Shown: piece by piece, positions 1 to 64,000 of the stretch
Layout of the letters: each line of letters opens with the position of its first letter
How positions within the stretch are numbered: the stretch's first letter is position 1
Source of the DNA: a virus
Direction: 5' to 3' (one strand)
Length of the DNA stretch: 64,000 nucleotides
Virus record (IMG/VR): IMGVR_UViG_3300042566_000599
Coordinates: 32,346-96,345 of that record
Translations under genes and position numbers: made by a program
The notes under the pieces: generated by a model
Database searches by the model: none
What the model was told of the DNA's origin: nothing
What the model saw: only the letters and a program-made list of their open reading frames with translations

Positions 1-281
1 GCATTAAGAAGTTACTTAGTGGGAAAGTTCCGACTTCAACAATCAACCAAATCATAAAGATTGTGGATTCCGACATTCGCACCTTGACCTTCGACCACCT
101 ACACACAAGGGGCGATAAGGAACACACAATCGCTAACATGATTCGTGACATTCAACCATTACACAAGATTAAAAAAGAAATACAAAAGTGTGTAGTGCGT
201 TGTCATAACTGCCACGACATTATTACTGTGAAGCGTGCTAAAAATTGGAGATACCACGCCCACAAACAAGTAACTAAATAA
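1..281 (+). CDS. HNH endonuclease, C-terminal part (5' end outside window)
   Basis: The frame is open from the window edge, so the gene begins upstream; a GTG at base 63 lies inside it and is probably not the true start. The visible part reads like the catalytic end of small phage HNH nucleases: a Phe-Asp-His triad (FDHLHTRGDK), a helical linker, then KCVVRCHNCHDIITVKR, which holds the second zinc pair and the final His of the beta-beta-alpha-metal fold. These enzymes nick or cut DNA and in phages act in homing or packaging. A candidate structured RNA begins five bases after its stop. The N-terminal zinc pair is not visible because of truncation. Confidence 0.65.
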   Translation, partial: IKKLLSGKVPTSTINQIIKIVDSDIRTLTFDHLHTRGDKEHTIANMIRDIQPLHKIKKEIQKCVVRCHNCHDIITVKRAKNWRYHAHKQVTK

Positions 282-285
282 ATGT

Positions 286-433
286 ATCTAGTGGGGGTTA
301 AAGCGAGTGACCTTTGTAGGTTTCTATTCATTCCCTACAAACTGTTCAAGGCTAAGAACAACCATGACCTCTCATGGGTCTTTGTATTACTCCTTTCAAC
401 CATGAAAGCGAGTTGTATCTGCCCCCACTAGAT
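286..433 (+). ncRNA. Candidate structured RNA or long 5' leader
   Basis: No gene fills this stretch. Its ends form a perfect 12-bp helix, ATCTAGTGGGGG at 286-297 with CCCCCACTAGAT at 422-433. Inside are three further hairpins: 313-320 with 334-341 (8 bp, 13-base loop), GACC/GGTC at 366-369 with 377-380, and 390-398 with 403-412 (9 bp with one bulge, four-base loop). Together they make a closed multi-branch layout. It ends about 24 bases before the next start codon, so it may be a leader controlling that gene, a free RNA, or the end of an intron whose HNH gene lies just upstream. I do not recognise a known family. Strand is assumed from the flanking genes. Confidence 0.45.
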
Positions 434-457
434 TCCCAATTAAGAAAGGAAGTAGAA

Positions 458-1093
458 ATGCCAAACTGGTGTTTTAACGCTCTTAACATCTCAGTTGAGA
501 GTCCAAAACAATTACAAAAGTTAATGCAAGCAATTACAAATGATTCAGAACAACCTTTCGACTTCAATCGAATAATTCCAATACCTGAAGAACTCGCTAA
601 CACTTCATCACCTAATAAAGATAACGCTGATGAAATGAAAAAGAAGTATGGGTTCTCTGATTGGTATGACTGGCGAGTTACTAACTGGGGAACTAAATGG
701 AACGCCTCTGATGTTGAACTCGACATTGAAACATCACAACAGATTCGTATTCGATTCAATACCGCTTGGTCACCACCAACACCAGTTATTACAAAGATTG
801 CAGAGAAGTTTCCTTTTGCTTTCATAACTTTGGATTGGGAAGAAGAAGGTGGTTACTACGGCAACTCTGAGTACGAGAACGGCAGACTCACTTTAGAACA
901 CGAAGGCGAAATGGATTGTGACTATCGCTGGGAGAAGTGGGGGGAGTGTGCTGAGTGGTGCGAACAATGTGGTGTTTGTGATTGCGAAGTTTGTAATTGC
1001 GAGTATCGCTCACAACAAACGCTTTGTGAAAGATGTAATGACGGCGAACATGGACAACTAAAAGGAGAAACAGATGAACCAACGACAGACTGA
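458..1093 (+). CDS. YubB/DUF1281-like protein with cysteine-rich tail
   Basis: The start chosen gives MPNWCFNAL, the hallmark opening of the YubB ferredoxin-like (DUF1281, Api92-like) family found on plasmids and phages; a GGAAG ribosome site lies 8 bases upstream. A longer reading from base 374 overlaps the structured RNA and has no such site. The first 145 or so residues fit that family (Trp-rich, WGTKWNA). The last 60 residues are unusual: about ten cysteines in CxxC, CxC and CxxCxC spacing, which should bind zinc or iron-sulfur. Biochemical function of the family is unknown. The next gene starts inside its 3' end, so the two are probably translated together. Confidence 0.75.
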   Translation: MPNWCFNALNISVESPKQLQKLMQAITNDSEQPFDFNRIIPIPEELANTSSPNKDNADEMKKKYGFSDWYDWRVTNWGTKWNASDVELDIETSQQIRIRFNTAWSPPTPVITKIAEKFPFAFITLDWEEEGGYYGNSEYENGRLTLEHEGEMDCDYRWEKWGECAEWCEQCGVCDCEVCNCEYRSQQTLCERCNDGEHGQLKGETDEPTTD

Positions 1094-1382
1094 CATAGTT
1101 AAAGGACTTACTCTTGCAAATGAGTTTCTAAAGATTCTTCGTGCGTTTAAGGTGGAACAAGCACATGAGAATCCAATTCCGTTTGAGGTAACTCATTCAT
1201 TAGCAAACGCTCAATTAAATCTCGTAATGGAGAAATACAATTCAGACCCCGAAGATTTAATTTGGGGTCTTGTGCAGGTTGTTGAGATGTTCCTAAAACT
1301 AACTGACACAGACCCCGAAGATTTATCGGGCGCACTAGACCAATTCATTCGCTTCATTGAAGAACAGGAAAACGACAAATGA
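1074..1382 (+). CDS. Hypothetical helical protein with internal duplication
   Basis: A 102-residue acidic, probably all-helical protein of unknown function. It begins within the 3' end of the previous gene after a strong AAAGGAG site. The C-terminal half contains two related segments of about 22 residues, each opening with DPEDL. The DNA under them has a 17-base perfect repeat (1243-1259 and 1309-1325) spaced 66 bases, so the second arose by in-frame duplication. Its stop overlaps the start of the WhiB gene. Confidence 0.6.
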   Translation: MNQRQTDIVKGLTLANEFLKILRAFKVEQAHENPIPFEVTHSLANAQLNLVMEKYNSDPEDLIWGLVQVVEMFLKLTDTDPEDLSGALDQFIRFIEEQENDK

Positions 1383-1714
1383 AAAAAGTAAAAGTAAAAA
1401 CACTTCCTTCATCACAACCAAAGAGAGCGACTAACAATCCTGTCTTCAATCTCAAAGTGCCAACACCACGCGACATTGACCAAACTCCATGTCAAAAGAA
1501 TGACCCTGAGATTTGGTTTCCTAGTGGAGAGAACCTTCCTGAAGACACCGAGAAGATAAAAACTGCTAAATCACTATGCGCTCAATGCCACGAAACAACT
1601 AAGTGCCTTTCATTCGCATTATCGAATCGGATTCGTTATGGGATTTGGGGTGGCACTACTGAATCAGAACGACAGACACTTATTCGTAGAGCAGAACGGA
1701 GTAAAACTAAATGA
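1379..1714 (+). CDS. WhiB-family regulator
   Basis: WhiB proteins are actinobacterial transcription factors that carry a [4Fe-4S] cluster and contact the sigma factor. The four cluster ligands are visible as Cys38, Cys67, Cys70 and Cys76 (CAQCHETTKC gives the usual CxxCx5C), followed by the family turn GIWGG at 88-92 and a basic C-terminal tail. A 37-residue N-terminal extension precedes the first cysteine. Phage WhiB proteins can repress host whiB2-type genes and block superinfection or septation; whether this one does is unknown. ATGA overlaps join it to both neighbours. Confidence 0.9.
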   Translation: MKKVKVKTLPSSQPKRATNNPVFNLKVPTPRDIDQTPCQKNDPEIWFPSGENLPEDTEKIKTAKSLCAQCHETTKCLSFALSNRIRYGIWGGTTESERQTLIRRAERSKTK

Positions 1715-1962
1715 CACCTACCTACACAGTTCGCGTATCTCTTAACTCAGTTACTTATGAAGTGACGGCAGATGATGAAGAACAAGCAATCGAGAAAGCC
1801 CACGAGTTTATCTTGGAAGAATCAACTTACGATTTAGCAAAGTGGGCAGACTATGAAGTAAGTATTGAAGAGTGTGATGTCTGCGAAGCACCTGACGGAA
1901 CACCTCATTGTGATTGTGGTCAATGTGATTGTGGCGAAGACACAGAAGGGAATGAATCATGA
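1711..1962 (+). CDS. Hypothetical protein with cysteine-rich C-terminus
   Basis: Unrecognised 83-residue acidic protein. Residues 1-50 look like a small alpha-beta domain. The tail carries six cysteines in CxxC and CDCGQCDCG spacing, similar in style to the tail of the YubB-like protein at 458-1093. That suggests several proteins of this operon share metal-binding ends. It starts on the ATGA of the WhiB stop. Confidence 0.6.
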   Translation: MTPTYTVRVSLNSVTYEVTADDEEQAIEKAHEFILEESTYDLAKWADYEVSIEECDVCEAPDGTPHCDCGQCDCGEDTEGNES

Positions 1963-2063
1963 AGTGTAACGATTGTGGCGCAAAAGTTACTTACGAGAGT
2001 ATGACGGAAGAAGGCAACTGGTCATGCTCTGATTGTGGTTGGGATACAGGGGTGAGTGACTAA
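1959..2063 (+). CDS. Very small zinc-ribbon protein
   Basis: A 34-codon gene beginning MKCNDCGAKVTYES and ending with CSDCGW, i.e. two CxxCG knuckles about 18 residues apart, the minimum zinc ribbon. Its ATG overlaps the previous stop and its TAA overlaps the next ATG (TAATG). The tight coupling on both sides, rather than length, argues that it is real. It may be an adaptor or regulatory protein; the sequence does not say which. Confidence 0.7.
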   Translation: MKCNDCGAKVTYESMTEEGNWSCSDCGWDTGVSD

Positions 2064-2506
2064 TGGTTAATACATTCCTTCCGTATCCCGACTTTGTTCA
2101 ATCTGCACAAGCACTCGATTACAAACGACTTGGCAAACAACGAGTAGAAGCGTGGCAGATACTTCGTGCGCTTCGTGGAGAGACAAAAGGTTGGCGTAAT
2201 CACCCAGCAACTAACTTGTGGCGTGGTCACGAGAAGTTACTTTGTGAATACGGAATCGCAGTCTGTGATGAATGGATTGCTCGTGGTTACAAAGACACAA
2301 TGCGTGAGAGATTCGTTGCAATACATTCGACTTACCCTGATTGTGAAATACCAAAATGGTTTGGTAATACAAACTTTCATAATTCACATCAGAGTAATCT
2401 CAATCGCAAAGATTCGACTTACTATCACTTCAACATCACAAACGATTTACCTTATTTGTGGTTCGACAATGAAACAGAACAACTCTATGAAAAGGAATCA
2501 AAGTGA
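2063..2506 (+). CDS. Pyrimidine-dimer glycosylase-like (MSMEG_6728 family) protein
   Basis: The opening NTFLPYPDFVQSAQALDYKR, then LGKQRVEAWQIL and GWRNHPATNLWRGHE, match the actinobacterial MSMEG_6728 group, related to the T4 endonuclease V (pyrimidine dimer DNA glycosylase) family. Such enzymes remove UV-damaged bases and nick the site. The size, about 147 residues, fits. For a virus of sunlit water this repair role is plausible, but catalysis has not been shown for this subgroup as far as I know. It is coupled to the tiny gene upstream and the HTH gene downstream. Confidence 0.75.
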   Translation: MVNTFLPYPDFVQSAQALDYKRLGKQRVEAWQILRALRGETKGWRNHPATNLWRGHEKLLCEYGIAVCDEWIARGYKDTMRERFVAIHSTYPDCEIPKWFGNTNFHNSHQSNLNRKDSTYYHFNITNDLPYLWFDNETEQLYEKESK

Positions 2507-2736
2507 CCGAGAAATCAGAATGGCTAACAAACGAACAGGTAAGTGAGTTACTGGGGTTGAAGTATTCAACTCTCTACACTTATCGAAGAAGGAACACTCT
2601 TCCTGAACCCGATACATACATTGGAAGAACTCCTGTATGGAATCGAAAGACAATCGAAGAATGGAAAAACAATCGCAGAGAAACTGAGATTGAGTTAATA
2701 CCCGACCAACTAACAGAACAGGAAAACAAATCATGA
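2503..2736 (+). CDS. Excisionase-like helix-turn-helix protein
   Basis: A 77-residue protein with a MerR/AlpA-type winged helix: WLTNEQVSELLGLKYSTLYTY is helix-turn-helix, followed by a wing ending in the typical VWNRKTIEEW. Proteins of this size next to a tyrosine integrase are usually excisionases (Xis/RDF) that bend attachment-site DNA and favour excision, or small repressors. The integrase lies 480 bases downstream with the attP-like repeats between them. It uses a GTG start overlapping the previous TGA. Confidence 0.7.
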   Translation: MTEKSEWLTNEQVSELLGLKYSTLYTYRRRNTLPEPDTYIGRTPVWNRKTIEEWKNNRRETEIELIPDQLTEQENKS

Positions 2737-3011
2737 GAATAAAATTAAATAAGGAATCAAATCCAAATACATCTTTTGTAATTGGTGTAATGAACAGTTA
2801 TGAATTGAAATCAGGAATTGGAATTGGGTTCTCTTACTTCAATGACGGAACTTTAGATTTTGGATTCGTAATTGGTAAGAGTTACTTCAATCTTGAACTA
2901 TTGTGGGGAAGAGCAGAAGAACTCTCTTACTATGAAGAAGAAGATGAAGCCGAACAGGAACTTGAAGACTGGCTTGGTGAATTAGCAGAACAGGAAAGAC
3001 AGAAGAACTAA
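2733..3011 (+). CDS. Hypothetical acidic protein
   Basis: Unrecognised 92-residue protein. The first 60 residues are predicted beta-rich (alternating hydrophobics in IGVMNSYELKSGIGIGFSYF). The last 25 residues are almost entirely Glu, Asp and Gln and should be helical. It overlaps the HTH gene and is the last gene before the terminator at 3060, so it closes this leftmost operon. Confidence 0.55.
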   Translation: MRIKLNKESNPNTSFVIGVMNSYELKSGIGIGFSYFNDGTLDFGFVIGKSYFNLELLWGRAEELSYYEEEDEAEQELEDWLGELAEQERQKN

Positions 3012-3059
3012 CACATAGCGGAATAACTCAACTCTTCTAAGTTACTTGGTCACTACCTA

Positions 3060-3096
3060 GACCCTCATTCCCGATACGGAATGGGGGTCTTTTTTA
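3060..3096 (+). terminator. Rho-independent terminator
   Basis: GACCCTCATTCC and GGAATGGGGGTC form a 12-bp stem (one G-U pair) around a six-base loop, followed by six T. It ends the plus-strand operon of small proteins and isolates the integrase from it. Confidence 0.9.
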
Positions 3097-3104
3097 TGCC
3101 CTCT

Positions 3105-3206
3105 AAGTTACTGACCAGTAGAGGGGCTTGCGATTTGCGCTAGATGTTACTGGTGGGTAACTTACTGGTTGTTACTAGCCAGTAACTTACTCGCCAGTAG
3201 AGGGGG
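3105..3206 (+). other. Repeat array upstream of integrase, candidate attP/arm sites
   Basis: This gene-free stretch holds repeated TTACTGG/CCAGTAA units in both orientations. The clearest pair is AAGTTACTGACCAGTAGAGG at 3105 and AACTTACTCGCCAGTAGAGG at 3184. Between them are GTTACTGGTGGG, CTTACTGG and the near-palindrome GTTACTAGCCAGTAAC. A further AAGTTACTTGG lies at about 3039, before the terminator. Short repeats in both orientations immediately beside a tyrosine integrase gene are what arm-type integrase or Xis sites look like. No tRNA end was recognised, so the core cannot be fixed. Confidence 0.5.
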
Positions 3207-3212
3207 CGTTTT

Positions 3213-4490
3213 ATGGCGTATGTCGTTCAGCGTGGGTCACGATTTACAGGCTATTACCGCATGGGCAAAAAACGCCTGTCTGCTGGCACATGGGGCAGTT
3301 TCAAGGAAGCCCAGTATCAGGCACTACGCATGGAGAATGGGGCTTCTGAGGGGCTTTCAAGGGCTAATTTGACCCTCTCTGAGTATGCCGATAAATGGCT
3401 TCAGAGGGCTGAATTACTGCCTATCACGAAAAAGGGGTATGAATCCCTATGGAAGAGGTACTTAGCCCCTCAAATCGGCTCTAAACAGGTTTCTGAGGTA
3501 TCCACGCTTGAAGTGAGGGAATTGCTGGGCGAATTGAAGGCTCAGGGGGTAGGGGGCGCGACTCTCGCTCAAATCAAGGCGTGTCTAGGCTCTCTCTACA
3601 AATGGTTACAAGAGGGGCAAATTACTCAAACCAACCCAACTAGGGGCATAAAGGTCAAAGTGGGCAAATCGGACATCTCCAATGTGGTCGAGCCTGACCA
3701 GTTCAAGAAGATTGTGACCCACCTACCAACAGAGGGTGCAAAGTTATTTGCAAAGTTCTTAGTTGCTTCAGGGGCGAGATTCGGTGAGGCAAGTGAGATT
3801 CGATTAAAAGATTTTAATTTCAATACAAAAGAAGTTTTTATTCAGAGGCGTGTCAGCGAGTTAGGCAAGAAGCACAACAAGGGAGAAAGATTCCTAGTCG
3901 TAGATGCCACTAAGTCGGGTTACAAGCGTGTAGTGGTGCTACCTGAAGCCCTACTACAAGAGATTCAAGCGTATGTCATGCTAAATCGCATAGGGAAAGA
4001 CGACCTAGTGTTTGAGAAAAGCAAAGTCATACCAAAAGATAAACTAAAGAGTTCTCGTGGCACAGAAAAGTCTTCACGACCATTCGTGAAAGACGGAAAA
4101 CTGTTCCAACATGGCACGCTCAGGGCTTACGCAAGTGGGTCTTGTAGGTGTGATGAGTGTAAGGCGATAGTTCGAGAGTATCGAAGGTCGCAAAGAGCAA
4201 AGTCATACCAAAAGGGTGAGGTCATACCAAAAGAACCGAGCCACTTGCCACGAGATACATGGAGAACCATTTGGAACAAAGCAATAGCCAAATCAGGCAT
4301 GGGTTGGAGTCCAAGAACTCACGATTTGCGTCACGCAAACGCAACGCAGTTACTTAAAAACGGCGTTGATGTGCATGAAGTAAAAGAGCGATTGGGTCAC
4401 CAGTCCATCAAAACTACCGAACGCTATCTCCACCGCGTTCGTCACCAGAAATCAAAGGCGAGTGAAGTTGTCAATGACTTTCTGGGTTAG
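3213..4490 (+). CDS. Tyrosine recombinase (phage integrase) with inserted zinc motif
   Basis: A 425-residue site-specific recombinase. Residues 1-45 form an arm-binding AP2-like strand domain, 55-145 the SAM-like core-binding domain, and 160-425 the catalytic domain. The active-site residues are visible: Arg189 (GARFGE), Lys234, His370 and Arg373 (HDLRH), His396 (LGHQS) and nucleophile Tyr405 (TTERYLH). Odd feature: between the beta-sheet Lys and HxxR, residues 272-336 form an extra segment with HGTLRAYASGSCRCDEC (His300, Cys311, Cys313, Cys316), a small actinobacterial zinc motif. Its DNA is bounded by direct repeats. GGGGG 8 bases before ATG is the ribosome site. It probably integrates and, with the HTH protein upstream, excises the phage. 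Confidence 0.95.
   Translation: MAYVVQRGSRFTGYYRMGKKRLSAGTWGSFKEAQYQALRMENGASEGLSRANLTLSEYADKWLQRAELLPITKKGYESLWKRYLAPQIGSKQVSEVSTLEVRELLGELKAQGVGGATLAQIKACLGSLYKWLQEGQITQTNPTRGIKVKVGKSDISNVVEPDQFKKIVTHLPTEGAKLFAKFLVASGARFGEASEIRLKDFNFNTKEVFIQRRVSELGKKHNKGERFLVVDATKSGYKRVVVLPEALLQEIQAYVMLNRIGKDDLVFEKSKVIPKDKLKSSRGTEKSSRPFVKDGKLFQHGTLRAYASGSCRCDECKAIVREYRRSQRAKSYQKGEVIPKEPSHLPRDTWRTIWNKAIAKSGMGWSPRTHDLRHANATQLLKNGVDVHEVKERLGHQSIKTTERYLHRVRHQKSKASEVVNDFLG
4021..4233 (+). repeat. Direct repeats bounding the integrase insertion
   Basis: GCAAAGTCATACCAAAAG occurs perfectly at 4021-4038 and 4197-4214. The inner 13 bases, GTCATACCAAAAG, recur at 4221-4233. The copies at 4026 and 4221 are in the same reading frame (both encode VIPK) and lie 195 bases, 65 codons, apart, exactly spanning the zinc-motif segment of the integrase. 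A one-mismatch copy lies at 5106-5123, after the lysin gene. Confidence 0.8.
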
Positions 4491-4498
4491 GAGAACTG

Positions 4499-5074
4499 AT
4501 GAAACTAGAAACACAGAATCGGCTTGTAGTGCTAATTCTCAGCACCGCCTTCCTTTCGGGGTTGTTTGGTGTAGGCAGAGTTAGCCCAGCGTTTAGTCCA
4601 ACACGGGCAGAGGCGTTGGTAGTGCAGGTCGAGCAAGAGTCCAGCGACAAGTTGCTTGTTAAGTTCGAGAACTCTCACAAGTTGAGTGACCTAGAACTAG
4701 TAGCCCTATTGAAAGCAGTAGGGTTCGAAGGCAAAGCATTACGAGAAGCATGGGCAGTTGCGAAGAAAGAATCGACAGGAAGACCGCTCGCGCACAATGG
4801 GAACGCCTCAACAGGCGACAACTCATACGGCTTGTTTCAAATAAACATGCTTGGAGAGTTGGGAGAAGAGCGTCGAAAGAAGTTTGGATTGGATTCCAAT
4901 GCCGAACTGCTAAACCCTGTGGTTAATGCCCAAATCGCTTATCACATGAGCGGTGGGGGCGACAACTGGAGTGCGTGGAAGGGAATGACTCAGCGAACCA
5001 GAGAATGGATAGCAAAGTTCCCTGACACTAAACCAAAAGCCAAAGCAATAGCAAAAGGCAAAGGTAATAACTAA
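4499..5074 (+). CDS. Membrane-anchored lysozyme-like lysin (lytic transglycosylase fold)
   Basis: A 191-residue cell-wall lysin candidate. Residues 8-26 (LVVLILSTAFLSGLFGVG) are a hydrophobic signal or signal-anchor segment. A linker follows, then residues 60-175 carry the SLT/lysozyme-like domain: catalytic Glu91 in AKKESTG, then GDNSYGLFQINM and PVVNAQIAYHMSGG with WSAWKG. The tail after 178 is Lys/Ala-rich. It should cut peptidoglycan from the outside of the membrane and may reach it by the host Sec system without a holin. An AGGAGA site 8 bases after the integrase stop suggests cotranscription with the integrase, an unusual place for a lysis gene. It could instead be a wall-remodelling enzyme used at entry or in lysogeny. 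Confidence 0.75.
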   Translation: MKLETQNRLVVLILSTAFLSGLFGVGRVSPAFSPTRAEALVVQVEQESSDKLLVKFENSHKLSDLELVALLKAVGFEGKALREAWAVAKKESTGRPLAHNGNASTGDNSYGLFQINMLGELGEERRKKFGLDSNAELLNPVVNAQIAYHMSGGGDNWSAWKGMTQRTREWIAKFPDTKPKAKAIAKGKGNN

Positions 5075-5131
5075 ATAGGTAAAGCAATAGGTAAAGGCTA
5101 GTAAAGCAAAGTCTTACCAAAAGCAATACCA

Positions 5132-5175
5132 AGTGGAGTAGCCCTCTTGATTGGGGGTTACTCCACTAAGTTTTT
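5132..5175 (+). terminator. Terminator between converging operons
   Basis: AGTGGAGTAGCCC (5132-5144) pairs with GGGTTACTCCACT (5155-5167), a 13-bp stem with one wobble pair and a ten-base loop, followed by AAG and TTTTT. It stops plus-strand transcription. The stem overlaps the last codons of the minus-strand gene beyond it. The minus-strand side lacks a clear T-run. Confidence 0.8.
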
Positions 5176-5907
5176 GTTTATTAAAAACCTCACTTGTTCC
5201 ATGACCTTAGTTCTTTTTGCAGTCAAATATCTTTCTTTTAATGGTTTGAAAGAAGAATATGTATTTGGAGCAGTACTAATTTCTTCTTCTATGTTTTTTA
5301 AAACAGTTGAGTTTATGTAACGTTTAAAAACAATTTTTTTATTAGTCATAAACTCTACATAAAATAAAGGGTCTCCTTCATTAAAGACCATTGTTCTAGA
5401 AGTTTTTGGTAAAAAGTAATTTAAATGATAAGGCCTATACCAAGAACCAATATCAAACTCTCCTGCAGTTAATATAGCCCCAGGTGCAGGAGTATGAGTG
5501 GGAAAATAAGGAGCAGTAAACTTAGCAATTAGGGGCTCATCAGCAACAAAGTTCCACGACAAATCTATGCTTATGTCATCGTAATTTTCGATAGAAGATG
5601 GTCTTGGTTTATAAGAATCAATTAAACAAGTTGAGTCTAGAGTGTCAAACATGACCTTATACTCATCAATGTTCTTAGGGATGTTTGCTTGAAAAGACAC
5701 TTCATTATAAACAGCATAAACGTTCTTTAACAAAGAGGTTGTCGCTGGACATGCAAATATTGTTTTTGGACCGCTATCACTTACTTTTTGTTTTCTAAGT
5801 GCATTAAACACATGCACTGGTTCTGCATAAAGCAGAGTTCTAGAGAATGCCTCTGGGTTATAACCAGAGGCAGTCCAATAGATTGTTATTGTGTCTTTGT
5901 CCTTCAC
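5158..5907 (-). CDS. Unknown protein, distant member of a three-paralog phage family
   Basis: A 249-residue protein I cannot name. It has a central PYFPTHTPAPGAIL stretch and GSWYRPYHLNYFLP, then FNEGDPLFYVEF. These align in order with the PPGYS, FTVLPGIIDTD and GTPLVQYVPF blocks of the proteins at 22469-23212 and 51529-52242, so I place it as a diverged third copy of the same fold (possibly DUF6065-related; uncertain). It overlaps the reductase stop by four bases and is the last gene of the leftward operon. No signal peptide or membrane segment is seen. Confidence 0.5.
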   Translation of the reverse strand: MKDKDTITIYWTASGYNPEAFSRTLLYAEPVHVFNALRKQKVSDSGPKTIFACPATTSLLKNVYAVYNEVSFQANIPKNIDEYKVMFDTLDSTCLIDSYKPRPSSIENYDDISIDLSWNFVADEPLIAKFTAPYFPTHTPAPGAILTAGEFDIGSWYRPYHLNYFLPKTSRTMVFNEGDPLFYVEFMTNKKIVFKRYINSTVLKNIEEEISTAPNTYSSFKPLKERYLTAKRTKVMEQVRFLINKNLVE

Positions 5908-7931
5908 ACGTTGTCCTTAATGAGTTTTATTTCGCAAGCATCGGTTGTGCAGTACGCTTCTCCGATTGCATCTGCTGCCATTCCAGCATACACTCCGCTG
6001 AAATCAATTGGAAAAACTTCCATTGTTGCTGCTTCATACGCTTCTTTAGTTGTTTGGGTGTACGGCATTTGGGGATAAACATGGTTGCCACTTGGTAAAA
6101 ACGAGACTGTCTTTAACTGACCGTCATACATGTGCAACACAGTACCGATAGCAGAAGACTCTGTCTCTGGGTCAAAACTAATAGTGACACTTACAGAGTT
6201 GTCTGACCAGTATCTCTGGGCTGTAGCAGCAAGTGCCATTTTTTCATAAACACTTACCTCTTTCTCTGAACGTATAGCATCTGACTTTACAGGGAAGAAT
6301 ACGACAGAAGTTGTATCTGGAGATTCGTTTGCTGGTTCAACTTTGTAATTAGCCATTTTGAAGAGCGGCAACATAGGGTCATTGTTAGCAAAACGAATAG
6401 CACGCATGAAGTACTCGCCGCCAACAGACCAGTGAACTCCAGGAGATTCTCCAGCAAGAATAGAGACTGTTCCACTTGGCTTTACAGTCGTAGTCTTTAT
6501 TGATTCACGAATACCCAACCACTCAGAATAGTTTTTATCGTAGTTTTGAATAATGGAATAACCTTTATCCATCCACTCACGTAAGGTTGGCAAACCTTTG
6601 TTATCTGCAAAGTTTGCGACTCCAGAGATAGATGTTCCAATGCGACGATTGCGCTGCATGATGGCGTTGGTCTCTTCCCAGTGAGTAGGAAGAAGCGTTA
6701 CAGTCTTTGCATAGAGATATGCAAACTTTAGGGTGCGCAGGAAGTCTTCCAAGTTCTCGTGGCGATTTAAGTAGGTTTCAACCAAAGTACAGCACTCATA
6801 CGATTCAAGAGACTGTTCGGCACAGGGGTTGTAGCCAGCAGCACGCCAATCTTTATTGTTTGCAGGGTCAGCAAGCCGACCGTACTTACGAGTAACATCC
6901 ATCCAGATAACTCCAGGCTCACCATTACGAGCAATGCCGTCAATGATTGGGGTCAAGTCTTGGCCAACAGATACCTCAACAGAGTTGTTGGACATCCAGC
7001 CGTGAGTCATACGCTCTGGATACTTGTCGTAGTTCTTTAAATTTAAGAAGTCTTCATCGTCAAGTCGTCCCATTAACAACTCGGCAGAACGACGAACATT
7101 TCCAGACACAACACAAACACCAATCATGTTTCCAATGTCTGCAATGTCTCTACGAGTTAACTTTTGACCTGCACGACCGTTAAACATCGAACGAATCAAG
7201 TCGTGAAGTTTGATTAGTGGGTCTGGTCCTGCTGCGGTTCCACCGAACGTCTTGATTGGTTCGCCTGCTGGACGGACTGCTTCGTAATTAAATACTGGAT
7301 TCTTCGAATCTGGTCGTAAGTAGGAATTGATGAGGGCTGCGGTCGATTCGACCCAGCCTTCTCTGGTGTCTGGGATGTCATACGGTTGGTCTCCTTGTGG
7401 TGCGTAGATAGTGAACTCTTTGTCTGCGCCCTTATCATCAAAGCCAACTCCAACTCCAAGCATTGATGCTTCCATTAAGAATGCGAATGGTTTTGCTGGG
7501 TCTGTCTTTGTCATGGAACCAGTTGATACAAATGCACAGTTCTGTAGGGCTGCTGAATTTCGTTGAACATTCACTAGAGGAGTGCCCATAACCCACAGTC
7601 CGCGTCCTGGCGGTGTCCACTTCAAGTTAAATAGTCGGTCAAAGGCTTCTTTAGCAGAGGCTGCTGCTTTGGCGTCAGACCAAGGGAGTCGTTGACTTTT
7701 GGCGTGGTCCTTTTGAAGAGAGTACATACCGTTGATGACGCGTTCACATACGTCGACCCATGTCTCTTTCTGACCATCTTGCTTTAGGCGAGAATAGGTT
7801 CGAAGGAAAGTGATTTCACCAACCGAGTTTCCACCAGCATCTCGATAGCCAAACGGTGCTTTCTTGTCCTTGTACTGGGCAATAAAGTCGTCAGTTAATT
7901 TAAAAGAAAAGTAATTCATTTCCCCTACCAT
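5904..7931 (-). CDS. nrdJ: Adenosylcobalamin-dependent ribonucleoside-triphosphate reductase (class II)
   Basis: Reduces ribonucleotides to deoxyribonucleotides using a thiyl radical made from coenzyme B12; in phages it raises the dNTP supply. Residues match the Lactobacillus leichmannii enzyme: Cys132 (NCAFVSTG), the thiyl Cys370 and Glu372 in NPCAEQ, Cys381 eleven residues later, and the C-terminal pair Cys661/Cys666 (YCTTDACEIK), five apart as in the model enzyme. At about 675 residues it is slightly shorter than that enzyme (739). The start is uncertain: the ATG at 7919 (MNYFSF) lies just after AGGGG, whereas the ATG at 7931 has no clear ribosome site. It needs B12 from the host; I see no cobalamin riboswitch upstream. 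Confidence 0.93.
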   Translation of the reverse strand: MVGEMNYFSFKLTDDFIAQYKDKKAPFGYRDAGGNSVGEITFLRTYSRLKQDGQKETWVDVCERVINGMYSLQKDHAKSQRLPWSDAKAAASAKEAFDRLFNLKWTPPGRGLWVMGTPLVNVQRNSAALQNCAFVSTGSMTKTDPAKPFAFLMEASMLGVGVGFDDKGADKEFTIYAPQGDQPYDIPDTREGWVESTAALINSYLRPDSKNPVFNYEAVRPAGEPIKTFGGTAAGPDPLIKLHDLIRSMFNGRAGQKLTRRDIADIGNMIGVCVVSGNVRRSAELLMGRLDDEDFLNLKNYDKYPERMTHGWMSNNSVEVSVGQDLTPIIDGIARNGEPGVIWMDVTRKYGRLADPANNKDWRAAGYNPCAEQSLESYECCTLVETYLNRHENLEDFLRTLKFAYLYAKTVTLLPTHWEETNAIMQRNRRIGTSISGVANFADNKGLPTLREWMDKGYSIIQNYDKNYSEWLGIRESIKTTTVKPSGTVSILAGESPGVHWSVGGEYFMRAIRFANNDPMLPLFKMANYKVEPANESPDTTSVVFFPVKSDAIRSEKEVSVYEKMALAATAQRYWSDNSVSVTISFDPETESSAIGTVLHMYDGQLKTVSFLPSGNHVYPQMPYTQTTKEAYEAATMEVFPIDFSGVYAGMAADAIGEAYCTTDACEIKLIKDNV

Positions 7932-8076
7932 TTCATCAGATTATCAAATACCCCATAAGGGGAGACCTATTGTGCTTGTGTAAAACCTATCATGCACTTG
8001 TTAACTTCGTTTAATACTTTTTTCAACCTATGCAGTATGAACCCTGTTTCATACCTTGATAATTGCTGTTATCAGA
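7932..8076 (-). promoter_or_regulatory. Reductase leader region with hairpins
   Basis: A 145-base gap, the largest true gap in this part of the operon. On the minus strand it carries the hairpin GTATGAA-ACAGGG-TTCATAC (8035-8054) near the previous gene's stop, and a small CCCC-TTAT-GGGG stem about 40 bases before the reductase start. A weak TTGAAA box lies between them but no good matching -10. A local promoter or attenuator for the reductase is plausible but unproven. Confidence 0.3.
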
Positions 8077-9582
8077 TTATTGGTCTTCTATTGACCCAGA
8101 AATAATCTTTGTTACTGTATCTTCTTTAAGCGTCTCAGGCAACTCTTTTAATGCTTGAGCACGGTCACCAAAGATGGCGGAAAGCACTCCACCAGCACTC
8201 TGACGCTGGGCTGTAATCTGTATAAACTCTTTATTGGTCTCCATTTCCTTAACCTGATTGACCAGTTTGAATAGGCGGTCAATCTCCTGTGAGACGTTAG
8301 GGTCCGCATATCCGCCATTCATTTCTTCGGCAAAACGCATGAACGCCACACGCTGTCCTTGCATCTCAATTATGGCTGTGAGCAGGGATTTTAATTGTTC
8401 TTTAGTCTTTACCTCTACTGGAAGATTGAAGGCACAAGAATTATTAGGCTTGAAAGCAGGGCAATTAGCAGCGACAAAGCAAGTGTTGCACTGACGAATT
8501 GAACCACTCTGCGTTTGAACGACGGGTACATCTTTTAAAACATCCCTTCCATTCTCATCTGTTTCTACTACAGTCTTTATATTGAAGCCAAATACAGGTA
8601 AATTCTGCATCTCTTCAGGGGCTCTTTGAACCACTTCACTTCGCTCCACTTTCCTCCCTTCTACTCCACTGTTATCAGAAGGTACCCCCATCATTTCCAT
8701 CAAACCTGTCATTAGTGGGGTATCGCTGTTATCAGATACTTCCTCAATTTTGCCACCCTCAATGATGTGTAAATCAGGCTTCTTTTTATCCATTGACTTC
8801 TCCAACTGTAGATACGACCACACGGCAACTCTAGTGGCTTCAAGGGTACTATCTTTGACGAACTCTGAATAGTCTAGACCTGCGCCCTCAACAATTGCCT
8901 TGTATCGAAGCCTGGCTTGGTCTTTCATCTTCTTTGGATATCTAACTAACTTGGTCCCATCCCAGATGATTGTTTCGCCTCTTCTCATGGGCGATAACCA
9001 TGACAATGTGCTTGCTGTAGCAAATGGTATCTGTCTTAGGTTGTCTGGCTTGGCACACCCCAGAGCATGATAGCGAGTTCCAAACTGTCTTTCATAGGCT
9101 CTGGTTATGCCTGATAGGTTGGTGACTGATTCAATCTCTTCATTAGGTATTGCAATGTTTTGGAATTGCTGTGAAAGTTCTTTTAGGTTGAGTAGCCCGT
9201 ACTCTTGATGCCATATTACCCATAGTTTGGGGTCATTACTGAAAAAGGGACGTTGTTGTGCTACCCACTCTTGGCCCAAAATCTGTGAGTCGAATTCTTG
9301 AAAGGCCTCGGCTCTGTCAGCGTTATTGACCAAAAACTCCTGGTAGTCAGCAGCCAAGTCTAGTAACTCTTGTCTGGACAGGCCAGCCTTGTCCGCCTGA
9401 GATGCTCCAGACTCAATATAAACCTTTACATTACTATCAAAATGTTCAGAGATAAGCCAAGACTTTGTTTTAGGCAACCCACGTTTGCGTAAACCCCAAT
9501 AGTTGAGTCCCATCGACTCAACTTTGAGACCTTCAAGAAGGGTACGGTTACTTCCAACCTCTGTTCCTGAGAAGATAAGCAT
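8077..9582 (-). CDS. Large unknown protein, possibly tRNA-guanine-transglycosylase-like, with cysteine cluster
   Basis: A 501-residue protein. Residues 1-265 begin IFSGTEVGSNRTLLEGL and include YHALGCAKPDNLRQIPFATAS followed by TLSWLSPMRRGETIIWDG, resembling the TIM-barrel TGT/DpdA-type proteins seen in phages, where the HxLG and SxxW regions line the base pocket. This match is from memory and weak. Residues 270-330 are a low-complexity linker. After it comes IRQCNTCFVAANCPAFKPNN with a later CAF, four cysteines that could hold zinc, then a helical tail. No queuosine-type precursor genes are seen nearby. Its start shares one base with the stop of the HAD-like gene upstream. Confidence 0.4.
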   Translation of the reverse strand: MLIFSGTEVGSNRTLLEGLKVESMGLNYWGLRKRGLPKTKSWLISEHFDSNVKVYIESGASQADKAGLSRQELLDLAADYQEFLVNNADRAEAFQEFDSQILGQEWVAQQRPFFSNDPKLWVIWHQEYGLLNLKELSQQFQNIAIPNEEIESVTNLSGITRAYERQFGTRYHALGCAKPDNLRQIPFATASTLSWLSPMRRGETIIWDGTKLVRYPKKMKDQARLRYKAIVEGAGLDYSEFVKDSTLEATRVAVWSYLQLEKSMDKKKPDLHIIEGGKIEEVSDNSDTPLMTGLMEMMGVPSDNSGVEGRKVERSEVVQRAPEEMQNLPVFGFNIKTVVETDENGRDVLKDVPVVQTQSGSIRQCNTCFVAANCPAFKPNNSCAFNLPVEVKTKEQLKSLLTAIIEMQGQRVAFMRFAEEMNGGYADPNVSQEIDRLFKLVNQVKEMETNKEFIQITAQRQSAGGVLSAIFGDRAQALKELPETLKEDTVTKIISGSIEDQ

Positions 9583-10067
9583 TAGTCATCCCAGAGTTGT
9601 GCGTCTTTGGGCTGGGATGCATACTTTGACTTAGCAATATTAACTTTTGTAATAGCGTCCTCTATGTCTGACCATTTGCGAACTTTACTTGGAGCATCAG
9701 GCCTGTGTTCGATAGGTAAGTAACTTGGGTTACTCACCAGTAGTGTGGGTATACCTTGCTCCATAACCCAGGCACACATTGATGGGTCAGAGTCAACGTA
9801 CATCTCTACAGGAGCCTTTTGACGACTTAACTTAAATTGACGTTTCTTTAGGTCTTCTCCAGTCAAGTCAACAACGTTGTCCAGTAGGTCATCAAAACCA
9901 ATAATTCCGTGAGAGTTTAACCAGTGTTTTGCATCAGAAGAAGTGCCCTTAGTAATCAAGGCAACACGATGTAAATTATTTAATGCATAGTAAACCAGTA
10001 CACCCGCTCTGTTTGGTTCCCCAGATTCGGCTCTGAGCACTCCATCTAATGAAAATATTATGTTCAT
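9582..10067 (-). CDS. HAD-superfamily-like protein lacking the nucleophile
   Basis: A 161-residue Rossmannoid protein of HAD type. Motif I is expected as DxDGV/L but reads FSLDGVL, so the nucleophilic Asp is Ser6 while the acid Asp8 is kept. Motif II is likely LITKGTSSDAKHWL and motif IV MYVDSDPSMCAW, followed by GIPTLLV. Size fits small phosphatases or polynucleotide kinase 3'-phosphatase domains, but without the first Asp normal phosphoryl transfer should fail; it may be a binding or regulatory protein. Coupled to the 501-residue protein by a one-base stop/start overlap. Confidence 0.6.
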   Translation of the reverse strand: MNIIFSLDGVLRAESGEPNRAGVLVYYALNNLHRVALITKGTSSDAKHWLNSHGIIGFDDLLDNVVDLTGEDLKKRQFKLSRQKAPVEMYVDSDPSMCAWVMEQGIPTLLVSNPSYLPIEHRPDAPSKVRKWSDIEDAITKVNIAKSKYASQPKDAQLWDD

Positions 10068-10071
10068 AAGC

Positions 10072-10509
10072 CTATTCCTTGTACCTTAATAAGTCGTTGT
10101 CTTTTATGTATTCAAAAATTTCTTTGTTAGTTTTGTTTAAGATATAACTAGGTATTGATAAAGAACTCAAAGAAGATACCCAACAATGTATTGACAAAAC
10201 ATAAAAACCTTCAGAACAAGAGTAGATACTAGGGTCTAACCGTGGTCTGTTAAGTAAAGCCTCTGTATTCTTTGGAACAACTACATATATAGGATTAAAC
10301 AAAGGTTCTTCGTCAGTAACAGAAGTTTGTGTTCCGCCAAAAATAGGGGGCAATCCCAAAGCATATCTGGTTGCTAACTCAAGATGAGTCGTGGCAAATG
10401 CTTGTGCTCCAATTTCAGGAATACTGTAACCAGGAGTTATAAGGGTACCTATTTCCATCTGGTGTGGGCTTCCGTGAAACAATTTTAATTCTCCAATATT
10501 TTGCTCCAT
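10072..10509 (-). CDS. Possible mono-ADP-ribosyltransferase (Arr-like fold)
   Basis: The 145-residue protein begins LFHGSPHQMEIGTLITPGYS, then AFATTHLELATRYALG and IYVVVPKN. This order (HG near the start, PGYS turn, T-x-L-x-x-A helix, then the YVVxP strand) is that of rifampin ADP-ribosyltransferase-type small ART domains, where the first His and a Tyr hold NAD. The usual late acidic residue is not obvious. Phage ARTs such as T4 Alt and ModA modify RNA polymerase. An alternative is a catalytically dead ART-fold protein. It sits alone between the HAD-like and nucleotidyltransferase genes with short gaps. Confidence 0.45.
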   Translation of the reverse strand: MEQNIGELKLFHGSPHQMEIGTLITPGYSIPEIGAQAFATTHLELATRYALGLPPIFGGTQTSVTDEEPLFNPIYVVVPKNTEALLNRPRLDPSIYSCSEGFYVLSIHCWVSSLSSLSIPSYILNKTNKEIFEYIKDNDLLRYKE

Positions 10510-10518
10510 TTAGAGTTA

Positions 10519-11457
10519 CTAATCTCCGATTCGATAAGTTGCTGCTCTACGAATAAGGGTTTGAGTATCAGGCAATTCAACTCCATACGTCTCTTCTGCC
10601 TGCTTTCCCTCGTAAGCCTTTAAGTAGTCATGCATCTGACGAAGAGCGGGAACAGTCCCATACTTCTTTCCTGCTTGCCAACGATAATTATAGAAGTCGT
10701 CATAACCCTTACCAAATTCACCAAATGCAAGTTTGCGAGATTGATGGATGTCCTCAAATAACATCGCTCCCTGCTGTAGTGATTGCTGTAACTTGTACTC
10801 GGCATTACGACGTATAGCGTCATTAGGAGCAGACTGCACTTCAATCAATGCCCTTGAATAACGAGTAACAATATCCATAGCCATAGAACGGTCACGTTGT
10901 GTTGCTTTTTCCCATGCAGGATTACTTGGAGCAGTTGTTCGACGTGGAAATACTGTCCACTCATTGTGCTTTAAGTCATATGCTGCATACGGATGTATGG
11001 TGCGAATATCTGTAGCACCAGGATTTACATAAAAAGTTACTTCAAATCCATGCCAATTAGAAGTCTCTGGTTGTAAGTGATTTCTAAAGTCTTCATTAAG
11101 CATTTTACTAATTTCTGTATCAGACAATCCAACATATTCAGGATGGGCTCTACGGAACTGTACATAATCAACGCCAATCAACACATCCATGTCACCTGGG
11201 TCACGATGGGCTGACCATTGGTATGAGACTGCAGAACCTGCAATCCATGTGTGAGCCCAAAGGTCTGAGTGTCGGTACTGCTCATTCAAAAATCCAAATA
11301 GAAGTTGCAGAATTCCGTTCCGCACCCAGCCCTTGAGAACTGTGCCAGTAAATAACTGAGGGTCTAAATCTTCTTCTGGTTGTGAGAAGTACGAAGTAGA
11401 ACCTTGTTGAATCTCAACAGGCTCTGCTCCTTGTTCTATGCTTAACTGGCGTTTCAT
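10519..11457 (-). CDS. Nucleotidyltransferase-fold protein
   Basis: A 312-residue protein with the polymerase-beta-type signature: WIAGSAVSYQW (Gly74-Ser75) followed by GDMDVLIGVD (Asp89, Asp91), the GSx-DxD metal site. A later strand, FEVTFYV, could supply the third carboxylate. The C-terminal 130 residues are helical. Family members transfer nucleotides to RNA, proteins or small molecules (for example tRNA CCA enzymes, MNT toxins, aminoglycoside transferases). Relatives are often annotated simply as nucleotidyltransferase in actinobacteriophages. Target unknown. Confidence 0.65.
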   Translation of the reverse strand: MKRQLSIEQGAEPVEIQQGSTSYFSQPEEDLDPQLFTGTVLKGWVRNGILQLLFGFLNEQYRHSDLWAHTWIAGSAVSYQWSAHRDPGDMDVLIGVDYVQFRRAHPEYVGLSDTEISKMLNEDFRNHLQPETSNWHGFEVTFYVNPGATDIRTIHPYAAYDLKHNEWTVFPRRTTAPSNPAWEKATQRDRSMAMDIVTRYSRALIEVQSAPNDAIRRNAEYKLQQSLQQGAMLFEDIHQSRKLAFGEFGKGYDDFYNYRWQAGKKYGTVPALRQMHDYLKAYEGKQAEETYGVELPDTQTLIRRAATYRIGD

Positions 11458-11476
11458 ACGCCTAGTCTATGTCTCT

Positions 11477-11812
11477 TTAGGCTTTCGAGGTATCTATGCC
11501 ACGTTCAGAGAGTGCAGAACGCAGTTTTTCTTTTGCTTCATCGGCAGGATTTGCTGATAAAGCCATCAAAACAGACTTTGTAATACGGTCTGTTAATAGT
11601 AAAGATTCAATGTCCTCCACTATTTCGCGGCAAGAATGGAACACATCAAAAGTGCTTGCTTTACGTTGTACACGGTCTCCCTCTACAGCCTCTGTACTAA
11701 CCGCGCCGTCTTCATGAACCACTACGGTAAAAGCATATTGAAACCTTGGTTCAGGTCTTCCAAGGTCTTCCCAAGCCTTTTCTTTTTCTACGGGGTCGTT
11801 TATATGCTCCAT
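11477..11812 (-). CDS. Hypothetical protein
   Basis: Unrecognised 111-residue acidic protein. The middle (FQYAFTVVVHEDGAVSTEAV) looks like two beta strands and the C-terminal half is helical. Its start codon overlaps the stop of the gene upstream, so it belongs to the same operon. Confidence 0.5.
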   Translation of the reverse strand: MEHINDPVEKEKAWEDLGRPEPRFQYAFTVVVHEDGAVSTEAVEGDRVQRKASTFDVFHSCREIVEDIESLLLTDRITKSVLMALSANPADEAKEKLRSALSERGIDTSKA

Positions 11813-12360
11813 TAACTCAACCCCATCAATTTTTGTTTACGTTGGGCTACACCAACTGCTACAGGACAAAAATCACACAAGTAAGTTTTTGGACCTACTT
11901 CGTCTTGGTATTTGCCCATACCTTCTGCTTTACGTTCTTTAACAGTATTTGGAACTAACATCTTCTCTTTTATGTGCCAATCAGCGCAGCCATCTTTCGG
12001 TTGGTTATGCGCTTTGTAGCACTGCATTGCACCTTCCATGAAGGTTGAACGAGATTCGTAAAACTTGTCATCAACCTCGTCAAGACCTTTAGAGCCTCCG
12101 CTTTTTAGTTGACGAATAATCTCTTTCTTCTTACTTGCGTCAGCCCAATACTTAATGGGTAAAACAAACAACTTTCCTTTGTGAGGGTCTCCTGATGGAA
12201 ATACGTGGTTTTCACAGGCAATGGCAAGAAGATAATCCTGTTCTACAGGACCTTCATAGGGAGGAAGTTCTTCAAGAGAATCACAGACTAGGCAATGTAA
12301 AAGCCTGAATACAGGACCGCCTACATCCTTCTTTTCTCCAAGTATAGGTATATTACTCAT
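11812..12360 (-). CDS. Hypothetical cysteine-containing protein
   Basis: A 182-residue protein of unknown function. It has LLHCLVCDSLEELPPYEGP near the start, a His/Cys pair in CENH, further cysteines in the middle, and LCDFCPVAVGVAQRK at the end; the CxxC pairs suggest a bound zinc joining the two ends. Similar openings occur in actinobacteriophage proteins without assigned function. It follows a 52-base gap that holds a small AGTTATC/GATAACT hairpin (12381-12400). Confidence 0.5.
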   Translation of the reverse strand: MSNIPILGEKKDVGGPVFRLLHCLVCDSLEELPPYEGPVEQDYLLAIACENHVFPSGDPHKGKLFVLPIKYWADASKKKEIIRQLKSGGSKGLDEVDDKFYESRSTFMEGAMQCYKAHNQPKDGCADWHIKEKMLVPNTVKERKAEGMGKYQDEVGPKTYLCDFCPVAVGVAQRKQKLMGLS

Positions 12361-12412
12361 TGTGCTCCTTGTAGTAGTCCAGTTATCTTAACAGATAACT
12401 ACATAAGTTAGT

Positions 12413-12694
12413 TTAGTAGTCGTTGTCAGTTGGCTTTAGCCAAGCGTGAAGGTGATGTTGTTCGACGATAGCGTGTGCTGGAGCATGCTTCTCGCCTCTG
12501 TATAAGACACCTTCTGGAAGTTTAATCTTTGCGTCATGGTTTCCACGATTGACAGCGGAAATTGCACGCTTTGATGGGCCAAGCATGGAGGCAGGAACTG
12601 GTGGGTAGTGATTCCCTTGTAAATGAGCAAGAAGACCTAAGTCCTTGTTCTTGCCCTTCATTGAAGCAAATTCTTCAGCATGCATGTTTCCCAT
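12413..12694 (-). CDS. Hypothetical small protein
   Basis: A 93-residue His-rich protein (nine or so His, including EQHHLHAW), unrecognised. It is the last of a run of small genes transcribed leftward from 16.8 kb that are probably co-expressed. Confidence 0.45.
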   Translation of the reverse strand: MGNMHAEEFASMKGKNKDLGLLAHLQGNHYPPVPASMLGPSKRAISAVNRGNHDAKIKLPEGVLYRGEKHAPAHAIVEQHHLHAWLKPTDNDY

Positions 12695-12696
12695 GG

Positions 12697-13020
12697 TTAT
12701 CCCTTCGCTCCGTCATGTCCATCAACAAAGTGTTGATTAATAGAACGCTTTATGTTCCCCTGTAACCGTGATGTTGTACGGCTGTATTTAAGGTCTGGAA
12801 CAACCCAACCCTGGTCTCCGTGCCATGCAACTGGAGTGTTGTATGACTTAACTACATATGATGGATTGTGTGAACGCATTGTTTCTGCGACATCTGACGG
12901 CAACATTCCTGTGCCATGTCCAACGTCTTCCATTGCACCACCACGGCTGCTTGGACCTACAAAAGGTTCTTTAGCAGCAACTGCTTCACCAAGATTCTTG
13001 TGTGTAACTCTTTTTGCCAT
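12697..13020 (-). CDS. DUF8033-like protein
   Basis: A 107-residue protein. The segment SYNTPVAWHGDQGWVVPDLK and the following YSRTTSRLQ are typical of the small DUF8033-type domain found in many phages; its role is unknown. The N-terminal 50 residues are Gly/Ser-rich and probably flexible. It lies two bases from the next gene. Confidence 0.55.
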   Translation of the reverse strand: MAKRVTHKNLGEAVAAKEPFVGPSSRGGAMEDVGHGTGMLPSDVAETMRSHNPSYVVKSYNTPVAWHGDQGWVVPDLKYSRTTSRLQGNIKRSINQHFVDGHDGAKG

Positions 13021-13022
13021 AA

Positions 13023-13172
13023 TTAAAATCCTAACTCAACAGCGCAAGACTGACAGACTCGTCCTTGTCCTGCATAATCCATTGCGCCTTTGCCTCCACA
13101 ATTGTCACATTTCCAATTAGGGTTGTCACTAACTTTACGCTTTGGGTCATTGGAACGGTCTGGAACTCCCAT
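13023..13172 (-). CDS. Very small zinc-finger protein
   Basis: A 49-codon gene beginning MGVPDRSNDPKRK. It contains WKCDNCGGKGAMDY and VCQSC, two CxxC knuckles 16 residues apart, a minimal zinc ribbon. It sits tightly between two other small genes and fills what would otherwise be a 150-base gap. Function unknown; DNA or RNA binding is possible because the N-terminus is basic. Confidence 0.65.
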   Translation of the reverse strand: MGVPDRSNDPKRKVSDNPNWKCDNCGGKGAMDYAGQGRVCQSCAVELGF

Positions 13173-13174
13173 GA

Positions 13175-13378
13175 TTACTTACCTGGGTTTACTTTGTTTG
13201 GATACTCAGTAGTAGTAAAGCCATATCCATAGAATGGATGTAGAGACTGACGATTAGCCTCAGTTGCTGAGGTGTTCATTGCATTCTCTTCTGTGTCAGG
13301 GCGAACTTTACGGTACTTGCCGTCGGTTGCTCCTGCATCAAGGGATTTGTTCATCGAACGAGATGAGTTAACTGCCAT
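13175..13378 (-). CDS. Hypothetical small protein
   Basis: A 67-residue basic protein, polar and probably disordered, with an aromatic patch HPFYGYGFTTTEYPN near the end. Unrecognised. It is part of the run of small genes; its ATG abuts the stop of the next upstream gene. Confidence 0.4.
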   Translation of the reverse strand: MAVNSSRSMNKSLDAGATDGKYRKVRPDTEENAMNTSATEANRQSLHPFYGYGFTTTEYPNKVNPGK

Positions 13379-13573
13379 TTATTTGCCTTTCTTTCTTGAT
13401 TTAGGAGCAGACTTAATGCTTCCAGCACGGCCTGCAGCAAGTACAGATGCTCTGGCTTCCCAACTTTCTACAGAACGCTTCTTCTTTGTAGCACCTGGAA
13501 GATTAGTGCCGTACTTTTGAGTTAAAGACTCAATGCTAGGAAGAGCCGCTCCTCTGCGGTCGTTAAACATCAT
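13379..13573 (-). CDS. Hypothetical small basic protein
   Basis: A 64-residue protein rich in Lys and Arg, ending KSRKKGK. It may bind nucleic acid, judged only by charge. It overlaps the upstream zinc-finger gene by four bases. Confidence 0.4.
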   Translation of the reverse strand: MMFNDRRGAALPSIESLTQKYGTNLPGATKKKRSVESWEARASVLAAGRAGSIKSAPKSRKKGK

Positions 13574-13761
13574 TGCATTAATTCCTTTGCTCTCTTCTGC
13601 CGTTTGGCTGTAGTGCAGCCAGTGCAGTGCCCCTGGTTTGTTAGGAATTCTACAGGGTTAATTATCATCCCACAGGTTGGACAGTTGGAAGACCCATTGT
13701 ATCTTGTAAGATTTTCAGCCTGTAGTTCCACAGTTAGCATGCCATCGCCATCGTCAGCCAT
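13570..13761 (-). CDS. Small zinc-ribbon protein
   Basis: A 63-residue protein with SNCPTCGMIINPVEF and HCTGCTTAKRQKRAKE: two CxxC pairs 16 residues apart followed by a basic helix. This is a zinc ribbon with a likely nucleic-acid-binding tail. It overlaps both neighbours by a few bases. Confidence 0.6.
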   Translation of the reverse strand: MADDGDGMLTVELQAENLTRYNGSSNCPTCGMIINPVEFLTNQGHCTGCTTAKRQKRAKELMQ

Positions 13762-13957
13762 TGTTCATCTCCCTACGCATTCTAGACTCAAACAAAACTT
13801 TTGAAAGCAGGTTAGCACCTGAAGTAGTTGCCTTGTACAGGGGATAGTCTCCCTCTAACTGAGAAACTGGAACGGCTGCGGCCCTCATTACTGCTCCGTG
13901 TTGTTCGGCTTGTGACATTCCTTTTTGCGCAAGAAAATCAGAAGAGTTATCAGCCAT
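13754..13957 (-). CDS. Hypothetical small protein
   Basis: A 67-residue, probably helical protein with no motif I recognise. It overlaps the zinc-ribbon gene by eight bases and shares one base with the gene upstream. Confidence 0.4.
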   Translation of the reverse strand: MADNSSDFLAQKGMSQAEQHGAVMRAAAVPVSQLEGDYPLYKATTSGANLLSKVLFESRMRREMNNG

Positions 13958-14316
13958 TACTCACTCCCTAACGTGTTTCTAGATGCTCCAGTGTAGCCTG
14001 CTGGGCTTCCTGAGTACCATGAAGTGCGAGGTTCTACGTAGTTGCGGTCTACTGTTACAACATCATCAATGCCCACAGCACGACGGTCGTATCCATAGCG
14101 GTCTGGAAATAATCGAATCTGTGGAAGTGGTGGACGAACCATCTCTGCAATCTCTGTTCCAGGAATAGTTGCAACCATAAGTGCTTGCTGTGTTAGGCGC
14201 TCCATGTTAGAAGACCATGGACCGTTGTATTGCCAACGTTTTGCTACTTGGTCAGGTTGAACAGGAGCACGCCATGGCTTTGTGTGGTCATACACTCCAT
14301 CATACTTCTGCGTCAT
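13957..14316 (-). CDS. Hypothetical protein
   Basis: A 119-residue protein rich in Arg, Pro and Tyr (YDGVYDHTKPWRAP; LFPDRYGYDRRAVG). The composition suggests an extended or virion-associated protein rather than an enzyme; that is inference. Its start overlaps the stop of the DUF7178-like gene by four bases. Confidence 0.4.
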   Translation of the reverse strand: MTQKYDGVYDHTKPWRAPVQPDQVAKRWQYNGPWSSNMERLTQQALMVATIPGTEIAEMVRPPLPQIRLFPDRYGYDRRAVGIDDVVTVDRNYVEPRTSWYSGSPAGYTGASRNTLGSE

Positions 14317-14975
14317 AGTGCACCTCTATGAGAAACCCAAGATACTGCTTGAGTTTTATTAGGGATGTCTACACCAAGTTGTTCAGAAGCAGACTTGTAT
14401 GCGTGCACAAAATGTTGATAACGACCCATAGCAGAAAGGCCGATGTCAGGCGACATCTTTCCTCCACCACCACGTGGTGTTGATTTACGCCCAGTTCCTA
14501 CAAAAGGATGTCCCATAGCAATGTCATAAGCATGACGGTCAATTGTTACTGGTTCTTTGTTACTTGGGTCGTGAATATTCTCAAAAAAACTACGGACTTT
14601 ATGTCCACCCAGTACTTCGTGTGGGTCTTCTCCACTGTGAATTCGTCTTGCTTTTTCTACGTTTGCTGGAAGAAGTGCTCCTGGTACAGAGCCTGTTGTT
14701 CTAAGTTCGTGTGCTTGAGCAACATTCTTATCCCAATCATTGAGAGGAGATAATGCAGCAAGAATTCCTGCTCCTTTACGAACGTCTCCACTACCAACTT
14801 TTTTGGCTTCGTCATGAGCACGCTCATACCACTCAGAACCGCCCTTAAGTAGTTCAGGACTAGACTGGTTATACTTATTTAAAATATTTTGAACATGAAC
14901 GTGAAACTGTTCTTGGGCTAAATTTTTATCCCAACTACCATGTTCGTTAACTCCAAAGAATGCCATTATTGCCAC
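14313..14975 (-). CDS. DUF7178-like phage protein
   Basis: A 220-residue helical protein. It has WYERAHDEAKKVGSGD, AGILAALSPLNDWDKN, VLGGHKVRSFFENI and VTIDRHAYDIAMG, which is the pattern of a conserved actinobacteriophage family (DUF7178 as I remember it). The helix-hairpin flavour of GILAALSP and the conserved IDRHA site hint at a DNA-acting enzyme such as a glycosylase, but this is not established. Confidence 0.55.
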   Translation of the reverse strand: MAIMAFFGVNEHGSWDKNLAQEQFHVHVQNILNKYNQSSPELLKGGSEWYERAHDEAKKVGSGDVRKGAGILAALSPLNDWDKNVAQAHELRTTGSVPGALLPANVEKARRIHSGEDPHEVLGGHKVRSFFENIHDPSNKEPVTIDRHAYDIAMGHPFVGTGRKSTPRGGGGKMSPDIGLSAMGRYQHFVHAYKSASEQLGVDIPNKTQAVSWVSHRGAL

Positions 14976-15499
14976 GCAGGTTTCAAATAAGCCATCATGT
15001 TTTGACGGCGTACATCAATTTGACCTGGAGCATCTGATACTAAATTTGACTTACCATCATTTACTAGGTGTGGAGCAGGAGTTAGTTGAGTTTGTGGAGC
15101 AAAACGCGGTGCACGGTAAACTACCGCACCTTTGCTTGCGTCTGCTTGTGCCAACATTTGACGACGAATACCCATATCTGACGTAAACTCTTGAGGCCAA
15201 AAGTACATAGATGGCTCAATACGTTCACCTTTATGAACACCTCGTTGATAAGCCTTTTGATTTACACGACTCTTTACTGAGTCAAGAAGTCTGTCATCTC
15301 GACGTGAGCGGATTGTTCCTAAATAACCGTCTGGATACTCAGCAGATGGGACGCGGCCAACACCAATACGTGTTGCATCCAGAAGGTCACGAGCAACTGG
15401 AGTTCCTGCCCCACCCTGGTTGTTATAACCAGCAAGTCCTCCGCCACCTAATGATTGCCAGTTTTGACTAGCGGAAAAGTTATTAGCGCCTGTAGGCAT
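14966..15499 (-). CDS. Hypothetical protein
   Basis: A 177-residue protein, Gln-, Gly- and Arg-rich with little predicted core. Unrecognised. It overlaps the DUF7178-like gene by ten bases and shares a base with the gene upstream. Like its neighbours it could be a minor virion or internal protein; nothing in the sequence decides this. Confidence 0.4.
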   Translation of the reverse strand: MPTGANNFSASQNWQSLGGGGLAGYNNQGGAGTPVARDLLDATRIGVGRVPSAEYPDGYLGTIRSRRDDRLLDSVKSRVNQKAYQRGVHKGERIEPSMYFWPQEFTSDMGIRRQMLAQADASKGAVVYRAPRFAPQTQLTPAPHLVNDGKSNLVSDAPGQIDVRRQNMMAYLKPAWQ

Positions 15500-16077
15500 C
15501 AGACACCTCTTCCTCTACGGTTCTTTGCAATCTTTGCATAAACTTCATTAATAGAAATTGGCTTTCCTCGTAAACGTGCGCCACGACTAATGTGAGATTG
15601 CTCAGCAAACTCCATAGCCTTTGGTTTTGGCTCCATACGTTCAGCAGCACTCGACCCTGTTGAAGTACTACGAAATTCTGGATTAGATTCAATGCCCCTT
15701 AATTGACGGCTAAAATAAAGGTTGCCACCTTCTGGACGACGAGTATCCGTACCACCGAGGTCATAACCAGCAATCTGCTTATCACGTTCTCCTGCTGAAC
15801 GAGCAGACTCTAAACTTGTGTGCTTTTGACTTACGTCTTGAAATATTTTATTACCAGATTTCCAAGCACCCTGATAGTCACTACTAGTTGCTTGTACTTC
15901 ATGTTCTTTTCTAAAAGACTTTGCTTGTTCAGGAGTTAACGGAGCATCTGTTATCTTTTCAGCACCTGGTTTTGAGACCATAATGCCAGGTCCTTTTGCA
16001 GGTTGAAAGGTTCGTAAATTGCGGCTTGCTCCGCCTTCATTTGCTAGTTTTGCAAATTCAGAATTACTCAGCACCAC
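15499..16077 (-). CDS. Hypothetical protein
   Basis: A 192-residue basic, polar protein. A Gly-rich opening is followed by LTPEQAKSFRKEHEV and a C-terminal RGARLRGKPISINEVYAKI segment that looks helical. Function unknown. The 14-base overlap with the gene upstream suggests coupled translation. Confidence 0.4.
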   Translation of the reverse strand: MVLSNSEFAKLANEGGASRNLRTFQPAKGPGIMVSKPGAEKITDAPLTPEQAKSFRKEHEVQATSSDYQGAWKSGNKIFQDVSQKHTSLESARSAGERDKQIAGYDLGGTDTRRPEGGNLYFSRQLRGIESNPEFRSTSTGSSAAERMEPKPKAMEFAEQSHISRGARLRGKPISINEVYAKIAKNRRGRGV

Positions 16078-16333
16078 GACCTACCCCCTTGTCAGAACGA
16101 GGCAAACTAGGGGTAGCGTCATCATCAAACTTGTACACAGAACCAGAACTCTTTTTTGAGTAAGGTAGAGGTCCGCCCTTACCCATATCACGGGTACGCC
16201 AAGCAGTGCGTTGTTCATAGGTTCCGCGAGTAGCAGAACCGTACGATACTGGTGACTCTATTTCAGGAGTGACTGGCGTAACAATGCTGTTGTCATCCCC
16301 GAACTGTGAATAAGAACGAGGTTGTGTTGGCAC
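16064..16333 (-). CDS. Hypothetical small protein
   Basis: An 89-residue polar, probably disordered protein with many Ser, Arg and Gly residues. Unrecognised; member of the small-gene run. Confidence 0.35.
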   Translation of the reverse strand: MPTQPRSYSQFGDDNSIVTPVTPEIESPVSYGSATRGTYEQRTAWRTRDMGKGGPLPYSKKSSGSVYKFDDDATPSLPRSDKGVGRGAE

Positions 16334-16335
16334 TT

Positions 16336-16794
16336 TTAGTTACCGTTGTCCATCCCGTATGTGAAGTCAGCACTTTGACGTCCACGAACTGAAGGAACAA
16401 CTTTTGCATTTGAAAGAGTTGCTGATGCTTCAATTGAGTGAACTGCTGGAAACTTTGCTCCAACAACATAGCGAGCACCCATACGCTCAGACTGTGCTGC
16501 ATTTCCTGCAGGAACATTCTTGCGATTTGCTTTGTTCATAATTGTTGGGTCGCCAGCCTGTGTGTTCTTCTTAGGCATCAGTTTTCCACGTAGTGGTTTT
16601 GCACTGATGTTAGTTACACCAGAGTAGTCTGTGCCTACGTAACGACGTGGACTCGACATGTGTGCTGCTGATGCTAAAACTTCTTCTGGGGTGTCAATAC
16701 TTCTGTTTTTCATAGTACCTACCGATTCGAGATGACTTGTAGGAGCACCCATGCGACGGCGCATTGCGTGACCCATTCCTGACCAAGTTGCCAT
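16336..16794 (-). CDS. Hypothetical protein, first gene of the small-protein run
   Basis: A 152-residue basic protein opening MATWSGMGHAMRRRMGAP, with no recognised domain. It is the promoter-proximal gene of the run extending down to 12.4 kb. The 36 bases before it contain an imperfect CCTTG/CAAGG hairpin that may end the SpoVS transcript. Confidence 0.4.
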   Translation of the reverse strand: MATWSGMGHAMRRRMGAPTSHLESVGTMKNRSIDTPEEVLASAAHMSSPRRYVGTDYSGVTNISAKPLRGKLMPKKNTQAGDPTIMNKANRKNVPAGNAAQSERMGARYVVGAKFPAVHSIEASATLSNAKVVPSVRGRQSADFTYGMDNGN

Positions 16795-16830
16795 AATAAC
16801 TCCCTTGCTTACTCCAAGGATAAGCCCGTT

Positions 16831-17118
16831 TTAACTGGCTGTAATGACGAATACGATGGCGCTTATCTCTCCATCGCGGCTTTCAATTGTCGTAAAACCT
16901 GGCTTACAGGTTAAGTCCATGCCACGAGGAGCGACATAGCCACGAGAAATTGCGATTGCTTTTACAGCCTGGTTCACTGCTCCAGCGCCTACAGCACGTA
17001 GTTTGACCTCGTGCTTTTCATAGATTGCATGAGCGATTGCTGATGCAACGGATTGAGGGTTTGACCCTGCGCTTACTCGTAAAAACGGTTCTTCTGTAGA
17101 GGTTACTTCTATAGTCAC
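16831..17118 (-). CDS. spoVS: SpoVS-family protein
   Basis: A 95-residue protein that matches SpoVS almost end to end: LRVSAGSNPQSVASAIAHAI, VGAGAVNQAVKAIAISRGYV and a closing SAIVFVI strand. SpoVS has an Alba-like fold and can bind nucleic acid; in Bacillus it affects septation and sporulation, but homologs occur in non-sporulating bacteria and phages. Here it may alter host cell-cycle expression or coat DNA; both are inference. The 55 bases before it hold no clear promoter. Confidence 0.85.
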   Translation of the reverse strand: MTIEVTSTEEPFLRVSAGSNPQSVASAIAHAIYEKHEVKLRAVGAGAVNQAVKAIAISRGYVAPRGMDLTCKPGFTTIESRDGEISAIVFVITAS

Positions 17119-17173
17119 AGATATGAGTCCTTTGGGTTCGATGTAGTGCCACTCCTAAGACAAAATAGTAGAA

Positions 17174-17752
17174 CTAATCTCTGGATTGGTCTCGATATTT
17201 GATGTCCTGAATTTGGGTTACGACAGCCTCTTCTACCTTGTCCTTGGCTATACCAGCAGCCAATCTAGCCAGAGCGTATGAGTCGGCAGCATTATCGTCG
17301 TTGAATTCTATGCCCCATCTTTTATATATTTGCAGCAACATCTCTTGCTTTTTAGCGTTCCCTTTACCTGCTGCATACTTCTTTAAAGTCATTGGAGGAA
17401 CCATTACTGGAAATCTAATGTCGTCATCAAAGTAGTCGTAGATGGTCAACTTTACTAGAGCAGATAGTTCACCCAGTACTAATGCGGAATGACTAGCAAG
17501 CACAGTGCCTTCCATCGCAATTTTCTGTATGGCATGAGTTTCAGAAATGTAGTCAAGATGGTCAAACAAAAATTGACGAATGTCTACTAGACGCTCAACA
17601 CCAAAGTAAGGTGATTTGTATACCCAAGTGTGATACTTAGACGGTTGATTAATTTGCAAAGCAGTGAAGGCAAATCCAGTAAGAGATTGGTCAATGCCTA
17701 TTGTTACCGAGTTACCATCTTCAAGATTACCGTCAAATGATTTGGTCGGCAC
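17174..17752 (-). CDS. RuvC-like Holliday junction resolvase
   Basis: Resolves branched DNA left by recombination and replication, allowing packaging. The RNase H-like fold is marked by Asp21 in VTIGIDQSLTG, the Glu of KIAMEGTVLASHS after the second sheet, and the paired acids in NDDNAADSYALA. KKYAAGKGNAKKQEM is the typical DNA-binding loop. At 192 residues the size fits. It overlaps the DUF6378-like gene by 20 bases and leads into the recombination block. Confidence 0.85.
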   Translation of the reverse strand: MPTKSFDGNLEDGNSVTIGIDQSLTGFAFTALQINQPSKYHTWVYKSPYFGVERLVDIRQFLFDHLDYISETHAIQKIAMEGTVLASHSALVLGELSALVKLTIYDYFDDDIRFPVMVPPMTLKKYAAGKGNAKKQEMLLQIYKRWGIEFNDDNAADSYALARLAAGIAKDKVEEAVVTQIQDIKYRDQSRD

Positions 17753-18017
17753 GGCGCTCTCTTTCGGTAATTACCATGTCAACAGTTCCTAGATAACCAG
17801 CGCCGTCTACCAAGTTATCCCTCTTATGTTTGTAGGCTTCTCTTGCAATCTTTACCCAAGTCATAGCAAGACCGACCTGTTCTTCTGTAAGTTCTATATT
17901 AAAGATTACTTCCCATCCCTTTTTGATTCGATTAAAGTTATCAAGGGGATGGTCGTAAGACTCATTTCTGTCATTGTTTATTAACTGGTGTGCTTCAGGC
18001 AAAATTGGTTCACTCAT
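17733..18017 (-). CDS. DUF6378-like protein
   Basis: A 94-residue protein starting MSEPILPEAHQLINNDR, chosen because its ATG overlaps the protease stop (ATGA); a longer reading would begin inside the protease. It contains ESYDHPLDNFNRIKKGWEVIF and AMTWVKIAREAYKHKRDNL, the conserved core of a widespread phage family whose fold may be MazG-like (all-alpha NTP pyrophosphatase). Its ExxxYxHP pattern supports that only loosely. Confidence 0.6.
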   Translation of the reverse strand: MSEPILPEAHQLINNDRNESYDHPLDNFNRIKKGWEVIFNIELTEEQVGLAMTWVKIAREAYKHKRDNLVDGAGYLGTVDMVITERERRADQII

Positions 18018-18889
18018 GGAATTAGTACATACCTTCCTGTTAGCCATTGGTTAGATGCAGTTGTTGTTGCGATGCTTGCGTATGTCTCATTAATTGTTGA
18101 CTTCAAGTTCTTCATCCACCACCCAGCAAAAGCAGCAGTGGAATTGGACGTGCCTACAGCAAATTGTTTTGTGCCATTCATTGCAGTATGAAAGAAACGA
18201 CCATTAGTGTAGAAGTCAGTAGATGTGTGGCCATTGCTGTACAAAGCAATAGTTGGAGTTGCGTCTTTATTCCAAGCCTCGCCACCTCGTAATGCAGGAT
18301 TATCGGTTGCTCCAACAGAGACTACATCAGCAATACAAGCAGGAACAGCGATATTGGCTCTGTTCTTTTCATTACCAGTGGAAGCAATTACTGCTACCTC
18401 TTGTTGTTTCAAGGAAGAAATTGTTCCAGTTAATTCGGATGTTGCTCTACATGGAGCGTTTACTTTTCCTTGAGAGATGCTAACGGCTTTAATATTGTGT
18501 TTAGAAGCATTTGCTACAACCCATTCAAGAGCCTTGGTAATATCGTCAATGGTGTAAGCACCTGCTCTACCATTAGTGCTCAATCCAAGAACTCGAATTA
18601 ACACAACTTTTGCATTAGGATTTACTCCTGTAAGAATTGAAAGCATGGTTGTCCCATGAGCAAAGGCTGGAAGTGAATTGGCTGCAACCGACGCTGCTCC
18701 AGTGCCTTCTTGAAAACGTGTTCCGTTAGGACAGGCTGCGTTAGAAACAATACAAACTTCGTGAACTACATTGTTTGGAAACAAAGATGCATTAAACCCA
18801 ACATCAATAATTGCAACAGTAGGCGATTGTGCGTTGGCTGGATATAAACCCCCAACCAATAGTAAAACTACAACCAATAACTTTTTCAT
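18014..18889 (-). CDS. Secreted subtilisin-like serine protease
   Basis: A 291-residue S8-family protease. Residues 1-20 are a clear signal peptide ending ANA-Q. The triad is visible: Asp29 (VAIIDVGF), His78 (AFAHGTTML) and Ser248 (AVGTSNSTAA), with oxyanion Asn173 in STGNE. It lacks an obvious prodomain, since the catalytic Asp follows the signal peptide by nine residues. It should be exported and act outside the cell or at the envelope. It lies between recombination genes with four-base overlaps on both sides, so it is expressed with DNA-processing proteins, an odd partnership. Possible roles are shaving host surface proteins, acting in lysis, or processing virion proteins after release. 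Confidence 0.88.
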   Translation of the reverse strand: MKKLLVVVLLLVGGLYPANAQSPTVAIIDVGFNASLFPNNVVHEVCIVSNAACPNGTRFQEGTGAASVAANSLPAFAHGTTMLSILTGVNPNAKVVLIRVLGLSTNGRAGAYTIDDITKALEWVVANASKHNIKAVSISQGKVNAPCRATSELTGTISSLKQQEVAVIASTGNEKNRANIAVPACIADVVSVGATDNPALRGGEAWNKDATPTIALYSNGHTSTDFYTNGRFFHTAMNGTKQFAVGTSNSTAAFAGWWMKNLKSTINETYASIATTTASNQWLTGRYVLIP

Positions 18890-19353
18890 ACGTATTCCCT
18901 CCTTGGCCCTCCAGCCGTTCTACGAGTTATCTCTCTTGAAACTAAAGTGATGTCTCGTTCTTGGTTATTAAGCATCATTTCTAGAATCTTGCGACGAGCA
19001 TACTTCTCTTCGAACTTATCTTCAAGTTCTAAAACTTCAGAATCAACTGCAATCTGTGCTCTAATCAAAGTTACTTTATCGCCTTTTGTTGCAGAACCCA
19101 TTTTCTCTACCATTAGACGATTAGTCTTTAGGTCTAAGGCTCGTTGAGCCCCTCTTTCCTGTAACTGCGATTCCGCTAACTGAGAGGCTATGTAATCGGC
19201 CCAACCAGTTAACACAGTAAACAACTCAGCCAACTGCTCACTACTAAGAGAAGTAATGTCTGGCGGTAGAGGAGTTAACTCATAGGTGGGTTTTGGTACT
19301 TCAACAGCCTTTTCTAATAAAGGGTCCCAAGTATTTACGGAATTAAGTCGCAT
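18886..19353 (-). CDS. Hypothetical coiled-coil protein in recombination cluster
   Basis: A 155-residue, mostly helical protein with a long charged segment from about 60 to 140 (LELEDKFEEKYARRKILEMM) likely to form a coiled coil. Position beside the Cas4-like nuclease and near the RecA gene recalls recombination mediators such as T4 UvsY, which are similar in size and helical, but there is no sequence signature to confirm it. It overlaps the nuclease by 19 bases. Confidence 0.5.
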   Translation of the reverse strand: MRLNSVNTWDPLLEKAVEVPKPTYELTPLPPDITSLSSEQLAELFTVLTGWADYIASQLAESQLQERGAQRALDLKTNRLMVEKMGSATKGDKVTLIRAQIAVDSEVLELEDKFEEKYARRKILEMMLNNQERDITLVSREITRRTAGGPRREYV

Positions 19354-20183
19354 TGTTTACACCCATCTCTAGATACGTTGCATTTAGGTATAACATCAGC
19401 ATCTACTGCATCAATTACTTTTTTAGCAGCGTTAAAAATTCTTTCAACAATTTCAAAATCAGCCTTTACTGTGAACTCTTTGTAGTCCTGGTCTGCTTTC
19501 AACTCATAAAGAAACACAATTTCTTTAGGCGCTTCATCTCCATACATACGACTAGCCAGTTCTAAGTACATTTGACCCTGCAATAGGTGACTGCGAAATG
19601 GTCTACGAATATTCTTCCAAGCCCTTGTAACATCACCATCAGCATCGTACAAAAGGTCTGGAGCCTCAAACCTCAGAGTTCCTGCTCCAATAGACTTTAT
19701 TTCTATCAAACAATCTTCACCAAGGTTCTTAATCCAACCATCTGTATGACCAGAAATACGTAATGAGTCTTCTCTAAGACTTACTTCACCGTACTCTAAA
19801 ACATCACATCCGCAATGCTCACACTCTTTAGGTGACAGTCCAAAAGTAATACCTTTGCAATAAACACAATTAAACTTTCCATACAAGTTACCCATTTCAT
19901 AAAAACGGTTTTGCCATTTTTCATGGATGGCGTGCCCTTCGTCAAAGATGTTCTGTAGTCTAAGAGACGGTTTGTCTGGCTTCTTTTTACCGCCTTTTAA
20001 TAGGTAAAAAGAATACCTATGACACCAATCAGACTTGATAATTTCAGATGGGTGTAAAACATCTGTTCTTCGGTCTGACTCTGGGCTACGCAAAAGGTGT
20101 CTCTCTACATCACCTATAAGACGTGTTTCAGTCTTTTTGGCATCCAAGAACTTCTTTAGGTCTTTCGACGCTTGAACTGGCAT
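19335..20183 (-). CDS. Cas4/RecB-like PD-(D/E)XK exonuclease
   Basis: A 282-residue nuclease. The active site shows as Asp148 (GHTDGWI), Glu161-x-Lys163 (LIEIKSI) and Gln202 (LLQGQMYLEL). Cys54 plus Cys268, Cys275 and Cys278 (CNVSRDGCKQC) repeat the Cas4/AddB arrangement that holds a [4Fe-4S] cluster. In addition CVYC at 106-109 and CEHC at 121-124 form an inserted zinc ribbon. Phage proteins of this type make 3' ends for the RecA-like recombinase. No other CRISPR gene is present, so this is not a CRISPR adaptation module. Confidence 0.85.
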   Translation of the reverse strand: MPVQASKDLKKFLDAKKTETRLIGDVERHLLRSPESDRRTDVLHPSEIIKSDWCHRYSFYLLKGGKKKPDKPSLRLQNIFDEGHAIHEKWQNRFYEMGNLYGKFNCVYCKGITFGLSPKECEHCGCDVLEYGEVSLREDSLRISGHTDGWIKNLGEDCLIEIKSIGAGTLRFEAPDLLYDADGDVTRAWKNIRRPFRSHLLQGQMYLELASRMYGDEAPKEIVFLYELKADQDYKEFTVKADFEIVERIFNAAKKVIDAVDADVIPKCNVSRDGCKQCDLIP

Positions 20184-20500
20184 TACACATCCTTACTAAA
20201 TATAAACTCTTCTAAGGTCATTTTCTTTTTGTATTTTTTTTGCCACTTTCGTACTAAAGCGTTCCTTTCTCGATGAGAGAGTCCTCCCCAAATTCCATGA
20301 GGCTCGTCTCTAGAGACTGCGTCCCATAAACATGCGTTTTTAACTGGACAGTGAGTTTTTCCGTTCTCACCAAAACAAAAAGCCTTTGCTTTTTCAGCAA
20401 TGACTTTGTACTGCTCCTTATCTCGTGGTGGATAAAAGAGGTCAGTATCTTCTCCTGAGCATTTAGCCTGATATCTCCAGGCGTACTCTGGTTCTTCCAT
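20183..20500 (-). CDS. Second WhiB-family protein with altered cysteine spacing
   Basis: Cys14, Cys42, Cys51 and Cys57 with GIWGG at 69-73 identify WhiB. The central pair is not CxxC: CFGENGKTHC puts eight residues between the second and third cysteines, while the last interval (x5) is normal. A basic C-terminal tail follows. It lies inside the replication block, transcribed opposite to the other WhiB gene, so the two are probably expressed at different times. The stop is one base from the nuclease start. Confidence 0.85.
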   Translation of the reverse strand: MEEPEYAWRYQAKCSGEDTDLFYPPRDKEQYKVIAEKAKAFCFGENGKTHCPVKNACLWDAVSRDEPHGIWGGLSHRERNALVRKWQKKYKKKMTLEEFIFSKDV

Positions 20501-20503
20501 ATG

Positions 20504-20821
20504 TTAGGCATCCTTTGTCTTGTCTCGCATCTCTAGGAAATCATTCTCAAGAAGAATGACGTAATCTTCCCCATCGAGATGAATGCCTAAAACTGGCATT
20601 CTTCCTTCAAGGATTGCCTCTCTAACGTTCTTTTTTAAAACATCGGACTTTACAGTGAATTGTTTTTTTCCAGTCCACTTGTGCTCAATCAGCAGGTCGT
20701 CTGAACGCACATCGCCCTTTCTTGCCCAAAGAGCACCCGACGCCGCATTACGTGTTCCACCAATGGTTTTGGCAAGACGTTTCTCATGCTTCAGGGACTC
20801 TTTTTGCCCTTTACTCCTCAA
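20504..20821 (-). CDS. PD-(D/E)XK Holliday-junction-resolvase-like endonuclease
   Basis: A 105-residue protein with GGTRNAASGALWARKGDVRS, DDLLIEHKWTGKKQFTV and VLGIHLDGEDYVIL. The acid in GDVRSDDLLIEHK gives D-x(n)-ExK geometry, as in small archaeal-type resolvases and VRR-like nucleases found in actinobacteriophages. With the RuvC-like protein it would be a second junction nuclease. A role in packaging or host-DNA breakdown is also possible. Confidence 0.65.
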   Translation of the reverse strand: MRSKGQKESLKHEKRLAKTIGGTRNAASGALWARKGDVRSDDLLIEHKWTGKKQFTVKSDVLKKNVREAILEGRMPVLGIHLDGEDYVILLENDFLEMRDKTKDA

Positions 20822-21059
20822 GTTCTATTTTGCCTTCCTCGTAACCGTGAAGCAACTTAGGAACTATATAGAACAAGGTCTCTCTCCAAAAACACCTGTT
20901 ACAGCCACAAAAAGGTTCTCCCGATAATGTTTCAGTGACCTCTTCATCTGCTCCTTCAGAATAAACGGCTTCGAATAACATGTCGGTGTAGGTCTCTACC
21001 CCTCGTTCTAACTCTTCTGCCCATTCTGGGTCATTTACAAAAAACTCCTTCTCAGTCAT
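20811..21059 (-). CDS. Hypothetical acidic protein with CxCxxC motif
   Basis: An 82-residue very acidic protein containing FCGCNRCFWRET, a CxCxxC cluster that may bind zinc, flanked by helices. Unrecognised. It overlaps the recA-like gene by eight bases and the resolvase by eleven. Confidence 0.5.
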   Translation of the reverse strand: MTEKEFFVNDPEWAEELERGVETYTDMLFEAVYSEGADEEVTETLSGEPFCGCNRCFWRETLFYIVPKLLHGYEEGKIELEE

Positions 21060-22098
21060 CGGAACCTACTGATATCGCGTCTGTAGATTCAAGAACAAGT
21101 TTTTCTAACTCTTCTTTTAAATCCAATTCACTGCGAAGACTGTCAATGACAGACTCAGTGCCTTGCCATTTTCTTTCACCGTAGTAATACCATCCACCCT
21201 TACGCTCTATAACCCCTTTGACGACTGCAAGAGCAGCGATTTCTTTAGCAAAGTCATACTCTCCAGGAAGGCAAGCGCCACCATTTGTAAAGTAAAAGTC
21301 AAAATATGCAACTCTTTGTGGGGGAGCCGTTTTATTCTTAAGAGTCCTAACCTTGATTCGTTGACCAATTCGGACCTTATTGTTACCTGAACCAAGTTCA
21401 ATCCATTCATCTCGACGGATTTCACACCGAGTAAAAAATGCATAATTCTTTCCCTCACCTCCAGGAGTGGTGCGAGGGTCTCCGTGCATTACACCAATCT
21501 TCATGCGGTACTGATTGATGACAATACCCAATACTGGGCGTTCTGCTTCAACAAGGCTTCTTTTCATTGCAGTACCGACAACTCTAAAGAACTTGTTAGT
21601 TAGTAGTGCTCCTCTTCCTACAGTTGCTTCGTCCATATTCTTTTCTAACTCAGGAGAAGGTGATAAGGCTGGAAGAGAGTCGATAACAATTGCGTCTACA
21701 GACTTAGACTCAGCAAAAGCAATGACTGCATCATAGGCTTCTTCCATAACGCTAGTCTCAACGACAATAACTCTGCTGGTATCGACACCACACATTTCAG
21801 CATATTCAGGTACCCATGCTTCTGCTGCAACCCAAACAGTTGTGAAGTTTGGGTCTTTCTCTTGATTAGCAGCGATAGTTTTTAAGGCTACTGCTGTCTT
21901 TCCATGAGACGGTTCGCCAATTAATTCATTCCATTGATTTCCAGGAAATCCACCGCCCAAGACATAGTCGAGAGTTGTAGAACCGCTGGTAAACCTAGGA
22001 ACAAGGTCAGAACGAATATCATTAGCAAACACAACAACGCCATCACCAAACTTTTTATTAAGTTGTGCGACAATCTTTTTTGCCTCATCAGTTATCAT
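21052..22098 (-). CDS. recA: RecA-like recombinase
   Basis: A 348-residue strand-exchange ATPase. GEPSHGKTAVAL is the Walker A loop, with VDAIVIDSLPAL as Walker B and VINQYRMKIGVMHGDPRTTPG as the L1/L2 region. The N-terminal oligomerisation helix of bacterial RecA is short, as in UvsX-type phage enzymes. It acts with the Cas4-like nuclease, the probable SSB and the resolvases. The start overlaps the previous stop. Confidence 0.9.
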   Translation of the reverse strand: MITDEAKKIVAQLNKKFGDGVVVFANDIRSDLVPRFTSGSTTLDYVLGGGFPGNQWNELIGEPSHGKTAVALKTIAANQEKDPNFTTVWVAAEAWVPEYAEMCGVDTSRVIVVETSVMEEAYDAVIAFAESKSVDAIVIDSLPALSPSPELEKNMDEATVGRGALLTNKFFRVVGTAMKRSLVEAERPVLGIVINQYRMKIGVMHGDPRTTPGGEGKNYAFFTRCEIRRDEWIELGSGNNKVRIGQRIKVRTLKNKTAPPQRVAYFDFYFTNGGACLPGEYDFAKEIAALAVVKGVIERKGGWYYYGERKWQGTESVIDSLRSELDLKEELEKLVLESTDAISVGSDD

Positions 22099-22472
22099 CC
22101 ATCAATCCTTCCAACTATCTGTTGTGGGTTAAAGTTATTTGTTACATCGTTTCCTCGGGCTGACTTTGTTGTCCCCTCTACTTTTGCTCCAGTTAAAGAA
22201 CCGTATCGACTACCAGATTGCTCAAGAGGATACCCGCAGTCATAGCAACGTAACTTTGCGCCAGCAACACTCATGTAGTTGTTAGAAGAACAATTTGGAC
22301 AAGACTGTGTCTGTGCAGCACTCTGTGCCTTTGATAAAGGAGCAGAAGGCTGTGAAGGAACATACTGAGTCATAGGCTGTTGAGACGGTGGCATAGGCAT
22401 GTTTGTTGGACGCGATTGTTGTGGGGGTGTTTGTTGTCCTAGTTTATCTGCCCACCAGTTTGCATTACTCAT
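22095..22472 (-). CDS. Zinc-ribbon protein with Pro/Gln-rich N-terminus
   Basis: A 125-residue protein. Residues 1-55 are Pro/Gln/Ser-rich and disordered; CPNCSSNNYM and LRCYDCGYPLE form a zinc ribbon at about 58-82; the tail is disordered. It lies between the polymerase/paralog genes and recA with four-base overlaps, so it could be a recombination or transcription accessory factor. Common in actinobacteriophages, function unknown. Confidence 0.55.
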   Translation of the reverse strand: MSNANWWADKLGQQTPPQQSRPTNMPMPPSQQPMTQYVPSQPSAPLSKAQSAAQTQSCPNCSSNNYMSVAGAKLRCYDCGYPLEQSGSRYGSLTGAKVEGTTKSARGNDVTNNFNPQQIVGRIDG

Positions 22473-23212
22473 CTTCCATCCCTTTCAACTTTTTTTCTTT
22501 TTGAAATATACTGCTTACTTCCAGAAAATTGAGTAAAAAAAGGCATTCTAAAATTTTCAAATCTTTTTTTGTCTTGTTCTGTTTGGTAACGAACCTCTAA
22601 GTTTAAAGGCTCTCTTTTAAATGGCACATATTGAACAAGAGGAGTTCCTCTTTTAATAAAAATTTCGTCTTTTTCTGAGGTTAACAACACTTGTTGGTTT
22701 ACAACATGGTGTGTATCAGTATCTATAATTCCAGGTAACACCGTAAACTCATTCGTGTAGTGATAAAACAAGGGTAATTGAAGCACTGAATAACCAGGAG
22801 GGGTTATAATATACCATGGGCAGTCTGACTTAAAAATAAAATTGCCATTTTGATTTAAGTGTTTAAAAGGAACGTGGGATAAAAACTGTTGGTTAGAGTG
22901 ACTACTCCAACGAAATTTTTCATGAGAAGTTCTCCAAGAATATTGTTCTGTATTTCTGTCATATTTTAAAATACTATCTGCCCACATAGGAATGACTATT
23001 CCTGCGGAAAAATAGTCGGGAAATGAAGGACAATTTTTTACGTTTCCTACAGTCACCTCTTTACTAGTTACTACGGTTTCTATTAAAGAAGTGGTCTTCC
23101 ACCACTCTGGAATAAATTTGTTTGCTGGTTTTGGCAATACTTCTTCAACCAACTCTAATCCTTCAAGTGTAGATACAACCTCTATTAAAGGAGTTACTTG
23201 TTTTTTAAACAC
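22469..23212 (-). CDS. Unknown protein, member of the three-paralog family
   Basis: A 247-residue protein sharing blocks with the gene at 51529-52242: P-E/D-W-W/Y near residue 35, a CPSFPDYFSAGIVIPMWAD block, TPPGYSVLQLPLF, FTVLPGIIDTD and GTPLVQYVPFKRE. Similar proteins occur in T4-like cyanophages (DUF6065 as far as I recall). Fold and function are unknown; the strand-rich pattern suggests a beta-sandwich or jelly roll. It is locked between polymerase and the zinc-ribbon gene with overlaps on both sides. Confidence 0.55.
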   Translation of the reverse strand: MFKKQVTPLIEVVSTLEGLELVEEVLPKPANKFIPEWWKTTSLIETVVTSKEVTVGNVKNCPSFPDYFSAGIVIPMWADSILKYDRNTEQYSWRTSHEKFRWSSHSNQQFLSHVPFKHLNQNGNFIFKSDCPWYIITPPGYSVLQLPLFYHYTNEFTVLPGIIDTDTHHVVNQQVLLTSEKDEIFIKRGTPLVQYVPFKREPLNLEVRYQTEQDKKRFENFRMPFFTQFSGSKQYISKRKKVERDGR

Positions 23213-25215
23213 TATTTAGCCTCTCCCCACTTGTTTACTATTTTTACGTCTGCAATAAGAGGAAATGTAATCTCTGGTAGGTGAATACCTTCCATCGACA
23301 CACGAATTGCTTCGGCGGTCTCTTCTGCTAAATCTTCACGAGCAACAGTAACCAATTCGTCGTGTACAGTCAAAACGACGTTGGCTGCTGGCTCATCTAC
23401 AAAACAAGAGTGTGCCCTTACAATTGCCAGTTTCATGATGTCTGCTGCAGACCCTTGAATTACCGTGTTAAACGCTTGACGTTCTGCTCTGGACCTTAAT
23501 CCCTGGTCTCTGCTCTTTAAGTCAGGTATATAACGACGTCGTCCAAATAGGGTAGATACAAACGGAGTCGGTGCCTGAGCGGAAGCCATACGGATAACTC
23601 GTGCTCGATATTTTGCAATGTCGTTGAACTGCTTACTGAATCGGTCTAACAGGTCTCTTGCATCTTTTACAGTACACCCAATGCTTTGAGCAATCTTCTC
23701 GGGTCCAACACCATAAGCGATAGATAGAACAAGAACTTTTCCAGCCTTACGGTCTACTCCCATCGTGTCACCAATAGTCGTGTATATGTCCCCGCCATCT
23801 ACATAATTTTTAACCATAATTGGGTCACCTGAAAAGGCTGCAATAATACGAGGCTCAATCTGGCTGTAGTCAGCAACAATCAATTTGTGACCAGGTGGAG
23901 CGATAAACAAATCTCGAATTAGTTTCCCGTACTCTCCGCCACTAGGGATGTTCTGAAGATTTGGGTCACTGCTAGAGAAACGACCTGTCTCTGCTCCATG
24001 CGATTTAAAATTTGTGTGCACTTTTTGATTTATTAAAAGTGACTTCTTCTCTACAATCTTTGTCTTTCCCATTACTGTGTGGGTAATCTCGCCACCTAAG
24101 TAGGGCATTACATAAGTTGTCATTAATTTATTTAAATCTTGGTACTCAAGAATTGCATCAACCAACTCGTCTTTATTGCGGTAGAACTCCAACGCATCAG
24201 ATGAAACAGAGTAGTGCTGGATTCCTAAGTTTTGAGGAGCAGTAGCAGCCACCTCTTGTCCTTTTGTAGTTAACGCTACTTTAATACGGAGGTTTGGCCT
24301 TATCCCTCTTCCGCCATCTTCTTTTGAAGAAAACAACAACTTCTGCTTTTCCTGCACAGAGTTCATGGAAAATGGAGTACCTACTAACTTCCAAGCCTTG
24401 GCCTTAGCAACGTCTATGTCTTTTTCAAGGCGATGCTTCAACTTAGTAAGTTCTACAACATCGATAGTTGCTCCAGCAAGTTCCATATCGCATAAAGAAG
24501 CAATTACGTCCATTTCAAGGTTCCAAACTCGGCTCAAATCCCCCTCAAGTTTAGGAGCCATAACTTTGTAGAGTTTGTAGGTAGCATCAGCATCGAGTCC
24601 TGAATAGTTTGCTACATCACTAAAAGAGTGAACCTCTACTTGTGCGCCAACACCTTTTTCAACAATAATTCCAAGTTCTCTCTTTGCGCAGTCAGCAAGC
24701 CCTAAGTAACCACGGTTTCGGTTGTTAACAATAAAGCCAGCCATCATTGTGTCAAAGAATGGTTTAGAGGGTACAACGCCACGGTAATACTTTGCAATAG
24801 ACTTTAAATCAAACTTTACATTGTGACCAATCTTTAACTTGTCACTAAAAAACAAAGGCTTAAGTGCTTTGAAAACATCACCTGGCAACAACTGGTCAGG
24901 AGCAGGACCGAATACTGGGGTCCACTTAGTTTGGTTTTTTGAGTAGTCTGTGTCCTTCAACTCTTTACCAGCGGCTAATTTACGTTGACCACTGAGTAAC
25001 AACTCTTTATCCCAATGCAAAAACTCACCATTAGGGTGACCCATCGGTATTACATCTACCCTGTCTTCTGTTGCAAGAGAAATCCACAGCACGTCGTTAA
25101 CAACGGGTTGGACTCGATTTTCTCCAACTGTTTCCACGTCAAATGCAAAAGCGTCTACGCGCTCATAGTGTGAAACTAAGTCGTCTAATTGTTTTTTGGT
25201 TGTAATAATGTTCAT
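23212..25215 (-). CDS. Family A DNA polymerase with 3'-5' exonuclease
   Basis: The phage replicative polymerase (667 residues). The exonuclease domain opens with FAFDVETVGE (Asp26, Glu28) and continues through IGHNVKFDLK and the YSGLDADAT site. Polymerase motif A is VADYSQIEPRIIAAFSGD, motif B is within ERQAFNTVIQGSAADIMK, and motif C is LTVHDEL. The 5'-3' exonuclease domain of host Pol I is missing, as usual in phages. A 13-bp hairpin lies between this gene and the probable SSB upstream. Confidence 0.96.
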   Translation of the reverse strand: MNIITTKKQLDDLVSHYERVDAFAFDVETVGENRVQPVVNDVLWISLATEDRVDVIPMGHPNGEFLHWDKELLLSGQRKLAAGKELKDTDYSKNQTKWTPVFGPAPDQLLPGDVFKALKPLFFSDKLKIGHNVKFDLKSIAKYYRGVVPSKPFFDTMMAGFIVNNRNRGYLGLADCAKRELGIIVEKGVGAQVEVHSFSDVANYSGLDADATYKLYKVMAPKLEGDLSRVWNLEMDVIASLCDMELAGATIDVVELTKLKHRLEKDIDVAKAKAWKLVGTPFSMNSVQEKQKLLFSSKEDGGRGIRPNLRIKVALTTKGQEVAATAPQNLGIQHYSVSSDALEFYRNKDELVDAILEYQDLNKLMTTYVMPYLGGEITHTVMGKTKIVEKKSLLINQKVHTNFKSHGAETGRFSSSDPNLQNIPSGGEYGKLIRDLFIAPPGHKLIVADYSQIEPRIIAAFSGDPIMVKNYVDGGDIYTTIGDTMGVDRKAGKVLVLSIAYGVGPEKIAQSIGCTVKDARDLLDRFSKQFNDIAKYRARVIRMASAQAPTPFVSTLFGRRRYIPDLKSRDQGLRSRAERQAFNTVIQGSAADIMKLAIVRAHSCFVDEPAANVVLTVHDELVTVAREDLAEETAEAIRVSMEGIHLPEITFPLIADVKIVNKWGEAK

Positions 25216-25233
25216 ATAATCCCTCTAGTTAGA

Positions 25234-25271
25234 GTAAGAGAGCCTGAAACCTAAGTAACAGGCTCCCTTAC
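25234..25271 (-). terminator. Hairpin between SSB-like and polymerase genes
   Basis: GTAAGAGAGCCTG (25234-25246) pairs with CAGGCTCCCTTAC (25259-25271), 13 bp with one wobble pair and a 12-base loop. No T-run follows on the minus strand, so it is more likely a partial attenuator or an mRNA-protecting structure that keeps SSB levels above polymerase levels than a full terminator. Confidence 0.55.
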
Positions 25272-25283
25272 TTGTGGAACGTC

Positions 25284-25931
25284 TTAAGCGACTGAGCGAG
25301 CAACCTCTAGTAGTTCAGAGCGAGGGGTCTCTCGAATTACTTCTGCTGTATAAGGTTCAGCGGATGCTACTAACTCATTAACCGTATCAGGGTTAAGTTT
25401 CCACTCCTCGGCAAGGTCACGACCACGGACGAAGTTGAGGGTGTACTGCGTCGTTGGGCCAGTGCCTAGTCGAGAAATCTCCCAGAACTCTTTTGAAAGA
25501 GGCCCTTTGCGCTCATCGTCATGTGCTTTCTTAATCTGACGAGCCAGTGATGGAGGAGCAGTAAGGATTTGTAGTCCCTCTGTCTCTCCAGCGAGTACGA
25601 GTACGTTAAATGCAAACTTACCACGAGGCTTGTCCCCAAGAATCTCGCACAACGGGCACTCGTCACCCATACATACAAAGGACTTCTTACCCTTAGGTCG
25701 CTCAATCCAGTGCTGTTCGTAAGTTGCAAATGGTGAATCCTCTAGGAACTTAACAAGTTGTGGTTCCTCAGAGAAACGGAAGTCGGTTGGATATTCAGAG
25801 TTCTCTGTGTTGAGAAGTGCATCAACGGCATCCCAGCCTTGTTGCACAGTTGTTCCAACCTTAGGTGTTGCTGTTTCGCTGTCTTCATCTAAGTAAGAAT
25901 CAGCGTTTACTGCTGGTTTTGTAATTGGCAT
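25284..25931 (-). CDS. Probable single-stranded-DNA-binding protein
   Basis: A 215-residue acidic-tailed protein of the type placed beside polymerase in actinobacteriophages. FVCMGDECPLCEILGDKPRG carries CxxC (plus an earlier Cys), and KFAFNVLVL with TQYTLNFVRG read as OB-fold strands, recalling the zinc-containing core of T4 gp32. Assignment rests on this pattern and position; no direct signature proves it. Confidence 0.55.
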   Translation of the reverse strand: MPITKPAVNADSYLDEDSETATPKVGTTVQQGWDAVDALLNTENSEYPTDFRFSEEPQLVKFLEDSPFATYEQHWIERPKGKKSFVCMGDECPLCEILGDKPRGKFAFNVLVLAGETEGLQILTAPPSLARQIKKAHDDERKGPLSKEFWEISRLGTGPTTQYTLNFVRGRDLAEEWKLNPDTVNELVASAEPYTAEVIRETPRSELLEVARSVA

Positions 25932-25955
25932 TTGTTTCTTTCTAGGTAATGAGGC

Positions 25956-26432
25956 CTATTGGCTCTCGGTGGATGTGATTTCCTTCCAGCGCTTTAATAA
26001 AGCCTCTGTAAGGTCTTCGTGTTGGCTCCACTCTACACGAGCAGAGCCAAGTAGGTTTCGCTTAGAAAACTCATCAACTGCAGACTCTATGAGATTGCGG
26101 GTATAAACCCGATTTCCTCCAGTCTTTTGACCTTTTAAAGTCTTAGACCTAAGTCGATACGGGGCACGTGGGATATATCCTTTGCGTTCCCATAAACGAA
26201 CAGTGACGATTGTCTTTTCCAATGCTTGTGCTAGTGCACCGATTGTAAAGACTTCTGTTTCTTTGCCTCCTAATGTTTTAACGATTGGGTTTTCATCCCA
26301 ACCATTAGTCTCACCGCTTTTACGGCGAGAAACTTTTGGGTCTGGTTCACGACGCTTCTTCTTTGAACCAGGAATGTATTCGAGGTCTTTAAAGGCCTCA
26401 TAAATCTCGTCTTCTCCTCTTAATCCTGGCAT
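25956..26432 (-). CDS. MerR-like DNA-binding protein
   Basis: A 158-residue protein starting MPGLRGEDEIYEAF; this ATG has a GGAAT site, while a longer reading overlaps the small gene upstream. Residues 60-135 form a winged helix: FTIGALAQALEKTIVTVRLW, then ERKGYIPRAPYR and NRVYTRNLIESAV, typical of MerR-type domains. It is likely a regulator or a DNA-architectural protein within the replication operon. Confidence 0.65.
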   Translation of the reverse strand: MPGLRGEDEIYEAFKDLEYIPGSKKKRREPDPKVSRRKSGETNGWDENPIVKTLGGKETEVFTIGALAQALEKTIVTVRLWERKGYIPRAPYRLRSKTLKGQKTGGNRVYTRNLIESAVDEFSKRNLLGSARVEWSQHEDLTEALLKRWKEITSTESQ

Positions 26433-26433
26433 G

Positions 26434-26574
26434 TTATTCCTTACGTAAAAACATTGGGACAATAGAGCCACATGGACAGATTGGCCGTTCTTTTTTTGAA
26501 GACAAATCAATATCAGTTGTGATTGTTAGAGTAGTCGTAGTGCATCCACCGCAATCAAATGTATAGGAATTCAT
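26434..26574 (-). CDS. Very small cysteine-pair protein
   Basis: A 46-codon gene beginning MNSYTFDCGGCTTT and later PICPCGSIV: a CxxC and a CxC pair 22 or so residues apart, a likely zinc site. Its ATG overlaps the upstream stop (ATGA) and its stop lies just before the MerR-like start, with a ribosome site between. It fills what would otherwise look like a gap. Confidence 0.65.
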   Translation of the reverse strand: MNSYTFDCGGCTTTTLTITTDIDLSSKKERPICPCGSIVPMFLRKE

Positions 26575-27011
26575 CGTTTGTTCATCACCAATGCCCACAC
26601 AACAGTTTGCGGATACATTTCGTCAACTTCTTCTTCAGTAAGTTCATCGCTGTAAAGGGATGCCATCAGTGCATCCTCATCAATTACTTCTACAGTCTTT
26701 ATCAACTTATCGCGTAAACCGCGTTCATCAATAATTTCAAACGCAACATCTTCATCAATCTTTCTAGTAACTCGACGCTGCTTTGTCATAGAAGTAAAGC
26801 CTTCAATTTCTTTTGGCAATTCAAAGATGATGTTTCCTTTGTCATCCTTTTCACCGCTGTCATCAATTACGGAGAAGAGGTCTTCACGTAAATCTTTCAT
26901 CTGTTGTTGAAAGTACTCAACTTGTTTTTTATAAAAAATGTACTGCTGTGCCTGTGAAAGGGTGTCGTCTTTGTCAACACCTCTTGGCTCTTGGTTTGCT
27001 ACGCGTGCCAT
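26571..27011 (-). CDS. Hypothetical protein of replication operon
   Basis: A 146-residue, highly charged protein. Residues 20-50 are helical (QYIFYKKQVEYFQQQMKDLR) and probably coiled; the rest has a conserved-looking VTRKIDEDVAFEIIDERGL and ends with aromatic-rich YPQTVVWALVM. Similar genes accompany helicases in actinobacteriophages, but no function is assigned. Confidence 0.5.
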   Translation of the reverse strand: MARVANQEPRGVDKDDTLSQAQQYIFYKKQVEYFQQQMKDLREDLFSVIDDSGEKDDKGNIIFELPKEIEGFTSMTKQRRVTRKIDEDVAFEIIDERGLRDKLIKTVEVIDEDALMASLYSDELTEEEVDEMYPQTVVWALVMNKR

Positions 27012-27019
27012 TACCCCTC

Positions 27020-28525
27020 CTACGATTTCATAAGGAAGTTCAAAAGACTTCCTACTGTTAAGTCTACACCACCACGAGAGTTGATTCCCGCACCGTCAAG
27101 TACGGCGTTAGCCACAGCGCCCTTCTGCTGGAGCATCTCATGTTGGCGTTCTTCTATTGAGTTTTTCATCAGTATATCCTGAATGGTGATAGTAGGCCAA
27201 CGGCTTGACGTACGCTTTATACGCCCATTTCTTTGAACCGCCAGACCAGCATTCCATGGCAGGTCATAGTTAATTAAAAGGTTTGCATTAGGCAGGTCTA
27301 CTCCATAGCCCCCAGCATCTGATGAAATAAAGACCCTACATTCTGGGTCAGTTAAAAACTTTTCTTTGCTCCTTTCTTTTTCTTTGGAATTCATTTCTCC
27401 TGTATAAATTGTTCCTCCAAGTTTGTCAAAGATTAAAGCGACGGCATCAAGGTAAGAAGTGAATACGACTATCTTTGCATCTGGGTCGGTCTCTAGATGT
27501 TCTTTGGCGTAGTCTACAAGAACGTCTAATTTGGGAGATTTAGCGCCTTGAAGTTTTACATGACCTTCCGCTACTAAATACTGAGCATATTGAGACTCAC
27601 TACCTGCAAGAAGCAATGGACTGTCACAGACCATTCGCAGAGCGGTTATCTTTGACATTATCGACCCACGCATTAAGTCTGCAGGACTACCAGGCTTATA
27701 CCCCTCCCCATAATGTGCAGCGATGGAAAAACTTGCACCCAACAATTGCTTTGCTTCTACTAGTTCATTCATTAGTTCTTCTGCAATGAAGTGATACAAC
27801 TTGCGACCAGTCGAATCAAAAGGAACAAGCAGAGGGTCACGGTTAATAACGCTAGGAAGGTGAGGGGCTACATCAGGGTCTGTCTGTACCTTCCTTACAG
27901 AACAAGCCTTCATCTTTTCGTGAAAAATAGGAAGATTACGGTAACGCTGCACTCCACCGAAGTGATTGCGAACAATAAAGGTTTGGTCAAATAAATCAAA
28001 ACGACCAAGAAGAGTTGGATTAACAAACTGCATAATGCTATACAACTCTTCTGGCCTACCATTTTCGATAGGTGTTCCTGTTAGAGCAAACTTAATAGAA
28101 ACGCTACGAGATAGTTCCTTGACCTTTTTGGAGCGCTTAGACTTAAATCCCTTTATAGCCGTGGCTTCGTCGCAGACGATTGCGTCCAAATATAGGTTTT
28201 TTACTATATCCCAGTCATTAACGATGGACTCGTAATTAGTGATTAAATACCTAGCATTGGAGGAGTATTGAGCCTCTCTAGTCTTCTTATTACCATCAAT
28301 GACCTGAACTGTAGAATCAGAAAACTTCTTTATTTCTTTTTCCCACTGATACTTAAGACTCGATAAAGCAACCACAAGAACCTTTTTAGGCGATAGTTGT
28401 TCAAGTGCTGCAATCGTCATGCAGGTTTTACCAAGACCCATCTCATAAGCAACTAACATCCTTTTCTCGCCAACCATACGACTGACTGCTTCTACCTGAT
28501 AAGGTTTTAAGGTTCCGTTAAACAA
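27020..28525 (-). CDS. SNF2-type DNA helicase/translocase
   Basis: A 501-residue superfamily 2 ATPase. Visible motifs are Q-like LKPYQVEAVSRM, Walker A YEMGLGKTCMTIAAL, motif II as DEAT in IVCDEATAIKG, motif III FALTGTPIENG, and motifs V-VI in GVDLPNANLLINYDLPWNAG with QRNGRIKRTSS. This is the SNF2/DEAD-like set of phage helicases such as T4 UvsW, used in origin melting, fork remodelling and recombination. Its start overlaps the end of the primase gene. Confidence 0.9.
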   Translation of the reverse strand: MFNGTLKPYQVEAVSRMVGEKRMLVAYEMGLGKTCMTIAALEQLSPKKVLVVALSSLKYQWEKEIKKFSDSTVQVIDGNKKTREAQYSSNARYLITNYESIVNDWDIVKNLYLDAIVCDEATAIKGFKSKRSKKVKELSRSVSIKFALTGTPIENGRPEELYSIMQFVNPTLLGRFDLFDQTFIVRNHFGGVQRYRNLPIFHEKMKACSVRKVQTDPDVAPHLPSVINRDPLLVPFDSTGRKLYHFIAEELMNELVEAKQLLGASFSIAAHYGEGYKPGSPADLMRGSIMSKITALRMVCDSPLLLAGSESQYAQYLVAEGHVKLQGAKSPKLDVLVDYAKEHLETDPDAKIVVFTSYLDAVALIFDKLGGTIYTGEMNSKEKERSKEKFLTDPECRVFISSDAGGYGVDLPNANLLINYDLPWNAGLAVQRNGRIKRTSSRWPTITIQDILMKNSIEERQHEMLQQKGAVANAVLDGAGINSRGGVDLTVGSLLNFLMKS

Positions 28526-29453
28526 AGAATGCCTCTTTGCCTAATACGTAAGACTTGGCGTTCTCAATACCCTGATGAATCTCATTAATAGTCATGTCAC
28601 CTGGGTCTTTTACATCAATGCCCTTGTAATCAAAAAAGAACAAGTTCAAACCATACTTTCGAGCATAAGGACGCATTGATTCTGCAGCCTTCAACCCCGC
28701 CTCATCTTTATCAAAAGCAGCAATTACTTTGTCCGCTCTTCGCATAATCTTTGCTTGGTCTTCGCTAACTATTGCGCCAAAAGTAGATACAGCACCCTCA
28801 ACACCAGCACAACGAAGACGTACAACATCTAATGGAGATTCAACAACCACAAGAATGTCGGTTGCCATTACCTCGACACCAAATACTGTTTTTGACTTTT
28901 TAACTCCCGTTGGTTGATTGCGAAAGAAGCGGCCCGAAGCACCCTTCTCTTGCCATCCCATTAACTCGTGTGTATCAGGATTACGGATAGGAAGAATCCA
29001 TGCTGAGTTGTTTACATCCCAAAATACTCCGTGATGTTTTGCTGCTTCTGCAGTTAAAAATCTTTTCTTTAACTCTAATGCGGGAGGCTCTGAGTAGACG
29101 GCCAAACGAGCCTCTGACATGCCGATTGGCTCTGCTTCTGGCTGTACATATTGTGGCAAGTCTTTAATACGGCGTAATAAAGCATCTATGGGAAATTCTT
29201 CTTGACCATCAATAAACTCTTTTGCGTCGTGGTAATCAATGCCGCGCAAATCACGAACAAGCGTGTATAAGTTTCCCTTGTAACCGCAAGAAAAACAAAT
29301 GTGTGCACCAGTCATAATGTTTATCCACCATGATGGGTGGTGGTCTTCTTTTCCTGTGCGCTTCTTGTGCATAGGACAAAGGCCGTTAACCTCATCACCA
29401 CGTTGCGCTGCAAGAGGTAAATCAAGTGATAGGAGAACCTTCTCTACATCCAT
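28518..29453 (-). CDS. DnaG-like primase
   Basis: Lays down RNA primers. The start used (MDVEKVLLSLD) overlaps the helicase stop as TGATG and has GGAG upstream; a longer reading would add ten residues inside the helicase. The zinc domain has CPMHKKRTGKEDHHPSWW and ICFSCGYKG (CxxH...CxxC). The Toprim core follows with VVVESPLDVVRL (Glu) and IAAFDKDEAG (DxD). The domain between is short, so this is the compact phage type. It should act with the DnaB-like helicase encoded next to it. Confidence 0.9.
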   Translation of the reverse strand: MDVEKVLLSLDLPLAAQRGDEVNGLCPMHKKRTGKEDHHPSWWINIMTGAHICFSCGYKGNLYTLVRDLRGIDYHDAKEFIDGQEEFPIDALLRRIKDLPQYVQPEAEPIGMSEARLAVYSEPPALELKKRFLTAEAAKHHGVFWDVNNSAWILPIRNPDTHELMGWQEKGASGRFFRNQPTGVKKSKTVFGVEVMATDILVVVESPLDVVRLRCAGVEGAVSTFGAIVSEDQAKIMRRADKVIAAFDKDEAGLKAAESMRPYARKYGLNLFFFDYKGIDVKDPGDMTINEIHQGIENAKSYVLGKEAFFV

Positions 29454-30700
29454 CACTTGCTCCAATTCATGCAGTATGCGCACTTAGTCATGAAGGACTC
29501 ATCATGAAAGCACCCAGTCTCCCAACGCCAAGTAATCGCAGTCTCACTTGGAGGACAGTTACGTGATTGAACAATCTTTAAAAGCCTAATCTCTTCATCC
29601 TCTTCTACTGGCTCAAGGCCAAGGATTACATCTGAGTCTTGGAAGAAGGAAGACGAGTAACCAATTGAGTCTGCAGTCACCTTTCCAGCACGCATCTTCC
29701 ATAGAAGAGTTTGAGTAGTAATAACTACTGGCTTATTTATCTTCTGAGCCAGCCTCTTTAGTGCACGTGTTATGTTAGTGATTGCTTGAGGTGTGTTCAT
29801 TTCACCAGTAATCTCATCAAGCATCAAGTAGACACCGTCTACAAACACAATGTCAGGACTGCACTGCTCAATCTTTGCTGATAAAGCAGACACAGTAATA
29901 CCGTTAACGGCATCTACCAAATGGAATGAGTGCTCCTTCTCCATGGCGTTTAAAGTATCGATGTAACGAGATTCTTCTGCTGGCAATAATTTTCCACGAC
30001 GCAGACGGCCATGAGATATGTGGGAACGCATCGCATCGTGACGCTGCTGTTGCTCGTGATTGTTCATCTCAAAGGATTGGAACATAGGGGTGTATCCCAA
30101 TGTGTGAATGTTTATTGCAACCTGAAGAGCAATCTGAGACTTACCAGTCTTTGGTGGAGCAATGACCGTGATTAATTGTCCGCCTTGCAGTCCCGCTGTT
30201 GCTTCATCAATCTTTTCAAACCCTGTTGGTATTCCTAAAAACTTTTTATCTTGTAACGCTTTGTATTCTGCGTAGCGTTCTTCAGTGTTCTTTGACAAGT
30301 CAACTTCATGAGTGCCAAGTACGCCCTGTTCATTAACTTTTGCAATCGCCTGCTCCATAGCAAGAAGAGCAGCATCATGATTGTTGTCTTGCAGTAACTC
30401 GACCGCGTTCTCTAAACCTTGACGAGTAAGTAGTCGACGGCGGAAGTCGACCATCGTGTCTAGTAGATACTCAACGGAGTCTTCTACATCAAGAATCTTG
30501 TAATTTGGGTAATGGTCTTTGACTGTTACGCCAGTTGGAACTTCACGATATTCGCTGTAGTGCTTGCGAACAAAACTCCATACCTTGCGATTGTCTTCGT
30601 CTAAAAACCATCCGTCTTGAACACCTCGTGAAAGGGCAGGGACGATGTCACGGTCACGAATTACTTTACTGACCAGACGGTGTTCGTTATCTGCTGCCAT
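29453..30700 (-). CDS. dnaB: DnaB-like replicative helicase
   Basis: A 415-residue hexameric helicase. The N-terminal 110 residues form the helical DnaB-N domain; the RecA-like domain begins with FLGIPTGFEKIDEATAGLQGG. Walker A is APPKTGKSQIAL and Walker B is PDIVFVDGVYLM. The C-terminus carries CAYC, an extra cysteine pair. It couples to the primase by the overlapping stop/start and needs the DnaC-like loader encoded 700 bases upstream. Confidence 0.92.
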   Translation of the reverse strand: MAADNEHRLVSKVIRDRDIVPALSRGVQDGWFLDEDNRKVWSFVRKHYSEYREVPTGVTVKDHYPNYKILDVEDSVEYLLDTMVDFRRRLLTRQGLENAVELLQDNNHDAALLAMEQAIAKVNEQGVLGTHEVDLSKNTEERYAEYKALQDKKFLGIPTGFEKIDEATAGLQGGQLITVIAPPKTGKSQIALQVAINIHTLGYTPMFQSFEMNNHEQQQRHDAMRSHISHGRLRRGKLLPAEESRYIDTLNAMEKEHSFHLVDAVNGITVSALSAKIEQCSPDIVFVDGVYLMLDEITGEMNTPQAITNITRALKRLAQKINKPVVITTQTLLWKMRAGKVTADSIGYSSSFFQDSDVILGLEPVEEDEEIRLLKIVQSRNCPPSETAITWRWETGCFHDESFMTKCAYCMNWSK

Positions 30701-30717
30701 ATCGCCCCCTCAAGGCT

Positions 30718-31134
30718 CTAAAGATTGGCTAGTTCTACTCCTGCTGAACCATATCGCGCAACTCGGTCGGGCTTGTCGATAACGCCCTTCAAATTTGGTC
30801 GATACGGAAGTGTTGCGACTAACTCATCTACACTCTCGTACAACTGCCAGTAGTTAAACGGGTTAACTACACGACGCTCTAACTTTTCAAAAGATTTTTC
30901 AAGAAGTTCTTCTGTCCAACCTTCTGTCTCAAAACCAGCAAGTTCTAAGGAAATGCCGTAGTTGTTAGCAAGTATCCACAATCTGTTGGCTCCAAGCAAA
31001 TCGACTTCGCCAAGTTTATAGGTAATCTTCTTACCTAGTAGCCGACGTGTCTCTTCTTCAACTAATTTAATTACTACATCAGTAGTAGCAATAACTTGTG
31101 GAGAGGAGACATTTGATATGTCTCCGTTTTTCAT
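30718..31134 (-). CDS. Hypothetical protein of replication operon
   Basis: An unrecognised 138-residue alpha-helical protein with no cysteine motif. It is coupled to the SWIM protein by a four-base overlap and precedes the helicase by a short gap, so a role in initiation or helicase regulation is conceivable. Confidence 0.45.
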   Translation of the reverse strand: MKNGDISNVSSPQVIATTDVVIKLVEEETRRLLGKKITYKLGEVDLLGANRLWILANNYGISLELAGFETEGWTEELLEKSFEKLERRVVNPFNYWQLYESVDELVATLPYRPNLKGVIDKPDRVARYGSAGVELANL

Positions 31135-31439
31135 AGTACTTCTATCTTAGCGTACTTTAAAACAAACTCACGAAACTTCTCCGCAGTATCGCTTGCGTCT
31201 AGCGCAAGTTCCTCAGGAATCTCTTCGGGCACAAGAATGGAGTAGTGCCCATCGTTCATGTACATACGGTCATCAACAAAGCGAACATGCTTGCAATTAA
31301 ACGTCTTCTTCCACTTTGGACAATTGCATCGAAGTTTTTTACTGTCAGTGTCGAGTTCGACTTCGAAAATTCCAGCAGCCTGCGCAGAGATGAACAGTTG
31401 TACTGTTCTCCACGAAGCCTTCACGCTGCCGCCTTTCAC
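31131..31439 (-). CDS. SWIM zinc-finger protein
   Basis: A 102-residue protein with the full SWIM pattern CxCx(n)CxH: Cys38 and Cys40 in LRCNCPKWKK, Cys49 and His51 in FNCKHVRF. The SWIM fold binds DNA or protein and in recombination factors (for example Shu2) assists Rad51. Here it sits between the helicase loader and an unknown gene with overlaps on both sides, so it may help load proteins at the origin or fork. Function inferred only from motif and place. Confidence 0.75.
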   Translation of the reverse strand: MKGGSVKASWRTVQLFISAQAAGIFEVELDTDSKKLRCNCPKWKKTFNCKHVRFVDDRMYMNDGHYSILVPEEIPEELALDASDTAEKFREFVLKYAKIEVL

Positions 31440-32188
31440 TGTGCACCCCTCAAATCAGAACCAAAAATTGGAACACGTACGAATGCTTCTTGAGCAAAAC
31501 TGCCCATCGCTTCACTGTACTTGTCATTCCAGTTTTCCAGCATAACGTTCGTTGTCACAATAGTGGGCAACGCCTTGTCATACCTTGCACGAAGTATCTC
31601 ATCAAAGGACGCATCGTCGTACTTTGAACCATACTCTTTTCCTAAGTCATCTATGACGAGTATTCGTACGTTCAAAAAGTCAAACTTTGAACGCCCATGA
31701 AGCCCATCTAGTTCGTAAACCATCTGCTTCTTGTCTTCTGGGTCCGCGTCAAATGTCGACTTCTTCTTTGACAAAAACTCAGGGTAAGTCATGTAGTAGA
31801 TAGGACGAGCATTTAATCCGTAATCAGTTGCACTCATACCCAAAATTTTACGAGACTCATCATCATCATCTGGAAGTCGTCTAATAACCTCCATAGCAGC
31901 CACAACTGCATGAGTTGTCTTACCAATGCCAGGGCCACCATCAAACAGCATTCCTACGCCAGTTGTGCCGATGTTTCCCACTTGCTTTATAACAAGGCCG
32001 TTAGCGACGTCACCAATCCACTGGTCATACTCAAGAGGAACCTCTCCTGAACGCTCAACTAAATCCGCAATTTCAAGACCAAGAAAACGACGCGGAATAT
32101 TTGAAGTACGTAATAACCAATGCTTTTTTAAAGATGAAAGTTGATTGACGTCATACACTATTAGATTCCCCCTGTATCTTCTTTTCAT
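31436..32188 (-). CDS. DnaC-like AAA+ helicase loader
   Basis: Loads the ring helicase onto melted DNA. Residues 84-92 show Walker A GGPGIGKTT; Walker B is ILVIDDLGKEY, followed by sensor I PTIVTTNV. The N-terminal 70 residues would bind the helicase. The ATG used overlaps the initiator gene by 38 bases; a GTG at 32158 with GGGGG ten bases before it is a competing start and would shorten the protein by ten residues. The order initiator-loader-helicase resembles lambda O-P with a phage helicase. Confidence 0.88.
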   Translation of the reverse strand: MKRRYRGNLIVYDVNQLSSLKKHWLLRTSNIPRRFLGLEIADLVERSGEVPLEYDQWIGDVANGLVIKQVGNIGTTGVGMLFDGGPGIGKTTHAVVAAMEVIRRLPDDDDESRKILGMSATDYGLNARPIYYMTYPEFLSKKKSTFDADPEDKKQMVYELDGLHGRSKFDFLNVRILVIDDLGKEYGSKYDDASFDEILRARYDKALPTIVTTNVMLENWNDKYSEAMGSFAQEAFVRVPIFGSDLRGAQ

Positions 32189-33131
32189 AGCGCTCTAACT
32201 GCGCTCTTCCAGACATAGAGTTTTGAAACTCTCGTCCATCACTTGCGGTTAGAGTTGCCATCTTAACAGTTGGCGTTTTCTCTTGTGCAACTCGACCAAG
32301 TCCTAAACTCTCTCTGGCTTGGTTCATCTTCTTGCCAAATGACGCTAAGTAAAGTTTATAAAGGCTTGGAGCCTCGTCACCAATCTGCTTAAAGTTACGT
32401 TCATCAACCATAAACAGACGAAGCAACTCAAGTTCTATGAGAGCGGTTGTTCCGTATTGTTTTCTAAACTTTGACAGTGCTCCTGACAGCGCTCTGACAT
32501 TGACGGTTCCTGGGAGGAGGGGATACTTGCGCCCAACCCGAAAAGAAAACTCTGCAGCGACATCCATTGGGGTCCACTCATGCTCTGGACGCTTGCCGCG
32601 TGTTTTCGGGTCGCGTTTAGAGATTTTCTGCGTTGGTGCATCTTTTGGTTCAATGAGTCCAAAGCCTGCCAAGTCGTCGCCATCGTCATAGTTTTTCATA
32701 GGAACCTTCACTTCCTTTAGTGAAACACCTTCGGTGTTTCTAAGTTCTTTTAATTGATTACTATTTTGGCTATTAGGTACTAATGGCTTATTAGTAGATT
32801 GGCTACGTGGACTATTAGTCACGTAGTCATGTGAGGTGCGGTAATTTGAGTCCTCTTCAGCGCGGTAATTTGAGTCCTGTATCTCAATCATGAGTAGGCT
32901 GTTGAATCCGTTGGCACGTCGAGTCGGAGAGGTCTTAATGAGGCCCTGCTTCTCAAGTTCCTTAAGAGCCCTTCTAACGGTCTTATCGGACTTCTTGTCA
33001 GTCTCTCTACCCAAAGCCTCTATTGAGGCCTTAAAACGGCCTCTGGAGCCCGAAAAACGGCATAGTACGACCAACAGTCGGAACTGATAGTCGGTTAATT
33101 GGGCGGTAAACGCCTCCTGAGGGATTTTCAC
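32151..33131 (-). CDS. Winged-helix replication initiator-like protein
   Basis: A 326-residue protein. Residues 10-85 form a winged helix (TDYQFRLLVVLCRF; DKTVRRALKELEKQGLI) as in phage O/DnaD-type initiators. Residues 86-150 are Ser/Asn-rich linker containing an eight-residue tandem duplication, DSNYRAEE then DSNYRTSH. The C-terminal half is helical and may bind the loader. The linker DNA carries the repeats and AT-rich tract described as a possible origin. It is the promoter-proximal replication gene, and its product may also control the operon. Confidence 0.65.
   Translation of the reverse strand: MKIPQEAFTAQLTDYQFRLLVVLCRFSGSRGRFKASIEALGRETDKKSDKTVRRALKELEKQGLIKTSPTRRANGFNSLLMIEIQDSNYRAEEDSNYRTSHDYVTNSPRSQSTNKPLVPNSQNSNQLKELRNTEGVSLKEVKVPMKNYDDGDDLAGFGLIEPKDAPTQKISKRDPKTRGKRPEHEWTPMDVAAEFSFRVGRKYPLLPGTVNVRALSGALSKFRKQYGTTALIELELLRLFMVDERNFKQIGDEAPSLYKLYLASFGKKMNQARESLGLGRVAQEKTPTVKMATLTASDGREFQNSMSGRAQLERYEKKIQGESNSV
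32722..32878. other. Candidate replication origin inside the initiator gene
   Basis: GCGGTAATTTGAGTCCT occurs perfectly at 32838-32854 and 32862-32878, a 24-bp period. Immediately beside it lies an AT-rich tract (about 32741-32800) with repeated CTATTAG/ATTAGTA units, the inverted pair CTACGTG (32803-32809) with CACGTAG (32820-32826), and a perfect 8-bp hairpin GAAACACC-TTC-GGTGTTTC (32722-32740). Iterons next to an AT-rich stretch within the initiator gene is the plan of lambda ori inside O. Only two iterons are seen, so a simple coding duplication remains possible. Confidence 0.4.
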
Positions 33132-33140
33132 GGGCGAACT

Positions 33141-33716
33141 CTACTCGCCAAATGGGTCGATGTCTTTTTTGCCCATATCTTCTCTCAAGCGGTCTTCTAC
33201 GGCTTTTGAGAGGGTGTCTAGAACACCGCTGGTGATGTAGTTAGCAAAGGATTCGATAAAGTTAGATAAGGCTTCCTGCATCTCTTCATACAGCAGGTCA
33301 GACTCCTCGTCGTCAAACTCGACCTCGATAAGTTCCAGTCCGTCTTCAATATTCCAGGTCTCCAATGCTAGGTCCTCAACTGCATGAAGAAGTAGATGCG
33401 CCTCAGTAGTGTCTTCCCAAACCATTGCAAGAATATCCTCGGCGGTTATTTCTCTTGTTATTTCTTTTCTAGGGTTGTTACACATAGTTATGTCTTGCGC
33501 ACGAACTACAAGCGTATCTATCTGTTTATCACCGTCTGTAAAAAATAAATGAAACTTAACCCCCGTCTCATTTAACACTTCTTCAATTGAGGCGTTAAAC
33601 AATGGCAAGTTCATTACTGGAAACACAACTAGAGCATCTGGGTTTAAGTTTATGAGACGTCGTAATCCGTCTTTTACGTCGCCATCTTTATACGGCAAAA
33701 CAATAATCTTTTTCAT
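33141..33716 (-). CDS. Hypothetical protein, Rossmann-like N-terminus
   Basis: A 191-residue acidic protein. Residues 1-75 alternate strands and helices (KKIIVLPYKDGDV; DALVVFPVMNLPL; KFHLFFTDGDKQID) as in Rossmann-like or SLOG-like folds, but no catalytic motif is identified. The C-terminal half is helical and Glu/Asp-rich. It lies at the border of the replication and structural blocks. Confidence 0.45.
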   Translation of the reverse strand: MKKIIVLPYKDGDVKDGLRRLINLNPDALVVFPVMNLPLFNASIEEVLNETGVKFHLFFTDGDKQIDTLVVRAQDITMCNNPRKEITREITAEDILAMVWEDTTEAHLLLHAVEDLALETWNIEDGLELIEVEFDDEESDLLYEEMQEALSNFIESFANYITSGVLDTLSKAVEDRLREDMGKKDIDPFGE

Positions 33717-33724
33717 GGCCCCTC

Positions 33725-33997
33725 CTACAAACGTGTCAACCTCTGTTGAACCGTCATCGGTTTGTTTAAGTACTTGGTTAGTACCAAGGAGACAAAGGTA
33801 GCGGCTGGGACCAAAATCACCAAGTTGAGATGCAGCCCATACAAGACGTACATGGCTCCAAAACTTAATGGTGGAGCAAAGAAAATGTTTATACTGGACT
33901 TACCAATCCATGTCCCAAGAAGGGTTATGTCGAGAAGTTCTAGAACGTAGGTTACGGCAAAGCCTGTAAGCACTACTGCAATGAGGAGGTCTGTCAT
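33725..33997 (-). CDS. Small membrane protein, possible holin
   Basis: A 90-residue protein with three hydrophobic segments: about 4-22 (LIAVVLTGFAVTYVLELL), 38-55 (FAPPLSFGAMYVLYGL) and 57-75 (LNLVILVPAATFVSLVL), then a basic tail. This size and layout fit a class I holin. It ends the structural operon, a common place for lysis genes, yet no soluble endolysin gene is adjacent. Function remains a guess. Confidence 0.45.
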   Translation of the reverse strand: MTDLLIAVVLTGFAVTYVLELLDITLLGTWIGKSSINIFFAPPLSFGAMYVLYGLHLNLVILVPAATFVSLVLTKYLNKPMTVQQRLTRL

Positions 33998-34006
33998 AGG
34001 AGCATC

Positions 34007-35962
34007 CTATATGGACAGATTGGTGTATTCAACTCCGCTATAGGTCACTATGCGCCAGAAAGAGTTTGGCGGAACCCAGTCTATAAGTGTCTGAGAAAGT
34101 CTAGGTACCTTTAAGGCTTTTCCGTAGTACATGTGTGACGCAGACTCGTTTGCTGTACCTTCCCAAACAACGCCAAATTGAGAAGATAGATTTCCATCAA
34201 AGGGGTCAGTAGCAGTAAAACTAGCCTCTAACTGGAAAGAGTCAACATTGGCTGTCTCTCCTGATAAAGGGTCAACTTCAACGTTTAATGCAAAGTCTAA
34301 CTCTGTCAACACTTGAGAAGAGTCTACGTATGTAGTAACTGAGTATCTTTGCCAAGATGTTGAGAGGCTAATTGAGCCAGATATTTCTGCTTCAGTAATA
34401 TCTACAGCGTTATCTCTGGGTGTCAAGGTTACTGTAGCGTCAACAGGTGCAGACGCTACTGCGTAGAACGATAGTGTGAAGTACTTTTCAGCAACAGGAA
34501 CTGTATCAGTGGTGGTCTCTATCGTTGCTCCAGAGGAGATGTCTACTTGTAGAGACTCATCACTTGCAAGGATATCTAGAGGAACATTCGAGTCTAAAGT
34601 AAACGCGTCTGCTGTAATTGTCCACTCATTAGTAGTCCCTTCAAATGAAGGGTTCTTTATGTAGTTACTTTTATTTGGATTTAACAAAATGTTAATTGCT
34701 CTTGCTTCATCGAATGATTGGACATCTCCAGCATGCAAATCTACTTGGTCTACATAGTAAGTTCCAGCAGCACTAAATGCAAAACGTAAACTGGCATAAA
34801 CCGTATCTGTTGGGCTAGTTATGGTGGTCCACTTGCTCTGCCAAGTGTTATTTGCTGCAAGTGCTGTTGCTGTAGATGCGCTTAAAAAAGCACCGTCTTT
34901 GTCGTACCAACGCACAGACATAGTTATGTTTCCAGCACTTGTTGGAGATTTTCCTTGAAATCCAAAAGTGTACTCAGCCTCTTCCTCTACAGGAACGCCC
35001 TTAGTGATTGGCGCATCAGCACCTAAGTTTATTTGAGAGGAACTACTAGCAGCGATAATTTCACAGGTGTACGTTTCATCAATAACTTTTTCAGATGTAG
35101 GAGGCACTTGAGTTGTTACAGCATCTATGGTGCAGTTTGTTGTTTGCCAATTTCCAGTAGAGTCATAGAAAGTTGAGTCTTGAGCAGTTAGAAGTAAGTT
35201 TGTTGACACAGTTGTTGTCGGCGCATACCCAGTCAAAGCCTCTACGTATGTGTCAATCCCGCTTTTTAATCCCTTGCGGCTATACATGTACAGCGCTTCA
35301 CGCACTAGCCTCTTTTGACTACGCAAAGGAATGTTTGGTTCATAATCAAGCCCTACGTTAAAAGATTCTAAAGGAACTAAGGATGCTGGAGTTCTATCAA
35401 CAGCATGGTTAGGTCTTGCTAAATCTGTTTGAGTTAGCAGTTGCTCATATGTAAAGGACAGGCCGTCCATAAAAGAGAATAGTGCAGAAGTTTCATCAAC
35501 AATTCCAAGAGGACTTTGAATACTGCTTGTAAAAACTCTTGGAAGAGTGTTCATCATTCGTTCTTGCATATTGTGGTTTGTAGGGATTAAATCTGAGATT
35601 TGACCTGCAGAAACCCAATAGCCAGCGTCAATTAAGAGAAAGACCCTATAGAATACTTGTCTGCCACTTTCTAAGGCAGGAACTCCAACAGCATCTTCAG
35701 AATCTATGAAGTCGTCTCTAGAAACATTTCCCTCTGTCGCAGTCTCTTCCCAAAGAATTACTCCATCTTCAGCATGCTCGGGATATCCTGCTTGATTTCG
35801 TACAAGTCTAATTCGTGTAAATTCACCCGTAGGCGGTTGCCACGTAACATATGTTTTATGAAAATCTAAGACCGTTAAGGTCATTGGATTTACTGAATAA
35901 GCAAGTTTTGGTTTTAGACCGTAGGTATCTGTTCCATAGGTAAACCGACCATATTTAGCCAT
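34007..35962 (-). CDS. Baseplate/tail protein with P2 gpI-like and carbohydrate-binding-like domains
   Basis: A 651-residue structural protein. The N-terminus (FHKTYVTWQPP through RIRLVRNQAGYP) is FN3-like. Around 130-240, MMNTLPRVFTSS through FMDGLSFTYEQLLTQT resembles tail protein I, which links baseplate and fibers. After about 260 there are two to three beta-sandwich segments (YTFGFQGKSP; YFTLSFYAVAS) like carbohydrate-binding modules. It is probably the distal baseplate protein that touches the host surface or anchors fibers. Confidence 0.65.
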   Translation of the reverse strand: MAKYGRFTYGTDTYGLKPKLAYSVNPMTLTVLDFHKTYVTWQPPTGEFTRIRLVRNQAGYPEHAEDGVILWEETATEGNVSRDDFIDSEDAVGVPALESGRQVFYRVFLLIDAGYWVSAGQISDLIPTNHNMQERMMNTLPRVFTSSIQSPLGIVDETSALFSFMDGLSFTYEQLLTQTDLARPNHAVDRTPASLVPLESFNVGLDYEPNIPLRSQKRLVREALYMYSRKGLKSGIDTYVEALTGYAPTTTVSTNLLLTAQDSTFYDSTGNWQTTNCTIDAVTTQVPPTSEKVIDETYTCEIIAASSSSQINLGADAPITKGVPVEEEAEYTFGFQGKSPTSAGNITMSVRWYDKDGAFLSASTATALAANNTWQSKWTTITSPTDTVYASLRFAFSAAGTYYVDQVDLHAGDVQSFDEARAINILLNPNKSNYIKNPSFEGTTNEWTITADAFTLDSNVPLDILASDESLQVDISSGATIETTTDTVPVAEKYFTLSFYAVASAPVDATVTLTPRDNAVDITEAEISGSISLSTSWQRYSVTTYVDSSQVLTELDFALNVEVDPLSGETANVDSFQLEASFTATDPFDGNLSSQFGVVWEGTANESASHMYYGKALKVPRLSQTLIDWVPPNSFWRIVTYSGVEYTNLSI

Positions 35963-35972
35963 TTACGTCCTC

Positions 35973-36359
35973 TTAAACCGACAAGTCGCCAGATAGTAAC
36001 CATTCATTTGAAGCAATCTTTATTAGTCTTGCTTCTCCATATTGAGCATCTATTTTTGTTTTTGAACCAGAAGATAAAAGCGTAACTCCTACAGCGCCTT
36101 CTACCTGCACCTGTCCAGTTCCTTTTTGTAAAAGAATAATTGTTTGACCGATATCAAAGTTTACAGAACTTTCTACAGGAACTGTAACAGATACGGTACT
36201 TGAGTTAGTAAAAACTAACGCTCTTCCAGCGTTTGCCAAGGTTAAAGGGTGAGAGGTACCTGATATGTTTACTACTTCTCTTTTTGTTGCATCGGTTATC
36301 GCGACTGCTAAGTCTATCCATTCAGAACCACTGTATACTTGCGCTGTTTTGTATGTCAT
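35973..36359 (-). CDS. Hypothetical tail-tip protein
   Basis: A 128-residue beta-rich protein; repeated strands such as ALVFTNSSTVSVTVP and IILLQKGTGQVQVEG are typical of fiber or trimeric tail-tip domains. The four-base overlap with the gene upstream places it in the baseplate operon. No enzymatic motif. Confidence 0.5.
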   Translation of the reverse strand: MTYKTAQVYSGSEWIDLAVAITDATKREVVNISGTSHPLTLANAGRALVFTNSSTVSVTVPVESSVNFDIGQTIILLQKGTGQVQVEGAVGVTLLSSGSKTKIDAQYGEARLIKIASNEWLLSGDLSV

Positions 36360-36949
36360 ATGATTGCTCCCATCAGTATTTTGATTCCATCATCGGACAT
36401 TAATAAGTTTGTTATATCTGTTCCATCTACTTGCGGAGAAATAATAGAGACATCTGAAGAAGAGTCTACCCATATAGTTCCAGCAGGAACGCTTGAGGGC
36501 TGAGTTGCTGAGTACACGATAGGAACAACCTGTTGACTGTATGTAAAGATATTTCCACTAGCGGTTACGTTTGAAACCACTGCGTTAGAAGAGTTTTTGA
36601 ACTCAATCAAGTTTGCTGTTTGACCCGACTTTGCCTTTATGGTGAGGCTTATGACGTTGTTTGCAGAGGATGTGATGACTGAACCTCCTGTTAGAGATAT
36701 AAAGTCATCGTAAACATCTTTGAGTCCGTACTCAATGTTTGCTAAACGGTCTTTAAGGGTGTTCCAGTTGGTTGTGGAAAAATCAACTGTTCCTACCCAG
36801 CCAGAACCTGTGGTAATACTTGTGCCTAGGTTACCCTGTAAAGCAACAACCTCTTCTTGAAGAGAGTTCACATGGGCAGCAAGGACGGTGTCTGTAAAGT
36901 CCACTTTTGTGGTGAACGACTTAACCGTTGTGGGATATGACGCTGTCAC
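36356..36949 (-). CDS. Hypothetical tail/fiber-associated protein
   Basis: A 197-residue protein with a helical first third (HVNSLQEEVVALQGNLG, coiled-coil-like) and a beta-rich end containing GTIWVDSSSDVSII, the kind of attachment segment seen in phage fiber trimers. Upstream is a 67-base gap holding the palindrome GACCTTAAAGGTC (36965-36977). Confidence 0.5.
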   Translation of the reverse strand: MTASYPTTVKSFTTKVDFTDTVLAAHVNSLQEEVVALQGNLGTSITTGSGWVGTVDFSTTNWNTLKDRLANIEYGLKDVYDDFISLTGGSVITSSANNVISLTIKAKSGQTANLIEFKNSSNAVVSNVTASGNIFTYSQQVVPIVYSATQPSSVPAGTIWVDSSSDVSIISPQVDGTDITNLLMSDDGIKILMGAII

Positions 36950-37016
36950 TTTCCTCTTCCTTCCGACCTTAAAGGTCTATTTTCGTCTACTTGCCCCCTA
37001 TTTGTCTGCTGAACTC

Positions 37017-37727
37017 CTAGGCTATCTGGTTCATGGTTACGATTAAGGAGGGTACTGCTGGCTTTGGGCTTGATGCTGATTCGCTTTCTATTGCCATTTG
37101 AGTGGTATCAGTAGACCAAGCCAGTTGAACGTATTCATCATGTTTTAAGTCAATAAAAAAGTTCCATGCAGCAACTGCGTATTTTCCAGAATTTAAGTTT
37201 AGCCTAGTTGCAGAATTGGTTACATTAGAGCCATTCTTTTTTAACCAAATCCAGATGCTGTCTCCTGACCCTCCTCCTCCACCAGTTCTGTGGTGTATTT
37301 GGGCTGAAAACTGTACGTTATATGTTCCGCTTTCTTCTACCGTAAACTTTGAATTATCTTTTACTGCTATTCCTTCTTCATAGTCTTTGTTGTTTACTGA
37401 AAAGTTATAGGCTGTATTGATAGCAGCGGCAGTTTGGTCTGAACTACTAAACCAAGACCCGTAAGCAAAGACTCCCTGTGGTTCTTTTGAGAACTCACCA
37501 ATCCATACTGGATACTCTGGGTCACCACCTACGTAGAGGATGTAGACACCAGTTCCAATTGCAGGAGGTCTTTTAGTAGAGACAACAGGCCAAATCCAAT
37601 TCGTTACTGAGTCACTGTTAAACGAAGTGGACTGAACCTTTACCTTTAGACGCCTCAAATGAAGTGGGTCTCGGTTGTCTACGACAACTCCTCTGTAAAT
37701 TCCCTGTAATCTTTTTATAATATCCAT
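37017..37727 (-). CDS. Baseplate gpV-like protein with C1q-like domain
   Basis: A 236-residue protein. Residues 1-85 are the OB-fold of baseplate spike proteins (gp5/gpV): IYRGVVVDNRDPLHLRRLKV, WIWPVVSTKRPPAIG and YPVWIGEF. Residues 95-236 form a C1q/TNF-like jelly roll (FTVEESGTYNVQFSAQIHH; DEYVQLAWS), a trimeric module used for binding. The usual beta-helix spike is replaced by this domain. It is coupled to the J-like gene by one base. Confidence 0.7.
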   Translation of the reverse strand: MDIIKRLQGIYRGVVVDNRDPLHLRRLKVKVQSTSFNSDSVTNWIWPVVSTKRPPAIGTGVYILYVGGDPEYPVWIGEFSKEPQGVFAYGSWFSSSDQTAAAINTAYNFSVNNKDYEEGIAVKDNSKFTVEESGTYNVQFSAQIHHRTGGGGGSGDSIWIWLKKNGSNVTNSATRLNLNSGKYAVAAWNFFIDLKHDEYVQLAWSTDTTQMAIESESASSPKPAVPSLIVTMNQIA

Positions 37728-39283
37728 TATACAAGAGTTACGTTTTCTTCTTTTAGTCTAAATATTTCATCAGAACCACTTACTAGTGAAGAGTTAAGCG
37801 CCACTGAACCTCCGTCGATATAGAACAGAGTTACTTTTGCAGTTTTTACTCCTGGCACTTGTTGCACAGAGTACTCGATATCTTGCGGGTATATCGTGTC
37901 TGCAAAGTCCATGTTTGAGTACCCAAAATCTGTTAATAGTTGATTTTTTATAGAGCCCTCAACCTCGGACGCTGTGTATTGGTCTAACTTGGTGTAATCA
38001 ACTCCAACAACAATGTCTACATAGACAGGAGGAGAGACTGTTACTGAAGTTCCTAAAAGAGTTTTATCAGACAAATAAAGTTCTACGTCAGATTCTAACT
38101 CCGTCCATTCAATAGTTGGATTGCCTGCCCCATCTAATCCTGGACTTTCATCTGCATCTGTTGTGTTTCTTGTTGGAGAAATGTATATAGTTACAGAGGT
38201 CCACACATTTGCTACAGCATTTGCTTTTCCAACTCCAGTCACTGCTAAAGCCAAATCCGCATAATCCTGCAGCGTAACTGCTCTGTTGTTTGCTCTTAAT
38301 GAGAGCGCCGCAGAGGTTCTTATTTGGTCTGTTTCTTCAGGGTCTGCTCCACCTATCGCAACGTCGTCGTTGGTTACGGTTATCGCACTTTGAATTGCAG
38401 AGACCTGAACCTCTGATAACCCAGGTAAATAGTCAATAGTGATTATGGTGTCTGGCTCTACATTTCCCAATGCGCCACCACCCACAATGTACTTAGCACG
38501 AATCTCTGAGTATAAAGTTGGGATTACTCCTGAAACTCCGTCCCCAAGTAAAACTGTAACTACATTGTCTTCATCAGATACCGCAGTAAATACTTGGTCT
38601 GTTGGACCGTAGTCAATGATATGTTGTACTTGAGTCCATTTAGTGTAAAGGTCACCGTCCTGTACATACAGTTCTATGCTTCCATCAACTACGGGGATTT
38701 GACTTAGTTCAAATGACATTCCAGGTTCTCCTGTAGAGTTCCCAATACGTTCACCGTAAATATTGACATCATCTCCAACAAGTATGATTGAACGTCCTTC
38801 AGAAGCAGGGACGGTCTCTTCTCCTGGCACTGAGGCTACAGCAGCGGGAACCACAGCAGCAGCATCGGTAGTAAAGTAGAGAGTTGTTACAGTGTCTCCA
38901 ACTACTATTTCTCCAGTAATTACTGTTCCTTCAGGAATTGTTAGTTGTGATGCTGAAGAGTTGCTGAAAGTAACATCCACTGTTGCCTGACGATAACCTG
39001 CAGGAACATATCCATACGTTTGAGCAATATTAAGCACGCTCTGACGTTGTGTCGCAGTTACGAGGAATGCTTCGTTTATACTTCGGTCTATATAGTAAGA
39101 GAGTAAATCTGCCATATAAGCAAATGCTTCTACTAAAGCAACTCCAAAGTCTGCAGGGTCAGCAGCAGTCCAGTTAGGTACACGGTCTTGGATACGTGCT
39201 ATCAATTCCTCACGAATTGAGGTGTAATCCTTGCTGGTATAGTCAAAAGCAATAGGGATATTGGACGGAGGGGTGACTGTCAT
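37727..39283 (-). CDS. Baseplate J-like protein
   Basis: A 518-residue baseplate wedge component. DPADFGVALVEAFAYMADLL and YYIDRSINEAFLVTATQRQS are the classical opening of Baseplate_J proteins; EGTVITGE, the middle TDQIRTSAALSLRANNRAVT and LQDYADLALAVTGVGKANAV complete the match. It joins the hub to the tail sheath contraction machinery. The ATG overlaps the gp25-like gene's stop. Confidence 0.92.
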   Translation of the reverse strand: MTVTPPSNIPIAFDYTSKDYTSIREELIARIQDRVPNWTAADPADFGVALVEAFAYMADLLSYYIDRSINEAFLVTATQRQSVLNIAQTYGYVPAGYRQATVDVTFSNSSASQLTIPEGTVITGEIVVGDTVTTLYFTTDAAAVVPAAVASVPGEETVPASEGRSIILVGDDVNIYGERIGNSTGEPGMSFELSQIPVVDGSIELYVQDGDLYTKWTQVQHIIDYGPTDQVFTAVSDEDNVVTVLLGDGVSGVIPTLYSEIRAKYIVGGGALGNVEPDTIITIDYLPGLSEVQVSAIQSAITVTNDDVAIGGADPEETDQIRTSAALSLRANNRAVTLQDYADLALAVTGVGKANAVANVWTSVTIYISPTRNTTDADESPGLDGAGNPTIEWTELESDVELYLSDKTLLGTSVTVSPPVYVDIVVGVDYTKLDQYTASEVEGSIKNQLLTDFGYSNMDFADTIYPQDIEYSVQQVPGVKTAKVTLFYIDGGSVALNSSLVSGSDEIFRLKEENVTLV

Positions 39284-39696
39284 AGGTTCTCCTCATAAGG
39301 AATTAGGTTGCCTGATAATGCGATAAATCCAATTGTAGTGGATACTACTTCTTCGTTTGGAAGAGCGTAGATAATTTCTAGATTAATGGTGCCTGTAAAA
39401 GAGTCAAAAGCCGTGTTTACTGACTGAAGGTCTAGTCTTGGAAGTTGGGTGTTGAAGGAGGTTGTGACCAAGTCTTGAACAATGTCAGCAGCAGAGTCCT
39501 GGTTTTCAAAGATAGCAAGAGGAATGTCTGTCCCAAATAAGGGCCTCATAACCCTTTCGTTTACAGCGGTTCCTACTACTGACCTGACTTTGTCAGCCCA
39601 AATTTTTGATTGGTCTTTTGTTTGACTTACTTTGCCGTAAGGGTCGATTGAAAAGGGCAAAGATATTGCCACTTCGTCTTTCTTTACCTTATTCAT
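39280..39696 (-). CDS. gp25-like baseplate wedge protein
   Basis: A 138-residue protein of the T4 gp25/gpW family: IWADKVRSVVGTAVNERVMR, PLFGTDIPLAIFENQDSAA and VNLEIIYALP-type strands (here TINLEIIYALP). It initiates sheath assembly by offering a sheath-like handshake. Size and its place directly before the J-like gene fit. Confidence 0.88.
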   Translation of the reverse strand: MNKVKKDEVAISLPFSIDPYGKVSQTKDQSKIWADKVRSVVGTAVNERVMRPLFGTDIPLAIFENQDSAADIVQDLVTTSFNTQLPRLDLQSVNTAFDSFTGTINLEIIYALPNEEVVSTTIGFIALSGNLIPYEENL

Positions 39697-40946
39697 CTAC
39701 TTTCCCATCTTCTTGGAGTAACCTTAAACCCGCCGCTCGTCTGCTTTATCATTGCAGAAGGTGCACTAATTTTGACTTTAGTTGGAGCCGCAATTTCATC
39801 TAAAGACATCTCAAATTCTACATTTCTAGTAGGACTTGAGGGTGCCACCTCTGGTCTTTTAGATGAGTCTTGATTTTTTCCCACCCCATCTGTCATACAA
39901 GAAAATTCCATTTCATATTTTCCAAACCAAGTAACAAAGTGCTCTACCTTAGTGATTACCCAATAACCATCAGTAAATTCCCCAGTTCCTCTAATGTCTA
40001 TCGTTTTGTAAGGGGAAACTCTTGGGTCTCCTTGACCAGTTCCTTCGGCAAAATAAGAGTACCTTGACAAAGTTGCATGCGCATCAGATAGCGTTCTAGC
40101 CATATTTGGACTTACTGATATTGTTGTAGACAGTGACTCTTTGAATAATGGCGTTTTTACATCTTTTCTAATTTTCTTTTTACTAGACGGTGAAGAAGAG
40201 TTAGAAAAAACTTTTGCGGTATAAGGGTCAACTCCTGCTATGTTTTTTTCTCTTTTATTGAACATAGAAAGAGCAGTTGAGTCTCCCATAGAAGGCACAA
40301 AAGAATCTAGTTTAGTTTGGTATACCGAAGTGTATCGAGGTATTTCATTATCTTCTGCGCTCAGAATTGGGGCTGACGTTACAAACTGGTCAATCATTTT
40401 ATCTAAAGGGTGAAAGTGAACTTCGGTACCGTATGCTTGACAAACGTACCCTATTCTTCTTGCTAACTCCTGTAGTTTTTCCCAATAGGTATGGTTAACC
40501 ATAGACTGTTGACTAAATATGGTTTTGTGAGCAGTTACCTTTGAGGTTAACTTAAACTTCTTAGATATTTCTTCAACAATTTGAGAGGCAGATTTGTTTA
40601 CCCAAATTTTGTCATCAGTTTCTTTTAATCCAAAAGCAGCCCCAATACCCTTAACTACAACTCTACGGTCCATACTCTTTTCTGTTTTTGGCTCAACTTG
40701 ATACACGTAACCATAAAATTTTCCTTTAGCCATTTGAGTTTGCCATTGAACAAGCATAATTACACCAGTTTTTAAAGCCTTCAAGTAAAAAGTAGATTGA
40801 TAGGGAAAAGAAAGTTCTATTACATCTTGTTTACCAATTTCTTGAATTAACCGAAAGTTTTTAGGTTGTTGGTTAAATCCAGGAAAGTCTGGAAATGTAA
40901 CTGAGAACTTTGTTCCTAGTCTATTTTGACGCAAGTTATCATTCAT
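39693..40946 (-). CDS. Baseplate hub protein (gpD-like)
   Basis: A 417-residue protein with the tail-hub layout: an N-terminal beta domain about residues 20-110, a helical insertion with ASQIVEEISKKFKLT, QSMVNHTYWEKLQELARRIG and a final tube-like domain. This is the order in gpD/gp27/XkdQ hub proteins, which form the ring above the spike. A disordered Ser/Lys stretch lies in the middle (SSSPSSKKKIRKD). It overlaps the LysM gene by eight bases. Confidence 0.75.
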   Translation of the reverse strand: MNDNLRQNRLGTKFSVTFPDFPGFNQQPKNFRLIQEIGKQDVIELSFPYQSTFYLKALKTGVIMLVQWQTQMAKGKFYGYVYQVEPKTEKSMDRRVVVKGIGAAFGLKETDDKIWVNKSASQIVEEISKKFKLTSKVTAHKTIFSQQSMVNHTYWEKLQELARRIGYVCQAYGTEVHFHPLDKMIDQFVTSAPILSAEDNEIPRYTSVYQTKLDSFVPSMGDSTALSMFNKREKNIAGVDPYTAKVFSNSSSPSSKKKIRKDVKTPLFKESLSTTISVSPNMARTLSDAHATLSRYSYFAEGTGQGDPRVSPYKTIDIRGTGEFTDGYWVITKVEHFVTWFGKYEMEFSCMTDGVGKNQDSSKRPEVAPSSPTRNVEFEMSLDEIAAPTKVKISAPSAMIKQTSGGFKVTPRRWESR

Positions 40947-41214
40947 TTGGAATCCTTAGTTGAGTTCCAGGTAAAATTATACTTGGGTTTATAATTTCTG
41001 GATTAAAGTCCATTATGCGCCACCATAACAGGGGGCTTCCTAAAAATCTATTAGCAAGGTTGTCTACTCTGTCAGTCTCTACCCAGGTGTATAGGAAGTA
41101 GTTAGATGATTCAGATGGAAACTCTCGAAATACAGAAACCTGAAACTTGTTAGTGCGTGAGTCACGGGCTTTGTACAACCGCCCATCAACGTACCTGCTA
41201 TCTAAAAATATCAT
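40939..41214 (-). CDS. LysM-domain baseplate protein (gpX-like)
   Basis: A 91-residue protein. Residues 43-91 hold a LysM domain (VDNLANRFLGSPLLWWRIMD, INPSIILPGTQLRIP), the module of gpX/gp53-type proteins that staple hub to tube or touch peptidoglycan. The N-terminal 40 residues are a small beta domain. Its stop lies within the hub gene. Confidence 0.8.
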   Translation of the reverse strand: MIFLDSRYVDGRLYKARDSRTNKFQVSVFREFPSESSNYFLYTWVETDRVDNLANRFLGSPLLWWRIMDFNPEIINPSIILPGTQLRIPNE

Positions 41215-42536
41215 TATGAGGTCCTTCCTGGCTGTGTTACAGAAAGGTTTTGACTTGGATAATCAAGAAGTCTACGACAACTTAAGCGAACTGTTGAAAA
41301 TATAGGGACCATTCTGTCGTTAAAAATTGTATGGTTAACGTTTACGCTGTCAATCATTACTTTGTACCTCATTCCATCGCCTAAATGCAATTCAACTATG
41401 GAGAGGCGCAGGTATGCCCAGTCTGAGGTTGTTATGCCAAAATTATTTTTAAACGTTCCTGCAGGGCCATGTAGCACTTTAAACAAGTACTCAAGGTCAT
41501 GCATGGTTCCTTTTTTGTAGATATCTTTCATATCTTCAATTGCAACAGCATCTGGGTAAGGAAATGCCGAAGCAAATCCTGCTTGTTGTCTTGCAACTCT
41601 TTGTGCAGGGTCTACGTCTACAAGTGGTCCAGATTCAAGTTGTGTTCTCTTTAGGCTTTGTGAGGTTAACCCATTTTCATTTAAGTAATTCATATCTTCG
41701 ATACGATTTAACACTAATGTAAAGTCTACAGAAGCAGCAGTGAGTCCCGTAGACACTGGAAGAGCCTCATCTTGCGGGATAAACTGTGGGTCTACCTGGG
41801 CTTGTGTAGCCCAACCCATAGTGACTTCCTTTGGATTGTAGAGAAACCTAAACCCATACAGTTGAGGGTCAATTTTTGTATTAGGAGTGTCTTTTGCTAA
41901 ACCCTTTAACTGGTCTTTAACTATCTCTTTGTCCATTTGAACAGCACCTTTTGCAGGTTTTGCATTTTTCCAAGCATCACGTGCGGTGTTATACGCCGAA
42001 TAGTTAATAGTTAATTTGTCAAGTGAAGTAGAGGTGATGCTAGTTGGATTAAAGTACGCATTTCGAATTAATGGAGCGTTGTACCTGTACGGAAACTTGA
42101 CCTTTCCACCGTTTGATTGGACTGATGGACCTGCTGGTTTTGAGGACGAAGAAGAAGGAGAAGATGTCGATTTAGAAGATGACTTCTTTTTCTTAAGAGC
42201 GTTTATCTTAGTTGTTATCTCTTTAGACCTGTTGTCTTGAATCTTCCACTTATCGTAAATTTGGTCTCTAGCATTTGCAGTAATGGCTCTGTTGTCTTTA
42301 AGAGTTTCCTTTACTGCAGGGTCAGTTTCTACAGCAATCGCTTTGCTGATTGTTTTAACTGCGTTATTCTGTTCTTCATACTGGTCGTACAATCGGTCAG
42401 CCTGAGATTGAATTAAGGCACGCTTTTTTTGCAACTCTTTTACACGTGCTTCTCTTTTACGATTGTCTTCTTTTTGTGCGTTTCTTTCTTTAATTTTGTT
42501 AAGACGTTCTTTGTAATCTTTATGGCTAGACATCAT
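41214..42536 (-). CDS. Tail tube-adaptor-like protein with coiled-coil N-terminus
   Basis: A 440-residue protein. Residues 1-130 are a very charged coiled coil (NKIKERNAQKEDNRKREARV; KKKKSSSKSTSSPSSSSSK). The rest has YGFRFLYNPKEVTMGW, VDFTLVLNRIEDM and DWAYLRLSIVELHLGDGMRY, resembling the CIS-tube/tail-adaptor type found between tube and hub. It follows the tape measure with a four-base overlap. I am fairly sure it is structural, less sure of the subfamily. Confidence 0.6.
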   Translation of the reverse strand: MMSSHKDYKERLNKIKERNAQKEDNRKREARVKELQKKRALIQSQADRLYDQYEEQNNAVKTISKAIAVETDPAVKETLKDNRAITANARDQIYDKWKIQDNRSKEITTKINALKKKKSSSKSTSSPSSSSSKPAGPSVQSNGGKVKFPYRYNAPLIRNAYFNPTSITSTSLDKLTINYSAYNTARDAWKNAKPAKGAVQMDKEIVKDQLKGLAKDTPNTKIDPQLYGFRFLYNPKEVTMGWATQAQVDPQFIPQDEALPVSTGLTAASVDFTLVLNRIEDMNYLNENGLTSQSLKRTQLESGPLVDVDPAQRVARQQAGFASAFPYPDAVAIEDMKDIYKKGTMHDLEYLFKVLHGPAGTFKNNFGITTSDWAYLRLSIVELHLGDGMRYKVMIDSVNVNHTIFNDRMVPIFSTVRLSCRRLLDYPSQNLSVTQPGRTS

Positions 42537-45064
42537 GAACCTCCAATTGCTGAGTTGTTGGCACCGTTCTTTAGGTACCCCTCTACCATTTTTGCCAGTT
42601 TTACTGCAGCAGCCGAGTCAGCAGAATCATACTTCACTGTAATGTAAACATTTCTATCACCTGAACTGGTTTGCGGACTTGAGAAGGATGCTCCAAAACC
42701 TACAGAACCACCACCTGTTGGAAATTTGTACCCAGGGTCGTTTACTTTTCCAGAACGCCATGCAGAGTTGTTGACTGCACCCAAAATAGCGGAGACACCA
42801 GCGTCGCTCTGTAAGGCATCAACTATAGATGTGTACCCTCTATCAGAGGCTTTATTGCCTAATAATGTAGAGACGGTTGCGTTCATCCCTTGTTCCCAAG
42901 ATAAATACCTCTTTACTCCAACACTATTCATTGCTGTGGCACCAGGGCGGTCTAAAGTTGTGTTTAGAGGATTGTACATAGCAGAGTTAGCACCAATTCC
43001 AGTTACTTTTCCTCCACCACCTTCAAATCGCATCCAAGTAGTTATTGCTGAAATGTTTGAGTCAGAGTGAGGTGCTCCTAAAGAACTTAACAAATCTCTT
43101 GCCCATTCTGCCTCCTTTTTAGTTCCCTGCATACCTACGTAGGTAACATCACTTGCGTATGAGTTAGACGTAGAACTGGTAGATGTTGTTAAGTAGGAAG
43201 AACTCTTTTGTGATTTGTATAAAGAAGTTGGGTCGATTCCTCCAGCATTAGAAATAAGAGATGGGTCTACTGGATTGTTGTTTCCTTTTCGTACTTCAAA
43301 GTGTAGGTGTGGACCAGTTACGTTTCCACTTGCACCAGAACGGCCAAGCCTTTGTCCTGTAGATACGTAGTCACCTACGTTAACGTTCTTTTGACTTAAG
43401 TGCCCATATACTGTCTGTAAACCATTTGCGTGGTCTACAACAACGCCTGTTCCATAATCAGTTCCTGGATTTACACTGGATACAACACCGCTAAGTGCCG
43501 CCACCACGGGAGAGCCAATAGGCATTTCGTAGTCCATGCCCTTATGAACACCATTGGTAGAAGCCCAAATTCCAGTATTACTTTTTGCTCCAAATCCTGC
43601 AGTTACTAGAGAGCCACTCTTTTGTTTTGTGGTTGTAGACGCGTTAAATCCAGCACCATAGCCTGGACTACCACTACCAAGTGCTACTCCAAGACCTGCA
43701 CCAGCAAGTGCAGCACCAGGAATTGCACCAAATCCAGTGGCAGCAAGTCCCGCGCCACCAGCCATGAGTAATCCACCAATAATTGTCTTCTTTATTCCAC
43801 CAAATACGCTTGGTGCAGCAGTTGCAAGCCCTTGTCCAGCGTTCGTTCCCGCAACACCTGAAATAAGTCCTTTTAGGTATCCAAGTGGCTCAATCACTTC
43901 CAGTAATGCTCTATTAAAAGTCTCAACTGTGTCAGCAGCGTTTTCAAATCCTTTTAACATTGAGGATTCGCCTCTAAGCATTAACTCTGTCTGTGATGCA
44001 TTTAAGCGTCCTTGAGATGTGAGCATTGTGTTTTGGTTATCACCTAATGGTTTAGAAGTAGACAAGTCACCTGTTCCACCCATTGTGATGTCACGCATTG
44101 ATTGGAGAAGCATCGTCTGTTGCGCTTCATCAAATCCCATAGTTCTTAGGTTGGCACCTAAAAATCCTCTATAGAAAGATTGATTTAAAGATTCAACATT
44201 ACTGAACCCACGTCCAGCAGTAACTCTTTCCATTAATTGACGGGCAATGTCGCCTGTTCCACGCATACGGCCTTGTGAATCGTATGTAGTAATTCCGTAC
44301 TGATACAGGTTTGCAGCCATTGGACCAGAACGAAGTCCTGCTAATGCTTGTGCTGCAGGAGCATTCTCCATTCCTAAGTATTTGTAAGCGTTACCGACTT
44401 CACTAGTAAGTTTTAGGTAGTCAGCGCTACCAGCACCTCCGCCAACTCCTCGTCCAGCCAGGATTGCAGACACTAGTGCGTCAGAACCAACGCTAGAAAG
44501 TCCGCCTCCCAATGCACTAAACGTTGCACGTTGCAAACTTGAACGACTAATTCCAGGCATAGTAAGTCCTGCCTGGTAATACCCAAGAGAACGACTAAGA
44601 GTTAAGTCAAGTGGTGGAGTCGCAGCATAAGCACCAGCAGCAAGACCAAAACCAATCTGACCAAGACCACCGAGGATGTTCGCTGCTCCAACTCTTCCTG
44701 GAGACATTCCTCCAGCAACCGCCAACATCGATGTACTTACTGAACTTCCACCACCACCAAACCCTGCTCCTGGAAGTGGAGTAGAGAACTTAGCCATATT
44801 GTTTTGCATGTTTTGATAGGTAGGCATTGCGCCTGTACCAGCAGCAAAACGAGCACCATCGGCTCCAGTTCCTGGTCGAGTAGTAGCGGTGGCTAGGTGC
44901 GCTCCACCGCCATTAGTTTTGAGCATTCCCTGAACGCCACCAACAACCCCTTCGGTAACTCCAGATACTTTTTCAACGGCAGCGTAGAGTTCATTTACTT
45001 TTTGGGTCAGTGTTGAAACGCCACTAGTCAAGGATTGAATATTTGACAGCATTTTGTTTGCCAT
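42533..45064 (-). CDS. Tape measure protein with M23 peptidase and lysozyme-like domains
   Basis: An 843-residue protein at the tape-measure position, after the chaperone gene. Residues 1-45 are coiled coil; 100-470 are Gly/Ala-rich helical with hydrophobic stretches (KKTIIGGLLMAGGAGLAATG). Residues 500-600 are an M23 metallopeptidase: His507 and Asp511 (HKGMD), GHLS, His586-x-His588 (GPHLHFE). Residues 650-800 resemble a lysozyme-like module (SSLGAPHSDSNISAITTWM, then WEQGMNATVSTLLG). It would measure the tail and cut the wall during injection. The size is small for a measure, so a short tail is implied. Confidence 0.85.
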   Translation of the reverse strand: MANKMLSNIQSLTSGVSTLTQKVNELYAAVEKVSGVTEGVVGGVQGMLKTNGGGAHLATATTRPGTGADGARFAAGTGAMPTYQNMQNNMAKFSTPLPGAGFGGGGSSVSTSMLAVAGGMSPGRVGAANILGGLGQIGFGLAAGAYAATPPLDLTLSRSLGYYQAGLTMPGISRSSLQRATFSALGGGLSSVGSDALVSAILAGRGVGGGAGSADYLKLTSEVGNAYKYLGMENAPAAQALAGLRSGPMAANLYQYGITTYDSQGRMRGTGDIARQLMERVTAGRGFSNVESLNQSFYRGFLGANLRTMGFDEAQQTMLLQSMRDITMGGTGDLSTSKPLGDNQNTMLTSQGRLNASQTELMLRGESSMLKGFENAADTVETFNRALLEVIEPLGYLKGLISGVAGTNAGQGLATAAPSVFGGIKKTIIGGLLMAGGAGLAATGFGAIPGAALAGAGLGVALGSGSPGYGAGFNASTTTKQKSGSLVTAGFGAKSNTGIWASTNGVHKGMDYEMPIGSPVVAALSGVVSSVNPGTDYGTGVVVDHANGLQTVYGHLSQKNVNVGDYVSTGQRLGRSGASGNVTGPHLHFEVRKGNNNPVDPSLISNAGGIDPTSLYKSQKSSSYLTTSTSSTSNSYASDVTYVGMQGTKKEAEWARDLLSSLGAPHSDSNISAITTWMRFEGGGGKVTGIGANSAMYNPLNTTLDRPGATAMNSVGVKRYLSWEQGMNATVSTLLGNKASDRGYTSIVDALQSDAGVSAILGAVNNSAWRSGKVNDPGYKFPTGGGSVGFGASFSSPQTSSGDRNVYITVKYDSADSAAAVKLAKMVEGYLKNGANNSAIGGS

Positions 45065-45067
45065 TTA

Positions 45068-45250
45068 TCAATCCTTTCTACTCAAATGACTGGCTATCTC
45101 TATCCAGTTCTTACGTTCTCTAGGAGATAAGCCCTTTATCTCCGTTAATGTCCATCCTCTGTACTCTCCTGTAAGCACTGTCCACTCTGAAAGCAGTGTG
45201 CTGTAAGGGGTTACACTAGAATCGAAATAAGGTCCCGAAATTAACGGGAA
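45068..45250 (-). CDS. Frameshifted extension of the tail-assembly chaperone
   Basis: Directly after the chaperone's TAG, the +1 frame is open for about 60 codons and ends at a TGA four bases before the tape measure start. Its product is protein-like (LLSEWTVLTGEYRGWTLTEI, GLSPRERKNWIEIA, SHLSRKD). It has no start codon of its own with a ribosome site. The frames overlap only between 45250 and 45216. In that window TTT-CGA (45227-45222) lets Phe-tRNA slip from UUU to UUC before a rare-type CGA codon; CCC-G at 45248 is a second candidate. This is the classical layout of G-GT chaperone pairs in tailed phages. Confidence 0.75.
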   Translation of the reverse strand, partial: FPLISGPYFDSSVTPYSTLLSEWTVLTGEYRGWTLTEIKGLSPRERKNWIEIASHLSRKD

Positions 45251-46022
45251 CTAGTACCTCTTTTCCCGTGTCGGGGTCTTCCACAGTAATGTCGTCGAAT
45301 TGAGGACCAGGAATGCGTGAATTAATTTCATCAACAATTGCTTTTCGGTCCACCAGTCCTAGGTTTCTCACTTGTTGTTTTGTCAATACTGGAGAACCGT
45401 CAATTTGCATTACGGTATTCTCAAGCATAATCGTTGTTAACTCAGCCGAAGTTTTGTCTGAATTTAAAATCATTTCTTTTTGCGCAACTCCTGTTGGTAG
45501 TTGCACGGTGTACTCATGTTTTCTTCCTTTTACGGTAAAAACACGGTCATTAATTGAATCTACAAGAACTTTAAATTTAATTTCTTTGTCAAGGTCTACT
45601 TCTACTTGTTTTAACTCATTTCCAAAAAACACAGGAACTTCCGTACTATGTCCAAATGTTGCTTTGAAAATTGCAAGGAGAAGAGTGTCTCTGTCTCCTG
45701 AAAGAAGTTGGTCAAGAATTTTTTCTGTGGCTTTTTCTTCACCAATTCTTACTGTTCCTCTTTGCAGAATGATTAATAGAGCACGCCCTACATCAGACGC
45801 TTTTGCGATTGCTTCTTCATCAGCGCCAGTTAATTCCCGCACTTCTGCCTCAGTAATGACCTCCCCAGCGGCGTTGATGTAGCCGCCAGGGAGAGTCACT
45901 ACGTTATCCGAAGGAGGAATGATTTTTACTTCTGACTGTTCTGGCTTTGTTTCAGCCATAGCCTGTTGAATAAGGTTGTTTGCCAATGCGGGATTAACCG
46001 CTGCACTAATTGTTTTCGTCAT
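45216..46022 (-). CDS. Tail-assembly chaperone (short, unshifted form)
   Basis: A 268-residue protein between tube and tape measure genes, the invariant place of the lambda gpG/GT-like chaperones that fold the tape measure and recruit tube subunits. The sequence is mostly helical and acidic (EAEVRELTGADEEAIAKASD; LLSGDRDTLLLAIF). It has AAAGGAATAT before ATG. A longer product should arise by ribosomal frameshifting near its end (see the extension at 45068-45250). Confidence 0.75.
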   Translation of the reverse strand: MTKTISAAVNPALANNLIQQAMAETKPEQSEVKIIPPSDNVVTLPGGYINAAGEVITEAEVRELTGADEEAIAKASDVGRALLIILQRGTVRIGEEKATEKILDQLLSGDRDTLLLAIFKATFGHSTEVPVFFGNELKQVEVDLDKEIKFKVLVDSINDRVFTVKGRKHEYTVQLPTGVAQKEMILNSDKTSAELTTIMLENTVMQIDGSPVLTKQQVRNLGLVDRKAIVDEINSRIPGPQFDDITVEDPDTGKEVLVPVNFGTLFRF

Positions 46023-46033
46023 TTATATTCCTT

Positions 46034-46639
46034 TTAGAAGTCTGGTGCGTTTGTGGTTAGGTTTGGAGCCCAGTTAACATCGAACCCTTCGTGAACCAAA
46101 GACATCTGTTCTACGAATAGTGCGTTGTCACCTGCATTGAGGTCAGAGTATGCCACTGCTGTTGGCCATGCGTTGTACACGTGGAAACGCATTGCTGTGT
46201 GGTCAGTGGTTGATGCGTTATCACCAGCAGCATCGGAGGCTGCAGGGATTGGGTGAGATAAGACTTGAATCTCTAGGTCGCAACGAAAGTTCTGAGAGAC
46301 GCTTCGTAATGAACCGCCACCAGCAACTGTTGAGAAGAGATTACGCATCCAATCCCAGTTCTGCTTAGAGCCAAGAAGGACACCACGTTGCAGAGTGATT
46401 GGTGTGAAAGTTGTCTGACCAGGAATCTGGTGGACTGTGGTGTTGTAACCACCTTCACGATAAGGGATAGAGTCTGTCGTCACCGACATACCTGATACCG
46501 ACGTAAATCCAAAGGTTGCTGACTTCAACCCATTGAGAGTTGTGTTGTTGTTGTCCTGTGGGATAAAGGTTACCAAGAACCTAAAGTTACGTAACGGGTC
46601 AGTGATAAGCGTCGACCGATTATTGATAATTGTTGGCAT
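46034..46639 (-). CDS. Tail tube protein (gp19-like)
   Basis: A 201-residue tube subunit of the T4 gp19 family: DPLRNFRFLVTFIPQ, FGFTSVSGMSVTTDSIPYRE, GGYNTTVHQIPGQTTFTPIT, LQRGVLLGS and the last strand MSLVHEGFDVNW. It polymerises into the inner tube under the sheath. It follows the sheath gene with a 20-base gap and its own GGAG site. Confidence 0.95.
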   Translation of the reverse strand: MPTIINNRSTLITDPLRNFRFLVTFIPQDNNNTTLNGLKSATFGFTSVSGMSVTTDSIPYREGGYNTTVHQIPGQTTFTPITLQRGVLLGSKQNWDWMRNLFSTVAGGGSLRSVSQNFRCDLEIQVLSHPIPAASDAAGDNASTTDHTAMRFHVYNAWPTAVAYSDLNAGDNALFVEQMSLVHEGFDVNWAPNLTTNAPDF

Positions 46640-46659
46640 TTAGAGGTTTCTCCTTCGGG

Positions 46660-48168
46660 TTAGTTTGCTGTCTTTTGACTTAGGTCAATGACAACGAACT
46701 CTGCTGGATACTGGAGAGCAACACCGACCTGAATGTTTACTTCTCCATTTGCAATCGATGTCGTGGTGTTGTTTTCTCCATCGCACTTGATAAAGAATGC
46801 TTGTGCGTTGGTTGCTCCACGAAGTCCACCCTGGTTACGATACTCAGAGAGGAATGCTGTTAGCGATGTACGAACCTGTGCCCAGAGACGCTCATCATTG
46901 TTTTCAAAGATTGCAAACTCTGTGAGATTCTTTAGGTTCTTTCGGATGTAGATTAGCGAACGACGCATGTTTACATACTTGTTTGCTGTTCCATCTTGCT
47001 TGAGGGTACGTGCTCCCATTACTGAAAGTCCTGCACCAGGAATCTGACGAATCGGATTAATTGGAGAAGTAGATGCGTTCATAGAGTCAAGTTCAGTTGA
47101 AGAAAATGTGCGGTCCATTGCTACAGCACCTAGAACCTGAGTTCCAATACCTGCTGGAGCCTTAAATACGCCACGTGTTGCATCAGTTGTAAGGTAAAGC
47201 CCAACTACTGCACCTGCTGGACCAATTCTACGCAATGCACCTGAACCACGACCTAGTGGGTCAGAGGTGTAGAAGTGTGGGTAGTAGACAGCAGCATTAC
47301 TAGTATCTGTTAGGCTGGCAGCAAATGAAATTGCTTGAAGAACAGTTAGGTCTGCATCTGTGTCAACAACTACAAAGCCGTTGTGTTCTTCAGACCAAGA
47401 AGATGCTGCATCGTAGACTGAAGCAGTACCTGAAGCCAACACGTTAGCATCTGGCAAAAAGATTACAAGTGGACGCTCTAAAGTTGAGAATCGTTCAAAA
47501 ACTGAAGAAGTTCCTCCCTTGTAAGTTAAGTAGTCTGCAGAAGTTGGAGTAGTTCCATTACTTCCCCCAGTTAGTGGGTAGGTTGCAGAAGTGATGGTCT
47601 GTCCTGCGTATCCTCCGTCTACTGTCACAGTGATGTTTGGCGAAACTACGTTGATAACGGTTTCAGCATAATCGCTTGAAGTATCGTCATCAAAAACGAT
47701 GTTTTCATAACGTTCTAATAGAATGTCATCAGAAATTCCTGATGCTCCAGACTCTTTGTATAGGGTCAGGGTGTATGTTCCAGACACTTGTCCTGCTTCA
47801 AGAACAACACGAAGGTTGTTTCCATCAGTTCCCGCATTCTTTGCTAAAACTTCTACTTGAGCAGCACTTCCGCTATCAACTAGATTGACGTCAGCCTTTA
47901 CAGCATCTGCTGCTAGTAATCGTTTTACGTAAAGTTCACGACCTCCATTGGCGAAGAATGAGCCAACTTGGAATGTCGCTGGATATGAGGCATTGTATCC
48001 ACCAAAATATTTGGTAAATTCATACCATGAAGTAACAAGCGTTGTTGCTTCTGGACCTTGTGCAAATGTAGCAACAACGGCACCAGCAGCATCGGCGCTA
48101 ACGCCAGCAGGGATTGCTGATGGTAGAAGACGTTCACTGATGTAAACGCCTGGACGGCTATAAGCCAT
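46660..48168 (-). CDS. Contractile tail sheath protein
   Basis: A 502-residue sheath subunit. The opening SRPGVYISERLLPSAIPAG and VVATFAQGPEATTLVTSWYE are the hallmark N-terminus; the C-terminal third has the conserved KYVNMRRSLIYIRKNL and AFFIKCDGENNTTTSIANG with closing QYPAEFVVIDL. Presence of this gene shows that the virus is a myovirus. N-terminal and C-terminal arms would make the extended-sheath mesh. Confidence 0.97.
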   Translation of the reverse strand: MAYSRPGVYISERLLPSAIPAGVSADAAGAVVATFAQGPEATTLVTSWYEFTKYFGGYNASYPATFQVGSFFANGGRELYVKRLLAADAVKADVNLVDSGSAAQVEVLAKNAGTDGNNLRVVLEAGQVSGTYTLTLYKESGASGISDDILLERYENIVFDDDTSSDYAETVINVVSPNITVTVDGGYAGQTITSATYPLTGGSNGTTPTSADYLTYKGGTSSVFERFSTLERPLVIFLPDANVLASGTASVYDAASSWSEEHNGFVVVDTDADLTVLQAISFAASLTDTSNAAVYYPHFYTSDPLGRGSGALRRIGPAGAVVGLYLTTDATRGVFKAPAGIGTQVLGAVAMDRTFSSTELDSMNASTSPINPIRQIPGAGLSVMGARTLKQDGTANKYVNMRRSLIYIRKNLKNLTEFAIFENNDERLWAQVRTSLTAFLSEYRNQGGLRGATNAQAFFIKCDGENNTTTSIANGEVNIQVGVALQYPAEFVVIDLSQKTAN

Positions 48169-48198
48169 GATTTCTCCTAACTAAAGTGAAGGGGTTCC

Positions 48199-48900
48199 TT
48201 ATGGTGCAGTTATAGTAATCGGGTCAATCATGGTGAATGGACCACGAGAGTTTTGGTTACTCTCTGTATCCGACACACCAGTAATATTGAGTTCGAGCGC
48301 CTTATATAGTTTATTGAAGGTGGACTGCGCAATCTCGGATGAGACACGCACAGTTATTGCATTGACAAACAAACGTTTGCCATTTTCCGAAACATCACGC
48401 TTTGCAATGTCTAGGACATCCAAACGACGAGTCGTTCCCAAAGCGGTATTAGCGCCTGTGTTTAGGATTGCGAATCGAAGTGGAATTTTTGTGTAGAGCA
48501 GTTGAGCCAAAAGTTGACGGTCATGACGTGGTTGACGAGAATAGGTAGTTAACTGATAGTCAATATTGACAGGTATTGGAAAATCCATGTCCCAGTTGTG
48601 AACGTCATCATCGTAGTTAACTTGTTGAACTCCTTGTGCACCTTGCACCATAACTGATGGGTCAGCGTAGTAAGTTGGTTTTACTTTTCCACGCATTGCA
48701 CGTGAGAAGTCTTCTGCGATGTCTACCATGTCGATGGTGATGTAAGGGTACTTTTGCTCTGTAAGTTCTTGGTCAGGTTGCCCAAACCATACACCTACGT
48801 TTCTTGTAGAGCCTTCTTCTGTAACAGATTTTTGGTCTGTAACAGTCATACCAAGCAATAGATTACGGACTGCTTCGTCTTCGGCTAATAGAAAACTCAT
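48199..48900 (-). CDS. Tail-terminator/head-tail completion-like protein
   Basis: A 233-residue protein directly upstream of the sheath gene. The N-terminal part (AVRNLLLGMTVTDQ; YPYITIDMVDIAED) and the middle strand set RLFVNAITVRVSSEI fit head-tail or tail-terminator proteins, which are usually here. No strong family motif is seen, so the role is inferred from order. Confidence 0.55.
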   Translation of the reverse strand: MSFLLAEDEAVRNLLLGMTVTDQKSVTEEGSTRNVGVWFGQPDQELTEQKYPYITIDMVDIAEDFSRAMRGKVKPTYYADPSVMVQGAQGVQQVNYDDDVHNWDMDFPIPVNIDYQLTTYSRQPRHDRQLLAQLLYTKIPLRFAILNTGANTALGTTRRLDVLDIAKRDVSENGKRLFVNAITVRVSSEIAQSTFNKLYKALELNITGVSDTESNQNSRGPFTMIDPITITAP

Positions 48901-49211
48901 AGGTCACCAAAGTGTTTCTCTAATCGACCAAGAAAAAAATGCTCTGATTCGTCTTGTCTGTTTTTAAAGCGACGAACAGCAGCAGTAGGCTGTGTACTTG
49001 GGGTGCCATACTCTAGGTTCATCGCGGTCTCATAGTGTTTGTTTGAGACATGCGCTTCAAAGCCATCATTGCCGTGCTTGACGTGCAATGTACGTGATAC
49101 ACGAGAAGGCCAACCACTGGCCTGTGCTTCCGAACGAAGACGTGCAGACATAAGCCTTGTAGTCTCATGACTAGCGGCTTTAACTGCATTATTAAATTTA
49201 GATAAGGTCAC
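48897..49211 (-). CDS. HK97 gp10-like head-tail protein
   Basis: A 104-residue protein. An N-terminal helix is followed by HVKHGNDGFEAHVSNKHYET and AMNLEYGTPSTQPTAAVRRF, which matches the G-T-x-x-x-P signature of gp10-type neck proteins. Overlaps of four bases on each side place it between a small unknown gene and the completion protein. Confidence 0.6.
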   Translation of the reverse strand: MTLSKFNNAVKAASHETTRLMSARLRSEAQASGWPSRVSRTLHVKHGNDGFEAHVSNKHYETAMNLEYGTPSTQPTAAVRRFKNRQDESEHFFLGRLEKHFGDL

Positions 49212-49396
49212 TTCTTTTTGGCCTTTTTCACAAGTTTTTCAGCGGCTTTACCACTTGCATAACCTGCGACAAGACCAGCAACAATTGGTTGCGTAAGTTT
49301 TGGACGTTGACCAAACACGCCCTTCATAAACTCTTCAACTTCTGCAGCGTTCTGCAATTCAGCAGCACGCTCATACCAAGGCTTCCAAGCCATCAT
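49208..49396 (-). CDS. Hypothetical small protein
   Basis: A 62-residue protein. Residues 38-54 (PIVAGLVAGYASGKAAE) are mildly hydrophobic and the C-terminus is Lys-rich (KLVKKAKKK). This may be a peripheral membrane or DNA-binding protein; unrecognised. It opens a new transcription segment after the terminator-like hairpin upstream. Confidence 0.45.
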   Translation of the reverse strand: MMAWKPWYERAAELQNAAEVEEFMKGVFGQRPKLTQPIVAGLVAGYASGKAAEKLVKKAKKK

Positions 49397-49494
49397 AATC
49401 CCCTTTGTCGCAAGTAGTGGGCACTACACGGAGTCCGCACGGAGTTCCGATAAGACAAGGATAGAAGAAAGGCCCCAATTAAGGGGCCTAACTC
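49397..49494 (-). promoter_or_regulatory. Gap with terminator-like hairpin and possible promoter
   Basis: A 98-base gap. AGGCCCC (49470-49476) and GGGGCCT (49483-49489) form a 7-bp GC-rich stem with a six-base loop, followed on the minus strand by TTCTTCT, a weak leftward terminator after the small-protein cassette. The rest contains a direct repeat CACGGAGTCCG/CACGGAGTTCCG and the inverted pair GTAGTG/CACTAC, probably the leader of the tail operon. No clear -10/-35 pair was recognised. Confidence 0.5.
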
Positions 49495-49779
49495 TTACTT
49501 CTTTTCTTTCTTCTCCCGCTTTTCCTCCGCCTTTTCGCCTCTCTTTCCTTCCTTCTTTTCGTGAGCCTTTTCTTTGCTCTTTATGCCCTTGATAATCTTC
49601 TTATCAATCTTGACATCTTCTTGAAGGGTCTTTGGCTTCTTCTTTTTGCCGTGAGCGGTATCTTTCTTTTCGAAATCTTCCTTTTGCTCTTTATCAAGCC
49701 CAGCCTTCTTGGTTAGGTACGCATCCATCTTGTCATCAGACTTCTTTGTGTACGTACCCTTCATAGGAGGCTTCTTCAT
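49495..49779 (-). CDS. Lys/Glu-rich small protein
   Basis: A 94-residue protein in which Lys and Glu make up about 60 percent. It should be a long single helix or disordered. Last gene of the micro-protein cassette. Low complexity means function cannot be guessed; DNA condensation or scaffold binding is conceivable. Confidence 0.5.
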   Translation of the reverse strand: MKKPPMKGTYTKKSDDKMDAYLTKKAGLDKEQKEDFEKKDTAHGKKKKPKTLQEDVKIDKKIIKGIKSKEKAHEKKEGKRGEKAEEKREKKEKK

Positions 49780-49916
49780 TACATGCCTTTCTTTCTTGGC
49801 ATAGTCTGCTTCTTACCCTTAGAGGCACGAAGCATCTTTAAATCAGGTGCATCAATCTTGCTTTTGTTTCCAGCAAGAGCAGCCATTTTTTTCTGCTTAG
49901 GAGATAACTTCTTCAT
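49779..49916 (-). CDS. Basic micro-protein
   Basis: A 45-codon gene starting MKKLSPKQKKMAALAGN. It overlaps the next start as TAATG. Basic (about one third Lys/Arg), with a short SPKQKKMAALAG helix also found in small phage proteins of this kind. Function unknown. Confidence 0.55.
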   Translation of the reverse strand: MKKLSPKQKKMAALAGNKSKIDAPDLKMLRASKGKKQTMPRKKGM

Positions 49917-49981
49917 TAGTTCCCCTTCTTGCAGATGCTGCACTTGCACTTGCAATTTCTCATTTTACAGGAGAGAGCCAT
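49916..49981 (-). CDS. 21-residue cysteine-rich micro-protein (uncertain)
   Basis: An ATG-to-TAA frame of 21 codons containing CKCKCSICKKG: five cysteines in 21 residues, metallothionein-like. Both ends overlap the neighbouring genes (TAATG) exactly as the other members of the cassette do, which supports translation. Length is the only argument against it. Confidence 0.4.
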   Translation of the reverse strand: MALSCKMRNCKCKCSICKKGN

Positions 49982-50100
49982 TACTTCTTTTTCTCCTTTT
50001 TCTTGTCATCTTTCTTTTTTGCATACTTCTTATTAGCAGCGGCTAGGGTCTTCTCGCCATGCTTGTCTTTTGGCTTCATACATCCACATGTAGCACACAT
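49981..50100 (-). CDS. Micro-protein with MCATCGC motif
   Basis: A 39-codon gene opening MCATCGCMKPKDKHGEK and ending in a Lys-rich tail. The CxxCxC head is recurrent in actinobacteriophage small proteins and should bind a metal. TAATG overlaps on both sides. Confidence 0.6.
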   Translation of the reverse strand: MCATCGCMKPKDKHGEKTLAAANKKYAKKKDDKKKEKKK

Positions 50101-50249
50101 TATTTTTTACCTGCTTTCTGTTTTGTGGGTTTTGCTATTCTGTTCTTGCCAGAACGGTCGGGAACACAGTTAGGTACCTTCTTGCCGTTCTTCATCTTCA
50201 TGCCTACTTGAACGTAACCGTCCCAGCATGGGTCAGATTTTTTAGCCAT
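50100..50249 (-). CDS. Micro-protein with CWDGY...VPNC motif
   Basis: A 49-codon gene with DPCWDGYVQVGMKMKNGKKV followed by PNCVP and a Lys-rich tail. This C-W-x-G-Y ... V-P-N-C pattern occurs in short proteins of many aquatic phages; role unknown. It overlaps both neighbours by a base. Confidence 0.6.
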   Translation of the reverse strand: MAKKSDPCWDGYVQVGMKMKNGKKVPNCVPDRSGKNRIAKPTKQKAGKK

Positions 50250-50455
50250 TACTTTTCCTTCTTGTGAGGGTTCTTTTTGTGCCAGTCTTTGACAGCCTTA
50301 ACACCCTGCTTAATTGTCTTAGACTCACCTTTTTTAGTCAGGTTAATCTTGTCCCACTTACCAGCCTTAGCCTTGGCTTCATGGTCGACGATAACGTCGC
50401 CCTTCTTGTTCTTTTTTACAGTGTGCTTTATTCCATCGACTTTAACGGTCTTCAT
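50249..50455 (-). CDS. Lys-rich small protein
   Basis: A 68-residue protein with several beta-strand-like stretches (KTVKVDGIKHTVKKN) and a basic end. Unrecognised; part of the micro-protein cassette, overlapping the next gene by four bases. Confidence 0.5.
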   Translation of the reverse strand: MKTVKVDGIKHTVKKNKKGDVIVDHEAKAKAGKWDKINLTKKGESKTIKQGVKAVKDWHKKNPHKKEK

Positions 50456-50634
50456 ACGTCAGCAATCTTCTTTCGTTTGTAACGGATAGGCGGCTTTGGC
50501 TTACGAACATATCCGCCCTTCTTTTTGCGCAATCCTGCGCCGCCTGATTCGTACTTGTCTTCTGCTATAGAGGTACGAACTTGCTTTTGAGGGGATTTTC
50601 CTGCGCGAGCGCCTGCGGTCTGTTTACGTCGCAT
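50452..50634 (-). CDS. Arg/Lys-rich small protein
   Basis: A 60-residue, very basic protein (RKPKPPIRYKRKKIADV at its end), disordered and probably nucleic-acid binding. Unrecognised cassette member, its ATG overlapping the DUF6496-like stop. Confidence 0.5.
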   Translation of the reverse strand: MRRKQTAGARAGKSPQKQVRTSIAEDKYESGGAGLRKKKGGYVRKPKPPIRYKRKKIADV

Positions 50635-50810
50635 TACTTTTTCTTCTTTGACATTCCTGCTTCGCTCATCGCGATAGCAACGGCTTGTTTGCGTGATTTA
50701 ACTACTGGACCTTTTCCTGGACCCTTTTTTCCAGACTTAAGTTTTTCTTCTTTGTACTCACGCATTACTTTTTCAACTTTACCTTTTTGCTTTGAAGTTG
50801 CTTTAGCCAT
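50634..50810 (-). CDS. DUF6496-like small protein
   Basis: A 58-codon gene. VEKVMREYKEEKLKSGKKGP followed by VVKSRKQAVAIAMSEAG is the short conserved segment of the DUF6496 family, found in both bacteria and phages. The VMREYKxxKLxSG...SRKQAxAIAxSEA pattern recurs in basic proteins without known function. It ends in KKKK. Confidence 0.7.
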   Translation of the reverse strand: MAKATSKQKGKVEKVMREYKEEKLKSGKKGPGKGPVVKSRKQAVAIAMSEAGMSKKKK

Positions 50811-50948
50811 CACACATCCCCTTCTTCTAGGTCGTCTTCGTCGTTGTAATGGCTATTGTAGTCTTCAGCCATTTCTAATTCATCATCAATTTCATCTAAC
50901 AAAGCCTCATCAAAGAGGTCTGGGTCTAACTCTGGCTCAAAATCCATG
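50810..50948 (-). pseudogene. Frameshifted acidic micro-protein (extra T in a T run)
   Basis: AAGGAG and a well-placed ATG open this frame, but it reads ATG-GAT-TTT-TGA. One base later the +1 frame continues for about 42 codons as EPELDPDLFDEALLDEIDD and on to a TGA that overlaps the next gene's ATG, exactly as the other cassette genes do. Removing one T from the five-T run would give a 45-residue, strongly acidic protein. Explanations are an assembly error, a true mutation, or +1 slippage at UUU-UGA, which resembles the release-factor-2 frameshift site. Confidence 0.55.
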
Positions 50949-50956
50949 TGCTCTCC

Positions 50957-51499
50957 TTATTCTGTGTACTGTTGAAATTGAGGGTCGTTGACCAACTCTT
51001 CTGCATTTACCTGATTTAGGTCAACTGTAACAACTGAGTATCTCTCTTTATATCTACCACGTGGATTTACACGTGTAGGAGTGAAGACGTGATTTTGAAA
51101 AATAACTCTATCTTTTATGTGATTAGTAGGATTAGGGATAACATCTGGAAGTAGACGGTTTATATCATCGACAGCAATTACAAGGCGCAAAGTGTCAACC
51201 GTGTAGAAACCGCGTTCATTCATTATGTTTTGGCCACGAACCTGTTGAGCCAAAATTACTGGCATTTTAAAAGGCTCATCCCAACGACGACCTAGACCAT
51301 CAGTTTGGTTTGAGACATCATAGATAGGGTCTACATAATCACTGTAATTATCTGAGAACTCAGTGGGATTCCAAATCCACCAATCAACCACTGTGCCTAC
51401 AGGGTCGCGTAACTCATCGACCATACCCTCATCCATAGACATGGTTTCGAAATCTATCTTAAAACGACCTTGAACCTTAGAGCCACGCATACGACCCAT
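50957..51499 (-). CDS. Virion structural protein, head-tail region
   Basis: A 180-residue beta-rich protein, WWIWNPTEFSDNYSDYVDPI and later VIFQNHVFTPTRVNPRGRY. Position just before the tail genes suggests a neck or connector component. No family recognised with confidence. Confidence 0.5.
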   Translation of the reverse strand: MGRMRGSKVQGRFKIDFETMSMDEGMVDELRDPVGTVVDWWIWNPTEFSDNYSDYVDPIYDVSNQTDGLGRRWDEPFKMPVILAQQVRGQNIMNERGFYTVDTLRLVIAVDDINRLLPDVIPNPTNHIKDRVIFQNHVFTPTRVNPRGRYKERYSVVTVDLNQVNAEELVNDPQFQQYTE

Positions 51500-51528
51500 T
51501 GTCCCTTATCCAGTGGTCCTTTGTATTC

Positions 51529-52242
51529 CTATTTAAATTCCTTTTTACTTCTGTAAAAAGTCTTATAGGAATCAAAAATTTTTACCTTTAATCTGATGCT
51601 TACCTTTGATAATTCTCGCAGGTCTTCTTGTGACCCAAAAACAGTGTTCCAAGACTCTCTCTTAAATGGGATTACCTGTGCCATAGGAGTTCCAGCAGGG
51701 ATTAGACCCTCAAAAGAGTAGTCGTTTAATACAAATGGAAAGTTAATTGGAGCAAAGTACTTATCAGTGTCTACCACACCTGGAAAAATGGTGAAAACAG
51801 AGTCTCTATGAAGAGGTTGCACAAATAGTGAGGAATATCCTGGAGGAGTCTTGACACCCCACTGGTTCATCCACTTTGGGTAGGATAGTTCATGGCCACC
51901 TTTTCCTGGATGATTAGGCGCTTGCTCTATGGGATGGAATTCCACTGCAGTAAGGGAAGGCCACTCATAGTAGGGTGCCGTACCAGCCTTAGTATTCGGG
52001 TCTTTGCGTTGAGTTACAAATATATCTACTGAAGTAAACAGAATATATCCTGCAGAAATAGCGTCAAATACAGGCATACATCTTTTGATAGTTCCTGTAG
52101 TTGTCCCATCTCCTCCAGGAATTTTTTTATTGTCAATTAGATAGGAGTCTAATTCCTTATACCAATCTGGAACTACGCTACTGGCAGGTTGTGGTTTGTA
52201 GAACTCTGCTACAGTGCTTATCGGTGTAAACTTAATCTCCAT
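51529..52242 (-). CDS. Unknown protein, member of the three-paralog family
   Basis: A 237-residue homolog of the protein at 22469-23212. The shared blocks are PDWYKEL, CMPVFDAISAGYILFTSVD, TPPGYSSLFVQPL, FTIFPGVVDTDKY and GTPMAQVIPFKRE. It is placed among structural and adhesion genes, unlike the copy in the replication block, so the family is probably not tied to one process. Possibly DUF6065-related. No catalytic site is obvious. Confidence 0.55.
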   Translation of the reverse strand: MEIKFTPISTVAEFYKPQPASSVVPDWYKELDSYLIDNKKIPGGDGTTTGTIKRCMPVFDAISAGYILFTSVDIFVTQRKDPNTKAGTAPYYEWPSLTAVEFHPIEQAPNHPGKGGHELSYPKWMNQWGVKTPPGYSSLFVQPLHRDSVFTIFPGVVDTDKYFAPINFPFVLNDYSFEGLIPAGTPMAQVIPFKRESWNTVFGSQEDLRELSKVSIRLKVKIFDSYKTFYRSKKEFK

Positions 52243-52284
52243 GTAGTAACCCTAACAACTTGCCCCCCTATTTTGTCAAATCCT

Positions 52285-52662
52285 TTAGAGTAAAGGCTCT
52301 GTATCTGGAGTTCCTTGTAGAGGCTCAAAGCCAGGGACCTCTGTCCAAGACTGTGTTGCCTCAGACCACTCGTACATCTTATTGTCTGTTGGAAGAGGTA
52401 TGGGAGCCTCCCAAGTGGCGTTCTCCTCATCCCATACAAAAGATGGGAATGGTTTTGGAGGATAAAACTTGTTGGTTTCACTATTCCAAGTACCGCCAAT
52501 GAAGGATGCACCATAATCGCGACATGAGATAGCGTATTGAGCGTTGCTACTGATTCGAAGTAGGTTTAGTTGTTCTGGAGAGGGGTCTACTACAATAATG
52601 TTGTTAAATACAACATTGTCATAGTTAACTAGAGCGACGACATAACCAGTACTTGTGTTCAT
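52285..52662 (-). CDS. Tail-fiber-associated protein with Trp repeats
   Basis: A 125-residue protein. The end carries FVWDEENATWEAPIPLPTDN and YEWSEATQSWTEV, repeated W-x(n)-W-x-A/E-P units seen in cyanophage tail-fiber proteins. It directly follows the FN3 adhesin gene with a one-base overlap and may be its chaperone or tip. Confidence 0.5.
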   Translation of the reverse strand: MNTSTGYVVALVNYDNVVFNNIIVVDPSPEQLNLLRISSNAQYAISCRDYGASFIGGTWNSETNKFYPPKPFPSFVWDEENATWEAPIPLPTDNKMYEWSEATQSWTEVPGFEPLQGTPDTEPLL

Positions 52663-54104
52663 TATGAATTCCTAACTACGATGACAATTCCATTACCAGA
52701 ATTTGCTACTCCGTGAGCAGCAAAACTTGTACCACTATTGGAGGTGTAATACCCTCCATTACCGATTCCCTTAGCATAAGCAAAACCACTTAAAGTTAAA
52801 CCATTATAAGCGGTATAGGTACCGATAGGTGCATTACTATAATTTGTTCTTGCTTTTCCAGGCCCTCCTGATGGAGCAGACGCGTTTCCTGAACCAGCGC
52901 CACCTCCTCCAGGGCCGTTATTGCCGCCAGCGGCGCCTCCAGAGTTTCCTGCAGAGCCACCATTTCCTGCAGAAGCATTTCCACTTAAGTTTCCTGAATA
53001 ATTGGAAACGTTATAACCTGCGCTACCGCCTCCTCCAGAACCTCCCGCACCTCCCGCACCACCTGAATTAACAGGAGTGTTGTTGGAGTTATTCCAACCA
53101 CCTCTACCTCCACCGCCACCGCCAGCAGCATTGTGGTTAAAGAAGGTCGATGTCCCTCCACCTGCGCCGTTATTTGGGGCAGGGGGAGTAGCATAGTTTT
53201 GCACGGTGTTTCTAGTTTGGGTGCCAGGAGTACCCCCAGCACCAACTGTGATTACTGCAGTTCCGCTATTGATAGTTCCATTTGCAGTGGTTAGGTAGCC
53301 ACTACCACCACCTCCTCCGTATCCTCCACTACCTGAAAAGCCAAATTGGTAGTCAGAGATGTTGTACTCTGAAAGACCGCCAACGCCACCGCCTCCGCCA
53401 ATAACGTATGTGGTGTAGTTAAATGGATACGCAGGTGGAGTCCAAGTTAATGAATAGTCGAAGTAGTAGATGTTTCCACCAGCCGCTGCTGGAGTTGCGC
53501 TGTTAGACGCAGAAGAAGCACCAGAAGTTCCATTTGCATTTGTTGCTGTAACAGTAAAGGTATATCCAGTTCCCGCCGCTAATCCTCCCACGGATATTGG
53601 AGAGGTAGTTCCATTAACCGCTGGTCCACTACTAGATGCAGTCATTGTGAAGAAAGAGACTGCCTTTCCACCAGTTGCATTAGCAGTAAAGGTGACTGAT
53701 GCGTTCAACGTTCCAGCAGTCGCTGTTCCGATTGTAGGTGCTTGAGGAACTGTTGTTGCGGTAATGCCTGCAGATGCACCAGAAGCAGAACTTGTGCCAT
53801 AGACGTTAGTAGCAGTTACGGTAAAAGTATAAGAAGTATTGGAAGCAAGACCAGTCACTGTTTGAGTGGTTGCAGAGCCAGTAGAGGTAAACCCTCCAGG
53901 GTTTGACGTTACAGTGTAAGAAGTTGCAGTACCACCTGTTCTTGCAGGGTCCCAGGTAACGATGGCTGCACCGTTGTTAAACGCACGGCCAAGTCCAACG
54001 TCACTTGCTACAACGTTTGTAGGAGGTTGCGGTGCAACATAAATGCCTCGTGCTGAGGTTTTGGCTGGTTTTGAACCAGACGAAATGTTGGATGTTTCTG
54101 CCAT
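52662..54104 (-). CDS. FN3/glycine-rich tail adhesin
   Basis: A 480-residue protein. Residues 25-120 and 120-210 are fibronectin type III domains (TSYTFTVTATNVYGTSSASG and the matching GYTFTVTATNANGTSG). Residues 225-480 are Gly-rich (long Gly/Ser/Asn runs such as GGGGGRGGWNNSN), like polyglycine helix bundles of phage adhesins such as T2-type gp38 and S16. It is likely to be a receptor-binding tail tip. FN3 domains of this kind bind carbohydrate weakly. Confidence 0.75.
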   Translation of the reverse strand: MAETSNISSGSKPAKTSARGIYVAPQPPTNVVASDVGLGRAFNNGAAIVTWDPARTGGTATSYTVTSNPGGFTSTGSATTQTVTGLASNTSYTFTVTATNVYGTSSASGASAGITATTVPQAPTIGTATAGTLNASVTFTANATGGKAVSFFTMTASSSGPAVNGTTSPISVGGLAAGTGYTFTVTATNANGTSGASSASNSATPAAAGGNIYYFDYSLTWTPPAYPFNYTTYVIGGGGGVGGLSEYNISDYQFGFSGSGGYGGGGGSGYLTTANGTINSGTAVITVGAGGTPGTQTRNTVQNYATPPAPNNGAGGGTSTFFNHNAAGGGGGGRGGWNNSNNTPVNSGGAGGAGGSGGGGSAGYNVSNYSGNLSGNASAGNGGSAGNSGGAAGGNNGPGGGGAGSGNASAPSGGPGKARTNYSNAPIGTYTAYNGLTLSGFAYAKGIGNGGYYTSNSGTSFAAHGVANSGNGIVIVVRNS

Positions 54105-54409
54105 TATGAAATCTCTACTCCAGAGATGTGTAGCGTAACGGAGGTTGCTGAAGCGCCACCTTGAATGGTTTTAGTAGTGGCTAATGTCTGCTTTAAAGAG
54201 ATGGATGTCGAGTCATTTGCCCCAACTGCAACTGCAGAAGCAATAGATACTCCATCAAGAGCAAGAGTAAAGGTCTGTGAAGAGCCAGATGTATTTGCAA
54301 CCAAGATATCTGTTACAACTGCTGTAGTAGAGGATGGCACTGTATACAGGGTTGTTGTGGTGGTTGTTGTAGCGGCGCCACGAAAGAGCGCTTTCGAGGT
54401 AACAGGCAT
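54104..54409 (-). CDS. Small beta-rich virion protein
   Basis: A 101-residue protein. The start chosen (MPVTSKALFRGAATTT) has AAAGGA upstream; a longer reading would run across the divergent promoter region. LYTVPSSTTAVVTDILVANT and GVSIASAVAVGANDS resemble short phage proteins often found with fibers. It overlaps the adhesin start by one base and is the first gene of this leftward segment. Confidence 0.6.
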   Translation of the reverse strand: MPVTSKALFRGAATTTTTTTLYTVPSSTTAVVTDILVANTSGSSQTFTLALDGVSIASAVAVGANDSTSISLKQTLATTKTIQGGASATSVTLHISGVEIS

Positions 54410-54483
54410 TAGTCGCTGTCCTTTCAAGAGTGGATACAGAAGAGTATAGAAGAGAGACGAGCCCTGTGTTGTCAAACTTCTGG

Positions 54484-54499
54484 TAATGTTTGGGCTATG
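54484..54499 (+). promoter_or_regulatory. Possible leaderless promoter of the plus-strand island
   Basis: TGGTAATGT contains an extended -10 (TGnTAATGT, fitting the actinobacterial TANNNT form) at 54484-54489. Seven bases later comes the ATG of the first island gene, so transcription would start at or near the A of the start codon. No ribosome site precedes that ATG. Leaderless messages are common in Actinobacteria. No convincing -35 is seen. Confidence 0.45.
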
Positions 54500-55498
54500 A
54501 ATTTGGTGCATAAGTCGGTTTCTCAAGGGGGTAAGTTAGCCCCCCTCATCGTGCCTCATAGCCTTCCCGATAATACGGGGATTATGAACCCCTCTATCTT
54601 TATAGATGATGATGGCGATATCTTGGTAAATGTTAGATGCGTTAATTACACCCTCTACATTTCAGAAGAAGATGAACGCTTCTTTAGCCCTTGGGGGCCC
54701 CTTACTTACCTGCATCCAGAAAAGGACCAGAGACTAGTCACAGTTAACTATATGTGCCGCCTTGATAAGGACCTCAGTCTTATTAATTCTACACAAGTAG
54801 AGATGCTCAATCTTCACACTCCTATTTGGGAATTCCACGGATTGGAAGATGCCAGAGTTGTAAGGTGGGACGATGACCTGTACATGATTGGCGTGCGTCG
54901 TGATACCACGCCTAATGGTCAGGGCCGTATGGAATACTCAAAGATTGAGTTAGATAAAACTAATTGGATTGCTAAAGAGGTATCACGCGTGCGCATGCCC
55001 GCGCCCGTGCACGAGGACACCTCCTACTGTGAAAAGAATTGGATGCCTGTCATTGACAATCCTTATCATTTTGTCAAGTGGACGATGCCAACAGAAGTCG
55101 TTTGGTCTAATCCTAATGAGCCTGAAACTAGACAGGCCTTTACAAGAGAGACCCCTAACTCTCCTGTAGACCAACGAGGGGGTTCACACGTCATACGTTG
55201 GGGTGAGTACTACCTGTGTTTCACACACGAAGTTAAATTATGGCGCAATTACTTAAGTCAAAAAGACTCTGTCTATAGACACAGAGTTGTTGTCTGGGAT
55301 AAAGACTTTAATTTTAAGGGATTAAGTAATTCATTTGCATTTATGGATGTGAAGATTGAGTTCTGTACAGGAGCAGCAGTGCGCAATGACAACTTACTAG
55401 TTAGTTTTTCTGTTGCTGATAATGCTGCATTTATCCTTGAAATACCACAGAACGTTGTTAATGAGATGGTTACGGAGGCTCTGTCCTATGTCGGTTAA
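54497..55498 (+). CDS. GH130-like beta-propeller protein
   Basis: A 333-residue five-bladed propeller-like protein: NPSIFIDDDGDILVNVRCVN, EFHGLEDARVVRWDDDLYMI, EKNWMPVIDNPYHFVKWT and GGSHVIRWGEYYLCFTHE are repeated blade motifs, as in the glycoside hydrolase 130/mannoside phosphorylase group. It would bind or process a sugar. Similar genes accompany glycosyltransferases in cyanophages. The start is the leaderless ATG after TAATGT; an internal ATG at 54584 (MNPSIFI) is an alternative. The next gene starts 11 bases inside its end. Confidence 0.7.
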   Translation: MNLVHKSVSQGGKLAPLIVPHSLPDNTGIMNPSIFIDDDGDILVNVRCVNYTLYISEEDERFFSPWGPLTYLHPEKDQRLVTVNYMCRLDKDLSLINSTQVEMLNLHTPIWEFHGLEDARVVRWDDDLYMIGVRRDTTPNGQGRMEYSKIELDKTNWIAKEVSRVRMPAPVHEDTSYCEKNWMPVIDNPYHFVKWTMPTEVVWSNPNEPETRQAFTRETPNSPVDQRGGSHVIRWGEYYLCFTHEVKLWRNYLSQKDSVYRHRVVVWDKDFNFKGLSNSFAFMDVKIEFCTGAAVRNDNLLVSFSVADNAAFILEIPQNVVNEMVTEALSYVG

Positions 55499-56051
55499 AG
55501 AGTTGGCTATTGACCTGTCCTCTAATACACGAGATGCTAATAAAAACTTTGCGTTAGCCGAAGAGTATGAACGGCTACACCAACACGCTTCTGCTGCGGG
55601 GTTCTTTCTTAGAGCCGCAGATTTAGGTTACAAAACAGACCCACTATTAACCTACACATCTCTGTTAAAGATGGCTCTCTGTTTTTCCAGACAGAAAGAC
55701 CGCACAGCAACTGTGTTGACTACTCTACATAACGCTATTGCTTTTATGCCATCACGACCAGAGGCATATTTCATCCTTTCACGATTCTATGAGCGTAATC
55801 GAGATTGGCATAAAGCGTATGCTTTTGCAGAGTTGGGTCTTCAGTTTGCAATGACCGCTAACCACATGCCAACACCAGGGTATGTTGAATACAACGGAGC
55901 CTACTGTCTGATGTTTGAGAAGGCGGTAGTAGGGTGGTGGATTGGACGAAAAGATGAGAGTAAAGTGATATTCCAAGACCTACTAGATAACCATAAGATG
56001 ACACCAGATTACGTTTATGGGTGCCTTAATAATATGAAGTTGTTTAACTAA
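55488..56051 (+). CDS. TPR-like helical-repeat protein
   Basis: A 187-residue helical protein. The start (MSVKELAIDLS) follows GGAGG within the previous gene; a longer reading has no site. Helical pairs such as YERLHQHASAAGFFLRAAD, RPEAYFILSRFYERN and WHKAYAFAELGLQ fit tetratricopeptide repeats. Such proteins hold partners; here these are likely the island's glycosyltransferase or methyltransferase. It shares one base with the next gene. Confidence 0.65.
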   Translation: MSVKELAIDLSSNTRDANKNFALAEEYERLHQHASAAGFFLRAADLGYKTDPLLTYTSLLKMALCFSRQKDRTATVLTTLHNAIAFMPSRPEAYFILSRFYERNRDWHKAYAFAELGLQFAMTANHMPTPGYVEYNGAYCLMFEKAVVGWWIGRKDESKVIFQDLLDNHKMTPDYVYGCLNNMKLFN

Positions 56052-56581
56052 TGTTTCCTAATTGGTTTAAGGATGTTGAAAAGTACTTTAGACATGTTCC
56101 TAACGTGCCGTTACGAGCACTGCAAATAGGGACATACACTGGGGATGCAACTGAATGGCTACTTAATAATCGAGAAGTTGAACGTCTTCACGATGTAGAC
56201 ACCTGGGAAGGTAGCGAAGAAGTTGCACATGAATCATTAAACTTCTCTTCTGTAGAAGACTATTACGATTCTAGATTCAATGATGTACGACTTGTTAAGT
56301 GCAAAATGACCAGTGATGACTTTTTTGCAAACAATAAAAGTACCTTTAACTTCATCTATATTGATGGAGACCACACTGCTTCTCAAACAGTAATAGATGG
56401 ACTTAATGCTTTTAGAGTTTTAGAGACAGGCGGAGTAATGGCTTTTGACGATTATCTGTGGAACTATAACGGCAACCCCTTCTTAGAGCCTAAGAGAGGC
56501 GTAGATGCCCTTTTAGAGGTATGTAAAGGTCAATTTGTGCTGATTGAATCTGGTTATCAAGTGTGGATTAAGAAATGTTAA
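56051..56581 (+). CDS. SAM-dependent methyltransferase (class I)
   Basis: A 176-residue enzyme. The SAM-binding loop is ALQIGTYTGDATEWLL; motif II and the metal-type site are FIYIDGDHTASQTVIDG and GGVMAFDDYLWN. This belongs to the Methyltransf_24-like group used on sugars and small molecules. Located between the helical-repeat and glycosyltransferase genes, it may methylate a sugar that the latter transfers. Overlaps of one to seven bases connect the genes. Confidence 0.8.
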   Translation: MFPNWFKDVEKYFRHVPNVPLRALQIGTYTGDATEWLLNNREVERLHDVDTWEGSEEVAHESLNFSSVEDYYDSRFNDVRLVKCKMTSDDFFANNKSTFNFIYIDGDHTASQTVIDGLNAFRVLETGGVMAFDDYLWNYNGNPFLEPKRGVDALLEVCKGQFVLIESGYQVWIKKC

Positions 56582-57309
56582 CTAACGCTTGCTATGAGGT
56601 CTTTCATACTGATACTGGAAACACTTTAAGAAACAAGTCTTATGAGGGCATCTTAAAAAGTATGTCTTTTTTACCTCGTCTTGGCTCTCCTACAATGTAC
56701 CTAAACACGGCAGAAAAAGCACAGAAGTTTATTAATGACAATCCAGACTTTAAAGTAAACACGGTGCACGATTATGCGCAGCCTGGAGAGATTTTCCCAC
56801 CCAGTTCTGGAGTGGTTGGAGTATGGGCAAGCAATTGGTTGGCTTTCAAAGCATTCCTTGAGAGTGATAAAGATGTTCTCTTAATCTTTGAGGATGACAT
56901 TGTTCTCAGTGCAAACTTTGAGCCAATTGTAAACTTTTATATGCAGCAACTAATGCCCACATGGGATTTCTTTTCCCTTTTTGTACCAGACGATTCATTA
57001 TTTGCGTATAGCGAAGTAGAGCACGACATATACGAAGAACATGTGTGCCGTTCATATCAGCAGTGGTCTTGTGCAGGATATGCTGTAAGTAGACGTGGTG
57101 CAGAAAAAGCCCTGCAGGATGTGGCTACACGTGGAATTACAGCACCAATAGACTGGTACATCTTTAACTTTAGAATGAAGCAAGAACAAGACCAGATGAG
57201 GTTTGCTACTTACACGTTAAAACCACAGGCTTACAGGCCAATAAAGTTCTTATTAGAAGCAGCAACTGCAAGTCAAATACACAATGGAGTTACAGAGTCT
57301 TTATTCTAG
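56575..57309 (+). CDS. Glycosyltransferase family 25-like
   Basis: A 244-residue protein. VLLIFEDDIVLSANFEPIVN (the E-D-D metal site), VGVWASNWLAFKAFLES and QQWSCAGYAVSRRGAEKALQ with the later PIDWYIFNF are the core of GT25 (LPS and collagen galactosyltransferase family). The final 25 residues are short compared with cellular members. It would attach a sugar to lipopolysaccharide-like glycan or protein. It ends tail-to-tail, overlapping by four bases with the stop of the collagen-like fiber gene. Confidence 0.8.
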   Translation: MLTNACYEVFHTDTGNTLRNKSYEGILKSMSFLPRLGSPTMYLNTAEKAQKFINDNPDFKVNTVHDYAQPGEIFPPSSGVVGVWASNWLAFKAFLESDKDVLLIFEDDIVLSANFEPIVNFYMQQLMPTWDFFSLFVPDDSLFAYSEVEHDIYEEHVCRSYQQWSCAGYAVSRRGAEKALQDVATRGITAPIDWYIFNFRMKQEQDQMRFATYTLKPQAYRPIKFLLEAATASQIHNGVTESLF

Positions 57310-58433
57310 TAGGCGTCCATTACGTCTCTAATAAACACGTCATCGGTCGCTCCCGTTGCTCCTTGCACTCCGCCAGTACCCTGTACTCCTTGAGTACCTT
57401 GTGTACCTTGCGTTCCTTGAGTACCCGCACCAGTAGTTCCTTGAGTTCCTTCAGTACCCTGTACTCCTTGCGTACCTTGAGCACCAGTATCGCCCTTGTC
57501 ACCAACACGTGCAAACGTTACGTAGAGGTTGTCGTTGTTAACAACTGACAGAGTTCCAGTTACGTGAGCAACTGGAACGCTGAAGTACGCTCCACCGCTC
57601 TCGTGCGTGTGTGTGCCTGTGATTTGGAAGAAAGCAAAACTACTTGGGTCTCCAACTTCAGTGAACTTAATAGTTCCCTTAATTCCAGAAGTTGAATCAT
57701 CAATTGTGTTTAGTAGTTGAGCAATATCATTTGAATTAAAGTCAATATTGTCGATATACATGACTGAAGCACTAGAAATAGTGGCATTATTGAATTTTAA
57801 GTTACCGCTTCCTGGGTCGGTGTTAGTGGTGTCTGTAAGGAAGTTGTACTCATGAGTTTCACCGCCAAATGCACCTGTAGCACCCTGTACACCAAGAGTT
57901 CCCTGCACTCCTTGAGTTCCCTGAGTGCCTTGAGTACCCTGAGTACCCTGAGTTCCTTGAGTACCCTCCGTACCCTGCACTCCTTGAGTTCCTTGAGTTC
58001 CTTGAGTTCCCTGAGTGCCTTGAGTGCCTTGAGTGCCTTGAGTGCCTTGAGAACCTATCTCTCCTTGTGTGCCCTGTGTTCCTTGTGCACCAGTTTCACC
58101 AAGCACACCCTGTGTACCTTGGGTTCCCTGAGTTCCCTGAACTCCTTGAGCACCTACAGTGCCTTGAGTACCTTGAGTACCCTGAGTTCCTTGGGTGCCG
58201 TCAGTACCCTGTACTCCTTGAGTACCATGTGTTCCCTGAACGCCTTGTGCTCCAGTTGCACCTTGAAGACCTTGAAGTCCGCCATAACCAAGGGAGTTCC
58301 AGGCAGTGCTGCCGTTACCTACCTTGATTTTCTGTGTGTCGGTCTCAATACCGACTTCACCAGCGGCAAGAGTGGGGTTATTGTTAAACCATTCTGTTGC
58401 TGTACCACGTCGTAGTTGTATGCGTACTGCCAT
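57306..58433 (-). CDS. Collagen-like tail fiber protein
   Basis: A 375-residue protein. Residues 1-50 match the Mtd-type N-terminal anchor (IQLRRGTATEWFNNNPTLAA; GVGNGSTAWNS-like KVGNGSTAWNSLGYG). Residues 52-200 are a Gly-X-Y collagen-like arm, mainly Gly-Thr-Gln triplets. Residues 205-325 form a globular beta domain (ETHEYNFLTDTTNTDPGSGN; LYVTFARVGDKGDTG), and residues 326-370 are a second short collagen arm. It is a trimeric side fiber or whisker. The globular domain is duplicated in the 941-residue fiber. Thr positions could be glycosylated. Confidence 0.85.
   Translation of the reverse strand: MAVRIQLRRGTATEWFNNNPTLAAGEVGIETDTQKIKVGNGSTAWNSLGYGGLQGLQGATGAQGVQGTHGTQGVQGTDGTQGTQGTQGTQGTVGAQGVQGTQGTQGTQGVLGETGAQGTQGTQGEIGSQGTQGTQGTQGTQGTQGTQGTQGVQGTEGTQGTQGTQGTQGTQGTQGVQGTLGVQGATGAFGGETHEYNFLTDTTNTDPGSGNLKFNNATISSASVMYIDNIDFNSNDIAQLLNTIDDSTSGIKGTIKFTEVGDPSSFAFFQITGTHTHESGGAYFSVPVAHVTGTLSVVNNDNLYVTFARVGDKGDTGAQGTQGVQGTEGTQGTTGAGTQGTQGTQGTQGVQGTGGVQGATGATDDVFIRDVMDAY
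57860..58280 (-). repeat. Nine-base Gly-Thr-Gln tandem repeats (small fiber)
   Basis: This stretch encodes the main collagen arm as near-perfect 9-base units (GG-x-ACN-CAR) with small substitutions (GVQ, GAQ, GTE). Homogenous repeats of this kind are prone to slippage and recombination, so arm length may vary among isolates; read mapping over it will be unreliable. Confidence 0.8.
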
Positions 58434-58434
58434 G

Positions 58435-58719
58435 TTATAGAGTCACTCCTCCACCATCGTAGGAACTTGTATAAGCGTCGCTTCCAGCGTTTTCATCTCC
58501 GCCTTCTGCAGTTGTATCGTAGGTATCAGAACCAGCGGCTTCATTACCGCCTTCAATAAGGTCTGCATCAGCAATTGGAACTAGTTGAAGCCAAGAAACG
58601 CCATCAAAAGCAAAAAGACGACGCTCGTCTGTGTTCCAGTAAAGGTCGCCTGGAAATCGACCAAGAGGAATGTTATCAGAGGCGAAAACATTTACTGGAA
58701 CAAGGGCTTTTCTGCTCAT
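58435..58719 (-). CDS. Short fiber-base protein
   Basis: A 94-residue protein. Residues 1-48 (MSRKALVPVNVFASDNIPLG, GDLYWNTDERRLFAFDGVSW) resemble the N-terminal fiber anchor of the 941-residue protein (QIYFDTVLGFLRVWNGSAW). The remainder has two copies of an acidic EGG(N/D)E(A/N)AGSD segment. Without a collagen arm it may be a free adaptor or cap. One base separates it from the large fiber gene. Confidence 0.6.
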   Translation of the reverse strand: MSRKALVPVNVFASDNIPLGRFPGDLYWNTDERRLFAFDGVSWLQLVPIADADLIEGGNEAAGSDTYDTTAEGGDENAGSDAYTSSYDGGGVTL

Positions 58720-61544
58720 TATCCAATAACCGCCACGACGTAAGAGTCAGTTGTTGGGGCTTCTGCAAACTTTACAGTGACTGTGTTAGTTGTTGATTTT
58801 TCAACATCTACAACAACTTCCTCATAGTTTGCAGCGGCGTTGTATACAGAGACAAGTACACCACGTGTTCCAAAGTTGTGTGTAATCGTGAATGATGTCG
58901 CGCTATTATCGCCAATTGTGGTTGTATATTTACGGGCAACTGTGGTTGTGTCAATTGCAACGTCATCAGCGTTGGCTACGATACCTGTGCCAGCACCAAC
59001 GTTAAATGTTGTGCCAGTTTGAGTTAAACCGTTTCCAGCAGTGAAGGCGCCTGCGCCTGAGAACTGTGTAAAGATTAAGTTTGTAGAGTTAAGGGTAATA
59101 GTCTCATTTGTTGAGAGAACCCAACCAGTGTCTGCTTGTCCACCTTCTTCTACGAAGGTAAAGAGACCTGCAGTTACTTCGCCAGTCTCGTTGGCATCTT
59201 CTGCACGAACAAGCACCCAAGGGGTTGAGCCAGAGCCCTTGTGGAAGACAAAGTAAATACCGTGGTAAGCACGATTTCCACCAGACTCATTCTTTACAAG
59301 AACTCGTTCGTTGTCTTCTAGTGCAACAGAGTCAACTGATAGAGCGGCATTTGCGTTAGCAGTGAGTGTTCCACCATTGGTGCTTGTGTAGGTGTACGCA
59401 GGAAGTGCTGAGGCTGTTGCTGCTCGTACAGACTCTTTAACATCAAGTCCTTGAGCAACTCCGTCTACGTAATCCTTTGTAGCAATAACTGATGTATCTA
59501 CATCAATTGTGAAAGTCTGTTGAGCGCCATTGTAGGTAGTGTTAATACCTGTTCCATCAACAACCACTGTCTGCAGAGCGTCATTTACACGCTGTACTGA
59601 GAAGTATAGGTTTGTGGAACCTTCTGGAACATCATCAGTATCAGCAATTGTTGCTGTGATATCGCTAGTAAGGGCGATAGTACCTGATGCATCTGGAAGA
59701 CTGATAGCGTTATTACCAGTTGGAGAAATTGCGCTTAATGTTGTTGTGTACTGAGTACCTTCAAAGCCTGCTCCAGTAGATGCAGTAAAGGCATCAAATG
59801 AAACCTGGTCTCCAGCCTTTGTTAAGGCGTAACCTGCAGTGATTGGGTCGGTCGTACCAGTAGCACCCTGTGTACCTTGAGTACCCTGAGTTCCCGCAGT
59901 GCCCTGTGAACCTACAGTGCCTTGAACGCCTTGTGCAGCAATTAATGTCCAGTAAGTTCCTTCTGTAGGAGTGTCTCCAGTGTTGCCACCGTGAGCGTCG
60001 ATGCGGTACCAAGTCTGTCCTGCGTATGTTGCAACATCGCCGACTGCGTATGAAGTTCCAACACCATAAGCACCAGTAAAGTTCCAAAGGGCTGCTGTAC
60101 CTTGAGTACCCTGCGCACCTTCGGTACCTTGAGTTCCCTCAGTTCCTTGAGCACCCTCGATACCTTGTGTACCGTTAGCACCGTCTAGACCTTGAATACC
60201 GTCTGCACCTTGAGTACCTTGAACGCCCTGAGTTCCCTGTACGCCCTGAACGCCCTGTTGTCCTTCGACGCCTTGGGCTCCTTCGGTGCCTTGAGTGCCC
60301 TGTGCACCTTCAGTTCCTTGAGTACCCTGCTGTCCTTCAGTGCCTTGAACTCCCTGTGCACCTTCTGTACCTTGGGCGCCCTCTGTACCTTGAGCACCTT
60401 CTGCTCCCTGAGCACCTGTAGTGCCCTGTACGCCTTGAGCACCCGTTGTACCTTGGGCTCCAGTGTCGCCCTTGTCACCGACACGAGCAAATGTGATGTA
60501 CACATTGGTGTCGTTAGTAAACGAAGATACAGTACCTGTTACGTAGGCAATAGGAATGGAGTGCCAAGTTCCGCTGTCAGTGCTTGTTCCAACAATTTGG
60601 AAGAATAAGTACTGTGAAGAGTTTGCTGTGTTTGTAAGTTTAAAAGTTCCTTTGATGCCTGATGTTGAGTCATCGATTGTTGCAATCAACTGACCAATGT
60701 CATTGGAGTTAAAGTCAACATCATCAATATAAAGTTCTGTAGCAGAAGTTAATGTTGTAGTGTCAAACGCTACATTGCCTGAACCTGGGTCTTGTTCAGT
60801 GGTGCTTGTTATGTAATTGTATTCGTGGGTTTCTCCACCAAAAGAACCAGTAGCACCTTGGGTACCTTCTGTACCTTGAGCACCTTCTGTTCCTTGAGCA
60901 CCTTCTGTTCCTTGAGCACCTTCTGCACCTTGTGCACCTTCGGTACCCTGTGAACCTACAGTGCCTTGTGCACCTTCAGTACCTTGAGTTCCTTGAGCGC
61001 CCTCTGTTCCCTGTGTTCCCTGAGAACCTTCAGTTCCCTGTACACCTTGTGTACCAAGAGTTCCTTGTGTACCTTGTGTGCCCTGTGTACCTTGTACACC
61101 CTGCTGTCCTTCAACACCCTGTGTACCTTGAGTGCCTTGCGTTCCATTAGTGCCATCTAAACCTTGAGCACCCTCAGTTCCTTGCGAACCAACAGTTCCT
61201 TGCGTACCTTGTGCTCCAACTGTTCCCTGTGTTCCTTGAGCACCGACAGTACCCTGTGCACCTTGCGTACCATTTGCACCATCAAGACCCTGTGCACCTG
61301 CCGTTCCTTGTGCACCCTGTGCACCCGTATCGCCAGTAGCGCCCTGTGTACCCTGGGTACCTTGCGCACCAGCGCTTGTGCTGACCCATGCACTTCCGTT
61401 CCAAACACGGAGAAACCCAAGAACAGTATCAAAGTAAATTTGACCAACTACTGGTGTGGATGGCGCAGTTGCTAAGTTCTGAATTCGAGCATTCTGAAGT
61501 TCTAACTTAGTTAAATCAATAGGGGTTAAGTATTTGCGTGCCAC
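58719..61544 (-). CDS. Large collagen-like tail fiber
   Basis: A 941-residue fiber. Residues 1-58 are an anchor (MARKYLTPIDLTKLELQNAR; YFDTVLGFLRVWNG). Residues 60-232 are a collagen-like arm of Gly-Thr-Gln/Gly-Ala-Gln triplets, 233-360 a beta domain homologous to the other fiber, 361-490 another arm. Residues 491-540 look like a CBM5/12-type module (FTGAYGVGTSYAVGDVATYA), 550-580 a short arm, and 585-941 a long beta-rich tip. The tip has YSVQRVNDAL-like and WVLVRAEDANETG segments. This is probably the main receptor-binding fiber. Confidence 0.85.
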   Translation of the reverse strand: MARKYLTPIDLTKLELQNARIQNLATAPSTPVVGQIYFDTVLGFLRVWNGSAWVSTSAGAQGTQGTQGATGDTGAQGAQGTAGAQGLDGANGTQGAQGTVGAQGTQGTVGAQGTQGTVGSQGTEGAQGLDGTNGTQGTQGTQGVEGQQGVQGTQGTQGTQGTLGTQGVQGTEGSQGTQGTEGAQGTQGTEGAQGTVGSQGTEGAQGAEGAQGTEGAQGTEGAQGTEGTQGATGSFGGETHEYNYITSTTEQDPGSGNVAFDTTTLTSATELYIDDVDFNSNDIGQLIATIDDSTSGIKGTFKLTNTANSSQYLFFQIVGTSTDSGTWHSIPIAYVTGTVSSFTNDTNVYITFARVGDKGDTGAQGTTGAQGVQGTTGAQGAEGAQGTEGAQGTEGAQGVQGTEGQQGTQGTEGAQGTQGTEGAQGVEGQQGVQGVQGTQGVQGTQGADGIQGLDGANGTQGIEGAQGTEGTQGTEGAQGTQGTAALWNFTGAYGVGTSYAVGDVATYAGQTWYRIDAHGGNTGDTPTEGTYWTLIAAQGVQGTVGSQGTAGTQGTQGTQGATGTTDPITAGYALTKAGDQVSFDAFTASTGAGFEGTQYTTTLSAISPTGNNAISLPDASGTIALTSDITATIADTDDVPEGSTNLYFSVQRVNDALQTVVVDGTGINTTYNGAQQTFTIDVDTSVIATKDYVDGVAQGLDVKESVRAATASALPAYTYTSTNGGTLTANANAALSVDSVALEDNERVLVKNESGGNRAYHGIYFVFHKGSGSTPWVLVRAEDANETGEVTAGLFTFVEEGGQADTGWVLSTNETITLNSTNLIFTQFSGAGAFTAGNGLTQTGTTFNVGAGTGIVANADDVAIDTTTVARKYTTTIGDNSATSFTITHNFGTRGVLVSVYNAAANYEEVVVDVEKSTTNTVTVKFAEAPTTDSYVVAVIG
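60085..60470 (-). repeat. Collagen-type tandem repeats, second arm of large fiber
   Basis: The second run of nine-base repeats, following the duplicated beta domain and ending before the CBM-like module. Shared nucleotide stretches with the first arm and with the small fiber gene give ample room for recombination between genes. Confidence 0.75.
60850..61370 (-). repeat. Collagen-type tandem repeats, first arm of large fiber
   Basis: Nine-base repeats coding for Gly-x-Gln/Glu triplets. The middle is dominated by GTQ and GTE (GTEGAQGTEGAQ), so this arm differs in charge from the small fiber's. The same DNA sequence read backward gives long Ser/Leu/Thr-rich frames on the plus strand that are not genes. 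Confidence 0.8.
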
Positions 61545-61555
61545 TCAGGGTCTCC

Positions 61556-61876
61556 TTAAGACAGGTAGGCTTTTCCGCTAAATGCGGCTGAAAAGGTTAG
61601 AACAACTTGATTCCGAGTGGTGTAAGAAATTTCGCCCTCGACGATTGTACCTGCTGAATCTAAAATTGTAACGTTAGGATAGAAGTCAAGATTATGATTT
61701 ATTGTCCAAGTAGCGCTAGAAGTACCCTGCGTGTGAGCGTAGGCAAGGTCTGGAAGTACTACTTCTGCTGAGGTTCCTGGGGTTCCGTAAGATACGGTTC
61801 CTGAAGGAGTGGTTATGCTAATGACGTCGTTTACATACGTCGTTGAGTTAGCCCCTGGTCTTACATATTGGCTCAT
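61556..61876 (-). CDS. Short virion/fiber-tip protein
   Basis: A 106-residue beta-rich protein ending WTINHNLDFYPNVTILDSAG and TFSAAFSGKAYLS; this W-x-I-x-H-N-L-x-x-x-P-x-V pattern recurs as the last domain of many phage fibers and probably trimerises. Here it is a separate gene. The N-terminus has Tyr/Thr-rich VNDVISITTPSG. It overlaps the next gene by four bases. Confidence 0.6.
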   Translation of the reverse strand: MSQYVRPGANSTTYVNDVISITTPSGTVSYGTPGTSAEVVLPDLAYAHTQGTSSATWTINHNLDFYPNVTILDSAGTIVEGEISYTTRNQVVLTFSAAFSGKAYLS

Positions 61877-62937
61877 GGAATAGTCACCTCTTTAGTTACA
61901 AAAATTTTACCTGTTACGTATGTCTTTGTAACGCCATTTGCATCAACCATTTGAATGTCGTAATAGCACATATTTGGAAGAAGCCTAGTCTGCTGTTCGT
62001 TGAGGTCCAACTGTAGAGTACGAATCCCCGCTCCGTCTCCTGTGCCTACATCTGGCTTTGTAACTGCGAAGGAGGTTATTAGCGCTGAACTTCCTGGCAT
62101 CCGTCTAATCTCAGAGGTTGCAGTATATGTGTCAAGTTCAAAGTCAAATACGATATTCCAGGTGTAATCGTCGCCTTCATAAATGTAGAGGTCTTGAACA
62201 ATCGCTGTAACTTCTGGTTGTGTTCCTCCGTATGTTGGGATTGGAACGTATACACGAAGTGGAGTAGACCTATCATCAATTTCCATTGGTTGAAAGATTG
62301 GCACATAACGATTTGTAGTTTTAGAAATTCGACGTAGACTGAACACATCAATTTTGTACAAACCAATTCCAAGTTGTGAACACAATTCGCGGTATTGTGC
62401 TTGACGAGCCTGAGCCATCTGCATTAATTGTTGATAACGTTCAGAACGTGGAATAGTTACACCATCTGGTGCAAATACGTTGATGTCAAATGCTGCATCA
62501 TTTGCTAATGCATAAAGCGCTAATACCGATGCATGTACAACCACTGGATACTCTTCAACTCCAGGAAGATTGGTAATCGTCATCGTGCGCCCGTACGAGT
62601 CTGTGTGATTTAAAGAGTGTTCTGCAAAAGCAGTAGAAATATAGTGTTCAACTTCTCTAGAGGTAAAGTATTTAAAGTAGTTACCAGCAACGATAATTAC
62701 GTCACCTTCTGCAGGCGTAGTGTCAAATACTATGTAGCCTGTAGCCTCTTCGACCTCAACGTCATCTGACACATTAACGTTATCTTGGGTGATTACTAAG
62801 TTAGCGCCATCAAGAGGTGAGTACGGAACTAGAAACCGATTAGTAGTTCCATCTGCGGTAAATGAGTACACAAAAGACTTAGGAATGTCGCCAATTTCAT
62901 AACGCAGTCTGTCAGCCAGTACTGAGAGTGTAGCCAC
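61873..62937 (-). CDS. Virion structural protein
   Basis: A 354-residue protein starting at GTG (VATLSVLADRLRYEIGD), preceded by GGAGG four bases upstream; a TTG nine codons earlier lacks any site. SLNHTDSYGRTMTITNL and ALYALANDAAFDINV are helical, then VYVPIPTYGGTQPE and DDYTWNIVFDFEL form a C-terminal sandwich. It may be a neck or tail-completion protein, or part of the fiber base. I do not recognise the family. Confidence 0.55.
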   Translation of the reverse strand: MATLSVLADRLRYEIGDIPKSFVYSFTADGTTNRFLVPYSPLDGANLVITQDNVNVSDDVEVEEATGYIVFDTTPAEGDVIIVAGNYFKYFTSREVEHYISTAFAEHSLNHTDSYGRTMTITNLPGVEEYPVVVHASVLALYALANDAAFDINVFAPDGVTIPRSERYQQLMQMAQARQAQYRELCSQLGIGLYKIDVFSLRRISKTTNRYVPIFQPMEIDDRSTPLRVYVPIPTYGGTQPEVTAIVQDLYIYEGDDYTWNIVFDFELDTYTATSEIRRMPGSSALITSFAVTKPDVGTGDGAGIRTLQLDLNEQQTRLLPNMCYYDIQMVDANGVTKTYVTGKIFVTKEVTIP

Positions 62938-62995
62938 ATAACCTCCAAAAACTAAGTGTAACAATTCTCTCTTGTAATTGCCTTTTATTCAGCAC

Positions 62996-63049
62996 AAAAA
63001 GGTCCAACCCCCAACTGGGAGGAGGGCGGGAACCAGTTGAGGGTCGGAC
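62996..63049 (-). terminator. Leftward rho-independent terminator
   Basis: GTCCAACCCCCAACTGG (63002-63018) pairs with CCAGTTGAGGGTCGGAC (63033-63049), 17 positions with two mismatches and a 14-base loop. On the minus strand it is followed by CCTTTTTG. It ends the capsid-region transcript, so the fiber genes need another promoter or readthrough. Confidence 0.85.
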
Positions 63050-63062
63050 TACTAGCGACGGC

Positions 63063-63446
63063 TTAGTTAGGCCGCCAAATGTAACCCAGTTGCTCTAAGT
63101 AATCCGCAAGGTGTCGTGGAACACGGTACTTGGCTCCTGCTTTAAATGAGTAACTTTGAGGAGTTCCATTAACCACACCGAATGTCATATCATCGATGTC
63201 GGTTACTGTTCGAATGATTACGTATTCATTCGACACTGAGACTCCAACATCCTCAATCTCGTCTAATACGAGTGGGGCATCAGGTTTCTTTGGGTCGAAT
63301 ACGTCTCGTTCTAGGCTCTCTGCCTCTAACTGATTAGCGGTAGAAATTTCTTCTTGACGCTTCTTTAGTTCTGCAGCGTTTTGCTTTGCTGCTCTTTCGG
63401 CTGCAACTCCTGTTGCATCCAATGGACTTGTTGCTTTATTTGCCAC
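63063..63446 (-). CDS. Hypothetical head-region protein
   Basis: A 127-residue protein. Residues 1-50 are a charged helix (AAERAAKQNAAELKKRQEEI) and the rest a small beta domain ending AGAKYRVPRHLADYLEQLGY, a motif often found in phage proteins encoded just after the capsid (possibly head-decoration or adaptor). The terminator follows its stop. Confidence 0.5.
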   Translation of the reverse strand: MANKATSPLDATGVAAERAAKQNAAELKKRQEEISTANQLEAESLERDVFDPKKPDAPLVLDEIEDVGVSVSNEYVIIRTVTDIDDMTFGVVNGTPQSYSFKAGAKYRVPRHLADYLEQLGYIWRPN

Positions 63447-63479
63447 GGTGTTTGTTCTCCTAAGTATATGGGTTGTTGT

Positions 63480-63514
63480 GTCTGGGGGCCAAAGAAGGAG
63501 TATGGCCCCCAGAC
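63480..63514 (-). terminator. Perfect hairpin after the capsid gene
   Basis: GTCTGGGGGCC (63480-63490) and GGCCCCCAGAC (63504-63514) form an 11-bp GC-rich stem. No T-run follows, so it probably lowers readthrough or protects the capsid mRNA 3' end rather than stopping transcription outright. Confidence 0.6.
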
Positions 63515-63528
63515 GGTACTACTAACTA

Positions 63529-64000
63529 CTAGTTGGTGTAGACCTTGACGATAGCCTGGTCTGTGATTACACCTAGACCCCAAATTGCGTACCAAGCAAG
63601 AGCGTGCTCGCGACCGAAGTCAAGAACACCACCATCACGAAGTTCAACTGGGAGAGAGATTGCGTGACCAAATGCGTTGTCACCAATCATGATTGATTCG
63701 TAAACTTCAGCACCGTTACCAGTTGCTGTTGTTAGGTAACCCTTTTCTGCAGTGAAATCTGCAGACTCTGGGTTTCCACCTGAACCAGGGGCAGTGTTTG
63801 CCTTAACTGGAACAGTTGCAGCAGAAGCAGGAACAGCAACATCAGTAGAAGTTGTGTATGCAGCGTTAACTGCCAACTTCTTAACCTGTGTTGTTTCGAT
63901 GAATACTACGTCGTATAGACGACCGATTTCACCGAGCATGAAGTTACCTGGAGCAGCGTACTTTGTAACTTCGATGAACTCTGGGTTCGAACGAATGTCA
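63529..64000 (-). CDS. Major capsid protein, C-terminal part (N4-gp56-like; 5' end outside window)
   Basis: The frame is open to the right edge, so about 157 C-terminal residues are seen and the beginning is missing. RSNPEFIEVTKYAAPGNFML, GEIGRLYDVVFIETTQV and VYESIMIGDNAFGHAISLPV match the N4-gp56 family of HK97-fold capsid proteins, as does the closing AWYAIWGLGVITDQAIVKV. The middle is rich in Ala/Thr/Pro, a variable surface loop. An ATG at 63939 is internal. Finding an N4-type capsid with a contractile tail is unusual but known for actinobacterial and cyanobacterial phages. Confidence 0.8.
   Translation of the reverse strand, partial: DIRSNPEFIEVTKYAAPGNFMLGEIGRLYDVVFIETTQVKKLAVNAAYTTSTDVAVPASAATVPVKANTAPGSGGNPESADFTAEKGYLTTATGNGAEVYESIMIGDNAFGHAISLPVELRDGGVLDFGREHALAWYAIWGLGVITDQAIVKVYTN

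Follow-up and report, generated by a model that had tools for sequence, protein, structure and literature searches.

A predicted secreted protease shared by phage and host, apparently swapped in and out of one replication-gene slot, suggests that a virus edits proteins outside the infected cell

The closest described relatives of the viral protein considered here are subtilases, serine proteases of the S8 family. The classical S8A subtilisins (e.g., BPN' or sphericase) are exported and combine the complete fold with an Asp-His-Asn-Ser set of residues. The mycosins of type VII secretion (TIGR03921) are actinobacterial, exported, and carry a C-terminal membrane anchor. Short subtilase domains are found in the processing enzymes QhpE and PatA (NF049966 and TIGR03895, respectively), and short exported subtilases are encoded on Nanopelagicales chromosomes. 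Phage S8 proteases are already known as well, from viral structure predictions and from PHROGs. A0A6J5NRV7, present in BFVD and 27% identical to the protein described here, and phrog_3677 represent S8 domains from uncultured tailed phages; these are larger proteins, since the best match is 487 aa long and the match to phrog_3677 lies deep in a profile of 1125 positions. What appears to be new is a propeptide-free exported type of the enzyme in these phages, its fixed slot, its clean exchange as a cassette, and its traffic with host chromosomes. A literature search, which was incomplete and is weak evidence in this respect, found no published work on this protease.

The gene is located in a window of 64,000 nucleotides, corresponding to positions 32,346 to 96,345 of the IMG/VR record IMGVR_UViG_3300042566_000599 (96,345 bases). 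The first-pass annotation of this DNA reported a signal-peptide subtilisin overlapping both neighbouring genes by four bases. The overlaps are exactly 4 nt (ATGA) on each side, and the orientation of the gene, on which that annotation was silent, is the minus strand. The genes and borders, in the direction of reading, are as follows.

21052..22098, minus strand: RecA/UvsX-like recombinase (PF00154, 3.5e-48)
20183..20500, minus strand: WhiB-like regulator, a marker of actinobacterial phages (PF02467, 1.1e-17)
19335..20183, minus strand: Cas4-like PD-(D/E)XK exonuclease (phrog_2506, 2.4e-30)
18886..19353, minus strand: p155, a 155-aa protein, conserved upstream neighbour of the subtilase (conserved synteny)
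18886..18889, minus strand: 4-nt ATGA overlap of the subtilase start with the stop of the 155-aa gene (18886); left cassette border
18014..18889, minus strand: S8 subtilase of 291 aa, predicted to be exported, signal peptide and catalytic domain, propeptide absent (ORF, fold model, profile matches, 37-member alignment)
18014..18017, minus strand: 4-nt ATGA overlap of the subtilase stop with the start of the DUF6378 gene (18017); right cassette border
17733..18017, minus strand: DUF6378 protein, downstream neighbour of the subtilase (PF19905, 9.2e-19)
17174..17752, minus strand: RuvC-like Holliday junction resolvase (phrog_159, 1.5e-24)

The resulting order is WhiB–Cas4–p155–subtilase–DUF6378–RuvC, with RecA and DNA polymerase upstream; p155 has no family match in Pfam or PHROGs. 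The subtilase ORF starts with ATG behind a strong ribosome-binding site (AAGGAGGGAATACGT-ATG). Because the surrounding minus-strand genes, including those for DNA polymerase A and for a Holliday junction resolvase listed besides the RuvC-like one, overlap almost without gaps, expression of the subtilase together with the replication genes is likely. It is probably co-transcribed with replication and recombination genes, and the ATGA couplings thus speak for the earlier proposal that it is expressed with nucleases and RecA. A promoter scan of the operon gave fewer matches than were obtained in shuffles and was set aside. The RuvC gene is adjoined, in all relatives seen, by a gene for a SpoVS-like protein (16831-17118, minus strand; phrog_35646, 1e-27). 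Elsewhere, the window encodes a tyrosine integrase (3213-4490, plus strand; PF00589, 5.6e-24) and, next to it, a lysozyme-like SLT protein that seems to have a membrane or signal segment (4499-5074, plus strand), a class II (B12-dependent) ribonucleotide reductase (5904-7931, minus strand; PF17975, PF21995), and, amid structural genes, a 941-aa protein with collagen-like repeats (58719-61544, minus strand). The phage may be temperate, and since it carries the integrase, a role of the subtilase in lysogeny is conceivable, a point against the reading preferred below.

The protein is an S8 subtilase, having the catalytic order, the oxyanion Asn, and the alpha/beta fold of subtilisins. The window protein alone has no match in Pfam or PHROGs; its close and distant relatives match Pfam Peptidase_S8 with E-values down to 7.1e-17 (45-62 bits against a gathering score of 21.8). 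With phmmer, the single sequence finds subtilases among solved structures at 2e-9, and the family profile matches 95 chains of known structure, with a lowest E-value of 3.5e-14. A first structure model, built from 10 near-identical sequences, reached a pLDDT of 46 and was discarded in favour of a 37-member alignment. From these 37 homologues, AlphaFold2 gave a complete subtilisin fold with a pLDDT of 87.8 and a pTM of 0.88. Compared with solved subtilisins (sphericase, BPN', and others), this model shows VIA Z values of 26-27 over 226-240 residues, including a match at Z 27.4 over 239 residues and 2.5 A. The signal peptide and catalytic residues are located as follows.

18830..18889, minus strand: predicted Sec signal peptide, residues 1-20 (MKKLLVVVLLLVGGLYPANA), cleavage after AxA (composition; AxA in homologues)
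18803..18805, minus strand: codon of catalytic Asp29 (invariant in phage and host copies)
18656..18658, minus strand: codon of catalytic His78 (invariant, 37/37)
18371..18373, minus strand: codon of oxyanion-hole Asn173 (invariant, 37/37)
18146..18148, minus strand: codon of catalytic Ser248, GTSN motif (36/37; the one exception is the in-frame deletion in L009/L029)

The intact Asp-His-Ser triad and oxyanion Asn noticed at first reading are conserved in phage and host copies alike. Loss of the triad among homologues, which the first reading had named as evidence against its proposal, was looked for, and all four residues are kept in every intact copy. In an alignment extended to chromosomal proteins of down to 29% identity, the invariant positions are Asp29, His78, Asn173, Ser248, four cysteines (Cys46, Cys53, Cys147, and Cys185), and structural residues. 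The exception at Ser248 is a 150-nt in-frame deletion that strips the region of the catalytic serine (L029, 8001-8723, the same contig as L009); it is seen in a single contig and may be an assembly artefact. The dN/dS ratio of the subtilase is about 0.08-0.18, i.e., the gene is under purifying selection. The claim of a signal peptide is also borne out by prediction: on heuristic assessment, every complete homologue has a basic start, a hydrophobic core, and an AxA or similar site, and cleavage of the window protein is predicted at MKKLLVVVLLLVGGLYPANA|Q. The low confidence of the fold model at residues 1-20 is compatible with a cleaved segment. The four invariant cysteines would be apt for an oxidising extracytoplasmic location, where two probable disulphides would stabilise the enzyme. 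That virus and Nanopelagicales have in common an exported S8 protease is, in our opinion, nearly certain.

The comparison with the described systems reveals clear differences. The phage enzyme is 20-25% identical to S8A subtilisins and, unlike them, lacks the N-terminal extension and the propeptide, has four conserved cysteines, and apparently misses the calcium loop. In all homologues the gap between signal peptide and first core strand is just 3-4 residues long, leaving no I9 propeptide, and the structural match begins at residue 22 of the window protein, which corresponds to residue 25 of subtilisin BPN'. The region after His78 aligns ungapped to an engineered, 266-residue BPN', and this form outscores the natural 275-residue one against the subtilase family. 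The nine residues absent from the engineered form make up the loop that holds the main calcium site; PDB titles describe such loop-less BPN' forms as calcium-independent. Removal of this loop makes subtilisin folding less dependent on the prodomain. The main calcium loop of classical subtilisins is thus apparently missing in the phage enzyme, which may be calcium-independent and may, for want of this loop, fold alone. In nature it would thus combine the lack of a propeptide with the apparent lack of the main calcium loop, as is otherwise seen in engineered subtilisins. The best curated family by score is that of the mycosins (46.3 bits, 3e-12). Membership was nevertheless rejected at a TIGR03921 cut-off of 278.75; moreover, the phage protein ends at the catalytic domain (residue 291, ...NQWLTGRYVLIP) and lacks the mycosin membrane anchor, and no type VII secretion genes were seen near the subtilase. 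Weak matches to QhpE and PatA are given by 37/37 and 30/37 family members, respectively; however, the window protein scores below the curated cut-offs, and no amine dehydrogenase or cyanobactin genes were seen nearby. The Nanopelagicales chromosomal subtilases are direct homologues, 29-71% identical, of the same architecture and with the same invariant residues, differing in their stand-alone chromosomal settings.

The slot was analysed in related phages gathered via the neighbouring Cas4-like protein, not via the subtilase; the set, ordered by how similar its members are to the window phage, contains some redundancy. Among 72 contigs with both flanks, the slot holds a subtilase in 39 and none in 33. 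This survey of synteny, proposed in the first-pass annotation, also bears on its view that phage-encoded secreted subtilases are rare: a tblastn search of named phages finds almost nothing, but about half of the phage's own uncultured relatives carry the gene, and other S8 proteases exist among viral protein structures, so that this view has to be qualified. A match in a named phage, 'Acinetobacter phage MD-2021a' (CAKLQH020000003.1, L011), was set aside, as astB/astE, gltR, and transporter genes surround it and it looks like bacterial chromosome.

In subtilase-free phages the upstream stop overlaps the next start directly by the same ATGA, which argues for exact gain or loss with translational coupling kept. 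Presence differs even between phages whose Cas4-like proteins are 99-100% identical (L075 versus L007 and L015; L066 versus L008 and L065). In other near-identical pairs, both with the gene, alleles only 43-56% identical stand between flanking proteins of 96-99% identity. In L072 and L081 the subtilases are 56% identical and both Cas4 and RuvC 99%, and at the DNA level the flanks are mostly 90-99% identical against 61-72% in the subtilase ORF, with the borders at the ORF. In L112 and L125 the values are 43% for the subtilase, 96% for Cas4, and 99% for RuvC. A second sharply divergent segment between L072 (6851-7298) and L081 could be another swapped gene. Synonymous divergence is lower in the subtilase than in its neighbours, which hints at recombination but could reflect composition. 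Enrichment of allele variation around the substrate cleft was looked for and not found; the argument for specificity therefore has the swapping pattern as its one basis.

Other genes occupy or adjoin the slot in some relatives. A secreted low-complexity protein is an alternative occupant (L078, 4329-5000; L089, 2901-3461), and a Nol-like carbamoyltransferase lies in or beside the slot in L099 (7138-8850) and L114 (6256-7923; phrog_1601, 3e-151). In one clade of phages a secreted protein of ~210 aa, with no family match, is coupled directly upstream of the subtilase (L112, 1836-2459; L126, 3486-4109; L127, 1740-2375; L130, 5591-6313; L135, 3150-3785); it is possible that it is a substrate, an inhibitor, or a folding helper of the protease. 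The subtilases of L127, L128, L130, and L131 have no ATG, GTG, or TTG and apparently start at an ATT overlapping the upstream stop; the idea that these truncated ORFs are pseudogenes was rejected, as the frame is intact upstream.

Several data link the gene to actinobacterial hosts. The WhiB-like protein and the nearest polymerases, found in Streptomyces phages, agree with an actinobacterial host, and whiB is also present in cultured Nanopelagicales phages (PMC10202952). The only close match in the genome collection, 71% identical, is from a 'Candidatus Nanopelagicaceae' contig of 42 kb, near its end; the other genes of this contig, named from sequence, are bacterial (proC-like, respiratory complex I). 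A profile search of 201 Nanopelagicales genomes was positive for 15, and between six and ten of the matches have the same short exported architecture. In the trees, phage and chromosomal copies interleave, well-supported branches force at least 5 changes of label, and subtilase alleles of phages group with those of hosts. The 71%-identical host copy is nested among phage copies (support 99/100 and 99/89), the direction of transfer between phage and host depending on the root. The existence of chromosomal homologues, one of them so nested, indicates that phages and hosts exchange the gene, which, with cellular homologues in the presumed host and an accessory distribution in phages, qualifies as an auxiliary gene. 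For the chromosomal subtilase of the G005 type no viral relative was found. Two host genomes carry a short subtilase in a cluster of secreted proteins, beside a large secreted S8 fusion protein (L056, 1282-4406; L057, 7750-13870).

It is proposed that the gene encodes an active, Sec-exported, short S8 endopeptidase of the propeptide-free type of Nanopelagicales (acI) actinobacteria, common to their phages. It would be an early product of the phage's replication/recombination operon, whose genes are translationally coupled. The protein would then cross the membrane, lose its signal peptide, and fold without a propeptide, two probable disulphides stabilising it; its targets may be one or several proteins that the infected cell displays on its outer surface or secretes. 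Such cleavage would serve to edit the envelope in a manner specific to the host lineage; for instance, the loss or alteration of a surface protein would keep additional phages from adsorbing (superinfection exclusion) or progeny from binding to the spent cell. Our leading but tentative reading, with a probability of about 0.4, is that of a host-derived, early, exported protease that attacks the infected cell's envelope proteins and may in this way exclude superinfection. It is preferred because near-identical phages have widely divergent alleles in the slot, or lack the gene there, and because phage alleles cluster with those of hosts. Of the roles suggested in the first-pass annotation, cleavage of receptors or other envelope proteins fits allele swapping best. 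However, the differences between alleles do not cluster in the cleft, host homologues lie beside secreted proteins, which is compatible with general proteolysis, and about half of the related phages manage without the enzyme.

In the main rival, the protease degrades extracellular or envelope protein, and the infected cell, which feeds on peptides and amino acids, can thereby import more material for making phage. The host origin of this family of exported proteases, an accessory distribution like that of other auxiliary genes, and the position with nucleotide-supply and replication genes, the class II ribonucleotide reductase lying elsewhere in the window, are in line with nutrition. We still regard it as rather doubtful: in dilute lake water a secreted protease, if not kept at the cell surface, mostly feeds other cells, neither a peptide transporter nor a peptidase was seen adjoining the gene, and sharp swapping of alleles at an otherwise conserved locus would not be expected of a generic digestive enzyme. 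Another alternative is a selfish or neutral gene that came from the host, settled in a slot where it is tolerated, and brings no strong benefit. Presence, absence, and alternative occupants of the slot would suit such a gene, but dN/dS far below 1, invariant catalytic residues, and a strong ribosome-binding site and couplings preserved over large divergence make it improbable.

Position and distribution speak against roles in lysis and in virion maturation. An exported, proteolytic enzyme, as this one is predicted to be, could weaken an envelope protein layer and aid lysis or release of progeny, particularly as secreted enzymes reach the wall of a Gram-positive host. Lysis, the third of the earlier suggestions, is disfavoured nonetheless by the location in the replication operon, by the exported lysozyme-like gene on the other strand, and by near-identical phages without the subtilase, and has little likelihood. 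Phages also use proteases for head maturation; a virion or prohead protease is, however, very improbable here, given the predicted cleavable signal peptide, the distance from structural genes, and the absence from close relatives. Protection through destruction of protein effectors, such as bacteriocins or toxins, that endanger the infected cell or mediate competition among phages would accord with export and swappable alleles, and many subtilases cut peptides, yet there is no candidate substrate, the subtilase matches no known anti-phage or defence family, and we judge such protection to be a poor prospect. Action on the infected cell's own envelope proteins is the preferred reading. An extension of it, which we consider unlikely, is that the phages reserve the locus for interchangeable exported subtilases without propeptide, traded with hosts, and that the resident allele determines the host surface proteins attacked and thereby the lineages or competing phages concerned.

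No freshwater bacteria are more abundant than the Nanopelagicales (acI); they lack CRISPR, and their microdiversity is believed to be driven by phages (PMC10202952). In the acI-phage system, a phage locus at which predicted exported proteases are exchanged with the host offers a concrete candidate for an interaction at the cell surface. A predicted secreted protease, apparently shared with the host and gained, lost, or replaced at a single position among replication genes, suggests that the virus edits proteins outside the infected cell.

What the first reader, a model, noticed from the sequence alone, without database searches (positions are those of the whole stretch)
54497..58433. GT25-like glycosyltransferase abutting a collagen-like fiber: possible fiber glycosylation
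GT25 includes the enzymes that galactosylate collagen in animals and LPS sugars in bacteria. Here such a gene, with a methyltransferase, a helical-repeat protein and a GH130-like propeller, ends tail-to-tail with a fiber made of Gly-Thr-Gln triplets. Thr in bacterial collagen-like proteins such as BclA is O-glycosylated. The island may decorate the phage's own fibers with a methylated sugar, or alternatively alter host surface glycan to exclude other phages.
Basis: inference. Interest (0 to 1): 0.7.

Follow-up and report, generated by a model that had tools for sequence, protein, structure and literature searches.

The report
Phage collagen-fiber glycosylation gene cassette
Many aquatic phages, including this one, carry a small sugar-enzyme cassette almost only when their collagen-like tail fibers have threonine right after glycine, which suggests that these viruses build and attach sugars to their own collagen-like fibers.

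Summary
A four-gene + strand operon (54497-57309: GH130-like propeller, TPR, Methyltransf_24, GT25) ends tail-to-tail, with a 4-bp overlap, against a collagen-like fiber rich in Gly-Thr-Gln. The window is part of an actinophage-like myovirus contig. GT25 is a variable accessory; the constant core is the GH130-like + TPR pair, a nearly virus-only family with the fold of mannoside phosphorylases and GDP-mannose mannosyltransferases. I tested linkage on IMG/VR contigs chosen only by collagen repeat. The GH130-like gene is in 26/47 (Gly-Thr-Gln)4 contigs but 2/47 (Gly-Pro-Thr)4 contigs. GT25 is in 20/47 against 2/47; generic GT2 is about equal (23 against 19). In a (Gly-Ile-Gln)4 set not chosen for Thr, Thr at the X position predicts the gene (7/9 against 0/27). 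The cassette has moved between unrelated phages and re-settled beside non-homologous collagens. Best reading: GH130-like + TPR put a sugar, probably manno-configured, on X-position Thr, and GT25, methyltransferases and other enzymes elaborate it. Animal hydroxylysine chemistry is not possible in the tracts, which lack lysine. No glycan has been observed. Shared ancestry and host-surface modification remain rivals.

The parts
54497..55498 (+). GH130/GT108-like five-bladed propeller (333 aa), core gene of the cassette; predicted mannosyl-type transferase
   Evidence: Foldseek to GH130 phosphorylases and MPT GDP-Man transferases; G115, E117-D118 and N31-P32 invariant in 30-39 homologs
55488..56051 (+). 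TPR-like helical repeat protein (187 aa), almost always directly downstream of the propeller; proposed acceptor-binding partner
   Evidence: TPR matches below cut-off; GH130-TPR pair in most cassettes and in all 6 loci from genome assemblies
56051..56581 (+). Class I SAM methyltransferase (Methyltransf_24), variable part of the cassette
   Evidence: PF13578 E 3.2e-14; replaced by FkbM-type methyltransferase in many relatives
56575..57309 (+). GT25 glycosyltransferase (244 aa), variable extending enzyme
   Evidence: PF01755 over cut-off; E106-D107-D108 invariant; model closest to COLGALT1 and mimivirus R655
57306..58433 (-). Collagen-like fiber A (375 aa): Mtd_N N-terminus, 47-triplet Gly-Thr-Gln-rich tract, central domain, short second tract; proposed acceptor
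   Evidence: PF18454 and PF01391; composition
58435..58719 (-). Small structural protein between the two collagen-like fibers (94 aa)
   Evidence: conserved between the two collagen genes in relatives
58719..61544 (-). Collagen-like fiber B (941 aa), two long Gly-Thr-Gln-rich tracts; second candidate acceptor
   Evidence: PF01391 E 1e-47; 59- and 43-triplet tracts, X-Thr 30 and 17

Best explanation
The island is a phage fiber-glycosylation cassette. The GH130/GT108-like propeller, guided by the TPR protein, attaches a first sugar (most likely manno-configured, from GDP-mannose or a related donor) to threonines at the X position of the Gly-X-Y repeats of the phage's collagen-like fibers. GT25 then adds a second sugar, probably galactose or glucose, and the Methyltransf_24 protein caps it with a methyl group; relatives swap these last steps. 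The glycan would stiffen a triple helix that has almost no proline and would diversify the fiber surface. Shown here: gene identities by profile and fold, operon structure, conservation, horizontal movement, adjacency, and co-occurrence with X-position Thr. Inferred: donor, acceptor, order of steps, and any effect on stability.
For: Contigs chosen only by repeat type: GH130-like 26/47 (GTQ) against 2/47 (GPT), Fisher 4e-8; GT25 20/47 against 2/47, 1.4e-5; GT2 control 23/47 against 19/47, p 0.53. Positives are diverse: 24 clusters at 70% identity among the propellers of the fetched regions, two of which come from outside those sets. In the GIQ-only set, X-Thr >= 0.1: 7/9 positive; below: 0/27; proline-poor but X-Thr-poor: 0/14; Thr at Y does not predict. 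Across the three sets, X-Thr < 0.1: 2/71 positive, >= 0.2: 30/46; one of the two low exceptions has Ser at 40% of X positions. Within one capsid family: 8 cassette-negative records have collagens with Pro 0.29-0.52 per triplet and X-Thr 0-0.07; 6 positive ones Pro 0-0.02 and X-Thr 0.28-0.55, with at least 2-3 state changes on the capsid tree. Adjacency 20/23 against 3.7 expected; neighbour genes not enriched. The cassette moved between phages with unrelated capsids and abuts a non-homologous collagen in the second. No strongly hydrophobic segments, unlike Gtr-type host-modifying systems (from knowledge).
Against: No glycan or enzyme activity has been seen. In the diverse set, 9 of 33 cassettes have no collagen within about 8 kb, and two records with the cassette show no collagen at all (G025, G029). 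21 of 47 GTQ contigs lack the GH130-like gene, though many are fragments. Relatedness among positive phages cannot be fully removed. In the window lineage the cassette runs opposite to the late structural genes, so co-expression is not evident. GT25 is not known to act on Thr.
Confidence: 0.6

Rival explanations
1. The cassette modifies host surface glycans (or exported host glycoconjugates) to block superinfection; it sits among fiber genes because both are in the host-interaction region.
For: Usual reading of phage glycosyltransferases in hypervariable tail-fiber regions of pelagimyophages (PMC7029224) and in phages of Ca. Nanopelagicales (PMC10202952). In the window lineage the cassette is on the strand opposite to the late genes.
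Against: All four products look soluble, with no flippase or lipid-linked partner. The same GH130-TPR core occurs in WhiB-bearing actinophage-like and in Synechococcus phages, whose hosts' surfaces differ greatly. The link to X-position Thr in collagens and the lack of a GT2 difference are not predicted.
Confidence: 0.17
2. The association reflects shared ancestry or ecology: GTQ-type collagens and the cassette are both common in certain aquatic phage groups and travel in the same recombining fiber region, without enzyme-substrate relation.
For: GTQ and cassette are both common in aquatic T4-like and actinophage-like groups; the fiber region is a known recombination island (PMC10202952); 9 of 33 cassettes are not near collagen.
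Against: Other genes of the same region are not enriched next to collagen; GT2 genes are about equal in both sets. Positives are diverse at 60-70% identity. Within one capsid family, and even within one sample (3300032236: L342 positive, L372 negative), collagen type switches with the cassette. The X-against-Y position contrast has no obvious ecological cause.
Confidence: 0.17
3. The cassette glycosylates other virion proteins (for example non-collagen fiber or tail proteins), and collagen is only one of the targets or only a neighbour.
For: Two records carry the cassette without detected collagen; mycobacteriophages glycosylate capsid and tail-tube proteins (Freeman et al. 2023, as cited in PMC12619734).
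Against: X-Thr content predicts cassette presence with AUC 0.97 in the GIQ-only set.
Confidence: 0.05
4. GT25 and the methyltransferase hypermodify phage DNA.
For: Phage glycosyltransferases often act on DNA; phrog_2675 and phrog_27561, matched by the methyltransferase, are labelled DNA methyltransferase.
Against: The genes lie in the fiber region, not with replication genes, and the link is to collagen type; the methyltransferase matches Methyltransf_24 and O-methyltransferase. The phage has a separate queuine tRNA-ribosyltransferase-like gene that could serve DNA modification.
Confidence: 0.01

Closest known systems
Animal procollagen galactosyltransferase (COLGALT1/GLT25D1) and mimivirus collagen-modifying enzymes (L230, R699, R655)
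   Same: GT25 fold (COLGALT1, R655); enzymes encoded with collagen-like proteins; mimivirus is a virus that glycosylates its own collagens (PMC9546862)
   Different: They act on hydroxylysine or its glycosylated forms, and the phage main tract lacks lysine; no lysyl hydroxylase in the cassette; phage GT25 is 244 aa and about 15% identical; the phage core enzyme is a GH130-like propeller
Leishmania MPT (GT108) mannosyltransferases and bacterial GH130 mannoside phosphorylases
   Same: Closest folds to the core propeller; an invariant Glu-Asp pair resembling the catalytic motif
   Different: Only 10-15% identity; below the Pfam GH130 cut-off; paired with a TPR protein; found in viral fiber regions
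BclA of Bacillus exosporium
   Same: Collagen-like protein with O-glycosylated Thr (literature; not tested here)
   Different: Gly-Pro-Thr type (from knowledge), which in phages lacks this cassette (2/47)
Virion glycosylation of mycobacteriophages (Freeman et al. 2023, cited in PMC12619734)
   Same: Phage-encoded sugars on own virion proteins
   Different: Targets are capsid and tail tube C-termini, not collagen-like fibers
PBCV-1 A064R/A061L
   Same: Virus-encoded GT plus methyltransferase building methylated glycans on a structural protein (PMC9614988)
   Different: N-glycan of a capsid protein in an algal virus; unrelated core enzymes

Membership tests
Glycosyltransferase family 25 (PF01755) | Profile match over the curated cut-off | tested here: met
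   31.5 bits against 24; 28.8 bits, over cut-off
Glycosyltransferase family 25 (PF01755) | GT-A fold with acidic metal-binding motif | tested here: met
   E106-D107-D108 invariant; Foldseek COLGALT1 1e-9, R655 7e-9, bacterial beta-1,4-GalT 8e-8
Procollagen galactosyltransferase (COLGALT) | Acts on hydroxylysine in collagen | tested here: not met
   No Lys in the 47-triplet tract of fiber A; one Lys in a short second tract of A and one in all tracts of fiber B
GH130 (PF04041) | Profile match over the curated cut-off | tested here: not met
   15.9 bits against 26
GH130/GT108 fold group | Five-bladed propeller with conserved catalytic Glu-Asp | tested here: inconclusive
   Fold matches with E about 1e-8, TM about 0.5-0.6; E117-D118 invariant, but residue equivalence was not aligned
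TPR proteins | TPR model over cut-off | tested here: inconclusive
   Best 21.9 bits against 26.3
Methyltransf_24 | Profile over cut-off | tested here: met
   54.1 bits against 26.3
Collagen-like phage fiber | Gly-X-Y repeats over cut-off, phage fiber N-terminus | tested here: met
   PF01391 96 bits, PF18454 62 bits
Phage virion glycosylation system | Sugar found on virion protein | not testable with these tools
   needs mass spectrometry

The most novel reading that the evidence does not exclude
A virus-specific collagen O-glycosyltransferase of a new enzyme type: a GH130/GT108-like propeller with a TPR partner glycosylates X-position Thr of Gly-Thr-Gln collagens, and the sugars take the stabilising role that proline or hydroxyproline has in other collagens; phages swap extension enzymes to vary the glycan.
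Probability: 0.4. Interest if true: 0.88.

Novelty: new variant of a known kind. Interest (0 to 1): 0.74.

Why it matters
Collagen glycosylation is known from animals, giant viruses and a few bacteria. A phage system would show that very common aquatic phages build glycosylated collagens by a different enzyme route. It would give a function to a widespread viral protein family that matched no PHROG family and is nearly absent from cellular genomes, explain why some phage glycosyltransferases sit next to fibers, and make the question of what holds proline-free collagen together directly testable.

Tried and rejected
Animal-type hydroxylysine glycosylation: rejected for the main tracts, which have almost no Lys. 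Thr-rich repeat as such being the marker: rejected, since total Thr per triplet is alike in the main classes (0.54-0.65) and Thr at Y does not predict; the position matters. Low proline alone as the marker: rejected, 0/14 when X-Thr is low. A DUF6445 partner, as seen beside the cassette in cyanophage-like loci: not found in this record, but that search had no positive control. Defence system: no PADLOC hit. Promoters and terminators: no more than in shuffles. Literature for a described phage cassette of this kind: none in the searched open-access library.
Full report
What is there. The window is bases 32346-96345 of a 96345-base linear IMG/VR virus record. It carries a WhiB gene, family A DNA polymerase, RecA, a B12-type ribonucleotide reductase and a contractile tail sheath, so it is most likely a myovirus of an actinobacterium. 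Late genes run on the - strand. Between two fiber groups a four-gene + strand operon is inserted: GH130-like (54497-55498), TPR-like (55488-56051), Methyltransf_24 (56051-56581) and GT25 (56575-57309). Neighbouring ORFs overlap, and the GT25 stop overlaps the end of the opposing collagen-like fiber gene (57306-58433) by four bases. A second, larger collagen-like fiber (58719-61544) lies upstream of the first.

What the proteins are. GT25 passes the Pfam cut-off, keeps the E-D-D motif in all aligned homologs, and its predicted structure (pLDDT 81) is closest to human COLGALT1, then mimivirus R655 and bacterial beta-1,4-galactosyltransferases; profile search of the PDB gives the same families. 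The propeller falls below the GH130 Pfam cut-off, but its model (pLDDT 88) matches GH130 mannoside phosphorylases and Leishmania GDP-mannose mannosyltransferases at about 1e-8, with an invariant Glu-Asp pair in 39 homologs. That favours a synthetic over a hydrolytic role. This family matched no PHROG, and a scan of one genome for each of 84,980 bacterial and archaeal species found it in six contigs only, most of them with phage-like neighbours.

The cassette in other phages. It was found in more than 200 IMG/VR loci. The pair GH130-like + TPR is the constant core; downstream genes vary: Methyltransf_24 + GT25, FkbM methyltransferase, ATP-grasp, radical SAM/SPASM, DUF6445, a heptose-1-phosphate adenylyltransferase-like gene. 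It occurs in actinophage-like contigs, in a second phage type with an unrelated capsid protein, and in Synechococcus phages, where DSL-LC02 has it divergent from a gene annotated collagen-like. Trees of the propeller and methyltransferase place the second phage type inside the first, so the cassette moved; in the new place it again abuts a collagen-like gene, one whose non-repeat parts share no detectable similarity with the first.

Linkage to collagen, local. In loci fetched for the cassette, GT25-bearing cassettes have a collagen gene as immediate neighbour in 20 of 23 dereplicated loci, against 3.7 expected from other gene boundaries of the same loci; at 75% identity clustering it is 5 of 6 against 0.8. 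Five other genes of the same fiber cluster show no such enrichment. Among relatives sharing the capsid protein, 15 of 15 contigs with a cassette have collagen, against 9 of 16 without.

Linkage to collagen, unbiased. I selected IMG/VR contigs of at least 20 kb only by DNA encoding four repeats of Gly-Thr-Gln, Gly-Pro-Thr or Gly-Ile-Gln. The GH130-like gene is in 26/47, 2/47 and 11/44 (six contigs are in both the first and third sets). GT25 is in 20/47 against 2/47. The generic GT2 family is in 23/47 against 19/47. Fisher values: 4e-8, 1.4e-5 and 0.53. Contig lengths are alike (medians about 40 kb). The positives are diverse: the propellers of the fetched regions (two of them, L765 and L766, from outside these sets) form 24 clusters at 70% identity.

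Which feature of the collagen matters. In the Gly-Ile-Gln set without contigs shared with the first set, the share of Thr at X separates cassette carriers from others with AUC 0.97: 7 of 9 with at least 0.1, 0 of 27 below; proline-poor collagens with little X-Thr have none (0 of 14); Thr at Y does not predict. Over all three sets, 2 of 71 contigs with X-Thr below 0.1 carry the gene, against 30 of 46 with at least 0.2. One of the two exceptions has Ser at 40% of X positions. In the capsid family of the window, eight records without the cassette have proline-rich Gly-Pro-Thr collagens and six with it have nearly proline-free Gly-Thr-Gln collagens, without overlap, and the capsid tree needs two to three changes of state. 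Thr glycosylation is a known way to stabilise a triple helix (Bann et al. 2000, as cited in PMC3368898), which gives a reason for the pairing.

How it most likely works. The propeller with its TPR partner attaches the first sugar to X-position Thr; GT25 extends it and the methyltransferase caps it. Mannose or a manno-configured heptose is suggested by the fold, by a mannose-6-phosphate isomerase-type cupin beside one cassette and by heptose adenylyltransferase-like genes beside others (by sequence resemblance). All of this step order is inference. The animal reaction on hydroxylysine is not possible in the main tracts, which have almost no Lys.

Limits. No chemistry was seen. The sets are fragments without full taxonomy. 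Nine of 33 cassettes in the diverse set have no collagen within about 8 kb, and two cassette records show no collagen. Distant GT25 genes of Streptomyces phages (about 26-33% identity) occur in genomes where no collagen was found, in the two that were searched, so GT25 alone is not a collagen marker. Ancestry could still account for part of the association.

Noticed in passing
window 51529-52242 (-) and 22469-23212 (-): Two paralogous copies (31% identity, E 1e-19) of an unknown family, phrog_7084, one in the fiber cluster and one among replication genes; the fiber-cluster copy recurs near the cassette in relatives.
   Followed up: partly
window 3213-4490 (+): Tyrosine-type phage integrase in what otherwise looks like a large myovirus; possible temperate lifestyle.
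   Followed up: no
window 8077-9582 (-): Queuine tRNA-ribosyltransferase-like protein (phrog_887), possibly for 7-deazaguanine DNA or tRNA modification.
   Followed up: no
L010:2104-2946, L071:9166-10011 and further loci: An ATP-grasp ligase gene is inserted between the methyltransferase and GT25 in some cassettes of both phage types, absent in others; might add an amino acid or similar group to the sugar.
   Followed up: partly
L199:11788-12480, L192:15378-15974, L152:13097-13690: A DUF6445 protein (unknown function) follows the cassette in cyanophage-like loci, next to a GT25 + GT2 fusion in L199.
   Followed up: partly
L152:10947-13100: One protein combines TPR, FkbM methyltransferase and radical SAM/SPASM domains directly after the propeller, so some cassettes may add non-sugar peptide modifications too.
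   Followed up: no
GH130-like family as a whole (window 54497-55498 and homologs): A very common aquatic viral protein family matched no PHROG family and is nearly absent from cellular genomes.
   Followed up: yes
L022, L053 and similar loci: In some relatives fn3 or other small genes lie between cassette and collagen, showing shuffling inside the fiber cluster.
   Followed up: partly
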